Notes under the pieces: model-generated
Seen by the model: the letters and a program-made list of their open reading frames with translations, nothing else
Told to the model about the DNA's origin: nothing
Databases searched by the model: none
Source of the DNA: Archaeoglobus sp.
GTDB taxonomy: Archaea > Halobacteriota > Archaeoglobi > Archaeoglobales > Archaeoglobaceae
Direction of reading: 5' to 3'
DNA: 34,022 bases
Assembly: GCA_017656505.1 (NCBI GenBank)
Contig: JACDNU010000029.1
Span: 1-34,022, forward strand
Translations under genes and position numbers: made by a program
Part shown: positions 1 to 34,022 of the stretch, piece by piece
How positions within the stretch are numbered: position 1 is the stretch's first letter
How the letters are laid out: each line of letters starts with the position of its first letter

Positions 1-161
1 AAGGTAATCCAGCCGTTTTTCTTGCTGTAAGAAGAATTCGGAATCAGCCAAGCTATGTAAGGCATTATTTCTTTGAAATCGTTCTTTACCTCTATTTTCC
101 CAATCACCCTGAACTTTTTTGGGTCTGCAATGCATGGAAGAATTTCTTTGATTTTAGCCAT
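1..161 (-). CDS. Partial CDS, N-terminus of an unidentified protein
   Basis: The minus strand is open from an ATG at 159-161 to the left edge, giving the first 53 residues of a gene that continues outside the window. The protein begins MAKIKEILPCIADPKKFRV and later has MPYIAWLIPNSSYS. The single cysteine in a LPCIADP context looks like a conserved small archaeal domain, but I cannot name the family. An AT-rich promoter-like stretch (AGCTTAAAT in the minus direction, near 185-195) lies about 25 nt upstream, so the gene may be leaderless. The reading frame and start are directly visible; no function is assigned. Confidence 0.6.
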   Translation of the reverse strand, partial: MAKIKEILPCIADPKKFRVIGKIEVKNDFKEIMPYIAWLIPNSSYSKKNGWIT

Positions 162-218
162 AGAATTTTTAATTTATAATCTCGATTTAAGCTTTTTGTT
201 TATTTTTTAAACTAAGTT

Positions 219-513
219 TTACTTCTCTTTTGTTAAATCTAAAATCTTTGGTGGAAAAGCTATTGGAATTCCCTTTTCGTGACTCCTTTTAACTTCTTCT
301 GAGTAGATCAAGATCTCAAAAATTTCAAATACTCTTTCCTACGTTCGTAAATCTTTTCTGAAATTCCACAGCAAACCCCCTCAGCTTATCGTAAAACCCT
401 AAAAGTTTCTTAGGTCCTCCTTTAAATTCTTCAAGAAAGTACCTTGGAGTTACGTATGTATATTCAAGTTTCCTCGATCTATGGCATGCTTTTTGTGAAT
501 GAATTTTTTTAGT
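219..513 (-). pseudogene. Frameshifted gene remnant, family unknown
   Basis: Read on the minus strand, one frame is open from about 513 down to a TGA at 325-327 and contains SRKLEYTYVTPRYFLEEF and LLGFYDKLRGFAVEFQKRF. The next frame takes over at about 335, without interruption, as ERVFEIFEILIYSEEVKRS and runs to a TAA at 219-221, ending IPIAFPPKILDLTKEK. Both parts have protein-like composition, and joining them needs a single-base frame change near 335-345. There is no start codon upstream of the first part, only an in-frame stop at 514-516, so the 5' end is lost too. I read it as the decayed C-terminal part of a gene. The original function is not recognised. Confidence 0.5.
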
Positions 514-530
514 TTATTTTTTAAACCAAA

Positions 531-540
531 ACTATAAATA
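531..540 (+). promoter_or_regulatory. TATA element for the TauE/SafE gene
   Basis: ACTATAAATA preceded by AAACCAAA resembles an archaeal BRE/TATA pair. It is the clearest such element before the ATG at 647 and would give a leader of roughly 80-90 nt. Confidence 0.45.
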
Positions 541-646
541 TCGTTTACTATGTAAATTGGCATGTGTATAATTATTGGCGTAGTAGTTGCAGAAGCTGGC
601 TCCTGTCTTTACAATATTTGCAAAAGCAAAAATCAGGTGATGAAAA

Positions 647-1492
647 ATGATAGGGCTTGTTGAAGCGGCAATAATTCTGCTTGTAACCGGACTAGGAGTT
701 GGATTCGCAAGCGGTTTGCTGGGTGTGGGAGGATGTTTCATCATGATTCCCGTACAGTACTTCGTCTACACCTCCATGGGCATTGATGCAGCGACAGCAA
801 CAATGGTAGCTTTTGGCACGAATCTGCTCGTCGTCTTTCCGACTGCGGCAAGTGGGGCTCATGCCCATTCAAAAAAGGGTTTTGTTTGGTGGAAAGCTGC
901 AGTTGTTCTCGGGATCACTGGAGCAATCGGAGCTGTTATAGGCTCGAGCATCGCAGCGTTAACGCCAAAGTATATCCTGAGAGTAATCTTCGGGCTCGCA
1001 GTGATTGCTGGAGCGATTAGAATGCTGACAGCGAAACCTCCGGAGGAGACAGGCAGAAAGCCCGTTGACAATCCGTTATTATGGGCTGCATGGGGCTTTC
1101 CGCTTGGAATCATAACGGGCATAATTGGAATCGGCGGGGGAGTTCTGATGGTTCCTGTTATGGTTGTTGCTTTATCTTTTGGAATGCATCTCGCAGTGGG
1201 AACATCAACGGCTTTGATGATTTTCACGAGTCTCGGAGGTGTTGCAGGCTACATTTACAACGGGATAAAAGCCGGTGTGCCTTTAAACTCGCCCATTGGC
1301 CACCTCATCGGCTACGTGAATCTTGAGTCATGGATTTTGCTTGCAGCCACGAGCGTTCTTATGGCTCAGGTTGGAGCGAGAACTGCTCACAGACTTCCGG
1401 CAAAGAAGTTGAAGTACGTTTTTATTGTAGTGATGGTATATATGGGCTGGAAGATGATTGAGACAGGTCTTGGGTTGAAGTTGCCTGTTTAG
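647..1492 (+). CDS. Sulfite exporter TauE/SafE family membrane transporter
   Basis: This 281-residue protein is almost entirely hydrophobic, with about eight predicted membrane segments and the internal two-fold repeat typical of TauE/SafE (formerly DUF81). Each half opens with a glycine-rich helix: GLLGVGGCFIMIPVQYF near residue 24 and GIIGIGGGVLMVPVMVV near residue 160. Length and layout match the family. Members move anions such as sulfite, sulfoacetate or thiosulfate across the membrane; the substrate here cannot be told from sequence. The ATG at 647 follows a GGTGA purine stretch. A small membrane protein gene follows 71 nt downstream on the same strand, and the two may be functionally linked. 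Sulfur anion transport would suit a sulfate- or thiosulfate-using archaeon, but that is inference. Confidence 0.88.
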   Translation: MIGLVEAAIILLVTGLGVGFASGLLGVGGCFIMIPVQYFVYTSMGIDAATATMVAFGTNLLVVFPTAASGAHAHSKKGFVWWKAAVVLGITGAIGAVIGSSIAALTPKYILRVIFGLAVIAGAIRMLTAKPPEETGRKPVDNPLLWAAWGFPLGIITGIIGIGGGVLMVPVMVVALSFGMHLAVGTSTALMIFTSLGGVAGYIYNGIKAGVPLNSPIGHLIGYVNLESWILLAATSVLMAQVGARTAHRLPAKKLKYVFIVVMVYMGWKMIETGLGLKLPV

Positions 1493-1563
1493 TTTTTATT
1501 AGACTTAAAATTAAAAAACCAAACAATGAACAAGTTTTTATTCCTGTTGCAAATTTTTGAGGT

Positions 1564-1899
1564 ATGAGACTTCTGATCGCAGCTCTAGCATTCGCCTTTT
1601 TTATAGTCTGTCCGAGAATGGCCGGAATAACAAGTGTGATATCGAAATCTGCAAGCGTCGACCTAATCAAACTTGCTGTAGTTGGTACGCTGGTCTCTCT
1701 ACCGCTGATCGTTGTGATGGTTTATATCTTCAGCAGATATGGCCTGATCGCTGCCCTTGCTTTTGCTGTATTCACAGATTTGCTTTCTGCTTTTGTAATT
1801 AAGGAGATAAACTTTAAGGCAGGCATTGAAACTCTCATAATCGCTCTTTTCGTTATCGTGGGCGTCAGAGCTGCCTCATACATCTCGAGTCTTATTTGA
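1564..1899 (+). CDS. Small hypothetical integral membrane protein
   Basis: A 111-residue protein with three or four hydrophobic segments: residues about 2-22, 36-58, 60-80 and 88-107. Between them is one short basic/polar loop (SKSASVDLIK) and one FVIKEINFKAG loop. The ATG at 1564 is preceded by GAGGT at 1559-1563, unusually close for a ribosome binding site. It lies 71 nt behind the TauE/SafE gene on the same strand. I do not recognise a named family; it may be a partner subunit of the transporter or an unrelated small membrane protein. The coding call rests on length, clean hydrophobic periodicity and the absence of any better frame. Confidence 0.7.
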   Translation: MRLLIAALAFAFFIVCPRMAGITSVISKSASVDLIKLAVVGTLVSLPLIVVMVYIFSRYGLIAALAFAVFTDLLSAFVIKEINFKAGIETLIIALFVIVGVRAASYISSLI

Positions 1900-1993
1900 T
1901 GTCCAAAGTGATTTTTGCATGACTTCCATTATGTAACGTTTATAGTTTTTTAATTGTATATTAAACCTGAATCATCGAATTATTTTCAGACCT

Positions 1994-2006
1994 AAACTTT
2001 TTAACC
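1994..2006 (+). promoter_or_regulatory. TATA element for the Lrp-type regulator
   Basis: AAACTTTTTAACC lies about 21-33 nt before the ATG at 2027. This supports a leaderless transcript starting at that ATG rather than at the TTG at 2021. Confidence 0.45.
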
Positions 2007-2026
2007 TTAAAAATTTTAATTTGACT

Positions 2027-2593
2027 ATGGACGAAAGGGACAGGAAGATCGTATCCATTCTGCAGAGAGACGGCAGAGCAACACTTTCTGAGATAGCAAA
2101 CGCAATTGGCCTTTCCTCGATGGGTGCAAAGAAGAGAGTGGACAAACTGGTTTCCAGAGATCTGATAAGAATCAAACCACTTCTCAACACCGAGAAACTG
2201 AATATCATTACCGCCTTGATTGCGATGGAGCTTGAAAGCGCGGAAGCTCTGGAAAGGCTGCTTGAGAGGTTTAAAGATTGCCCGAGAATACTCAAATTTT
2301 ACATCACAACTGGAGGTTACAACCTTTTTGCCCTGATATTTGCTGAAGACTATCATTCCCTTGAAAGTGTAAGTTTAGAAAAATGCTCCCTCAGAAGCCA
2401 AAAAGGCGTTAGGAGATTCGAACTTTATCCGATTCAGGAAATAATGTATGATCCATTTTTGGATATCAACGTTGTTCCGGATAAGGCTCTTGAATATGCC
2501 CCGTGCGGTGTTCATTGCGGTACTTGCAAGAGGTACGAGCAGGAAAGGTGTTTAGGCTGCCCTGCGACGAAATATTATAGGGGGAAACTATAA
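2027..2593 (+). CDS. Lrp/AsnC family regulator with C-terminal cysteine cluster
   Basis: The first 60 residues form an Lrp/AsnC winged helix-turn-helix (MDERDRKIVSILQRDGR, then LSEIANAIGLSSMGAKKRV as the recognition region). A RAM-like ligand-binding domain follows (ITALIAMELESAEALERL, TGGYNLFALIFAEDY). Unusually, the protein continues for about 30 residues with CGVHCGTCKRYEQERCLGC, five cysteines spaced C-x3-C-x2-C-x7-C-x2-C, then ends PATKYYRGKL. This tail resembles the small cysteine-rich DUF3795 type and could bind zinc or an Fe-S cluster. It would make this a metal- or redox-sensing regulator (inference). I prefer the ATG at 2027 (188 residues) over the TTG at 2021 because of the TATA spacing. 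The giant secreted-protein gene begins 160 nt downstream. Confidence 0.85.
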   Translation: MDERDRKIVSILQRDGRATLSEIANAIGLSSMGAKKRVDKLVSRDLIRIKPLLNTEKLNIITALIAMELESAEALERLLERFKDCPRILKFYITTGGYNLFALIFAEDYHSLESVSLEKCSLRSQKGVRRFELYPIQEIMYDPFLDINVVPDKALEYAPCGVHCGTCKRYEQERCLGCPATKYYRGKL

Positions 2594-2753
2594 AAGTCTA
2601 AAGTTTAGAACTTGTGATTTTCACCTCTAATAATAATTATCAAAATAAAATTTACAACGAAAAATTTAAATTTTTTAATTGTTAAGGTCAATCAATCAGG
2701 CAGCCAGTCTATTTTGTCCGTCAAACAGCGTCTGATTTAAGGAGGAAAACAAT

Positions 2754-5700
2754 ATGGGTAGTTATAGGATTGGCGTAATTAGGATAATCTCAATCAGAGT
2801 TTGTATTTTGCTAGCCTTGTTGTTTCTAACTCCTTCGGTTTATGCTGCTGATATAATCGTTCCAGACGATTATCCATCAATCCAGGATGCGATTGATGCT
2901 GCAAACGATGGAGACGTAATTATCGTGAGAGATGGGGTGTATAGTGTTTATCTTAACATCAACAAGAGCATAACTCTAAGCTCAGAGAATGGCACAGCAA
3001 ACTGCATTCTCGAGGCAAGCACTAACGATGATGTCATCGAGGTGCATGCCGATTACGTCAACATAACCGGTTTCACAATAAAAAACGGCAACGATGATGG
3101 GATAGATGTTGAGCCTTACAATTCTGATCCTTCTAACCACGTCAATATCTCTGGAAACGTTTTTTACAACCTCTACGGCGGAATACAGCTTGAAGACGCG
3201 AATTTTTCTGTTATAATGAACAACAACATCTCCGCTGTAACGGAGGGGATATATTATGTTGGATCGTCTTACCACAACCTCATCGTAAATAACACGATTT
3301 CCAACTCTGATTACGGAATCAACATTCCGGCTGGAAATGACAGCGAGATATATCTTAACAAATTCATCAACAACAGCAGGAACGCGTGGGATTGCGGAAG
3401 CAACTACTGGAACTCCACAGAAATGCATGACTACATATATCAGGGAAATGCTTTCACGAACTATACGGGCAATTACTGGGATGATTACACTGGTATCGAT
3501 GCAAACGGAGATGGAATAGGCGACATTCCATACAACATCTCTGATGAGTTCTGCGGTGGTGAAGGGGGCGGAGGAGAAGGAGATGGCATAGTAATCATCG
3601 GTGAAGGAGCGAGCTCCCAGCCAAAAGATTACTATCCGATGCTTTTCGAAACTTTAGCTCCACCTCAAATCTTGAACATTCAGGAAAGCGATTTAGCGAA
3701 TTCGAGCATTACGATAAGCTGGGATGTGAGCTTGATTTCCAACAACCGCATACTTTACAGCCTAAATGAGGATTTATCATCCCCAGCATGGTCTGAATGG
3801 GACAACAACACCGCAAATCCATCGATAACCCTTTCCGGATTGTTGGCTAACACTACTTACTACTACTCTGTTTATTCTTACAGAATCGATAACGCGAGCA
3901 TTTACTCGAACAGCTCTATCAGAGATTTCACAACCATAAGAAATCCAAAAACATGGTATGTGGATGACGATGGCCTGAACTGCTCCGCAGACTTCACCAC
4001 CATTCAAGATGCTGTGAACGCCTCAATCGATGGAGACACGATCGTTGTATGCAACGGAAGTTACAACGAGAACATTTTCGTTAACAGATCTCTGAACATC
4101 ACCGGCTTAGCAAATCCCATTGTTGACGCTGGGTACAACGGAAGTGCTTTTACCTTAGCATCAGACGGGAATATCATCCAGGGTTTTACGATCAAGAACA
4201 CCTCATTTTTCGCCCATTGCTACGGAAGCATTCCAGAAGCGGGGGTTAGGGTTGGCTACACAACCTATCAGGTTGTAGGGGCTGGAGATTGCATCCAGAT
4301 AACGGATCATGAGTCCACAGACAACGTCATACGAAACAACATATTCATCAACAGCGGAATCGTGCTTGTTAAAGGCTACATTCAATCGGGCTCGGACAGG
4401 AACACGATAGTGAACAACACCTTCAATGCCTCCCGCATTGAAATAGAGGGATCGAGTTACAATAACATCACCTCTAACACCTTCACTGGGGAGACGCATT
4501 ACGGCTACATTTCCATCGAAGGGTTAAGCTATAGAAGTGCGAGGAACAATCTGATTCATGGCAACACCTTCACCAAGCATTACGAATCCACCATGCCGAT
4601 GTTATGGATAAAGGGCTATGCCAGCCATACGAACATCTCAAACAACACCCTAATAGGCTATGGAGGGATATCTGTAAGCTCAGGCGACTGCGTAATTACT
4701 AACAACGAAATCGAGGGATTCACCCCGATCAGGGAAAACGACGATGGAATACTGATTAACCATGCAAGCAACTGTCTGATCGCCAACAACTCCGTTAAAG
4801 AGAAATACGCTGGAATAAAGATCGATTCCTCATCTCCCTATGCCTTTTCCACCAATCTGACACTTAGAAGTAACAATTTACAATCAAATACCTACGACTT
4901 CTACTTCAACCCCGGCAAGGTTCAGGATTTCACGAACTCACCCAGTTTTCCGGATTTTGATCACGATATAGATTTATCGAACAATGTCAGCGGTGGTACG
5001 ATCTACTTCCTGAAAAATGTTTCGAATGCGGTGTTCGATCAGACTGCTCAACCAGCAATCGGATTTTTTGCCTGCGTTAACTGCGAGAATGTTACTGTGA
5101 GGGACATCGGCTTATCTTCCAACTCTCACGGAGTACTCCTTTACAACACCTCCGATTCGGTTATAGATTCCGTGGGAGTCTACTACAACCACCTTGCAGG
5201 GGTGGCTATTTACTCTTCAAACAACATAACGATAATCAATTCCCGATTTGAAGAGAATGGGCAGTCAAACTATGCTTCAGGTATCTATATCGGTGCATCC
5301 GAGAATATAACGATCGAGAACGATGAAATAAACTCGAACTGGTGCTATGGCATTAAACTCGAAACATCGAACAACAGCGCTATCCTTAGCTCCAACATCA
5401 CTGACAATGGCCCAAGCTACTACGTCCCTCCAGCAAACAACCCTTGCTATCCCAGCGGGATCGGAATCAAGATGTACGATTCTGACAACAACACGATAAA
5501 AACGAATTACATAAAGGCAATTGTTATTCCAAAACAGGGAACGTGGAAAGGAGGGCAGGGATACGGCATACACTCCACTTCTTCGTCAAACAATCTGATT
5601 TACAACAACTACTTCTTCAACCACAGCGTGAACGCCTATGACACCGGAGTTAATCGCTGGAACACAACAAAAACCGCAGGGGTAAACATAGTGGGCGGAC

Positions 5701-8700
5701 CGTACTTGGGAGGTAACTACTGGCACGATTACGCTGGAGCTGATACGATAGGAGGAGACGGATTGGGTGATACGCTCCTTCCCTACAACTCAAACGGAAA
5801 CATTCAGAATGGAGGAGATTATCATCCTCTAACAAGTGTTGTTGCAGACACAACTGCTCCATCCATTCATGTTGTTTCTCCGGTTGAAAGCGGGATTTAT
5901 TCTGCAAGCTACGTCTATCTGGAGGTTTACTCTCCCGACCCCGACGTTTACAGATGGTGGTACTCGCTGAACGGTGGAGCGAATGTCACTTTCACACCGA
6001 ATACGACGATAACTGATTTAACTAACGGAAATTATAGCCTGACAGTTTTCGTTAATGATACCGCCGGCAACGTCAACTCAACAACCGTAAATTTCACGAT
6101 AAGTATAACAACGGGAGGGGGAGTTGGTGGAGTTGGTGGAGCCGGAGGAGGCACATCTGAAACCCCACTCGAAGAGGTAACGCAGCCCAATTTTGAGATC
6201 ACGATTCTCAGCCCTGAGAGCAAGGAGTATTTAGAGAGAGATTTGCAGCTTTCTTTCACATCTCCCGTCCCCTTGCTAAGGGCATCTCTGATAGTGGATG
6301 GTGGCGATGTAGACTCAATAAGCATCTCTGCTTACGCAACCTTCGGCTCGGTAGAGTTAACTCGTTTACACCTTGGAAAGCACGAAATCATAGTTAATGG
6401 GGAGGATTACTATGGCAGGAAAGGGAGGGGAGAGGTTGAATTCGAGATTATACCCCTAACCTTAGGAGAATTCAATGTTACTGGCACCGAGACAACTCCC
6501 TGCTTCGTTGACGATGTGGCATTCTCATTCTACGGAAGAAACACGGATTATTCCCTTGAATTCGAAGCTAAAGGAGAAGCAAGGATCGGTGTTCACGTTA
6601 ACGAATACTACAGAGAGGGTATTCAACCATACAACAATCTTTCCGGTGGATTGATTTATTCATTCACTCCCACACCAACATATCAGAAGTACGAGATTCC
6701 AATCTCAGCAGATAATATAACGGCAGACGTTGAAAATATTATCTCCTTCGTTTCCGAAAATACGGGGAATATAAATAAAGAGAGAGGCTGGGAAATAAAG
6801 AATGTAACCCTTATCCCTTCCATACCCTTCACCTTCCCCCAGATAACCGTTTTCACCTTCAATAAAGCGATCTCAGAAAACGAGATCATGACTGCTTATC
6901 TTAGAATTGATGGGGTGGTTAATAGCACCGATTACAAAGCATATGTTTATTTATTAACACCAGAGGGTAAAAAGCTATACTATCCGGATTGGAATGAGGA
7001 TGAGAAATCGATCGATGATTACTACTTGAGAACGAACTACTACGGAAAGCTTCCCTCAACCTTGAAATTCAGCAATTTCAGTGGTGGAACTTATATCCTC
7101 GTTGGAAAAATTGTTGACAGGTTGAACCAGCCTGTCTCTCTTTCGACTGACAAGCTTTATTACAGCAAGGAGAATTCGGTGAAGCTCTATGTCAACAAAG
7201 GCATTTTCAACGAGGGGCAAGAGGTCATAGTTGAACACATGCTTACGGGGAGAGGGGAAGATAATGGAACGTTAATCATTTCCTTAGAGAACCCAGACGG
7301 ACAGCTTATCTACCTCCCAATGCTCTCCGAGAAGCAGAAGGGTAGAGAGTACAATCCAATTCGGTCTGATTATTCCATACCATTCAACGAATTCGTGAAT
7401 AACTGGAAGGAAGGAACCTACATTATCAGGAGCAACTTATACAACGAATCTGGAGGACTTATTGATGATGATATTGTTACCTTTGAGGTTTGCAGCAAAA
7501 CATCAACACTGGAGGGAAGCTACCTTAGGAGAGTAGAAGATAACGATAATTCTTCGTTTTTCCTGAGTAGGGTAAGAGTTATTGATTACTATACTCTTGA
7601 AACAAGTGATTCCGAGTTCAAAGGGGACCATTTCGGATATTTCATAACCCTTAAGCCGGGGAAGTATTACTTGACAGGTGAGGCTTACAGCAGAAGTGGC
7701 AAGGCGTATTACATCCCTCTCACTCCGATAAGTGTCGGCTGTGGAGAGAATAAGACGAGAAATCTGGAGCTTGAGTATCTTTCTAAAGCGAACGTAAGTG
7801 CATACGGTGAAAGGGCGAGTCCTTGGAGGGATTTATGGAAAGATACCGAATCTGAGTTGGGTTTGATTTCCCTAAATTCAAATTCAAATCTGAATCCAAT
7901 AAAACTTGAAGGAGAATCTAACACATGCTCAAAACCGAAGGTGGCTGTTCTTGTAAGCATACAGAACGAATACGCTTTGAACATGCTGAGAGATGACATG
8001 AAACTTTTGTATGGGGAGGAAGGATACGAGAGCGCACCTGAAGGAAAATTCGCCAGATATTTCGCCTTTAAGGTTGTTGAGATGCTAAAAGCCAACTCCC
8101 CAGACGTTGATGTTTACTCAATAACAGGTTTGCTGGACTCTCTTACCGCTACAGAGGACCAGCTCTCACAAACCTCAGCAAATCCCGATGCCTCAAAAAT
8201 CTCACCAAATATGATTCCAGATTACATTTACAAGGTTTCAATTTCAGGTGAGGAGGATCTTTCTTACTATTCAATATCAACCTCTTTGACCGCAATCCCG
8301 AGTTATGTGATAGTCAATCCGACCAATTTCTTTTCAAGTTTTGTTAGCGATCCGCTAAATGAGATCAGACGTATCATACATAGAACTGGAGATTTAAGAC
8401 CGCTTATAGATGATTTTGAGATCAAACATCCTGTTCCACCCAGAGATCCCAGATTGGAGATTACAGTCGTTCCGGAATCTGTCTCACCAAATACGGAAAA
8501 AAGCAAGAAAGCAACCATCCATGCAAAGGTCATCGATTGCAGGGGCAGGCCTGTTATTGAATTTAGCAACTATGGTGTGCTCAGAAGACAGGAAGTTTAC
8601 TTCCAGAAATACACAGACAGAGGGGTTGTTAAAGCTGACTGGGAGGCCACAAAGGTCTCAATGTACGGCGAAGGGGACTGGGAGATTGTTCGTGCTAAAA

Positions 8701-10028
8701 ACTGGGTTATTGGTGATACGAGAGAGGGAGGAGTTGCAATAGCAAAATACACCCTTGAGAAAGGAATAAAGGCTGGGGAGGACAGGGTAAAAATAATCAC
8801 CTATGGTAGAGGAATGAAAAAAGCCAGTGGTACTGCTGTCATCAAAATAAGCGGTGTGGGGATGGATGTTAAAGCGGATAAGGAAGAAATCCCACCAAAA
8901 CATTCAACTTTTGTTGAAGTATTCCTCTATGAGGAAACGGAAGATGGTAAGACCAAGCCTTTGGCTGGCAAGTCGATAATAATTGGCAAAGTGCAGTTGC
9001 TGGATGGTAGGCTAATCCCTGTTAGTAGTTTGGATGCAAATGGCAATCCGGTAACGGATGAGAATGGTATTGCTAAACTGAAATTCACAGCAGGTAAGAA
9101 GGAAGGAGTTGTGAGGATTCCCATAAAATACCAAACCAAACTGGGCGAAATTCATGACACAGCTTTAATCAAAGTTAAAGAGAAGGAATTTGTTTTGTTT
9201 ATCACGTGGACCGCCAATAGCCTGTATACAACAACAGGAACTGAAACAAGACAGTCCTCCTGCAGGGAACTGTGCTGTCCCCCGGATGAAGATGAGTGTC
9301 ACTGGGAGTCGAGTTCAGGAAGTTATTCGGAGAATATAAAGCGAATTTTTGGACATTCATACTATTTCACTTCTCAGACCACATGGAAACAGGGAACGAA
9401 AGAGGAGCGAACCACTGCCACTTTCATCAGAACAAAACATAAATTTGGTGAAAGAGATTGGGGAAGTAGCGGCTCTCGTTGCGAAGCGAGTTGGAGTGGC
9501 AGCGGCACTTCCCAGTATAGCTATGAAGGCTCAGCCTCATCACAGGTATCAGATGCATATAGCGAAATTGTTTTTGAAACTCGGAGTGGAGATCTGTTGC
9601 TGTGCATTGATCCGATTCAGTATCCTGTGTTTTTAATGAAAGGGTCTGGCACTGAAAGTTTTTCAAGTTCGTACTCGTCTGGAAGTGAGAGTTACAGTGG
9701 CAGTACATCATTTAGTTGTCAGTATGATGGGGATCCATCTACAAAAACGGGTTGCTTTACAGGTTTTGCGGAACGGGTACGTGTGTGGGTTCCATACTCT
9801 TGGATAACTAAAAAACCTGGTTTAAATTGTTTCATCCTGAAAAAGGTGGGGAAAGATAAATGGGAGGAAGTTAACGCAGACATCAACCCGAAAAATTCGA
9901 GATCTGGTTCAGGAACACGAACTTACACAATACCGGGAACTTGGCCATGTACAATCACAAAGTCTTATTCCAGCAATTATGGAGCCATGAGAGAAGCTCA
10001 CTTGGAGATCAGGGTGGTGAAGAGATGA
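2754..10028 (+). CDS. Giant secreted multidomain beta-helix surface protein (2424 aa)
   Basis: The ATG at 2754 follows a strong site, GGAGGAAAAC. A signal peptide spans residues 1-31, with cleavage likely after PSVYA. Residues about 32-262 are a NosD-like right-handed beta-helix, opening PDDYPSIQDAIDAANDGD and closing with GNYWDDYTGIDANGDGIGD. After a Gly/Glu-rich linker there is a fibronectin-III-like domain (about 302-395). A second, much longer beta-helix runs from about 400 to 1012, opening TTIQDAVNASIDGDTIVV and closing GGNYWHDYAGADTIGGDG. An Ig-like domain (about 1032-1115, starting DTTAPSIHVVSPVESG) and a glycine-rich hinge (GGGVGGVGGAGGG) follow. Then come several beta-rich modules, an alpha/beta-looking domain near 1727-1880, more Ig-like modules and a Ser/Gly/Cys-rich tail from about 2150. 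N-x-S/T sequons are very frequent. No C-terminal membrane segment or sorting signal is present. Likely role: surface structure, adhesin or polysaccharide binding or cleavage; the exact activity is unknown. Confidence 0.88.
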   Translation: MGSYRIGVIRIISIRVCILLALLFLTPSVYAADIIVPDDYPSIQDAIDAANDGDVIIVRDGVYSVYLNINKSITLSSENGTANCILEASTNDDVIEVHADYVNITGFTIKNGNDDGIDVEPYNSDPSNHVNISGNVFYNLYGGIQLEDANFSVIMNNNISAVTEGIYYVGSSYHNLIVNNTISNSDYGINIPAGNDSEIYLNKFINNSRNAWDCGSNYWNSTEMHDYIYQGNAFTNYTGNYWDDYTGIDANGDGIGDIPYNISDEFCGGEGGGGEGDGIVIIGEGASSQPKDYYPMLFETLAPPQILNIQESDLANSSITISWDVSLISNNRILYSLNEDLSSPAWSEWDNNTANPSITLSGLLANTTYYYSVYSYRIDNASIYSNSSIRDFTTIRNPKTWYVDDDGLNCSADFTTIQDAVNASIDGDTIVVCNGSYNENIFVNRSLNITGLANPIVDAGYNGSAFTLASDGNIIQGFTIKNTSFFAHCYGSIPEAGVRVGYTTYQVVGAGDCIQITDHESTDNVIRNNIFINSGIVLVKGYIQSGSDRNTIVNNTFNASRIEIEGSSYNNITSNTFTGETHYGYISIEGLSYRSARNNLIHGNTFTKHYESTMPMLWIKGYASHTNISNNTLIGYGGISVSSGDCVITNNEIEGFTPIRENDDGILINHASNCLIANNSVKEKYAGIKIDSSSPYAFSTNLTLRSNNLQSNTYDFYFNPGKVQDFTNSPSFPDFDHDIDLSNNVSGGTIYFLKNVSNAVFDQTAQPAIGFFACVNCENVTVRDIGLSSNSHGVLLYNTSDSVIDSVGVYYNHLAGVAIYSSNNITIINSRFEENGQSNYASGIYIGASENITIENDEINSNWCYGIKLETSNNSAILSSNITDNGPSYYVPPANNPCYPSGIGIKMYDSDNNTIKTNYIKAIVIPKQGTWKGGQGYGIHSTSSSNNLIYNNYFFNHSVNAYDTGVNRWNTTKTAGVNIVGGPYLGGNYWHDYAGADTIGGDGLGDTLLPYNSNGNIQNGGDYHPLTSVVADTTAPSIHVVSPVESGIYSASYVYLEVYSPDPDVYRWWYSLNGGANVTFTPNTTITDLTNGNYSLTVFVNDTAGNVNSTTVNFTISITTGGGVGGVGGAGGGTSETPLEEVTQPNFEITILSPESKEYLERDLQLSFTSPVPLLRASLIVDGGDVDSISISAYATFGSVELTRLHLGKHEIIVNGEDYYGRKGRGEVEFEIIPLTLGEFNVTGTETTPCFVDDVAFSFYGRNTDYSLEFEAKGEARIGVHVNEYYREGIQPYNNLSGGLIYSFTPTPTYQKYEIPISADNITADVENIISFVSENTGNINKERGWEIKNVTLIPSIPFTFPQITVFTFNKAISENEIMTAYLRIDGVVNSTDYKAYVYLLTPEGKKLYYPDWNEDEKSIDDYYLRTNYYGKLPSTLKFSNFSGGTYILVGKIVDRLNQPVSLSTDKLYYSKENSVKLYVNKGIFNEGQEVIVEHMLTGRGEDNGTLIISLENPDGQLIYLPMLSEKQKGREYNPIRSDYSIPFNEFVNNWKEGTYIIRSNLYNESGGLIDDDIVTFEVCSKTSTLEGSYLRRVEDNDNSSFFLSRVRVIDYYTLETSDSEFKGDHFGYFITLKPGKYYLTGEAYSRSGKAYYIPLTPISVGCGENKTRNLELEYLSKANVSAYGERASPWRDLWKDTESELGLISLNSNSNLNPIKLEGESNTCSKPKVAVLVSIQNEYALNMLRDDMKLLYGEEGYESAPEGKFARYFAFKVVEMLKANSPDVDVYSITGLLDSLTATEDQLSQTSANPDASKISPNMIPDYIYKVSISGEEDLSYYSISTSLTAIPSYVIVNPTNFFSSFVSDPLNEIRRIIHRTGDLRPLIDDFEIKHPVPPRDPRLEITVVPESVSPNTEKSKKATIHAKVIDCRGRPVIEFSNYGVLRRQEVYFQKYTDRGVVKADWEATKVSMYGEGDWEIVRAKNWVIGDTREGGVAIAKYTLEKGIKAGEDRVKIITYGRGMKKASGTAVIKISGVGMDVKADKEEIPPKHSTFVEVFLYEETEDGKTKPLAGKSIIIGKVQLLDGRLIPVSSLDANGNPVTDENGIAKLKFTAGKKEGVVRIPIKYQTKLGEIHDTALIKVKEKEFVLFITWTANSLYTTTGTETRQSSCRELCCPPDEDECHWESSSGSYSENIKRIFGHSYYFTSQTTWKQGTKEERTTATFIRTKHKFGERDWGSSGSRCEASWSGSGTSQYSYEGSASSQVSDAYSEIVFETRSGDLLLCIDPIQYPVFLMKGSGTESFSSSYSSGSESYSGSTSFSCQYDGDPSTKTGCFTGFAERVRVWVPYSWITKKPGLNCFILKKVGKDKWEEVNADINPKNSRSGSGTRTYTIPGTWPCTITKSYSSNYGAMREAHLEIRVVKR

Positions 10029-11293
10029 AAGGGATGAAAGAGAGGGGAGAGATAAAGGATAAAGAGATAAGACATTTGAAATACATCTTAATTGTATTTG
10101 TCCTATTCGCCACCTCCATACCCGTCTCCGCTGAAACCATAGAGGTATGCGAAAAATGCAGTTTTTCAACAATTCAAGATGCTATAAATGCTTCCAATGA
10201 GGGTGACACAATTGCTGTGTCTTCTGGTATGTATCGAGAAAATCTGAAAATATTGAATTCAGTTAAAATTGTCGGAAATAAAACAACCCTCGAACCTGAA
10301 TTTAGGATGCTATCTACCATCCAGGTGATGATGGCTCAAAACTTTACCCTGGAAAATATGGAAATTAAAAACGGAAGCACAGGGATTGAAGCGAAGTATC
10401 TAAAAAGCCTCGAAATCAAGAACTGCGTTTTTGAAAACAACTTTAAAGCCATTACCATGTCTCAGGTTGGTCTGGGTAAGCTTGATGGGCTAAAAATAAC
10501 GGGATTCGTCGACGGTGTAAAAATTGATCAATCGAGTTCTGTAGAGATTGAGAACAGCCTTTTTGATAATGGAATCAATGCTGTGAGCGCAGATGCCTCA
10601 GATGAAGTAGGCCTTTCGAATCTGACAATCGATAAAACAGAAACGGGAATAGAGTTTTCGGGTGGGGAAAGAAATCTCGTTGAGAGCTCAACTTTCTCTG
10701 GAAAGGTTTTCATTTCCGCATTCTCGGAACGTGGATTGGTTGCCAAGGGAAATGATGTGAAGGGCACTTATGCGATTGATGGGGCAATGTATGGCAACCT
10801 GTATGTGTTTAATGGGCTAAATGTCTCTGGAGGGCAGTTCCATATATCTGTTGAGGAAGTTGAAGTCCCCGAAGGCTTTGTTCAGTTAAGCGATGCTATA
10901 AATGCCACCATAACTCCCGATATCTACACGGAAGAGGGATACGTGTACTTGAAAATGAATCTTGACAGTGAGAAAATCGAAGATCTTTCAAACCGCATTG
11001 ATGTTTCAACCCTCGCATTCTACCACTTTACCGGCTCGAATATGGAGAGAGTTTCAGACTACTACAATTCAAGCAATCTGACTCCTCTGGGCTTCACATC
11101 AAACAAAAGCGGGATTTATGTCCTGGCAGCCGAAAAGATTCAGCCTAGAAAACCTACAGCCACTCCTTTAACAACTCCTTCAATGCCCATTTCAACTCCG
11201 GTCGAGCAGCCAAAATGGATTCCAGGTTTCGAATCTATAATTGCGGCGATAGGAATATTTGTAGCATTGATTCTTAGAGAAAGGTGGAGTTAA
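10025..11293 (+). CDS. Secreted beta-helix protein with PGF-CTERM surface anchor
   Basis: The ATG at 10025 overlaps the giant gene's TGA as ATGA, with GGTGGTGA just before it, so translation is probably coupled. The open frame extends back to 9941, but that part lies inside the giant gene and would put 28 residues ahead of the signal peptide. From 10025 the protein is 422 residues. A signal peptide (YILIVFVLFATSIPVSA) is followed by a short NosD-like right-handed beta-helix opening FSTIQDAINASNEGDTIAV, with repeats such as LENMEIKNGSTGIEAKYL. A beta-rich domain and a Thr/Pro linker (KPTATPLTTPSMPISTP) follow. The C-terminus reads WIPGFESIIAAIGIFVALIL then RERWS: a PGF motif, one hydrophobic helix and basic residues. 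That is the archaeal PGF-CTERM signal processed by archaeosortase A and replaced by a lipid anchor. It probably tethers the complex formed with its upstream partner. Confidence 0.87.
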   Translation: MKGMKERGEIKDKEIRHLKYILIVFVLFATSIPVSAETIEVCEKCSFSTIQDAINASNEGDTIAVSSGMYRENLKILNSVKIVGNKTTLEPEFRMLSTIQVMMAQNFTLENMEIKNGSTGIEAKYLKSLEIKNCVFENNFKAITMSQVGLGKLDGLKITGFVDGVKIDQSSSVEIENSLFDNGINAVSADASDEVGLSNLTIDKTETGIEFSGGERNLVESSTFSGKVFISAFSERGLVAKGNDVKGTYAIDGAMYGNLYVFNGLNVSGGQFHISVEEVEVPEGFVQLSDAINATITPDIYTEEGYVYLKMNLDSEKIEDLSNRIDVSTLAFYHFTGSNMERVSDYYNSSNLTPLGFTSNKSGIYVLAAEKIQPRKPTATPLTTPSMPISTPVEQPKWIPGFESIIAAIGIFVALILRERWS

Positions 11294-12061
11294 ATGACGC
11301 TCAGGCTGTTTTTTGTAATTGCTTTTGCTTGGTCGTGGTTGTTTTGGATGCCTGAAGTTCTGTGGGATTTCAGCTTGTACGTAGCTCCATTTGGGCCTAC
11401 CGTAGCCGCCTTTCTTCTTACATATATGAAGGAAGGCCGAAATGGAGCGAAGGAACTGCTTAAAAGAGCTTTAGACTTTAGCTTCAGAAAGATCTGGCTT
11501 GTTCCAATATTTTTACTTATGCCGGCGATTGTAGGTCTTTCTTTCCTGCTGGCTATTCTCAGCGAACCAGCTCCAGAGATTGCGGTTTTGTCCCAGCCAT
11601 GGGTTATTATCCCCGCATTTTTCTACATCCTCTTCTTAGGCGGCCCCTTGCAAGAAGAATTTGGCTGGAGAGGATACGCTCTTGACAGATTGCAGATGAA
11701 TTATAATGCTTTAGTTTCCAGCGTGATAATTGGAGTCGCGTGGGGGTTATGGCATCTCCCCCTGTTCTTCATGCAAAGGCAGGAACTGTATTACAACATC
11801 CCAATTTGGGATTTCATCCTCGGCACAATTTTTTTCTCGATGATATTTACGTGGATATACAACAATACGGGCGGAAGCATCTTGGCTGTCCTCCTTCTCC
11901 ATACAACGGGCAATCTATCACACTTCATCTTCCCGGTTGTTGCAACCACCTGGGGCGGGCTCTACTCCCTCATATTAAACGTGATCGTTGTGGTAGTTAT
12001 TTTGAAAATATGGGGGGCAAAGAGAATGGTTCGTGGGGAAGTTAAGATCCCCAGCGGATAA
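11294..12061 (+). CDS. CPBP family intramembrane glutamic protease
   Basis: The ATG at 11294 directly abuts the TAA of the PGF-CTERM gene, so it is the third gene of the surface-protein operon. The 255-residue protein has six to eight membrane segments and the three CPBP (Abi/CAAX protease) motifs: EEFGWRGYALDRLQ (Glu121, Glu122, Arg126), WGLWHLPLFF (His154) and LLHTTGN (His203, Asn207). All predicted catalytic residues are present. The family includes the eukaryotic CAAX prenyl endopeptidase Rce1 and many bacterial enzymes with uncertain substrates. Placement behind two secreted beta-helix proteins suggests a role in processing or surface maturation of those partners, or protection against them; this is inference. 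Confidence 0.88.
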   Translation: MTLRLFFVIAFAWSWLFWMPEVLWDFSLYVAPFGPTVAAFLLTYMKEGRNGAKELLKRALDFSFRKIWLVPIFLLMPAIVGLSFLLAILSEPAPEIAVLSQPWVIIPAFFYILFLGGPLQEEFGWRGYALDRLQMNYNALVSSVIIGVAWGLWHLPLFFMQRQELYYNIPIWDFILGTIFFSMIFTWIYNNTGGSILAVLLLHTTGNLSHFIFPVVATTWGGLYSLILNVIVVVVILKIWGAKRMVRGEVKIPSG

Positions 12062-12094
12062 GGGGAATCCAATTCCCTGCAACTTCTTTCGGGT

Positions 12095-12106
12095 AAAAAT
12101 TTAAAG
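12095..12106 (+). promoter_or_regulatory. TATA element for the DUF488 gene
   Basis: AAAAATTTAAAG ends 23 nt before the ATG at 12130, and a GAGGGG purine run sits directly before the ATG. The new promoter separates this gene from the upstream operon. Confidence 0.4.
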
Positions 12107-12129
12107 TTTCGAGAACTTAAGTAGAGGGG

Positions 12130-12654
12130 ATGGAGAATAAGAAAAGGATCTTCACGATCGGCCACTCAAACAGGAGTGCTGAGGAATTCGTTGAGCTGCT
12201 AATCGCAAATGAAGTTGAAGCCTTAATAGATGTAAGGAGGTTTCCATCCTCCAAATTCCCCTATTTCAAGGGTGAATATTTAAGACAGATTCTTTCCGAG
12301 GCGGGAATCGAGTATTACTGGTTTCCGGCTTTGGGGGGTTACAGGAAGAAGATAATGGATGATTCTCCAAACAAGGCAATAAAAAGCGAGGGGTTCAGGA
12401 ATTACGCCGACTACATGCTTACTTTGGAATTCGAACGGGCGATAGAGGAGCTCGAAGAAATTGCGAAGGCGAAACTTTCGGCAATCATGTGTGCGGAGAA
12501 GCTTTACTGGAGGTGCCACAGGAGGTTCATCTCAGACTATCTGACGATGAAGGGATGGGAGGTTATCCACATCCTCAACGATCGGAAGATTAAGCATGAA
12601 ATCTCCAAAGAGGCGAGAGTGGTTGATGGCAGGCTTATTTACGACAGAACTTAG
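12130..12654 (+). CDS. DUF488 family protein
   Basis: This 174-residue protein begins RIFTIGHSNRSAEEFVELL, the typical DUF488 opening, and continues with ALIDVRRFPSSKFPYF and WFPALGGYRKK. Near residue 120 it has the family motif CAEKLYWRCHRRFISDYL with its paired cysteines and Cys-His-Arg. Length is normal for the family. DUF488 proteins are widespread in bacteria and archaea and have no settled biochemical function; the conserved Cys and Arg residues suggest an enzyme. It has its own promoter-like element and faces the B3/B4 gene convergently with a 23-nt gap, so it is probably transcribed alone. Confidence 0.88.
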   Translation: MENKKRIFTIGHSNRSAEEFVELLIANEVEALIDVRRFPSSKFPYFKGEYLRQILSEAGIEYYWFPALGGYRKKIMDDSPNKAIKSEGFRNYADYMLTLEFERAIEELEEIAKAKLSAIMCAEKLYWRCHRRFISDYLTMKGWEVIHILNDRKIKHEISKEARVVDGRLIYDRT

Positions 12655-12677
12655 CTGTAAATTTACATAATCTTCGC

Positions 12678-13343
12678 TCAACTCATCACCAGCCTGCAAT
12701 CACTTTTTTCTCCACCGGCAAGCCTCAGAATGTAATTGGATGCTTTCCTGCATGCCTCCAGAACGATCTCGCTATCTACCTTCGGCACGCCGCAGGCAAC
12801 TATCAAGACATTCCTCGTTTTTTCGCGAATCATCGTGAGCTGTGAATCCCGGTAGGGATAAACGTGCAAAACTTTACTTTCATCGGCGAGAACGATCTGG
12901 TTTTTTGTTAACTCCTCTTTCTTACCCCCGATGGGCTCGAAAATCTCGCTATCCCTTGCGAATCTGAGCTCAAGCTCACCTTCAATCAGATCTACGTCGT
13001 ACAGTCCGATTGGCACTAAAGTTTCCATGCTCGCGATATTGCCAGCATCGACGACGTTGTTTATCACAGGAATGTTACCCTTCAGACCTCTTCTCAGCAA
13101 AGCCTCGCTGCTCGGCCTCTGCTTGGTTGGATCTATGCCTATTCGCCAGTAGAAGTCCCTGTACGCTCTGACAACGGGATGATCTTTGAGCGTTTCCAGA
13201 TCGTATTCCTTCTTTATTTTATCAATCACTTCTTTAAACAAATTCAAGGTCTCTTCCTTGCTTTTTCTCACCGTAACTCCCAAAACCTCCCCAACGGAAA
13301 CGAAAATCGCCGGATCCTTGACTGTGATTTTCAATTCGACCAT
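12678..13343 (-). CDS. B3/B4 tRNA-binding domain-containing protein
   Basis: A 221-residue stand-alone version of the B3/B4 domain found in the beta subunit of phenylalanyl-tRNA synthetase. Family signatures include HPVVRAYRDFYWRIGIDPTK, RPSSEALLRRGLKGNIPVIN and NVVDAGNIASMETLVPIG, followed by LADESKVLHVYPYRDSQLT. In the synthetase the domain contributes to editing of misacylated tRNA. Free-standing copies are common in archaea and bacteria; an editing or amino-acid-binding role is plausible but unproven. The ATG at 13343 is followed on the upstream side by an AT-rich segment (AAAAATAAAAAG, minus direction). It is divergent from the VapB gene. Confidence 0.85.
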   Translation of the reverse strand: MVELKITVKDPAIFVSVGEVLGVTVRKSKEETLNLFKEVIDKIKKEYDLETLKDHPVVRAYRDFYWRIGIDPTKQRPSSEALLRRGLKGNIPVINNVVDAGNIASMETLVPIGLYDVDLIEGELELRFARDSEIFEPIGGKKEELTKNQIVLADESKVLHVYPYRDSQLTMIREKTRNVLIVACGVPKVDSEIVLEACRKASNYILRLAGGEKSDCRLVMS

Positions 13344-13424
13344 GAGGTATGGAAGAGCTGTGAGGATTAAACTCTTTTTATTTTTGGGTTTTGGGTTTGA
13401 ATTCGTTTAAAGTTCAGTTCGAGT

Positions 13425-13433
13425 AAAGTTTAA
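13425..13433 (+). promoter_or_regulatory. TATA element for vapB1
   Basis: AAGTTTAAT lies about 26-34 nt before the ATG at 13459, the normal archaeal spacing for a leaderless or very short leader transcript. Confidence 0.4.
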
Positions 13434-13434
13434 T

Positions 13435-13454
13435 GTGTATCGTATATTATACAC
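13435..13454 (+). promoter_or_regulatory. Imperfect palindrome, probable VapB operator
   Basis: GTGTATCGTATATTATACAC matches its own reverse complement at 16 of 20 positions, with outer arms GTGTAT / ATACAC. It sits between the TATA element and the vapB1 start, over the expected transcription start, where antitoxin binding would repress the operon. Toxin-antitoxin operons are usually autoregulated in this way; assignment to VapB1 is inference. Confidence 0.45.
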
Positions 13455-13458
13455 AGTA

Positions 13459-13671
13459 ATGGCAAAAACGATAGCCATATCCGATGAGGTTTACGAAATG
13501 CTATCAAAGGCTAAAATGAAAGGAGAGTCTTTTTATGACGTCGCTAAAAGACTGCTCAGAAGGCAGAGAATTAGCGATATTCCAAAAATTCTCGAAGAAG
13601 AAGCTGAAACAATAAAGCTGATAGAAATGCAGAAAGAGGCAGATATCGATAGAGTTAGGAGAGTCTTGTGA
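13459..13671 (+). CDS. vapB: VapB-type antitoxin (DUF217/UPF0330-like)
   Basis: A 70-residue protein starting MAKTIAISDEVYEMLSKAK, followed by FYDVAKRLLRRQRISDIP and a charged C-terminal helix. This is the ribbon-helix-helix-like layout of the archaeal UPF0330 antitoxins that precede VapC genes. The frame is open from 13435 (MYRILYTV), but those codons fall inside the palindromic operator, and the ATG at 13459 fits the TATA spacing and the family start. The toxin remnant begins within 10 nt of its TGA. Because the toxin appears damaged, this antitoxin may now be an orphan or may cross-regulate other loci. Confidence 0.8.
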   Translation: MAKTIAISDEVYEMLSKAKMKGESFYDVAKRLLRRQRISDIPKILEEEAETIKLIEMQKEADIDRVRRVL

Positions 13672-13673
13672 TG

Positions 13674-14055
13674 TGATTTTTTGACGTTCATCATAGGCCT
13701 CTTCAAACACGATAGGAAGGCGAGGGAAAAAGCAAGAAAATTGGACGACGAGACCTCTCCAAAGATGCTATCAGTTGTGACGGTTCATGAAGTTCTAAGG
13801 GGTTTATTCTATATAGGAAAAGAGGAGAAGGTAGCTGAAGGGGAAAAAGCCCTGAGCAGATTCGATTTAATTCCTTACACCTACGAAATAGCCAAGAAAG
13901 CTGCAGAAATCGACGCTGAATTAATTAAACGAGGTGAAATGCTATCCTTCCCAGATGTTGTTATTGCAGCAACTGGAATCGTGTATGATTTGAAACTTGT
14001 AACGAGGGATGAGCATTTTGGGAGGATAGAGGGGCTTAAGATCGAGGGGTACTAA
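13674..14055 (+). pseudogene. vapC: VapC-like PIN toxin with damaged N-terminus
   Basis: From a TTG at 13681 the frame gives 124 residues: LTFIIGLFKHDRKAREKARK, then VTVHEVLRGLFYIG (the second acidic PIN residue), FPDVVIAATGIVYDLKLVT (third) and RDEHFGRIEGLKI. PIN toxins normally begin with a strand of the type hhhDTxxhh whose Asp is catalytic. Here GTG-ATT-TTT at 13674-13682 would code the expected V-I-F, but the next codon is TGA. Only the TTFIIGLF half of the motif survives, in another frame. The simplest reading is a small out-of-frame deletion (about 7 nt, inferred from the family pattern) that removed the Asp-Thr. The rest of the domain is intact and about normal length. The product, if made from TTG, should lack nuclease activity. 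A sequencing error cannot fully explain it, because adding one T restores the frame but not the Asp. Confidence 0.65.
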
Positions 14056-14153
14056 ATTAAGACTAAATTAAGTTAAATTAAGGTTCTAAAGTTTTGTCTC
14101 AATTTAGCTGATCAACAAAACTAATCTTATCTATCCATCTATATCGGTTTGGG

Positions 14154-14588
14154 TTATTGCCCCTCAAGCAACTTTAAACCTTCCACCCTCTTAAAATGCT
14201 CCACGTTCCTCGTATACACAACAGCTCCATTTTCCAGAGCAATTCCGGCGATCATAGCATCCCTGAAATCAATCGGTTTGCCCTTTCTTTCTAACTCCGC
14301 AACTATCTTGCCAGAAATTTTTGCGGAGAATTCTGTGAGTTTGAGCGGTTCTAACCTTTCAGTCAATTCATCTACGGCTTTAACGTTCTTTTTCACCTTT
14401 CTACTTTTGAAAGCCCCGAAATATAGTTCAAATATGTTTATTGTGGTTGTTGTTAAGTCGAATTTCTCTTCAAGCTTTTTTATTTTCTCAACGGTCTGCT
14501 GAGATCCTCTTAGAATGTCTACGAGAACATCCGTGTCCAAACAGATGGTGGCATGGTTCAAATCCTCTAACTCCTCCAAGCCTTCCAC
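14154..14588 (-). CDS. vapC: VapC-type PIN domain toxin (intact)
   Basis: A PIN-domain ribonuclease with a complete acidic set: ICLDTDVLVDILRG, INIFELYFGAF and IDFRDAMIAGIALENGA, then the usual VapC ending YTRNVEHFKRVEGL. VapC toxins cleave tRNA or rRNA and are held in check by the paired antitoxin. The gene lies directly behind its VapB on the minus strand. The longest start is a GTG at 14586-14588, overlapping the antitoxin end by 22 nt (144 residues). A TTG at 14559-14561, 5 nt after the antitoxin stop, would give 135 residues and places the catalytic Asp closer to the N-terminus, as is usual. The two starts cannot be separated from sequence alone. It converges on the broken toxin gene. 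Confidence 0.83.
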   Translation of the reverse strand: MEGLEELEDLNHATICLDTDVLVDILRGSQQTVEKIKKLEEKFDLTTTTINIFELYFGAFKSRKVKKNVKAVDELTERLEPLKLTEFSAKISGKIVAELERKGKPIDFRDAMIAGIALENGAVVYTRNVEHFKRVEGLKLLEGQ

Positions 14589-14794
14589 CCCTCATCCAAT
14601 GATTTTTTGATCGCACGCATTTCTTCGTCGCTAACATCCCATGAACCGGCTAAGTCACTAATTCTCCTTTTCAGAAGGTATTTTATCGCATCTTCAATAG
14701 AAACAGGTTTTTTGAGCTCTGATTGCAGCTTTCCCGCGATCTCGACCAATTTTCTGTAAGTTTCCTCGCTTAGTTTTATGGATTTTGTAGGCAT
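14567..14794 (-). CDS. vapB: VapB-type antitoxin
   Basis: A 75-residue protein starting MPTKSIKLSEETYRKLVEIA, with an N-terminal strand and helix of the ribbon-helix-helix type, then SIEDAIKYLLKRRISDLAG and an acidic/aromatic tail (DEGWKAWRS) that would wrap the toxin. The frame stays open upstream to 14905, but those codons lack antitoxin character and overlap the promoter region, where GCTATTTATTC (minus direction, about 30-40 nt upstream) looks like a TATA element. I therefore use the ATG at 14792-14794. The stop overlaps the GTG-started form of the toxin gene by 22 nt, as is usual for translationally coupled TA pairs. Confidence 0.8.
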   Translation of the reverse strand: MPTKSIKLSEETYRKLVEIAGKLQSELKKPVSIEDAIKYLLKRRISDLAGSWDVSDEEMRAIKKSLDEGWKAWRS

Positions 14795-14841
14795 AGTAGA
14801 GAAAGCGGTGAAAGTAGAATAAATAGCTTGTGCTAAAAGAT

Positions 14842-15081
14842 ATGATTTGTGGTAAAATCGTTTATCAACTAAAAAGTCTACAGGATGAGCCGAAGAATCA
14901 AGCAAGTTTAATTCACGAATCTGTTATTGAACTCATTAAAGCGGTGGGTGTCAATGGCAAGGATGCTGAGATTCTGACAGACCATTTCCTGAAGACTTTG
15001 ATTCTGGTTAAGCTCAGGAAGAAGAAAGCTGCTGAAGTTTTGTGGCCACTCTTACTTATAAAGAACAAGGATTCTGTCTAG
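14842..15081 (+). CDS. Small hypothetical protein
   Basis: An open frame of 79 residues from the ATG at 14842 (a GTG at 14830 would add four). It contains SLIHESVIELIKAVGVNGKD, then HFLKTLILVKLRKKKAAEVL and ends WPLLLIKNKDSV. It is helical and basic toward the end, with no motif I recognise and no obvious ribosome binding site. Its 5' end lies beside the promoter of the divergent VapB2 gene. It may be a real orphan gene or the end of a decayed mobile-element gene; the evidence is limited to length and composition. Confidence 0.35.
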   Translation: MICGKIVYQLKSLQDEPKNQASLIHESVIELIKAVGVNGKDAEILTDHFLKTLILVKLRKKKAAEVLWPLLLIKNKDSV

Positions 15082-15269
15082 CTAATTTTTATCCTAATTC
15101 TATTTAGAGTAAAGACTTTTTAGAGAAATGCATGGTTGTTAAAGACTTTGCAAAGTAACAGATCAAAATTATAATATTAACTACTAATTACCACCACCTC
15201 CAATATTACCTACCTACTCACATAAAAAAATTTAAATAATATTAGGATAAGTGTATATTGAGGGATAAA

Positions 15270-15668
15270 ATGAAATCAAACACTAATGAGGAGATAGTAT
15301 TGAGATATGTGTTCATTCCAGCCATAGTGGCAGGAATCTTACTTGGTTTTGGCCTTCCTGGGGTTGAAGACGCACTTTACGAAGTATGGAAAATTATCCC
15401 AGAGAATTTTGGATCAGTTCCAGAAGAAGTGAGTTGGTTAATTACTCTGACGGGATTACTCCTCGTTATCCTACTCACATGGTCGAAAATCCAACCCTTT
15501 ATCATTGGTCTGGCACATGGCTTATTAGCGTTTTTATCTGGGCTTTTAGGCTTTATAGGGGGAATTCTGATTTCAAAATTACCTATTGCGGGTATTATCT
15601 TAATTATTGTTGGAGCGTTCTTAGCTATGGTAGCAGAAGAGCAAGAAATTCAATACATTAGATGGTAG
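15270..15668 (+). CDS. Hypothetical four-helix membrane protein
   Basis: A 132-residue protein from the ATG at 15270, preceded by GAGGGAT. A TTG at 15258 would add four residues and is less likely. A short polar N-terminus (MKSNTNEEIVLRY) leads into about four membrane segments: residues about 13-32, 54-70, 76-100 and 102-122. It ends in an acidic/aromatic tail (EEQEIQYIRW). AAATTTAAATAAT near 15229-15241 is a plausible TATA element. The next small membrane gene starts 6 nt downstream, so they form a pair. No family is recognised; both lie in the AT-rich orphan stretch before the tRNA. Confidence 0.6.
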   Translation: MKSNTNEEIVLRYVFIPAIVAGILLGFGLPGVEDALYEVWKIIPENFGSVPEEVSWLITLTGLLLVILLTWSKIQPFIIGLAHGLLAFLSGLLGFIGGILISKLPIAGIILIIVGAFLAMVAEEQEIQYIRW

Positions 15669-15674
15669 TTGATC

Positions 15675-15881
15675 ATGAATCTAAAAGAAGTTTTAGTTTT
15701 GATTATACTCTTCTTAGTTCTTTTATTACTCTTTCACATAATTCCAATGTTGGGTGAGATGAGACATGAGATAATCCCTCTAACCAATCCTTGGGCAAAA
15801 ACAACCCCTATAGACCCTACTACTCCAATTTTTTCGATAATTGCTGCAGCTTTTATATTATTTAGGAAACGTGGCTCATAG
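15675..15881 (+). CDS. Small hypothetical membrane protein
   Basis: A 68-residue protein from the ATG at 15675 (a TTG at 15669 is an alternative). It has one strongly hydrophobic N-terminal helix (VLVLIILFLVLLLLFHIIP), a short extracellular or cytoplasmic loop with several prolines, and a second hydrophobic helix IFSIIAAAFILF followed by RKRGS. The C-terminus faintly resembles an archaeal sorting signal, but it lacks PGF or PEF motifs. It starts 6 nt after the preceding membrane-protein gene. The family is unknown. Confidence 0.5.
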   Translation: MNLKEVLVLIILFLVLLLLFHIIPMLGEMRHEIIPLTNPWAKTTPIDPTTPIFSIIAAAFILFRKRGS

Positions 15882-16060
15882 AAATTTTTGACCCACTCTT
15901 TTAAGCCAACTCGATGAAAGCGATGACTATCTGTCACAGCTTATATATGCACTATGCAAAATCTGATCTCCTTGCTACACAAGGTAGTCCTCACCATGCC
16001 AAATTTTGAGCATTATTTACCATACATGAAAACCTTATAGACTTAGCAGAACAAAAAACA
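15882..16060. other. Non-coding spacer between orphan membrane gene and tRNA
   Basis: I see no credible reading frame, integrase remnant or clear hairpin terminator here. It is the sequence directly after the 3' end of the minus-strand tRNA-Gly, where an integrated element would have its attachment site, but no second copy of the tRNA end was noticed in the window. Confidence 0.3.
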
Positions 16061-16133
16061 TGCGCCGGCCGGGATTTGAACCCGGGGCAAGGGCTCGGCA
16101 AGCCCTGGTGTTACCAGACTACACCACCGGCGC
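16061..16133 (-). tRNA. tRNA-Gly (anticodon GCC)
   Basis: On the minus strand the sequence folds as a full cloverleaf. The acceptor stem is GCGCCGG/CCGGCGC, the D stem GTGT/ACAC with loop AGTCTGGTA, and the anticodon stem AGGGC/GCCCT with loop TTGCCGA. The variable region is TGCC, and the T stem CCGGG/CCCGG carries loop TTCGAAT. All stems are fully paired. The anticodon at positions 34-36 is GCC, reading glycine codons GGC and GGT. The discriminator base is A and the CCA end is not encoded, so it must be added afterwards. There is no intron at the usual site. All 73 bases including the discriminator are counted. Confidence 0.96.
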
Positions 16134-16422
16134 TTTATGGATTAGATTAATTGAGGTATCTTTTACTCCTCGCTTATTTACCTCCAAGTAAGTGAATTAA
16201 TAAGATTTTCGATAAGGGTTTTCATCTGTTTTTTCCTGAAAATTCTTTCCCGCTAAGCGAATGTTTATCCGATGTTTATGTGAAATTTGAGAGGAGATAG
16301 AGAGGATAGATGGCCATGAGATAAAGAGAAAGGTTACCGACTCATAAGAAAGGGGGAGATCTAGGCAAAAGAAACAAACAAAAGTACAGATTATTAATAC
16401 ATTAATATTTCCATAGCAAATA

Positions 16423-16448
16423 ATTATTACAAGCATTATTGTAATAAT
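16423..16448. repeat. Perfect 10-bp inverted repeat upstream of the subtilase promoter
   Basis: The arms ATTATTACAA and TTGTAATAAT are separated by the 6-nt spacer GCATTA. It lies about 40 nt upstream of the TATA element of the protease gene, a position suited to an activator site. In RNA it would be a weak AT-rich hairpin. Confidence 0.6.
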
Positions 16449-16485
16449 AAAACAGATTCGAAAGGTTAAAATTTGGTCGAAATCA

Positions 16486-16496
16486 TTTTATTATAG
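16486..16496 (+). promoter_or_regulatory. TATA element for the subtilase gene
   Basis: TTTTATTATAG ends 27 nt before the ATG at 16524. A GAGGGGGT ribosome binding sequence at 16513-16520 follows it. Confidence 0.5.
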
Positions 16497-16523
16497 GGTG
16501 GAAAATAATTTAGAGGGGGTAAG

Positions 16524-17810
16524 ATGAGAAAGGTTCTAATTGCAGGGATTTTCCTGGTCTTGGCAACCATCGTTGTAGCTGGAGCCTTTTTGCCAGAAGG
16601 AAAGGCGAAGGAGAAGGCAAGAATGCCTTTCATAATTCATTCCACCGATCCAGCATTAAAAGCAGCACTAAAAGTAAGACATACATTTCCAAAAGCTTTC
16701 ACAGCCGATCTTACCGCTGAAGAAGTTGAAAAGCTCAGGCAGCTTGGCATAAAGGTTGAGAGGGTTAAGCTCTACCACATTTTAGCTCCTCCAAATGCAG
16801 AAGACAAATGCGGTGATGGTATTTGCCAACCCTTCGAGAGCCCGGAAACGTGTGAGATTGATTGCGGCACTGAAAATGGAGGCGATAGCGGTGAAAGAAC
16901 TTGCCTGCCATCAGATCAAACCCCGTGGGGAATCGAAAAGATATACAACGATTCTTCAATAACTATGACGACTGGAGGAGGGGGAGTTGACGTTGCAGTT
17001 TTGGATACCGGAGTTTACAAAGATCATCCCGATCTTGCAGACAGGATTAAGCAGTGCGTCGATTTTACTGTTGGGGGACCTTTCAAGACAAGGATAAAGG
17101 TCGGGAGCTGTGATGATGGCCATGGACATGGAACGCATGTAGCAGGAGTTATCGCAGCCGACGGGGGGGCTGATGGCTTAGGAATCTACGGAATCGCTCC
17201 CCAAGCGAATATATTTGCCTACAAGGTTTGTGGTAATAGCGGCAGTTGCTGGGCAGACGATATCGCTGCAGCGATAAGATACGCAACCGATAACGGGGCA
17301 GAGATAATTTCGATGAGTTTGGGTAGTGACGAGGAGAGCTCTTTGATAAGGGATGCGATCGACTACGCTGTAAGCAATGGAGTCCTTATTGTAGCTGCAG
17401 CAGGCAACGATGGACCCGATATCGGTAGCATAGATTACCCTGGTGCCAATGTTAACGTTATAGCTGTTGGCGCTATCGATGTGTATGAGAATGTTCCGGA
17501 TTGGTCCTCAAGAGGCATAAACGATGGAGACTATACAATTGAAGAGAGAGAAGTCGAATTCGGTGCTCCGGGAGTAAGCATCGAATCAACTTGGAACGAT
17601 GGATGCTATGCCGTTTTGGATGGGACGAGCATGGCCACACCTCATGTTAGCGGCTTGGCTGCGAAGGTGTGGGCAAATGTGACCGACTTGAATGGAGATG
17701 GTTATGTAAACGGCGAAGATGTTAGAATTTATCTCCATGACTTGGCAAGGGACATCTGGACTGAAGGAGACGACCCCGCAACTGGATTCGGACTGCCCAC
17801 TTTGAAGTAA
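16524..17810 (+). CDS. Secreted subtilisin-like serine protease (S8 family)
   Basis: The 428-residue precursor has a signal peptide (about 1-20), then an inhibitor-I9-like prodomain with FIIHSTDPALKAALKVRHTF and LTAEEVEKLRQLGIKVERV. Inserted after it is a cysteine-rich block, CGDGICQPFESPETCEIDCG (residues 96-115), then the catalytic domain. The triad is complete: Asp161 in VAVLDTGVYKDHPD, His202 in GHGHGTHVAGVIAA and Ser369 in GTSMATPHVSGL, with the oxyanion Asn295 in AAAGNDGP. Near the C-terminus DLNGDGYVNGEDV (388-400) is an EF-hand/dockerin-type calcium loop within the last helices. Extra cysteines at 178, 197, 236, 242 and 361 suggest disulfides. There is no C-terminal anchor, so it should be released or held by binding. 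It has its own promoter and probably degrades extracellular protein or matures surface proteins. Confidence 0.93.
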   Translation: MRKVLIAGIFLVLATIVVAGAFLPEGKAKEKARMPFIIHSTDPALKAALKVRHTFPKAFTADLTAEEVEKLRQLGIKVERVKLYHILAPPNAEDKCGDGICQPFESPETCEIDCGTENGGDSGERTCLPSDQTPWGIEKIYNDSSITMTTGGGGVDVAVLDTGVYKDHPDLADRIKQCVDFTVGGPFKTRIKVGSCDDGHGHGTHVAGVIAADGGADGLGIYGIAPQANIFAYKVCGNSGSCWADDIAAAIRYATDNGAEIISMSLGSDEESSLIRDAIDYAVSNGVLIVAAAGNDGPDIGSIDYPGANVNVIAVGAIDVYENVPDWSSRGINDGDYTIEEREVEFGAPGVSIESTWNDGCYAVLDGTSMATPHVSGLAAKVWANVTDLNGDGYVNGEDVRIYLHDLARDIWTEGDDPATGFGLPTLK

Positions 17811-17816
17811 AATTAA

Positions 17817-17842
17817 TTTTTCATTTTTTAAATTGTTATTTT
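17817..17842 (+). terminator. T-rich archaeal terminator after the subtilase gene
   Basis: Three T-runs (TTTTT, TTTTTT, TTTT) within 26 nt follow the protease stop and precede the next promoter. Archaeal termination usually needs only such U-rich tracts. No hairpin is visible. Confidence 0.35.
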
Positions 17843-17872
17843 AATAATATTACATCTTGTATCTGGACAACT

Positions 17873-17882
17873 GATATATTGG
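17873..17882 (+). promoter_or_regulatory. TATA element for the MEDS-PAS gene
   Basis: GATATATTGG ends 21 nt before the ATG at 17904. With no ribosome binding site before that ATG, a leaderless transcript is expected. Confidence 0.45.
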
Positions 17883-17903
17883 ATAAAGTAGTTCTATTCT
17901 TGA

Positions 17904-19250
17904 ATGACAATACACGTGAATTTTACCGAAGTCGAACCGGGAGATCATCTATGTTTGTTGTATGATGAGAAGGAAAGTAAACTTTACACTGAAATCCTTT
18001 TCATCGTTGAAGGCTTAAAAGAGAACGAGCTCGTTGTGGTTTGCGATGAAGAAGAAATAGTTAGCACTCTCAACGAGGTTGTGGATGCCCAAAGCTTTAT
18101 GGAAAGGGGACAGCTCGTTTTCCTATCAAAGGAAGAGCTTTACTTGGAGGAGGGAATTCTCGATGTAGAAAAGATTCTGGAAAGCATCGCAGAATACGAT
18201 GAGAAGGCGTTGATTGAGGGCTACAAAGGCTTGAGGATTGTAGGGGATGCAACATGGGTTCAAACTCATCCTAAAGCTGAGAGATTTCTTGAGTTCGAAG
18301 CTAAGCTTAACAAATTCCTTCCCCTGACGAGGTGCAAGATGTTCTGCCTTTTCGATGAGAGGAAGATAAATCCGGATCTGCTTTTAAAGCTCCTTCAAAC
18401 CCATCCAAAAGTTGTGAGCAGAGAAGAAGTCAGCTTAAATCCGAACTACATCCCACCAGAGCTTTTTCTTAAGGAGCTCTGGAAGGATGAGTCTGTCCAA
18501 AAGCTGATAGAACGAAAGTTCAGGAAAGAATTTGATGAGGTTGAAAGGAAGTTCAAACTTCTCTTTCATTCCCCTTTCGATGCAATCATTTTTGTCAAAG
18601 ATTCCAAAGTGAGTTCATGCAATCCCACTGCCCTAAAAATGCTTGGCTATCGGAGGTTTAGAGATCTTATTGGCAAAAAAATAGGCGATCTATCTGAAGA
18701 AATCTCGCATAGAATCGAAATAGCGAACAAAAAGCCCCAGTTCTTCGAATTGGAGCTCAAAAAGCCGGATGGATCTAAAGCTTACTTGGAGCTAAGCCTT
18801 ACAAAGGTAAACGACAGCTTCCTCATCATCGCCAGAGATGTAACGGAAAGAAAAGAGATGGAGAGAAAGCTCAAGGAGAGCGAGGAGAGGTTTAGGAAGG
18901 TCTTTGAGTCAGCCCCTATTCTGCTTGCCATCCTTAACAGGGATGGAGTTTTCATCGAAGCTAACAGAGAGGTTGTAAAGTTTTTGGGTAGGAATCCCGT
19001 TGGAAAGAGCCTCTTTGATCTGCTAAGCAAGGAAGATGCTGAGAGGAGGATTAGGTTGATTAGGGAAGTCATAGATAAAGGGAAGAAGATAGTGTTCGAG
19101 GATTCAAGGGTTGAAAAAAGGGAGGCTAAGCCGAGGTATTTCAGGAATACCCTTCTCCCAATCAAAATTGCTGATGAGACTTATTGTATAGCGATTTCCA
19201 AAGAGATAACGGAAAAAATGCCAAACATGGACGTAAAAGAAGAAGGTTGA
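17904..19250 (+). CDS. MEDS domain and tandem PAS sensory protein without kinase domain
   Basis: The 448-residue soluble protein opens with a MEDS domain (about 1-180: GDHLCLLYDEKESKLYTEIL, ELVVVCDEEEIVSTL, GLRIVGDATWVQTH). This RecA-like sensory module is known from methanogens and methylotrophs, as in DcmR. A linker leads to two PAS domains: about 212-325 (LLFHSPFDAIIFVKDSKV, ending IIARDVTERKEMERKL) and about 325-440 (RFRKVFESAPILLAILNRDG, ending CIAISKEITEKM). The chain stops shortly after the second PAS, with no HisKA, HATPase, GGDEF or HTH domain. The non-coding sequence to 19396 shows no remnant of one. It could act as a receptor for a separate kinase, or by direct protein contact. It is probably a single-gene unit. 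Confidence 0.85.
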   Translation: MTIHVNFTEVEPGDHLCLLYDEKESKLYTEILFIVEGLKENELVVVCDEEEIVSTLNEVVDAQSFMERGQLVFLSKEELYLEEGILDVEKILESIAEYDEKALIEGYKGLRIVGDATWVQTHPKAERFLEFEAKLNKFLPLTRCKMFCLFDERKINPDLLLKLLQTHPKVVSREEVSLNPNYIPPELFLKELWKDESVQKLIERKFRKEFDEVERKFKLLFHSPFDAIIFVKDSKVSSCNPTALKMLGYRRFRDLIGKKIGDLSEEISHRIEIANKKPQFFELELKKPDGSKAYLELSLTKVNDSFLIIARDVTERKEMERKLKESEERFRKVFESAPILLAILNRDGVFIEANREVVKFLGRNPVGKSLFDLLSKEDAERRIRLIREVIDKGKKIVFEDSRVEKREAKPRYFRNTLLPIKIADETYCIAISKEITEKMPNMDVKEEG

Positions 19251-19396
19251 GGGATAATTTTTAGCCTAAAAGCTCTTTCCTGATTTTGCTAACTGTCTTT
19301 TCCCGAAATTATTTTCCACTTCAACAAACCCAAAATGGTGGTTTTAAAATTTTAAAAATAGAAAAATCTTGATATTATACTCCTGATATTTTACCC

Positions 19397-20305
19397 TCAC
19401 TTCTTTGAAACAGGTGGTTTGGGCGTTTCTATTTCAACTCCTACCTCAACTCCCGTCTTGGACTTAGTAGGTATACTTTCTTTCAAAGCCTTCTCTGCAC
19501 TCTCCTTACCAACTTTTGATACTTCTATCGCACTCTGAACTTGATCCTTAGCTTCGTCCGGAACTTTCTGCAAAGTATCCTTGAGAACGCTTAAATGGAT
19601 CGATGTGGCGTTCACAACTATTTCGTGTACTTTTGCCGGATCTTTTCCTGCCTGCTGTGCTATGGAAGCAATTTCTTCGCCAAAGCTTGCGTATCGTTTG
19701 TATTCGTCAACAGCCCTATTAACTCCCTCGACATCCCCCTTTTCTGCCGAGTGCATGACTCTATTCAGCCTTTTTTCCGCTACCTTCATTGCAATTTCAG
19801 CTGCTCTCTCTGGATTTAGAGAAGCCAAAGCTCTCAAGGCTTCCTGATTTCCTCTGATCGACATCTCTTTGGCTAAGGAAACCTTTTCTTTTGCCTCTTC
19901 AGGAACAACTTCCATAACTCTGTCTAAAACCTCCAAATGACGGGATGTTGCTAAAGCAACAAGCTCAGACAACTTTTCCTTATCTTTCGCTGAAGAGATT
20001 GTTTTGCTCACCTCTTCCAGCTCTTTCTGATAGTCTTCAAGAAGTTTCTCCACGTACTCCGGCTTTCCTTTCTCTGCCATCACTTTTGCCTCGATTAATC
20101 TGAGCTCTGCATACTGCAAACGCTTCTCCACCTTTGCAACCTCGTCGAAGGTGAAGATCAGGGTGATGCTTTCAAATGCCCTTTTAATTCCGTACATCCA
20201 CGAGTCCGGCGTTATTCCTGGGTCTGGTAACTCCTGAGCAGCCGCACTTGAAGCCAAGGTGATCAGTGCTAAGATTAGGGTCAATGAAATAATTCCAATT
20301 TTCAT
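19397..20305 (-). CDS. Secreted DUF5667-type helical protein with internal duplication
   Basis: A 302-residue protein with a signal peptide (IISLTLILALITLASSAAA), followed by LPDPGITPDSWMYGIKRAFE and FTFDEVAKVEKRLQYAELRL, the DUF5667 opening (a proline-rich start, then long charged helices). The rest is alpha-helical with two related halves, about residues 85-160 and 198-275. Each holds ATS-x-HL-x-VL followed by a V-P-x-EAK stretch (VVPEEAKEKV in the first, KVPDEAKDQV in the second). There is no anchor at the Lys-rich end. The function of DUF5667 proteins is unknown; secretion is clear from the signal peptide. The start ATG at 20305 is preceded by a strong AGGAGGTG site. The gene lies downstream of the PEF-CTERM gene on the same strand with a 181-nt gap. 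Confidence 0.8.
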   Translation of the reverse strand: MKIGIISLTLILALITLASSAAAQELPDPGITPDSWMYGIKRAFESITLIFTFDEVAKVEKRLQYAELRLIEAKVMAEKGKPEYVEKLLEDYQKELEEVSKTISSAKDKEKLSELVALATSRHLEVLDRVMEVVPEEAKEKVSLAKEMSIRGNQEALRALASLNPERAAEIAMKVAEKRLNRVMHSAEKGDVEGVNRAVDEYKRYASFGEEIASIAQQAGKDPAKVHEIVVNATSIHLSVLKDTLQKVPDEAKDQVQSAIEVSKVGKESAEKALKESIPTKSKTGVEVGVEIETPKPPVSKK

Positions 20306-20486
20306 TTTCTACACCTCCTCAATTTTATTTGTTTTATAGTCAAGTTAATTTAAAAGTATCTGAACTTTCATGATGTTTGGATCAAAAACCTCTCTTAACG
20401 GCATATTTAGATTTTGAAAACACAAGACCGAAGATGAATTTTAGGACATCAAGGAAAAACTACGTAAAAGAAAAAATGAGAAACGG

Positions 20487-21071
20487 TTATCGGTCACTTC
20501 CTTTTCGCTTCCAGTAGAAGAACCCCAACAATATTCCTGCCGGAAGCAGTATCAATGGAAATTCCGGAATTTCCTGAGTACATCCAAAGCTATCATTTGA
20601 TCCGGCATCCCTGTTTTGTGGGTTCCAGTGAGTCTCATTCCATGCTAAGAGTCTGTAATGTTTATTAGGATCTGGAATATTCCATCCGGTGTAAACATTG
20701 GAAACATTGCAAGTTCCCAGATGTCCTTGATTTGTGACAGGCACATCAGCATCGACTATTCCATTATGCAATGCATTTACTCCTCCACTTGGTAGTTCAT
20801 TACAAGCTGTTTGGTTACCTTCGTAACACTCAATCAGATCCCTCCAGTCCCCCTCGGAATCTGTGATAATATACTTAACTTCTCCACAAGGCCAGAAGTG
20901 CCCGTTAACGTAAACTTTCTCCCCTGAAGAATAACAGTCCTCCCTTGAGCCATCTGCATGGGAAGCAAAAAGCTTAGCACTGGGGTATTGTGGTTGTTGA
21001 GCAACTCCAGTTTGGATTAGCATTATAGCAATTAGAGCTATTAAAGCAGTAAGTTTCCAGTTCTTAATCAT
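20487..21071 (-). CDS. Surface protein with PEF-CTERM sorting signal
   Basis: A 194-residue protein with an N-terminal signal peptide (LTALIALIAIMLIQTGVAQ) and a C-terminal tripartite signal: IPEFPLILLPAGILLGFFY then WKRKGSDR. That is the PEF motif, a hydrophobic helix and a basic end. This matches the archaeal PEF-CTERM class handled by a dedicated archaeosortase. The mature part has six cysteines (46, 62, 82, 90, 121, 164), enough for three disulfides, and sequons such as NQT, NVS and NET. I do not recognise the central domain; KVYVNGHFWPCGEVKYIITD suggests a beta-rich Ig-like fold. The ATG at 21071 lies 20 nt after a TATA-like CCATTTATATTA (minus direction, 21091-21102), so the transcript should be leaderless. 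Confidence 0.8.
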   Translation of the reverse strand: MIKNWKLTALIALIAIMLIQTGVAQQPQYPSAKLFASHADGSREDCYSSGEKVYVNGHFWPCGEVKYIITDSEGDWRDLIECYEGNQTACNELPSGGVNALHNGIVDADVPVTNQGHLGTCNVSNVYTGWNIPDPNKHYRLLAWNETHWNPQNRDAGSNDSFGCTQEIPEFPLILLPAGILLGFFYWKRKGSDR

Positions 21072-21090
21072 GTATAAATTTAATTCTTAA

Positions 21091-21102
21091 TAATATAAAT
21101 GG
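21091..21102 (-). promoter_or_regulatory. TATA element for the PEF-CTERM gene
   Basis: CCATTTATATTA in the minus direction, at the proper distance from the ATG at 21071. Confidence 0.45.
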
Positions 21103-21152
21103 TTTTCTCCTGAATAATCTCTAATTATACTTACCACAATCATTATAATCAA

Positions 21153-22073
21153 CTATTCTGTAAACTTACTCAAACCCAACTCCTCCTTCAACACGCAAGC
21201 CTGACAAACATCTTTCGGCGTGGGCTCCCCACAGATCTTGCACTTGTTAAGCTCCTTTTGCGGAAACTTAAGCTTGAAACAATCTATCAAAGCCTCGAAG
21301 CTCCTCATGATTGAATACTTCCTGCCGGGATACTTGTTCTCGAAATCGTAAAGGAAATCCCTTATCGCTGCCCTAACCGGAAAATGGCTGTAAGGGCATT
21401 CGCCCATCTCCACCTCCAAATCATTCAGCAGGCAGTAAAGAAGCACTTCTTTCTCGTAAACTTCTCTGAATGGTTTTATTCTTAAAACCAGATTTTCTTG
21501 GACTTTTTGGGGGACAAGCCTCGCTAACCGCTCGATATCTGCTTGAACAAAATTCAACAAAATCGTTTGCGTTTCATCATCCAAATTGTGCCCGGTGGCG
21601 AGCTTCGTAGCCCCATATTCGCGGGCAGTTTTGTTAAGCAGATACTTCCTGAAAACCCCGCAATAAGTGCAAGGCTTCTTATCGCCTTTTTTAACCATGT
21701 CATCGAGCTCCATGCCCACCTCTTCCCTGAACGATACGATCACATGCTCTATTCCAAGTTCCGATGTGATCTTTTTGGCTATTCTAACGGTAGGAGGCCT
21801 GTAGCCGGCTATTCCCTCGTCAATCGTTATCGCAAGAAAATCAACATCTCTCCTCTTCCCGTAAAGCTTTTTTAAAGCAAAGGCCAGAGCAATGCTGTCT
21901 TTTCCACCACTTAAAGCTATCGCTATCCTGTCGTTTTTCTCAATCATGTTGTACCGCTTGACAGCATACTTCACCCTTCGCTCGAAATCGTAGATGAAGT
22001 GCTTTTTGCAGAGATGTCTGTTGCTGTGTCTCTGAAAGTAGATTGCTTTTCTCCCACAAACATCACATTCCAC
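21153..22073 (-). CDS. ttuA: TtuA/Ncs6-family tRNA 2-thiolation enzyme
   Basis: A 306-residue PP-loop ATPase with zinc fingers at both ends: CDVCGRKAIYFQRHSNRHLC at the N-terminus and CKICGEPTPKDVCQAC at the C-terminus. The ATP-binding loop SGGKDS is at residues 55-60. The three cysteines that hold the catalytic 4Fe-4S cluster in TtuA are present as C135 and C138 (CTYCG) and C226 (ECPYSHF). GHNLDDETQTILLNF is the second nucleotide-binding segment. The enzyme adenylates uridine in tRNA and inserts sulfur from a ubiquitin-like donor: s2U54 in TtuA, s2U34 in Ncs6. The precise position here is not settled. The start is a GTG at 22071-22073. It is divergent from rio2. Confidence 0.9.
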   Translation of the reverse strand: MECDVCGRKAIYFQRHSNRHLCKKHFIYDFERRVKYAVKRYNMIEKNDRIAIALSGGKDSIALAFALKKLYGKRRDVDFLAITIDEGIAGYRPPTVRIAKKITSELGIEHVIVSFREEVGMELDDMVKKGDKKPCTYCGVFRKYLLNKTAREYGATKLATGHNLDDETQTILLNFVQADIERLARLVPQKVQENLVLRIKPFREVYEKEVLLYCLLNDLEVEMGECPYSHFPVRAAIRDFLYDFENKYPGRKYSIMRSFEALIDCFKLKFPQKELNKCKICGEPTPKDVCQACVLKEELGLSKFTE

Positions 22074-22077
22074 AGCA

Positions 22078-22104
22078 AGTTTATTTATCGTCGAGTTTTA
22101 ACCT
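22078..22104. promoter_or_regulatory. Interleaved divergent promoters of ttuA and rio2
   Basis: AGTTTATTTA (22078-22087) sits 21 nt before the rio2 GTG. GGTTAAAAC in the minus direction (22096-22104) sits about 23 nt before the ttuA GTG. Both genes would be leaderless, with the TATA elements crossing inside 35 bp. Confidence 0.45.
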
Positions 22105-22108
22105 TTTT

Positions 22109-23038
22109 GTGGATCTTCACGAGCAGTACAGAAAAATAAGGAAAATCGAGTGGAAAGTTATAAACGCGATTTTCAGCGAGATGTGGAACTACAAATACGT
22201 CCCATCGGACTTGATCTCAAAAAAAGCAAGACTGAACGAGGAGGAGACTTTGAAAGCTCTGAAATCCTTGGGAGGAATGGGAATTGTTGAAAATAAGGTA
22301 GTTTCGTACTTGGGCTCTTCGCTGACGTTCAAGGGCATAACCCTTTTCTCGCTTAAAAGGCTGGTCGACAGAGGAAAGCTCGACATGCTGGGAAGCAAGA
22401 TGGGTGAAGGCAAAGAAAGCGTCGTTTACAACTGCTATTCCGAGAAATTTGGGGAATGCGCTTTGAAATTCCACAAGCTGGGAGCAACTTTCAGAAAGAT
22501 AAGGGAGAAGAGAGACTATGGAGATCTCCACCTGAGCGTTCTCACCGTTAGATCGGCTGGAAAAGAGTACAGAGCTTTAAGAAGGCTCTTTGGCATAGCA
22601 AAGGTTCCCGAGCCTTTGGGCTGGGAAGGCAATGCCGTGCTGATGGAGCTTGTCGACGGCAAGGAGATATACAAGCTAAGGCTCGAAGATCCAGAAGAGG
22701 TTCTCGATTCGATTATTGAAGAAGTGAGAAAAATGCTTCTGGCCGGAGTTGTACATGGAGATCTCAGCCAGTATAATGTGTTGCTTTCCGATGACATCTA
22801 CATCATCGATTTTCCCCAGTGGGTAGAAGTTCCGGAAAGGGTTTCGGAAAAGGATGAAGAGGGTAAATCAATCGAAAATTCTGAAATTGATAGCTACCAA
22901 GCAATTCTGGAGGCAAATTCGGAAAACTGGAGGCAACTCCTTGAAAGGGATATTGAGAACATTCTGAAGTATTTCAAGAAGGCTTACGGCATAGAAAAGG
23001 ATATTAATTCCGTAATCAATTATGTTCTGGCAGAATGA
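22109..23038 (+). CDS. rio2: Rio2 serine/threonine protein kinase / ATPase
   Basis: From the GTG at 22109 the protein is 310 residues. An N-terminal winged helix (about 1-85, IEWKVINAIFSEMWNYKYVP) is typical of Rio2. It precedes the RIO kinase domain: the glycine loop GEGKESVVYN (99-108), the ATP lysine in CALKFHKLG (Lys120), hinge VLMELVDGKEIY, catalytic HGDLSQYNVLL (His216, Asp218, Asn223) and metal-binding IIDFPQWV (Asp234). Rio2 acts in late maturation of the small ribosomal subunit. The frame is open back to 22043, but that region overlaps the start of ttuA and adds 22 residues not seen in the family; the GTG fits TATA spacing. Its stop overlaps the next start as ATGA, coupling it to DUF460. 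Confidence 0.92.
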   Translation: MDLHEQYRKIRKIEWKVINAIFSEMWNYKYVPSDLISKKARLNEEETLKALKSLGGMGIVENKVVSYLGSSLTFKGITLFSLKRLVDRGKLDMLGSKMGEGKESVVYNCYSEKFGECALKFHKLGATFRKIREKRDYGDLHLSVLTVRSAGKEYRALRRLFGIAKVPEPLGWEGNAVLMELVDGKEIYKLRLEDPEEVLDSIIEEVRKMLLAGVVHGDLSQYNVLLSDDIYIIDFPQWVEVPERVSEKDEEGKSIENSEIDSYQAILEANSENWRQLLERDIENILKYFKKAYGIEKDINSVINYVLAE

Positions 23039-24951
23039 CCGTATTTGGGATTGACATAATAAAGGGCTCGCTCAGCGGGAAAGAAAGGCCTAGGTATTCT
23101 CTTATCCTTCTAACGGAGGATGGAGAAGAGGAATACAAAGTCACTAGAAACAGACTTTTCCGAATGATAAGGGAGAAGAAGCCGGAGATAGTTGCAATAG
23201 ACAACATATCTGAACTTTTCAAGTCCAAAAAGGAACTAGTGAACTTTTTAAAGGAAATTCCAGCAACAACAAAACTTGTTCAGATTTCTGGCAGGGAGTC
23301 TCTGCCCGCCTTAGCAAAGCGGTACGGTATAAAGCTGAACATCCGCAGTCCGGCTGACGAGGCGAGAGCGTGCGCATATCTTGCAAGCTTTGGAGTAGGA
23401 GATGAGATCTCAGTTTTCTTCGACAAAACTCTGATAACCGTTTCGAGGAACAGGAGCTTGGGCAAGGGCGGATGGCATCAGAATAGGTATCGTAGAAAAA
23501 TCCATGACCAAGTGAGAATGGTCTTCAGTGAGATAAAGCAGATTATCCGGAATCATGGTTTAGAATTCAGCGAGGATGTAAGGCAAGGCTATGGGGGGAT
23601 TTCTCGCGGCAGGTTGCTAGTCAACGCTGAGAGATCCAAAGTGCCAATAAACTCCTTCAAAACGAAAAATGTGCAGGTGAAGGTTGAGGCGGTTGAAAAA
23701 GACAGGATAGAATACATCCCTCTAAGCAAGAGGATGAGGTATCTGATCGTTGGAGTCGATCCGGGCAGCACGGTTGGCGTTGCAGTTTTAAGTTTGGACG
23801 GAAACATTCTTGGCATAAAAAGCAAGAAGGGCTGGAGTTTCTCTGAGGTTATTGAGTATATAAGATCCTTTGGGACTCCAGTTCTGGTTGCAACAGATAG
23901 AGCCTCGCCGCCTGACTACGTGAATAAGATAAAAGCCTCCTTTAATGCCGTCCTCTACACGCCGAAGGAGAACATGACTGTTGAAAGGAAGAGCATCTTG
24001 GTTAAAAGTAGCATTAAAGGTTTTGACAAAGGGCACAAAATCCTCAATGATCACGAGAGAGATGCTTTGTCAGCAGCTTTCGAAGCCTACAACTCCTACA
24101 AAAGCAAGCTGAAAAACATAGAAAAGAGGATTCCTGCGGGCTTCGACTTGGATTTGGCGAAGGCCAAGGTAATCAAAGGGATGTCTGTTAAAGCGATTCT
24201 AGAGGGAGAAAAGGAGGTTGAAGTTAAGGAGACTAAAAAGCCCACCGAACAGGTGGACAGAGAAGAGCTGCTGAAAAAGGAGAAGATAATCAGAGAGCTC
24301 ATGGAAGAGAACGAAATGCTGAAGGAGTCGATTAATCAGCTTAAGGAGGAAATTGATAAGCTTAGGGGGAAGATAGTAAGCATATCAACTCAGGAGCATG
24401 AAAGAGTCAGAAAGGACAACTACGTGAGAAACCTTGAGGCTGAGATTGCAAGGCTCAGGAAGGAGCTGAAGCAAAGAGACGAGAAAATTACCGCACTCGA
24501 AGAAAAACTCGAGCTAGTGAAGAGAATGAGGTATCTCGAGATCTTCGAAGGCTGGAAGTGGGTGAAAATGCTGAAGAAGTTCACGAAAGAAGAGATCGAG
24601 AGACTCGAATCCGATTTCGGGATAAATGAAGGAGACATAATCTTTATAAAGGATTGCAGCGGTGGAGGGAGGTTAGCTGCCGAACATCTCTGCAAAAGGG
24701 GGATAAAGGCGGTTATATCTGGAGGAGCGATGTCCCATCTCGCAGCTTCAATTTTTGAGGAGTCGGATATTCCAGTTTTCGGCCTTGATGAAGTTGAACT
24801 GGAATTCGGGGATGAGATGGTTTTGCTAAATGCTAGAAAATTCGAGCATACTTATAGGAAGAGGATTTCAGAGATGGAAAAGAGAAAGCTTGAGAAGGTG
24901 GAAAAGCTGTTCGAGGATTATAAAACGAGAAGGAAGCAGACCCTGGGTTGA
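23035..24951 (+). CDS. DUF460 archaeal protein (RNase H-like domains and coiled coil)
   Basis: A 638-residue archaea-specific protein (DUF460 / COG2433). It starts MTVFGIDIIKGSLSGKERP, the beginning of one RNase H-like fold. A second such domain opens LIVGVDPGSTVGVAVLSLDG near residue 237 and is followed by VLVATDRASPPDYVNKIKAS. The region NDHERDALSAAFEAY is a further conserved acidic helix. Residues about 405-505 are a long charged coiled coil (REELLKKEKIIRELMEENEM and on). The C-terminal domain holds IIFIKDCSGGGRLAAEHLCK. The RuvC/RNase H-like fold and acidic residues suggest nuclease or resolvase-like activity, but no function is proven. The ATG overlaps the rio2 stop, which ties the protein to RNA or ribosome processing. 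Confidence 0.9.
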   Translation: MTVFGIDIIKGSLSGKERPRYSLILLTEDGEEEYKVTRNRLFRMIREKKPEIVAIDNISELFKSKKELVNFLKEIPATTKLVQISGRESLPALAKRYGIKLNIRSPADEARACAYLASFGVGDEISVFFDKTLITVSRNRSLGKGGWHQNRYRRKIHDQVRMVFSEIKQIIRNHGLEFSEDVRQGYGGISRGRLLVNAERSKVPINSFKTKNVQVKVEAVEKDRIEYIPLSKRMRYLIVGVDPGSTVGVAVLSLDGNILGIKSKKGWSFSEVIEYIRSFGTPVLVATDRASPPDYVNKIKASFNAVLYTPKENMTVERKSILVKSSIKGFDKGHKILNDHERDALSAAFEAYNSYKSKLKNIEKRIPAGFDLDLAKAKVIKGMSVKAILEGEKEVEVKETKKPTEQVDREELLKKEKIIRELMEENEMLKESINQLKEEIDKLRGKIVSISTQEHERVRKDNYVRNLEAEIARLRKELKQRDEKITALEEKLELVKRMRYLEIFEGWKWVKMLKKFTKEEIERLESDFGINEGDIIFIKDCSGGGRLAAEHLCKRGIKAVISGGAMSHLAASIFEESDIPVFGLDEVELEFGDEMVLLNARKFEHTYRKRISEMEKRKLEKVEKLFEDYKTRRKQTLG

Positions 24952-24992
24952 TTGATTAAATTGGTTAAACTTATAAAATTGGTAAATTAGTA

Positions 24993-25382
24993 TTACTTTG
25001 CGTCGTAGTAACTCATCTCGATTATCTCTGCTTCGGTGGAGTCGAGAATTCCCGTGTTAAGCAGGTTCAGAACTCTTCCCAAGCATTTCGGATTGAGTCT
25101 GAGCCTAACTACTGTCATCTCGCTCTCATCTATGTACCTCTCTGTCGCCATGAACATCGAGTGGGACATGACTTCCTTTCCAACAACCTCTGCCACAAGT
25201 CCAGCAACTCCCCTTTCGAGATCGTGAAGCTTAGCTGGCGTAAGGAAAACGCAGTTTCCAACCTCAGCCTTCATGGCAGTCGCAACATTGTGCGCGCTCC
25301 TGAGTTCGAGAGTCCGCACCATCCTCCGCAAGATGTCATCGATTATCGCCCTCGATATGCCCGTAAAGACCAGACACCTCAT
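24993..25382 (-). CDS. DUF473 family protein
   Basis: A 129-residue archaeal protein opening MRCLVFTGISRAIIDDILRR, then NCVFLTPAKLHDLERGVAG and VVRLRLNPKCLGRVLNL. Layout and length fit DUF473, a small family found in methanogens and Archaeoglobi with no known function. The start follows GGGTGAGGTGGTAGC, a strong ribosome binding sequence that overlaps the end of the PAC2 gene. The two genes are 9 nt apart and form an operon. It converges with DUF460 across a 41-nt gap. Confidence 0.8.
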   Translation of the reverse strand: MRCLVFTGISRAIIDDILRRMVRTLELRSAHNVATAMKAEVGNCVFLTPAKLHDLERGVAGLVAEVVGKEVMSHSMFMATERYIDESEMTVVRLRLNPKCLGRVLNLLNTGILDSTEAEIIEMSYYDAK

Positions 25383-25391
25383 GCTACCACC

Positions 25392-26117
25392 TCACCCATA
25401 CATCGGGAATTCCTCTTTTCTCGGAACTTTCTCCTCGTGCATCCTGGTTTGCTCGGCAAGCTTCTGCATTTGGGCTTCGATGAACTCTGCTTCCTTTATA
25501 AGTCTGTCAACGCTTATCTCCCAGCCCATCAGGTTGTTGAGGACCTCAATTATCTGAGCCGAAGCTCTGGGATCGGGATTGAAGCCCGACGTTTCCCCAA
25601 GCAAGGCTAAACCGGGAAAGCCTCGGTATACGCATTCATTCAGAATCGATCCCGCTAAGCCGGAGATGGTTCCAGTCTTGAAAATCTCAACGTAGTCCTT
25701 AATCTCCTCCAGCAGCTCTTTTTTCGTAGCAGCTCCAAACACGCGGTGTTTTCCTTCGAAAGTTGCGACTCCTGCAAGCGAGTAAATCTTGCTGGCGTTA
25801 ATTGACTTCGCCCAGTGGACTATCTCTTGACTAAGCATGCCGGAAATCTCAATGCCTATGGGGATGTCGGAATGAATAAGGATTGCGTTGTGATCCTGAG
25901 ATTCGTAAATTCTTATTGGCGGAGCGATAACTCCATCTATTAGCGTTGCAATGGGCGGAAGAACTTCCGAGCTTATGACACCCTTGTACTCGAGTTCCAG
26001 CTCGGTAACAAAATGAGCGGTTGCGATCGTGCCCACCAAACCTATTCCGGGGAAGCTGGTCAGCATTATCGGATTTTCCACACTCAACTCCTGCACGATA
26101 ATCTCGGTTTTCACCAT
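25392..26117 (-). CDS. PAC2 family protein (proteasome assembly chaperone-like)
   Basis: A 241-residue protein with the PAC2 pattern: NPIMLTSFPGIGLVGTIATA at the N-terminus, VISSEVLPPIATLIDGVIAP, and GTISGLAGSILNECVYRGFP with LALLGETSGFNPDPRASAQI in the second half. A C-terminal helical tail (LIKEAEFIEAQMQKLAEQTR) follows. PAC2 relatives in eukaryotes assist 20S proteasome assembly; archaeal homologues are widespread and their action is less certain. DUF473 follows in the same operon. The ATG at 26117 is divergent from the DUF5611 gene, with about 105 nt shared between them. Confidence 0.9.
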   Translation of the reverse strand: MVKTEIIVQELSVENPIMLTSFPGIGLVGTIATAHFVTELELEYKGVISSEVLPPIATLIDGVIAPPIRIYESQDHNAILIHSDIPIGIEISGMLSQEIVHWAKSINASKIYSLAGVATFEGKHRVFGAATKKELLEEIKDYVEIFKTGTISGLAGSILNECVYRGFPGLALLGETSGFNPDPRASAQIIEVLNNLMGWEISVDRLIKEAEFIEAQMQKLAEQTRMHEEKVPRKEEFPMYG

Positions 26118-26222
26118 AATCTTAGCTAGCAGCAGATGTTAATTAATGTTTCTGGAGGTTTCATTAGAGAGAAAAGAGAAAACGAAATATAGGAAAAGGA
26201 GTTGGAGTAATTGGGTGGTTGG

Positions 26223-26528
26223 ATGAGGAAGTACAAGTTCAAAAGGGGGTTCAAGCCTACAAAGGAAAGACTCGAGGAGCAGATTAACCTTCATTTCGGT
26301 GATTTTGAGAAGGATGGAGATATCTACGTTGTAAGGTATGGGGCGATTGAAGAATTGAGGCTCTGGTTTGATGGAAAGCTGCTTTGCGTTGAATCCAAGA
26401 CCAATCCGAAAGTGGAGCCAGAGATTGCATCGCAAACCCTGAGAACCTACAACAGATTCCTCGAAGAGCTGACCGGCTACACCGCAAAAGAAAGACAGAA
26501 GATGATGAAGAAGGAGATTGAGGAGTAG
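26223..26528 (+). CDS. DUF5611-like small archaeal protein
   Basis: A 101-residue protein from the ATG at 26223, which follows GGGTGGTTGG. A TTG at 26211 adds only MGGW and is less likely. It begins MRKYKFKRGFKPTKERLEEQ and continues DGDIYVVRYGAIEELRLWFD, LLCVESKTNPKV and a helical end with AKERQKMMKKEIEE. The opening matches the small archaeal DUF5611 family as I remember it; the function is unknown. A possible TATA (GAAATATAGG, about 26184-26193) lies upstream. The gene converges on the MBL-fold gene with an 85-nt AT-rich gap. Confidence 0.72.
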   Translation: MRKYKFKRGFKPTKERLEEQINLHFGDFEKDGDIYVVRYGAIEELRLWFDGKLLCVESKTNPKVEPEIASQTLRTYNRFLEELTGYTAKERQKMMKKEIEE

Positions 26529-26613
26529 ATTGAGGAGAGATAATTAAAGTATTTTAGGTTTAAATTTGGCTAACTAAATTTAGTAACAAAATAAAAACAC
26601 AACAACTCAACTT

Positions 26614-27504
26614 TTAAACTTTTGATTTGGCGTACTCAAGCAATCCCAGAAGGGTAAGCTGGTGGAAACCTGATATAATAACGGAATCCTTCGTGAGCTC
26701 GTAGAGCTCTTTGTAATCACCATCCTTTTCCAGAAGCTTTGAATGAAGTGTTTGAATATTTCCCTCATCTTTTGCAACCCCCAGAGCGATCTCACCCCAT
26801 TTTTGAAGTTTAACCTTTAAGGCTTCGAGTAAATCCCCATTTTCCGCGAAGCCAAAATGTGTGAAGGCCAAGACCTTTGGCTTAAGCCTCATCATCTTTT
26901 CCAGCGAGATTATCGCATCTTCAAGCTTGAAAGGGGGTGGAGTGGTTGGGATAATCCTGCCAAAAGCATAAACGCCTGCTGAATCTCCCGTGAAGAGGAT
27001 TCGATCGTTTTTGAGAAAGTAGGACGCATGATGGGGGGCATGGCCCGGAGTGAGGAGGCACTCCATCAAGTCATCTCCCAGGTCTATCTCTATTCCATCT
27101 TTTACTGCAACTATTCTCTCCTCTGGTAGAGGATCAGGCTTTCCGTAACCCTCTGCCACCTTGCCGAGTGCGTTTAGAGAAGCAATCCAGAGTTTTTCCG
27201 GGTTAACGAGGTGCTTTACCGCCTTCGGATGGCATACAACCCTTGCGTCGGGAAGGAATTTCGCAAGCAATCCGGCTCCACCCCCATGGTCGAGATGGAT
27301 GTGGGTAACGAAAATGTAGGCAACCTCATCTTTACCGATTTTCAATTCTTCTAGAGCGTGCAATATTTTTTCCACAGCAGCATTTGGTCCTGGCTCAACT
27401 ACTGCCGGTTTTTCCGCCTTGATGATGTAAAAGGAGATTGACTTGACCTCGCCAAAAATTTCAGAGTCGAAGCAGTAAACTTTCTCCTTTTTCTCATAAG
27501 GCAT
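26614..27504 (-). CDS. MBL-fold metallo-hydrolase
   Basis: A 296-residue beta-lactamase-fold hydrolase. The metal-binding HxHxDH motif is THIHLDHGG (His68, His70, Asp72, His73). Further ligands are supplied by LLTPGHAPHHASYFL, ILFTGDSAGVYAF and a late His in LAFTHFGFAENGD. All ligands of a binuclear site are present. The C-terminal 100 residues are helical (ALKVKLQKWGEIALGVAKDE), typical of a common archaeal subgroup. The substrate cannot be predicted; glyoxalase-II-like thioesters or phosphodiesters are possibilities. It is divergent from the 2-hydroxyacid dehydrogenase gene, with a 157-nt spacer. A TATA-like GTTATTTTAAG lies upstream in the minus direction. Confidence 0.88.
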   Translation of the reverse strand: MPYEKKEKVYCFDSEIFGEVKSISFYIIKAEKPAVVEPGPNAAVEKILHALEELKIGKDEVAYIFVTHIHLDHGGGAGLLAKFLPDARVVCHPKAVKHLVNPEKLWIASLNALGKVAEGYGKPDPLPEERIVAVKDGIEIDLGDDLMECLLTPGHAPHHASYFLKNDRILFTGDSAGVYAFGRIIPTTPPPFKLEDAIISLEKMMRLKPKVLAFTHFGFAENGDLLEALKVKLQKWGEIALGVAKDEGNIQTLHSKLLEKDGDYKELYELTKDSVIISGFHQLTLLGLLEYAKSKV

Positions 27505-27626
27505 ATGAGGAAAATGTCTGGAATCTTAAAATAACTTCTCTTTTATCGGGTACCTTATTGTTTCTTTTAGCGTTTCATCGTTCCTTCATCGCTCCCTCCT
27601 GGCTCTCTCATCATTTCGTAACCAAC

Positions 27627-27638
27627 TTTAAATTTTTA
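27627..27638 (+). promoter_or_regulatory. TATA element for the 2-hydroxyacid dehydrogenase gene
   Basis: TTTAAATTTTTA ends 23 nt before the ATG at 27662; no ribosome binding site precedes that ATG, so a leaderless transcript is likely. Confidence 0.45.
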
Positions 27639-27661
27639 AACAACCTATTCCAACTTTCCCC

Positions 27662-28600
27662 ATGAAACTTGCCGTTATCGAGCCCCTTCAGCTTCCAGAA
27701 GAGAATGTCCTTGCGAAGTTTAAAGCTTTAGACTGTGAAGTGAGGCTTTTCAAGGACAAACCGAAAACTCAGGATGAAATCTTGGAAAGGTGTAGGAATG
27801 CAGACATTATAGTGGTTGTAAACACACCCATCTCGGCAGAGATTCTTGAGAAAACAAAGCCGAAGATGATTGCAGTCTCCTTTACCGGCTACGATCACAT
27901 CGATGTTGAGAAATGCAAGGAGCTGGGAGTTGTCGTTTCGAATGTTCCCGAATATTCGACATATTCCGTTGCCGAGCTGGTTTTTGGAATGGTCATAGCG
28001 GCATTAAGAAAGCTGAGAGAATGCGATAAAGCTGTCAGGCAAGCTAAAGGCAGCGAGGGATTGATGGGGAGCGAGCTCTACGGCAAGACGATGGGTGTAA
28101 TAGGAACTGGTAAAATTGGGAGTAGAGTTTGTGAGCTGGCGTTGGCCTTCGGCATGAATGTTCTGGCCTATTCTCGAACGGAAAAGGATGAACTGGTAGA
28201 GAAAGGAATCAAATACGTTTCCTTAGGTGAGCTTCTAAAGAAAAGTGATGTTGTGAGCGTGCATTTACCCCTCAATGAGAAAACAAAGCATCTTATTGGA
28301 GCGAAAGAGTTAGCGATGCTCAAAGACGGTGCTATTATCGTAAACGCAGCGAGGGGAAACATAATAAAGCTTGAAGCGTTGGTCAATGAGCTTGAAAAGG
28401 GGAGGATATTCGCATGTCTTGATGTTTTTGACGTTGAACCTCCCTTGCCAGAGAACCATCCCTTGCTGAAGTTGGAAAATGCGATTCTCACCCCGCACAT
28501 CGGTTATTACACAAAAGAGGCCTTGGAAAGAAGATTGGATGTTACGATAAAGAACGTTAAGGCCTTTCTGGACGGGAAACCGATTAATAGGGTTGTATAA
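27662..28600 (+). CDS. NAD-dependent D-2-hydroxyacid dehydrogenase
   Basis: A 312-residue member of the D-isomer 2-hydroxyacid dehydrogenase family. The Rossmann loop is MGVIGTGKIGSRV (Gly148-x-Gly150-x2-Gly153). The catalytic set is complete: Arg231 in IIVNAARGNII, Glu259 in CLDVFDVEPPLP and His279 in ILTPHIGYYT. The N-terminal substrate domain has AVSFTGYDHIDVEKCKELG. The family interconverts 2-oxoacids and D-2-hydroxyacids (lactate, glycerate, phosphoglycerate and others). It lacks the ACT domain of a phosphoglycerate dehydrogenase, and the substrate is not clear; D-lactate, glycerate or glyoxylate are candidates. It appears to be transcribed alone from its own promoter. Confidence 0.9.
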   Translation: MKLAVIEPLQLPEENVLAKFKALDCEVRLFKDKPKTQDEILERCRNADIIVVVNTPISAEILEKTKPKMIAVSFTGYDHIDVEKCKELGVVVSNVPEYSTYSVAELVFGMVIAALRKLRECDKAVRQAKGSEGLMGSELYGKTMGVIGTGKIGSRVCELALAFGMNVLAYSRTEKDELVEKGIKYVSLGELLKKSDVVSVHLPLNEKTKHLIGAKELAMLKDGAIIVNAARGNIIKLEALVNELEKGRIFACLDVFDVEPPLPENHPLLKLENAILTPHIGYYTKEALERRLDVTIKNVKAFLDGKPINRVV

Positions 28601-28677
28601 CTTTTGTAATCTTTGTTGCCTTAATTTGCTTTAACGTTTGTTTTTAGTTTTCCAAAAACCTCACAAAACAGCTACCC

Positions 28678-28686
28678 TTTTATACC
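28678..28686 (+). promoter_or_regulatory. TATA element for mptA
   Basis: TTTTATACC ends 21 nt before the ATG at 28708; the spacing suggests a leaderless or nearly leaderless transcript. Confidence 0.5.
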
Positions 28687-28707
28687 AAAAGAGTAAAGAC
28701 TTAAGGG

Positions 28708-29643
28708 ATGCTTCCCGACGTTCAGCTTCTCCAGCCCGAAGTTCCGATTGGATTGAGCAGAGTTGGCGCTACCGGAGTAAAAAAGCTCGTTCAGGTTGAG
28801 AGGAAGGGAAAGAGGCCGATAATTCTGATCTCAACTTTCGATGTTTTTGTCGATTTGCCGTCAACGAGGAAAGGGGTCAATCTTAGCAGAAATTTCGAGG
28901 CGGTTGACGAGGTAATAGAAAGCCTTACAGCTAAACCAGTAAAAACGGTTGAGGAGCTAACGGTTAAGATGGCGGAAACCCTGCTCGAAAGACATGAATA
29001 TGCGACGAAAGCAGAGGTGAAAATGGTTTCAGAGCTGATAATGAGGAAGAGAACCCCTGCAACCTCCCAGAAAACTCAGGAGGTTGTGAAGATATTCAGC
29101 GATGCCCAGAGGTGGAAGGATGGCAGAAAGATGGTGATGATAGGGGTTGAAGTTATGGGAATTACCGCCTGCCCATGTGCCCAAGAGCTTGTTAAATCGA
29201 AAGCAGCGAATGAACTGGAGAAAGCCGGCCTAAGCGAGGAAGTCATCTCAAAAGTCCTGAATATCGTGCCAGTTTCAACTCACAATCAGAGGGGAAGAGC
29301 CACGCTCAAAATCGAGGTTCGCGATGGGTTTGTTCCTTCGCTGGATGAGCTTATCGAGATAGCGAAAAGTGCGATGAGCTATGACGTTTACGAAATACTA
29401 AAGCGGGAGGATGAGCTCTTGGTTGTTGAAATGGCTCACAGAAATCCGAGGTTTGTTGAGGATAGTGTAAGGATAATGGCGAAAAATACGGTTGAGAGGT
29501 TCAGGAACGCCCCAGATGATGTCCTTGTTATTTTCAGACAGGAGAACGAGGAAAGCATACATCAGCATAATGTTGTGGCTGAGAGGGTATCTACGATAGG
29601 TGAGTTGAGGAAAGAGCTCGAACAGAACGATAAAGAAAGGTAG
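28708..29643 (+). CDS. mptA: GTP cyclohydrolase MptA (methanopterin biosynthesis)
   Basis: A 311-residue FolE2/MptA-type enzyme. Signatures include [40 protein letters not shown], the metal and catalytic block [13 protein letters not shown] (Glu148, Cys155, Cys157) and [18 protein letters not shown] (His192). MptA is Fe(II)-dependent and converts GTP to 7,8-dihydroneopterin 2',3'-cyclic phosphate, the first step toward tetrahydromethanopterin. That cofactor is used by methanogens and Archaeoglobi, in line with the proposed host. It has its own TATA element. A secreted PLD-like gene starts 31 nt downstream and may be co-transcribed, with no obvious functional link. Confidence 0.93.
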
Positions 29644-29674
29644 AAAACGGTAAAGAAGATAAAAGGAAATAAGC

Positions 29675-31210
29675 ATGAAATATTCGGTATTTCTCTTATG
29701 CTTTTCATGCTTAATTTTGCTTGGCACTTTTGCTCAAAGCGTGACTGAAGCGGAAATACTCGAAACATGCCCCAACTGTGGCGATTACGAGTATGTTAAA
29801 GTTAGGGTTACCTGCGATAGAGCAACTCTAACAGACGGCGAGGGCAAGATACAGCTTTCCAAGGGGTTAATAATCGTTACAAAGAATTCAACGGCATTCC
29901 TCAGAAAATTTGGTTTTTATCCTGATGTGGAAGCTCAAAAAGTTAATAGAAGGTTTATGCTTTCCAATCAGGGAGAAGAAATTCTCTTACTCTGCAATGG
30001 GAGTGTTGAGGATAAATTTGCCTATGGGAAATATGGGCAAGGAATAACATCTTACACCGATCGAAACTTGATTTATTTCAGAAATGAAGGCATCTGGGAT
30101 TTCAGATATGCAGACTGGACAAATTTTACTCCCGTCTCGGATGAAGTTAAAGGGAAAATCGTTATTTTTCCCAATGATTTGAAAATTGACGCTGAGGAAA
30201 GTGTAGTTCTGGTTTCTTACATCCTGACGAATGGGCTAAACCTCAAGGAGCTTGCAAGGAATGGAGTAAGGGTCGAGATCTATCTTGATTCATCTCCTGT
30301 AGGGGGAATTCCTGTTGAAGAGGCTGAGCTGGTTAAAGAGCTGAAGCCTTTTGCTGAAATCCATTTTCTTTCCTCTGATAGCTACAAGAATTTTCATTAT
30401 AAGTTCGCCGTAATCGATGGTAAAAAAGTAATAATCACCACAGAAAACTGGAAAACCTCAAATAGGGGTTACATGATCGAGTTGGAGAGTGAAAAGATTG
30501 CCAGCTTCTTGCTCGATGTCATAGGGCATGACAGAAGATACAGCTCATCCCCAAGCAAGATTTCAGAGCTAAGGGGCTTTAAAAAATCTGTTATCCCAGC
30601 TCCCTCGATGAAATTTGAAGGAGGGGTTGAGGTTTTCATCCTACCGGATTCCAATCCTACCTTTGATTTGATCTCATCATCTAAGAGGGAGTTGCTGATA
30701 GAAGTGCCATACATGGATCTCACATGGTTTGGAACTGATGAACTACTTTATTTGATAGAGAGCGCGTGTAAAAACAACTCAAAGGTTAGAATTCTGCTAG
30801 ATTCAAGGCATTCAAAAGAAAAAAATGAGAAGCTCATTGAATTTTTAAATCAGTTGGCAAAGGAGAAGGGATACAACCTCGAAGCAAAACTGATAGCTTT
30901 AAAGGGCTTCGAGTCATTGCACGGAAAGATGATTTACTCAGATGGAAGATGCATGATAACGTCGGCAAACTTCAACGAGTACGGCTTCAAGCTGAACAGG
31001 GAGGTGGGTGTGATTATTGAAAGTAAAGAAGCATGTGAATTTTTGAAAAAGCAATTTTATGAGGACTGGAAGGATAGATTTGAGCTCGCGGATTTCCCTG
31101 AAAGTCTACCCCAGAATCTACCCAAGAACCTGCCTAAGATACATTCTCCCTTTGATTTCTCAATAGCAACCTTCATCCTCATGACCATTGCAATCTACAC
31201 CCGGAAGTAG
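29675..31210 (+). CDS. Secreted phospholipase D-like (HKD) protein with C-terminal membrane anchor
   Basis: A 511-residue protein with a signal peptide (VFLLCFSCLILLGTFAQS), then a cysteine-containing start of the mature part (ETCPNCGDYEYVKVR) leading into a beta-rich lamin-tail-like domain. Two PLD half-domains follow. The first catalytic motif is HYKFAVIDGKKVIITTENWK; the second is LHGKMIYSDGRCMITSANFN. Both have H-x-K-x4-D, so a dimer-like active site is possible within one chain. A Pro/Asn repeat LPQNLPKNLPKIHSPF precedes a final hydrophobic helix (FDFSIATFILMTIAIYTRK), which would fix the protein at the outer face. Such proteins act as phospholipases or as nucleases; which applies here is unknown. 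It starts 31 nt after mptA and its end overlaps the convergent GIY-YIG gene by 16 nt. Confidence 0.85.
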   Translation: MKYSVFLLCFSCLILLGTFAQSVTEAEILETCPNCGDYEYVKVRVTCDRATLTDGEGKIQLSKGLIIVTKNSTAFLRKFGFYPDVEAQKVNRRFMLSNQGEEILLLCNGSVEDKFAYGKYGQGITSYTDRNLIYFRNEGIWDFRYADWTNFTPVSDEVKGKIVIFPNDLKIDAEESVVLVSYILTNGLNLKELARNGVRVEIYLDSSPVGGIPVEEAELVKELKPFAEIHFLSSDSYKNFHYKFAVIDGKKVIITTENWKTSNRGYMIELESEKIASFLLDVIGHDRRYSSSPSKISELRGFKKSVIPAPSMKFEGGVEVFILPDSNPTFDLISSSKRELLIEVPYMDLTWFGTDELLYLIESACKNNSKVRILLDSRHSKEKNEKLIEFLNQLAKEKGYNLEAKLIALKGFESLHGKMIYSDGRCMITSANFNEYGFKLNREVGVIIESKEACEFLKKQFYEDWKDRFELADFPESLPQNLPKNLPKIHSPFDFSIATFILMTIAIYTRK

Positions 31211-31617
31211 TTCAGGGATCTTTCATTCAAAAACTGTTCTATCCTCTTTAAGGGGTTGGATTGGGAGTAAAATAAATGGGTTTTACAGCTGCAATCGGCC
31301 GCTCCGAATTCATCGAACTCATCAAAAATCTTTGAGAGCTCTTTTGAGAGCCAGCACTCGATTTTTTCCTCTGAAATTATGCCAAAGGCTGTGATAGGCC
31401 GGATCTTAACGGATAAGTAGTCTATGTTCCATCTCAATTTCTTCTCTTTCGAGAAATGCCTCTCGATTCTCTTTTCTAGGTTGTTCATCGCGCTTCCGCA
31501 ATAGATGTAGTATCCCTTTTCAAAGTAAAGTTTCCTTTTTCCGATTCTTATCAGCTTACTTCCTTGATTCTCCAGTATAAGGACGTAAGCTCCTTTTCTG
31601 GCATTTTTTATTTTCAA
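31195..31617 (-). CDS. GIY-YIG nuclease family protein (DUF123-like)
   Basis: A 140-residue protein from a TTG at 31615-31617, with AGGTGA just upstream. It opens KGAYVLILENQGSKLIRIGK and has the GIY-YIG core as GYYIYCGSAMNNLEKRIERH, followed by LRWNIDYLSVKIRP and a late conserved CWLSKELSKIF ending near FGAADCSCKTHLFY. This is the DUF123 subgroup, common in archaea as a stand-alone protein. A DNA nuclease role is presumed from the fold. The gene is divergent from nob1 and its 3' end overlaps that of the PLD-like gene. Confidence 0.87.
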   Translation of the reverse strand: MKIKNARKGAYVLILENQGSKLIRIGKRKLYFEKGYYIYCGSAMNNLEKRIERHFSKEKKLRWNIDYLSVKIRPITAFGIISEEKIECWLSKELSKIFDEFDEFGAADCSCKTHLFYSQSNPLKRIEQFLNERSLNYFRV

Positions 31618-31648
31618 ATTTTCACCTTTAACCTTTGGATCTCACAAA

Positions 31649-31659
31649 CTATTTTAAGC
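31649..31659 (+). promoter_or_regulatory. TATA element for nob1
   Basis: CTATTTTAAGC ends 19 nt before the GTG at 31679, which suggests a leaderless start at that codon. Confidence 0.4.
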
Positions 31660-31678
31660 TTTAGAGTTAATTCCACAT

Positions 31679-32185
31679 GTGCAGGTGTACATCCTTGACT
31701 CAAGTGCCATATTTCTCAGAAAAGGACTCTATCCATCAATGATTACGGTTTCAAAGGTTTTAAAGGAGATAAAGGATGTGGATTCAGTCAATTATCTTTC
31801 TCTGCTGGATATTAAGGTGAGAGATCCGGAAGTTGAGAGCGTTGAAGTTGTTAAGAGTGCCGCAAGGAAAACGGGAGATGTTTACAAACTTTCCGATACC
31901 GATTTACACCTGCTCGCCCTGGCATTAGATTTGAAAAAGGAAGGCGAGGAGCCTATAATCGTAACAGATGATTATTCGATCCAGAACGTTGCAAAAGTCT
32001 TTGGAATAAAAACGGATTCGATCGTTCAAAGGGGAATAAGGGAAGAGTTCAAATGGATAAGGATCTGCAAAGGGTGCAAGAGAAGGGTGGAAAAGGGGAA
32101 AACCTGCCCGATCTGCGGCAGTGAGGTTTATCTGGTTAGGGTTAAAAAAGAAAATTCGGGAGAAAATTCGGGAGAGAAAATTTAA
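31679..32185 (+). CDS. nob1: Nob1-type rRNA endonuclease (PIN domain and zinc ribbon)
   Basis: A 168-residue protein from the GTG at 31679. The PIN domain starts VYILDSSAIFLRK (Asp7) and continues with KLSDTDLHLLALAL (Asp73, Asp75) and IIVTDDYSIQNVAKVFG (Asp97, Asp98), so the acidic site is complete. The zinc ribbon has CKGCKRRVEKGKTCPICG (Cys130, 133, 143, 146). Nob1 trims the 3' end of 16S rRNA during maturation of the small ribosomal subunit, the same process that involves Rio2, encoded 9 kb to the left. The C-terminus ends with ENSGENSGEKI, reflecting a tandem 12-bp repeat (GAAAATTCGGGA twice). An ATG at 31677 is in another frame. Confidence 0.92.
   Translation: MQVYILDSSAIFLRKGLYPSMITVSKVLKEIKDVDSVNYLSLLDIKVRDPEVESVEVVKSAARKTGDVYKLSDTDLHLLALALDLKKEGEEPIIVTDDYSIQNVAKVFGIKTDSIVQRGIREEFKWIRICKGCKRRVEKGKTCPICGSEVYLVRVKKENSGENSGEKI
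32152..32175 (+). repeat. Tandem 12-bp repeat at the nob1 3' end
   Basis: GAAAATTCGGGA occurs twice in a row and codes the repeated E-N-S-G of the tail. A partial third unit (GAGAAAATTT) follows. It looks like a recent slippage duplication. Confidence 0.6.
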
Positions 32186-32242
32186 TAACCATGAAAAAAT
32201 AATTTATTTAACAATCTAAAATAAATCTTGGAGGTTTATGGG

Positions 32243-32842
32243 ATGAGCAGGATTGAAGGCCTGATAGAGAAGGCAAAGAAGATGAAGGAAAGGGGACTTA
32301 CGACGGGCGAAATTGCGGACGAGCTTAATGTCTCAAGGGAAACAGCTTTATGGCTGCTAACAAAAGCCCGGGAGGACATAGCTCCCCCTTCAGACATTTA
32401 CATCGAGTTGAAGACCCTCTCAAGCTCCCCGTATAGGGTGAGAAATGTTGCAAAATCACTCGCTGACATGATAATTGAGAAGATCGATGAAAGTCCTGAG
32501 GTTGTTATTGGGATAGCCACTAGCGGTATCCCCGTTGCTACGATGGTTGCTGAAGAGCTTGATTCTGATCTCGGCATCTACTATCCGAGAAAACTCAAAT
32601 GGGAGAAAGAAAAGCAGCAGGTTGTTGGAGCGATGAGTGAGAACTTTGCAAAGGTTGAAGGGAGGAAGTGCGTTGCGGTTGATGATATAATTTCTACCGG
32701 CTCAACTATCAGAGAGGTTTCCGAATACGTTAAGAGGAGAGAAGGGAAACTGCTGTGCGCTTCGGTCATAATTGACAAGAAGGGGCTTGAAGAGGTCGAT
32801 GGAGCTCCGGTTTTAAGTCTCTTCAGAATAGTTAGGATCTGA
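32243..32842 (+). CDS. gfcR: GfcR-type transcriptional regulator (HTH with phosphoribosyltransferase domain)
   Basis: From the ATG at 32243 the protein is 199 residues, with GGAGG nine nt upstream; the TTG at 32228 would place that site inside the gene. Residues 1-45 are a helix-turn-helix (LTTGEIADELNVSRETALWL). The rest is an orotate-phosphoribosyltransferase-like domain with VVIGIATSGIPVATMVAEEL, IYYPRKLKWEKEKQ and the PRPP loop CVAVDDIISTGSTI (143-156). In Haloferax, GfcR activates genes for sugar breakdown; in methanogens and Archaeoglobi the homologue's targets are less well known. AglJ starts 29 nt downstream, so the two are likely one operon. Confidence 0.88.
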   Translation: MSRIEGLIEKAKKMKERGLTTGEIADELNVSRETALWLLTKAREDIAPPSDIYIELKTLSSSPYRVRNVAKSLADMIIEKIDESPEVVIGIATSGIPVATMVAEELDSDLGIYYPRKLKWEKEKQQVVGAMSENFAKVEGRKCVAVDDIISTGSTIREVSEYVKRREGKLLCASVIIDKKGLEEVDGAPVLSLFRIVRI

Positions 32843-32871
32843 TTGCAAAGCAAAGTAAGTAAGTGAATTAA

Positions 32872-33810
32872 ATGTCTGATCTGAGTGTTTGCATAGTCAT
32901 CCCAACGCTGAATGAGGAGAAAAACATAGGAGCCACGATTGACGAATTCAGGCAGGAAGGCTTTGAGAACATCTTCGTAATCGATGGAAAAAGCAGTGAT
33001 AGAACTGTTGAAATAGCAAAATCTAAAGGAGCTAGAGTGGAGATCCAGTCTGGCAAGGGTAAGGGACAGGCCGTAGCAGAGGCTTTCGAATTGCTGAATG
33101 ACGATGTGCTAATACTTGTGGATGGGGATGGCACCTACGCTGCCAAAGATGCGAAAAAGCTTCTCGAGCCGATAGAGAAGGGGATCGCAGATCATGTCGT
33201 TGGAAACAGATTCTCTGGATACGAGAAGGGAGCATTTACGAAGCTCAACCTTATTGGGAACAAGCTTTTGAACTTCGTCTTTAGGGTGACTTACGGAGTT
33301 GAACTTTACGACATCCTCTCTGGTTATAGAGCTCTTGTTAGAGATCTCTACAAGAGCGTAAATCTGCAAAAAATGGGTTTTGAGGTTGAAACTGAGCTTA
33401 CAGTTGAGACGATCGCGAAGGGTTTCAGGATTATGGAAGTGCCGGTGAGCTACAGAAGGCGGGGTGGAGCTACGAAGCTTAATCCTCTGAGGGATGGTGC
33501 GAGAATAGCCTCAACCATTTATAATCTGCTGGCTAGATACAGTCCGGGTAGATATCTATACTTCTTTGGAGCATTTCTGATCTTGTTAGGCTTTTTCACT
33601 GGCGTATTCACGGTCTATGAGTGGTTTAGACATATAACGCATCAATTGCTCGCAATCCTCACAGCTTTGCTAATCATCACGGGGATGCAGGTTATTATCT
33701 TCGGGGTTATAAGTGATTTTGTTTTCAGGGGGAATTCAGAGATTAGAAGAGAGTTAATCGCTTTGAGGTCTGAAATAAGGAAAATGGAAGAATCGGATCT
33801 GAAAAGATAG
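32872..33810 (+). CDS. aglJ: AglJ-type dolichol-phosphate glycosyltransferase (N-glycosylation)
   Basis: A 312-residue family 2 glycosyltransferase. The N-terminal domain has VCIVIPTLNEEKNIGATIDE, FVIDGKSSDRTVEIAKSKG and the metal-binding DGDGT at 84-88. RNPVS-type acceptor-binding segments appear as VVGNRFSGYEKGAFTKLNL, DILSGYRALVRDLYKSV and SYRRRGGATKLNPLRDG. Two C-terminal membrane segments (about 222-247 and 254-281) and a basic tail follow. The layout matches AglJ, which adds the first sugar to dolichol phosphate in archaeal protein N-glycosylation. That pathway would modify the many sequons of the secreted proteins in this window. The gene lies 29 nt behind gfcR. Confidence 0.88.
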   Translation: MSDLSVCIVIPTLNEEKNIGATIDEFRQEGFENIFVIDGKSSDRTVEIAKSKGARVEIQSGKGKGQAVAEAFELLNDDVLILVDGDGTYAAKDAKKLLEPIEKGIADHVVGNRFSGYEKGAFTKLNLIGNKLLNFVFRVTYGVELYDILSGYRALVRDLYKSVNLQKMGFEVETELTVETIAKGFRIMEVPVSYRRRGGATKLNPLRDGARIASTIYNLLARYSPGRYLYFFGAFLILLGFFTGVFTVYEWFRHITHQLLAILTALLIITGMQVIIFGVISDFVFRGNSEIRRELIALRSEIRKMEESDLKR

Positions 33811-33945
33811 CAATCTAATTGACCTTAGCCTTAGATTTTCCGTTTGGTCTTTGTGGCAGGTGTTTTGATTAAAGGTGTTGCTGCTAATTAACCACTTTGA
33901 AAAATCCCTCACAAAAATCTTTAAACTTCAAAATACCTGAAACTC

Positions 33946-34022
33946 TTAGGGTGGGAAAACTTGAGAAGCTCCCGTGGAACACCCCAGTTTTATACCCCCT
34001 ACCCCCACATCATTTTCAGACC
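33946..34022 (-). CDS. Possible C-terminal end of a gene entering from the right edge
   Basis: On the minus strand one frame is open from the right edge to a TAA at 33946-33948 and codes SENDVGVGGIKLGCSTGASQ followed by VFPP. The DNA is G-rich (GGGGGTAGGGGGTATAAAACT), unlike the AT-rich spacers around it. The tail vaguely recalls the ends of some archaeal TnpB-like transposon proteins, but 24 codons are too few to name a family. It may also be non-coding. From 33811 to 33945 there is no gene. Confidence 0.25.
   Translation of the reverse strand, partial: SENDVGVGGIKLGCSTGASQVFPP

Follow-up and report, generated by a model that had tools for sequence, protein, structure and literature searches.

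A giant secreted beta-helix protein and a smaller, membrane-anchored protein encoded directly behind it form, as judged by comparison across genomes, a conserved and almost invariably coupled pair, well beyond what chance would give. Both genes lie in the window, the 34,022-nucleotide stretch of Archaeoglobus sp. DNA analysed here, which lies on contig 29 of a 95-contig genome. The explanation we consider probable is a translationally coupled secreted complex, in which the giant, made up of parts A and B, would be tethered to the membrane by its smaller partner and would serve as an adhesin, with an unrelated CPBP-family gene following behind. NosD-type beta-helix surface proteins are abundant in archaeal genomes, and it is seldom clear which of them go together. 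Here, a giant, an unmatched protein family, and a dedicated anchored partner make up a unit that can be traced between genomes, and a natural fusion of A with B predicts which parts are in contact. The giant, which has no anchor of its own, gains a testable partner, and the adjacent protease is a clear example of a neighbour to be excluded from such a model.

The open reading frames were re-read, and their lengths, the ATGA overlap between the first two, and the abutting start of the third are as the preliminary description of this DNA gave them. The partner's start codon, at 10025, shares bases with the TGA that closes the giant; its last base is 11293, and CPBP opens with an ATG on the very next base, 11294. 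The features are as follows.

2754..10028, + strand: giant secreted protein, 2424 aa, in which aa 1-1681 are part A and aa 1682-2424 are part B
2850..3548, + strand: first NosD-type beta-helix of part A, aa 33-265 (Pfam NosD/Beta_helix stretches)
3660..3935, + strand: fibronectin-III-like domain of part A, aa ~303-394 (weak, below cut-off)
3951..5843, + strand: second, long NosD-type beta-helix of part A, aa 400-1030 (Pfam)
5850..7793, + strand: stalk region of part A, aa 1033-1680
7926..8441, + strand: alpha/beta domain of part B, aa 1725-1896 (AF2 model and alignments; no database match)
8451..9176, + strand: Ig-like region of part B, weakly invasin/Big_1-like, aa ~1900-2141
9186..10025, + strand: C-terminal region of part B, aa ~2145-2424, predicted in the AF2 model to form long beta-strands, with the recurrent VVKR as its last residues
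10013..10020, + strand: Shine-Dalgarno-like GGTGGTGA within the giant's last codons (part of RVVKR), upstream of the partner ATG
10025..11293, + strand: anchored partner, 422 aa, starting at the in-frame ATG 10025
11222..11290, + strand: PGF-CTERM-like sorting signal, with PGF (11222-11230), a hydrophobic stretch, and basic residues
11294..12061, + strand: CPBP/Rce1-family membrane protease gene, 255 aa, judged to be a lineage-specific neighbour outside the conserved cassette

Domain annotation with Pfam and NCBIfam shows the rest of the window to be ordinary chromosome. Two PIN-domain genes (13681-14055, + strand, and 14154-14588, - strand) lie between the cassette and a tRNA-Gly gene and hint at toxin-antitoxin genes or their remnants. 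Further along, a Phospholipase-D-like protein (29675-31210) gives a sub-threshold match to DrmC of the DISARM system (69 of 133 bits), and no further defence gene was noticed alongside it.

Coupling of the giant and its partner

With the giant as query, a search of 60 relatives returned four full homologues besides that of the window (genomes G002, G004, G023, and G035), and close homologues of the partner were found in exactly these four genomes, in each case adjoining the giant. One of them, G002, which carries the window's genus code and appears to be Archaeoglobus sp. JdFR-32, encodes a near-full giant homologue; at this locus (L027:174-720) a frame shift near residue 193 breaks the giant, possibly through an assembly error in the draft genome. 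A profile built from the last 1200 residues of the giant was then run against the phylum (393 genomes) and picked up homologues in 15 further genomes, one of them marginal; family-wide searches added more. In all, whole-genome searches placed giant and partner together in 22 genomes, at 23 loci, spread over 13 genera and 5 family codes. Carriers are scattered, with 8 among 55 Archaeoglobaceae, 9 among 28 genomes in family f25, and 3 among 112 in family f5, and the cassette is therefore an accessory system. The preliminary description had named homologues routinely found apart as one observation that would speak against its three-gene cluster; across genomes this is what was found for the three genes together, while giant and partner keep to one another.

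Wherever the junction could be read (20 of 20), the partner lies directly downstream of the giant or of a separate B gene. The two genes share 4 nt in 12 cases and 1 nt in 4, and the rest are separated by gaps of 1, 4, 5, and 31 nt. A sequence like GGTGGTGA precedes the partner start in most cassettes and at the same time encodes the recurrent VVKR C-terminus, which may owe its conservation to the ribosome-binding site and not to the protein. In the mechanism proposed here, the start-stop overlap and the embedded Shine-Dalgarno-like sequence would keep the amounts of the products matched.

Such coupling does not in itself make a complex. It is possible, if rather unlikely, that the two proteins are only co-expressed, the giant being released as a matrix component or in an enzyme-like capacity and the partner acting separately at the membrane. 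Both products are beta-helix proteins, a fold common to polysaccharide lyases and tailspikes (the fold search with the partner model returned generic right-handed beta-helices), and 14 of 20 other NosD-type open reading frames also end without an anchor. Against this stand the strict co-occurrence and adjacency of the partner family, which was found nowhere else, the near-invariant gene overlap, which suggests matched amounts, and the fusion of A with B in one lineage. Gene fusion is a common sign of physical partners. We regard the tethered complex, in which the partner would bind the A-B protein and hold it at the membrane, as the better account of the pair.

Parts A and B of the giant

The giant belongs to the NosD/CASH right-handed beta-helix family, matching PF05048 with 211.4 bits and PF13229 with 90 bits (cut-offs 23.6 and 25.9). 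It is not NosD proper, and neither is the partner; a role of either in copper maturation was rejected since they reach 175.9 and 41.9 bits against TIGR04247, where the cut-off is 300. Between the two helices of part A, the fibronectin-III-like match has an E-value of 0.008 in the window and 1.8e-4 in the best homologue. The stalk contains a Big_13-like segment, below cut-off, at aa 1073-1116, and its remainder is conserved with no Pfam match. The giant's only hydrophobic segment is N-terminal, the signal peptide, and there is no C-terminal anchor. This agrees with the preliminary description, in which the giant was secreted and the partner alone carried an anchoring signal. An anchorless giant is not in itself unusual, as a control set of 20 other NosD-type open reading frames included only 6 with a C-terminal membrane segment of their own. 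With anchorless NosD proteins this common, the missing anchor alone is no reason to require a tether. From the signal-peptide pattern, all products of the cassette would be exported by the Sec route, and part A would then project outward as a long rod, forming an adhesin or glycan-binding surface fibre. It is the fold class that suggests this adhesin function.

Part B has no Pfam match in the window, and the B family as a whole was not matched to Pfam, NCBIfam, or the PDB; a PDB sequence search for solved relatives returned none, and its first domain has no NCBIfam relative. In the AF2 model of part B (pLDDT 80.6, pTM 0.53), an alpha/beta domain is accompanied by Ig-like domains and by long strands. 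The alpha/beta domain begins with CSKPKV, and alignments place it at the point where the mature protein starts in genomes that encode B separately. By eye alone its pattern resembles TolB-N/CsgG; sequence searches of Pfam, NCBIfam, and the PDB returned no match for it. The Ig-like region gives weak Big_1 and Invasin_D3 matches among B homologues (Big_1 in 9 of 15, best E-value 1.7e-5), and part B of the window does not reach the cut-off for PF02369 (Big_1). A phage or plasmid origin of the cassette was considered and rejected: single-protein searches found no phage match for the giant and no match for B in plasmids or IMG/VR.

The division of the giant into A and B is drawn from other genomes. 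In families f5 and f25 and at one locus of family f23 (G281b), the giant is represented by two genes, A, comprising the beta-helix and Ig stalk, and B. The order in these split cassettes is A-B-partner, nearly always with overlaps, and A ends near giant residue 1680; the first six A-B junctions examined all had a 4-nt overlap. Separate B proteins are about 635-735 aa long, with their own signal peptide and a mature start near CS/CP-x-P. Since A and B are separate genes in f5, f25, and G281b, the giant of the window is an A-B fusion, as are the single open reading frames of the Archaeoglobaceae, G212, and G281a. In the fused form B is thus covalently attached to A, whereas in the split form the two would presumably associate without a covalent bond. 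The genome coded G281 (L097 and L098) has one cassette of each form, fused and split, and is the sole such case seen.

Trees of B and of the partner were built quickly and have long branches, so they are indicative. On both, the change between fused and split forms maps to a single branch. A single Archaeoglobaceae clade was rejected on the partner data (p 7.6e-5); on the B data the rejection was weaker (p 0.017). Together with the patchy presence, this rejection suggests that the cassette was transferred between families. The partners of L101 (G197) and L100 (G212) group with full support across two families; a grouping of G197 with G004 was rejected on the partner tree, and B leans the opposite way (p 0.056). 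The partner may have been exchanged between cassettes. A broader interpretation of these data is that the cassette builds an undescribed archaeal surface appendage, a secreted complex of three parts with A as the beta-helix rod, B as a new family (its alpha/beta domain unmatched, its beta-strands very long), and the partner as a dedicated anchored base, which spreads between families as a unit and in which A and B became fused in one branch. We hold this only tentatively, and it seems to us a good deal less probable than the tethered complex.

Broken copies were seen as well. At L103 (G180) the cassette is degraded, with stops and frame changes in the giant and only the tail of the partner, ending IPGFESIIAAIG, left. 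Genome G201 has two partner fragments (G201:C9:6046-7005 and G201:C13:9-971), which the partner profile matched in part at about 210 bits, fitting copies broken by contig ends. Its C22 cassette is cut inside its own partner, and with fragments on other contigs, G201 probably has two copies of the cassette.

The anchored partner and the CPBP gene

The partner is made up of a signal peptide, a NosD-type beta-helix (aa 38-270), a juxtamembrane domain (aa 285-370), a Pro/Thr stalk, and a PGF-type tail. It matches PF05048 with 33.8 bits and PF13229 with 42.5 bits (same cut-offs as for the giant). Its AF2 model (pLDDT 82) shows a signal helix, a confident beta-helix, in which most of aa 41-230 have a pLDDT above 90, a small juxtamembrane domain, and a disordered, low-confidence stalk ahead of the terminal helix. 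The preliminary description had taken a NosD-like opening shared with the giant as part of the case for the pair. The motif is real, but the giant's copy, TTIQDAVNASIDGDTI, occupies residues 415-430, where the second helix begins, and the true opening reads PSIQDAIDAANDGDVI. It is also generic, as the partner profile matches at E-values of 1e-25 or below in 179 of the 393 genomes of the phylum, mostly on the helix; the shared TIQDA motif alone is therefore no evidence of a special relationship. What sets the partner apart is its C-terminal domain, which alignment shows to be conserved beyond the NosD repeats. Matches of at least 260 bits to the whole-partner profile occur solely at cassettes, and the remainder, apart from the two G201 fragments, reach at most 160 bits, mainly over the helix. 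By this measure the full-length partner family, recognised by its juxtamembrane domain, is restricted to cassettes.

The partner tail, IPGFESIIAAIGIFVALILRERWS, has the three parts of a PGF-CTERM signal: PGF, a hydrophobic segment that comes after IPGF, and basic residues. PGF and one Arg are invariant among five close Archaeoglobaceae homologues. The TIGR04126 (PGF_CTERM) model matches one of the five close partner members (E-value 0.0022), and in a search of the window's own genome the partner was unlisted even at E-values up to 1. That genome does encode archaeosortase A (TIGR04125, 225.8 bits, G000:C24:30140-30883), and cleavage with lipid attachment by ArtA has precedent in Haloferax volcanii (PMC7157517). 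All 19 complete partners, a set that omits the contig-cut copy of G317, end in a hydrophobic segment with basic residues, and neither the giant nor B ever has a C-terminal membrane segment. PGF is found in five Archaeoglobaceae copies; G197, also of the Archaeoglobaceae, and the complete copies of other families have a plain C-terminal membrane segment without PGF. On the alignments, then, the membrane end of the partner is conserved while its form changes, and the partner would be held by an ArtA-type tail in the five copies and by a plain transmembrane segment in the others.

Alternatively, the cassette may build an S-layer or sheath instead of an adhesive fibre. In its combination of Ig-like domains with a PGF-anchored stalk it is similar to S-layer proteins of archaea, for example Mhun_2263 (PMC11641113), and N-glycosylation sequons are dense: per 100 aa, part A has 3.5 where 1.7 are expected, and the partner 2.4 where 1.0 is expected. 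This is, in our view, improbable: presence in 8 of 55 Archaeoglobaceae ill suits an essential lattice protein, and neither the giant nor the window partner matches an S-layer family, the one weak S_layer_MEMAR match (E-value 0.025) being to a partner homologue.

Two features were seen around the cassette in relatives. In G004, the gene directly upstream (L131:600-14537, - strand) encodes another NosD/Beta_helix protein, of 4645 aa, which has CARDB domains, a Pro/Thr stalk, and a C-terminal membrane segment of its own. In the f25 genomes G370 and G307, a similar lipoprotein-like gene of ~255 aa follows the partner (L093:5913-6692 and L094:5505-6269, both - strand); it was unnoticed in other families.

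The third gene is a CPBP protease, as described before, with a Rce1-like Pfam match (PF02517, 60 bits, cut-off 22.4) and the motifs QEEFGWR and HTTGN, which fit EExxxR and HxxxN by eye. It had been proposed as a third member of the secreted complex, acting in processing or maturation. This idea was reasonable, because CPBP-family sorting enzymes exist and one of them, MrtJ, serves a single neighbouring JDVT-CTERM protein (PMC11980579), and here the genes abut on one strand and the protein has weak similarity to the myxosortase core. The comparative data argue against it. Seventeen other cassettes have 600 nt or more of sequence beyond the partner, and a CPBP gene adjoins the pair in none of them, so the three-gene order does not recur there, and the four closest cassette genomes (G002, G004, G023, and G035) lack a CPBP homologue at E-values up to 1e-3 despite having the same PGF partner. 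The nearest relatives of the protein, in G036 (80% identity) and G206 (79%), are in unrelated contexts without giant or partner and with no recognisable CTERM protein alongside. In G004, a DUF488 gene that is 86% identical to the window DUF488, which comes after CPBP, begins ~60 nt after the partner; because the G004 partner runs directly into DUF488, the CPBP gene occupies a site that is empty there. The protein scores below the NCBIfam cut-offs for Mrt_core (NF040914, 24.7 of 100 bits) and MmRce1 (75.7 of 425), the partner tail has no counterpart of the invariant Cys of MYXO-CTERM, and ArtA is already present in the genome. We thus rejected CPBP as a cassette member and regard a dedicated role for it in processing or sorting the pair as highly improbable. 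As it is absent beside every other cassette, the gene was apparently gained in the lineage of the window. Of the complex first proposed, the small protein as tether fits the conserved pair, and the protease drops out.

Comparison with known systems

A search of the open-access literature returned no description of a giant-(B)-partner cassette, in line with the preliminary description, which knew of no system of this composition. The closest relatives of both proteins are the NosD/CASH surface proteins (PF05048 and PF13229), with which giant and partner have in common the repeats, signal peptide, and fold. The cassette differs from these by the undescribed B part and by a dedicated anchored partner in fixed order. 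The window partner is also like proteins sorted by ArtA (TIGR04125 and TIGR04126) in having PGF, a hydrophobic stretch, and basic residues after a Pro/Thr stalk, although TIGR04126 does not score its tail and the complete partners of G197 and of families other than the Archaeoglobaceae have no PGF. What the window has in common with myxosortase-type systems (MrtX and MrtJ; PMC11980579) is a CPBP protease encoded next to a protein with a C-terminal tag; in contrast to these, the window enzyme falls far below the Mrt_core cut-off, the tag has no Cys, and the gene is not conserved with the pair.

The Ig-like repeats of B, which dominate the fold search with its model, align with the invasin/intimin adhesins FdeC (4e9l), InvE (5n40), and InvD (5ldy). 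This is a local domain resemblance (TM-score normalised by target 0.24-0.27), and unlike these adhesins B is archaeal, has no outer-membrane anchor, and is flanked by unmatched domains. Some NosD-type proteins of relatives (L134, L135, L145, and L146) have dockerin- or EF-hand-like ends (e.g., DVNSDGIINVLDATKVKN), possibly another form of surface attachment. Cassette members that were scanned gave no dockerin or cohesin Pfam match. In archaeal dockerin/cohesin assemblies (PMC9012536), retention of an unanchored secreted protein by a second protein is well established.
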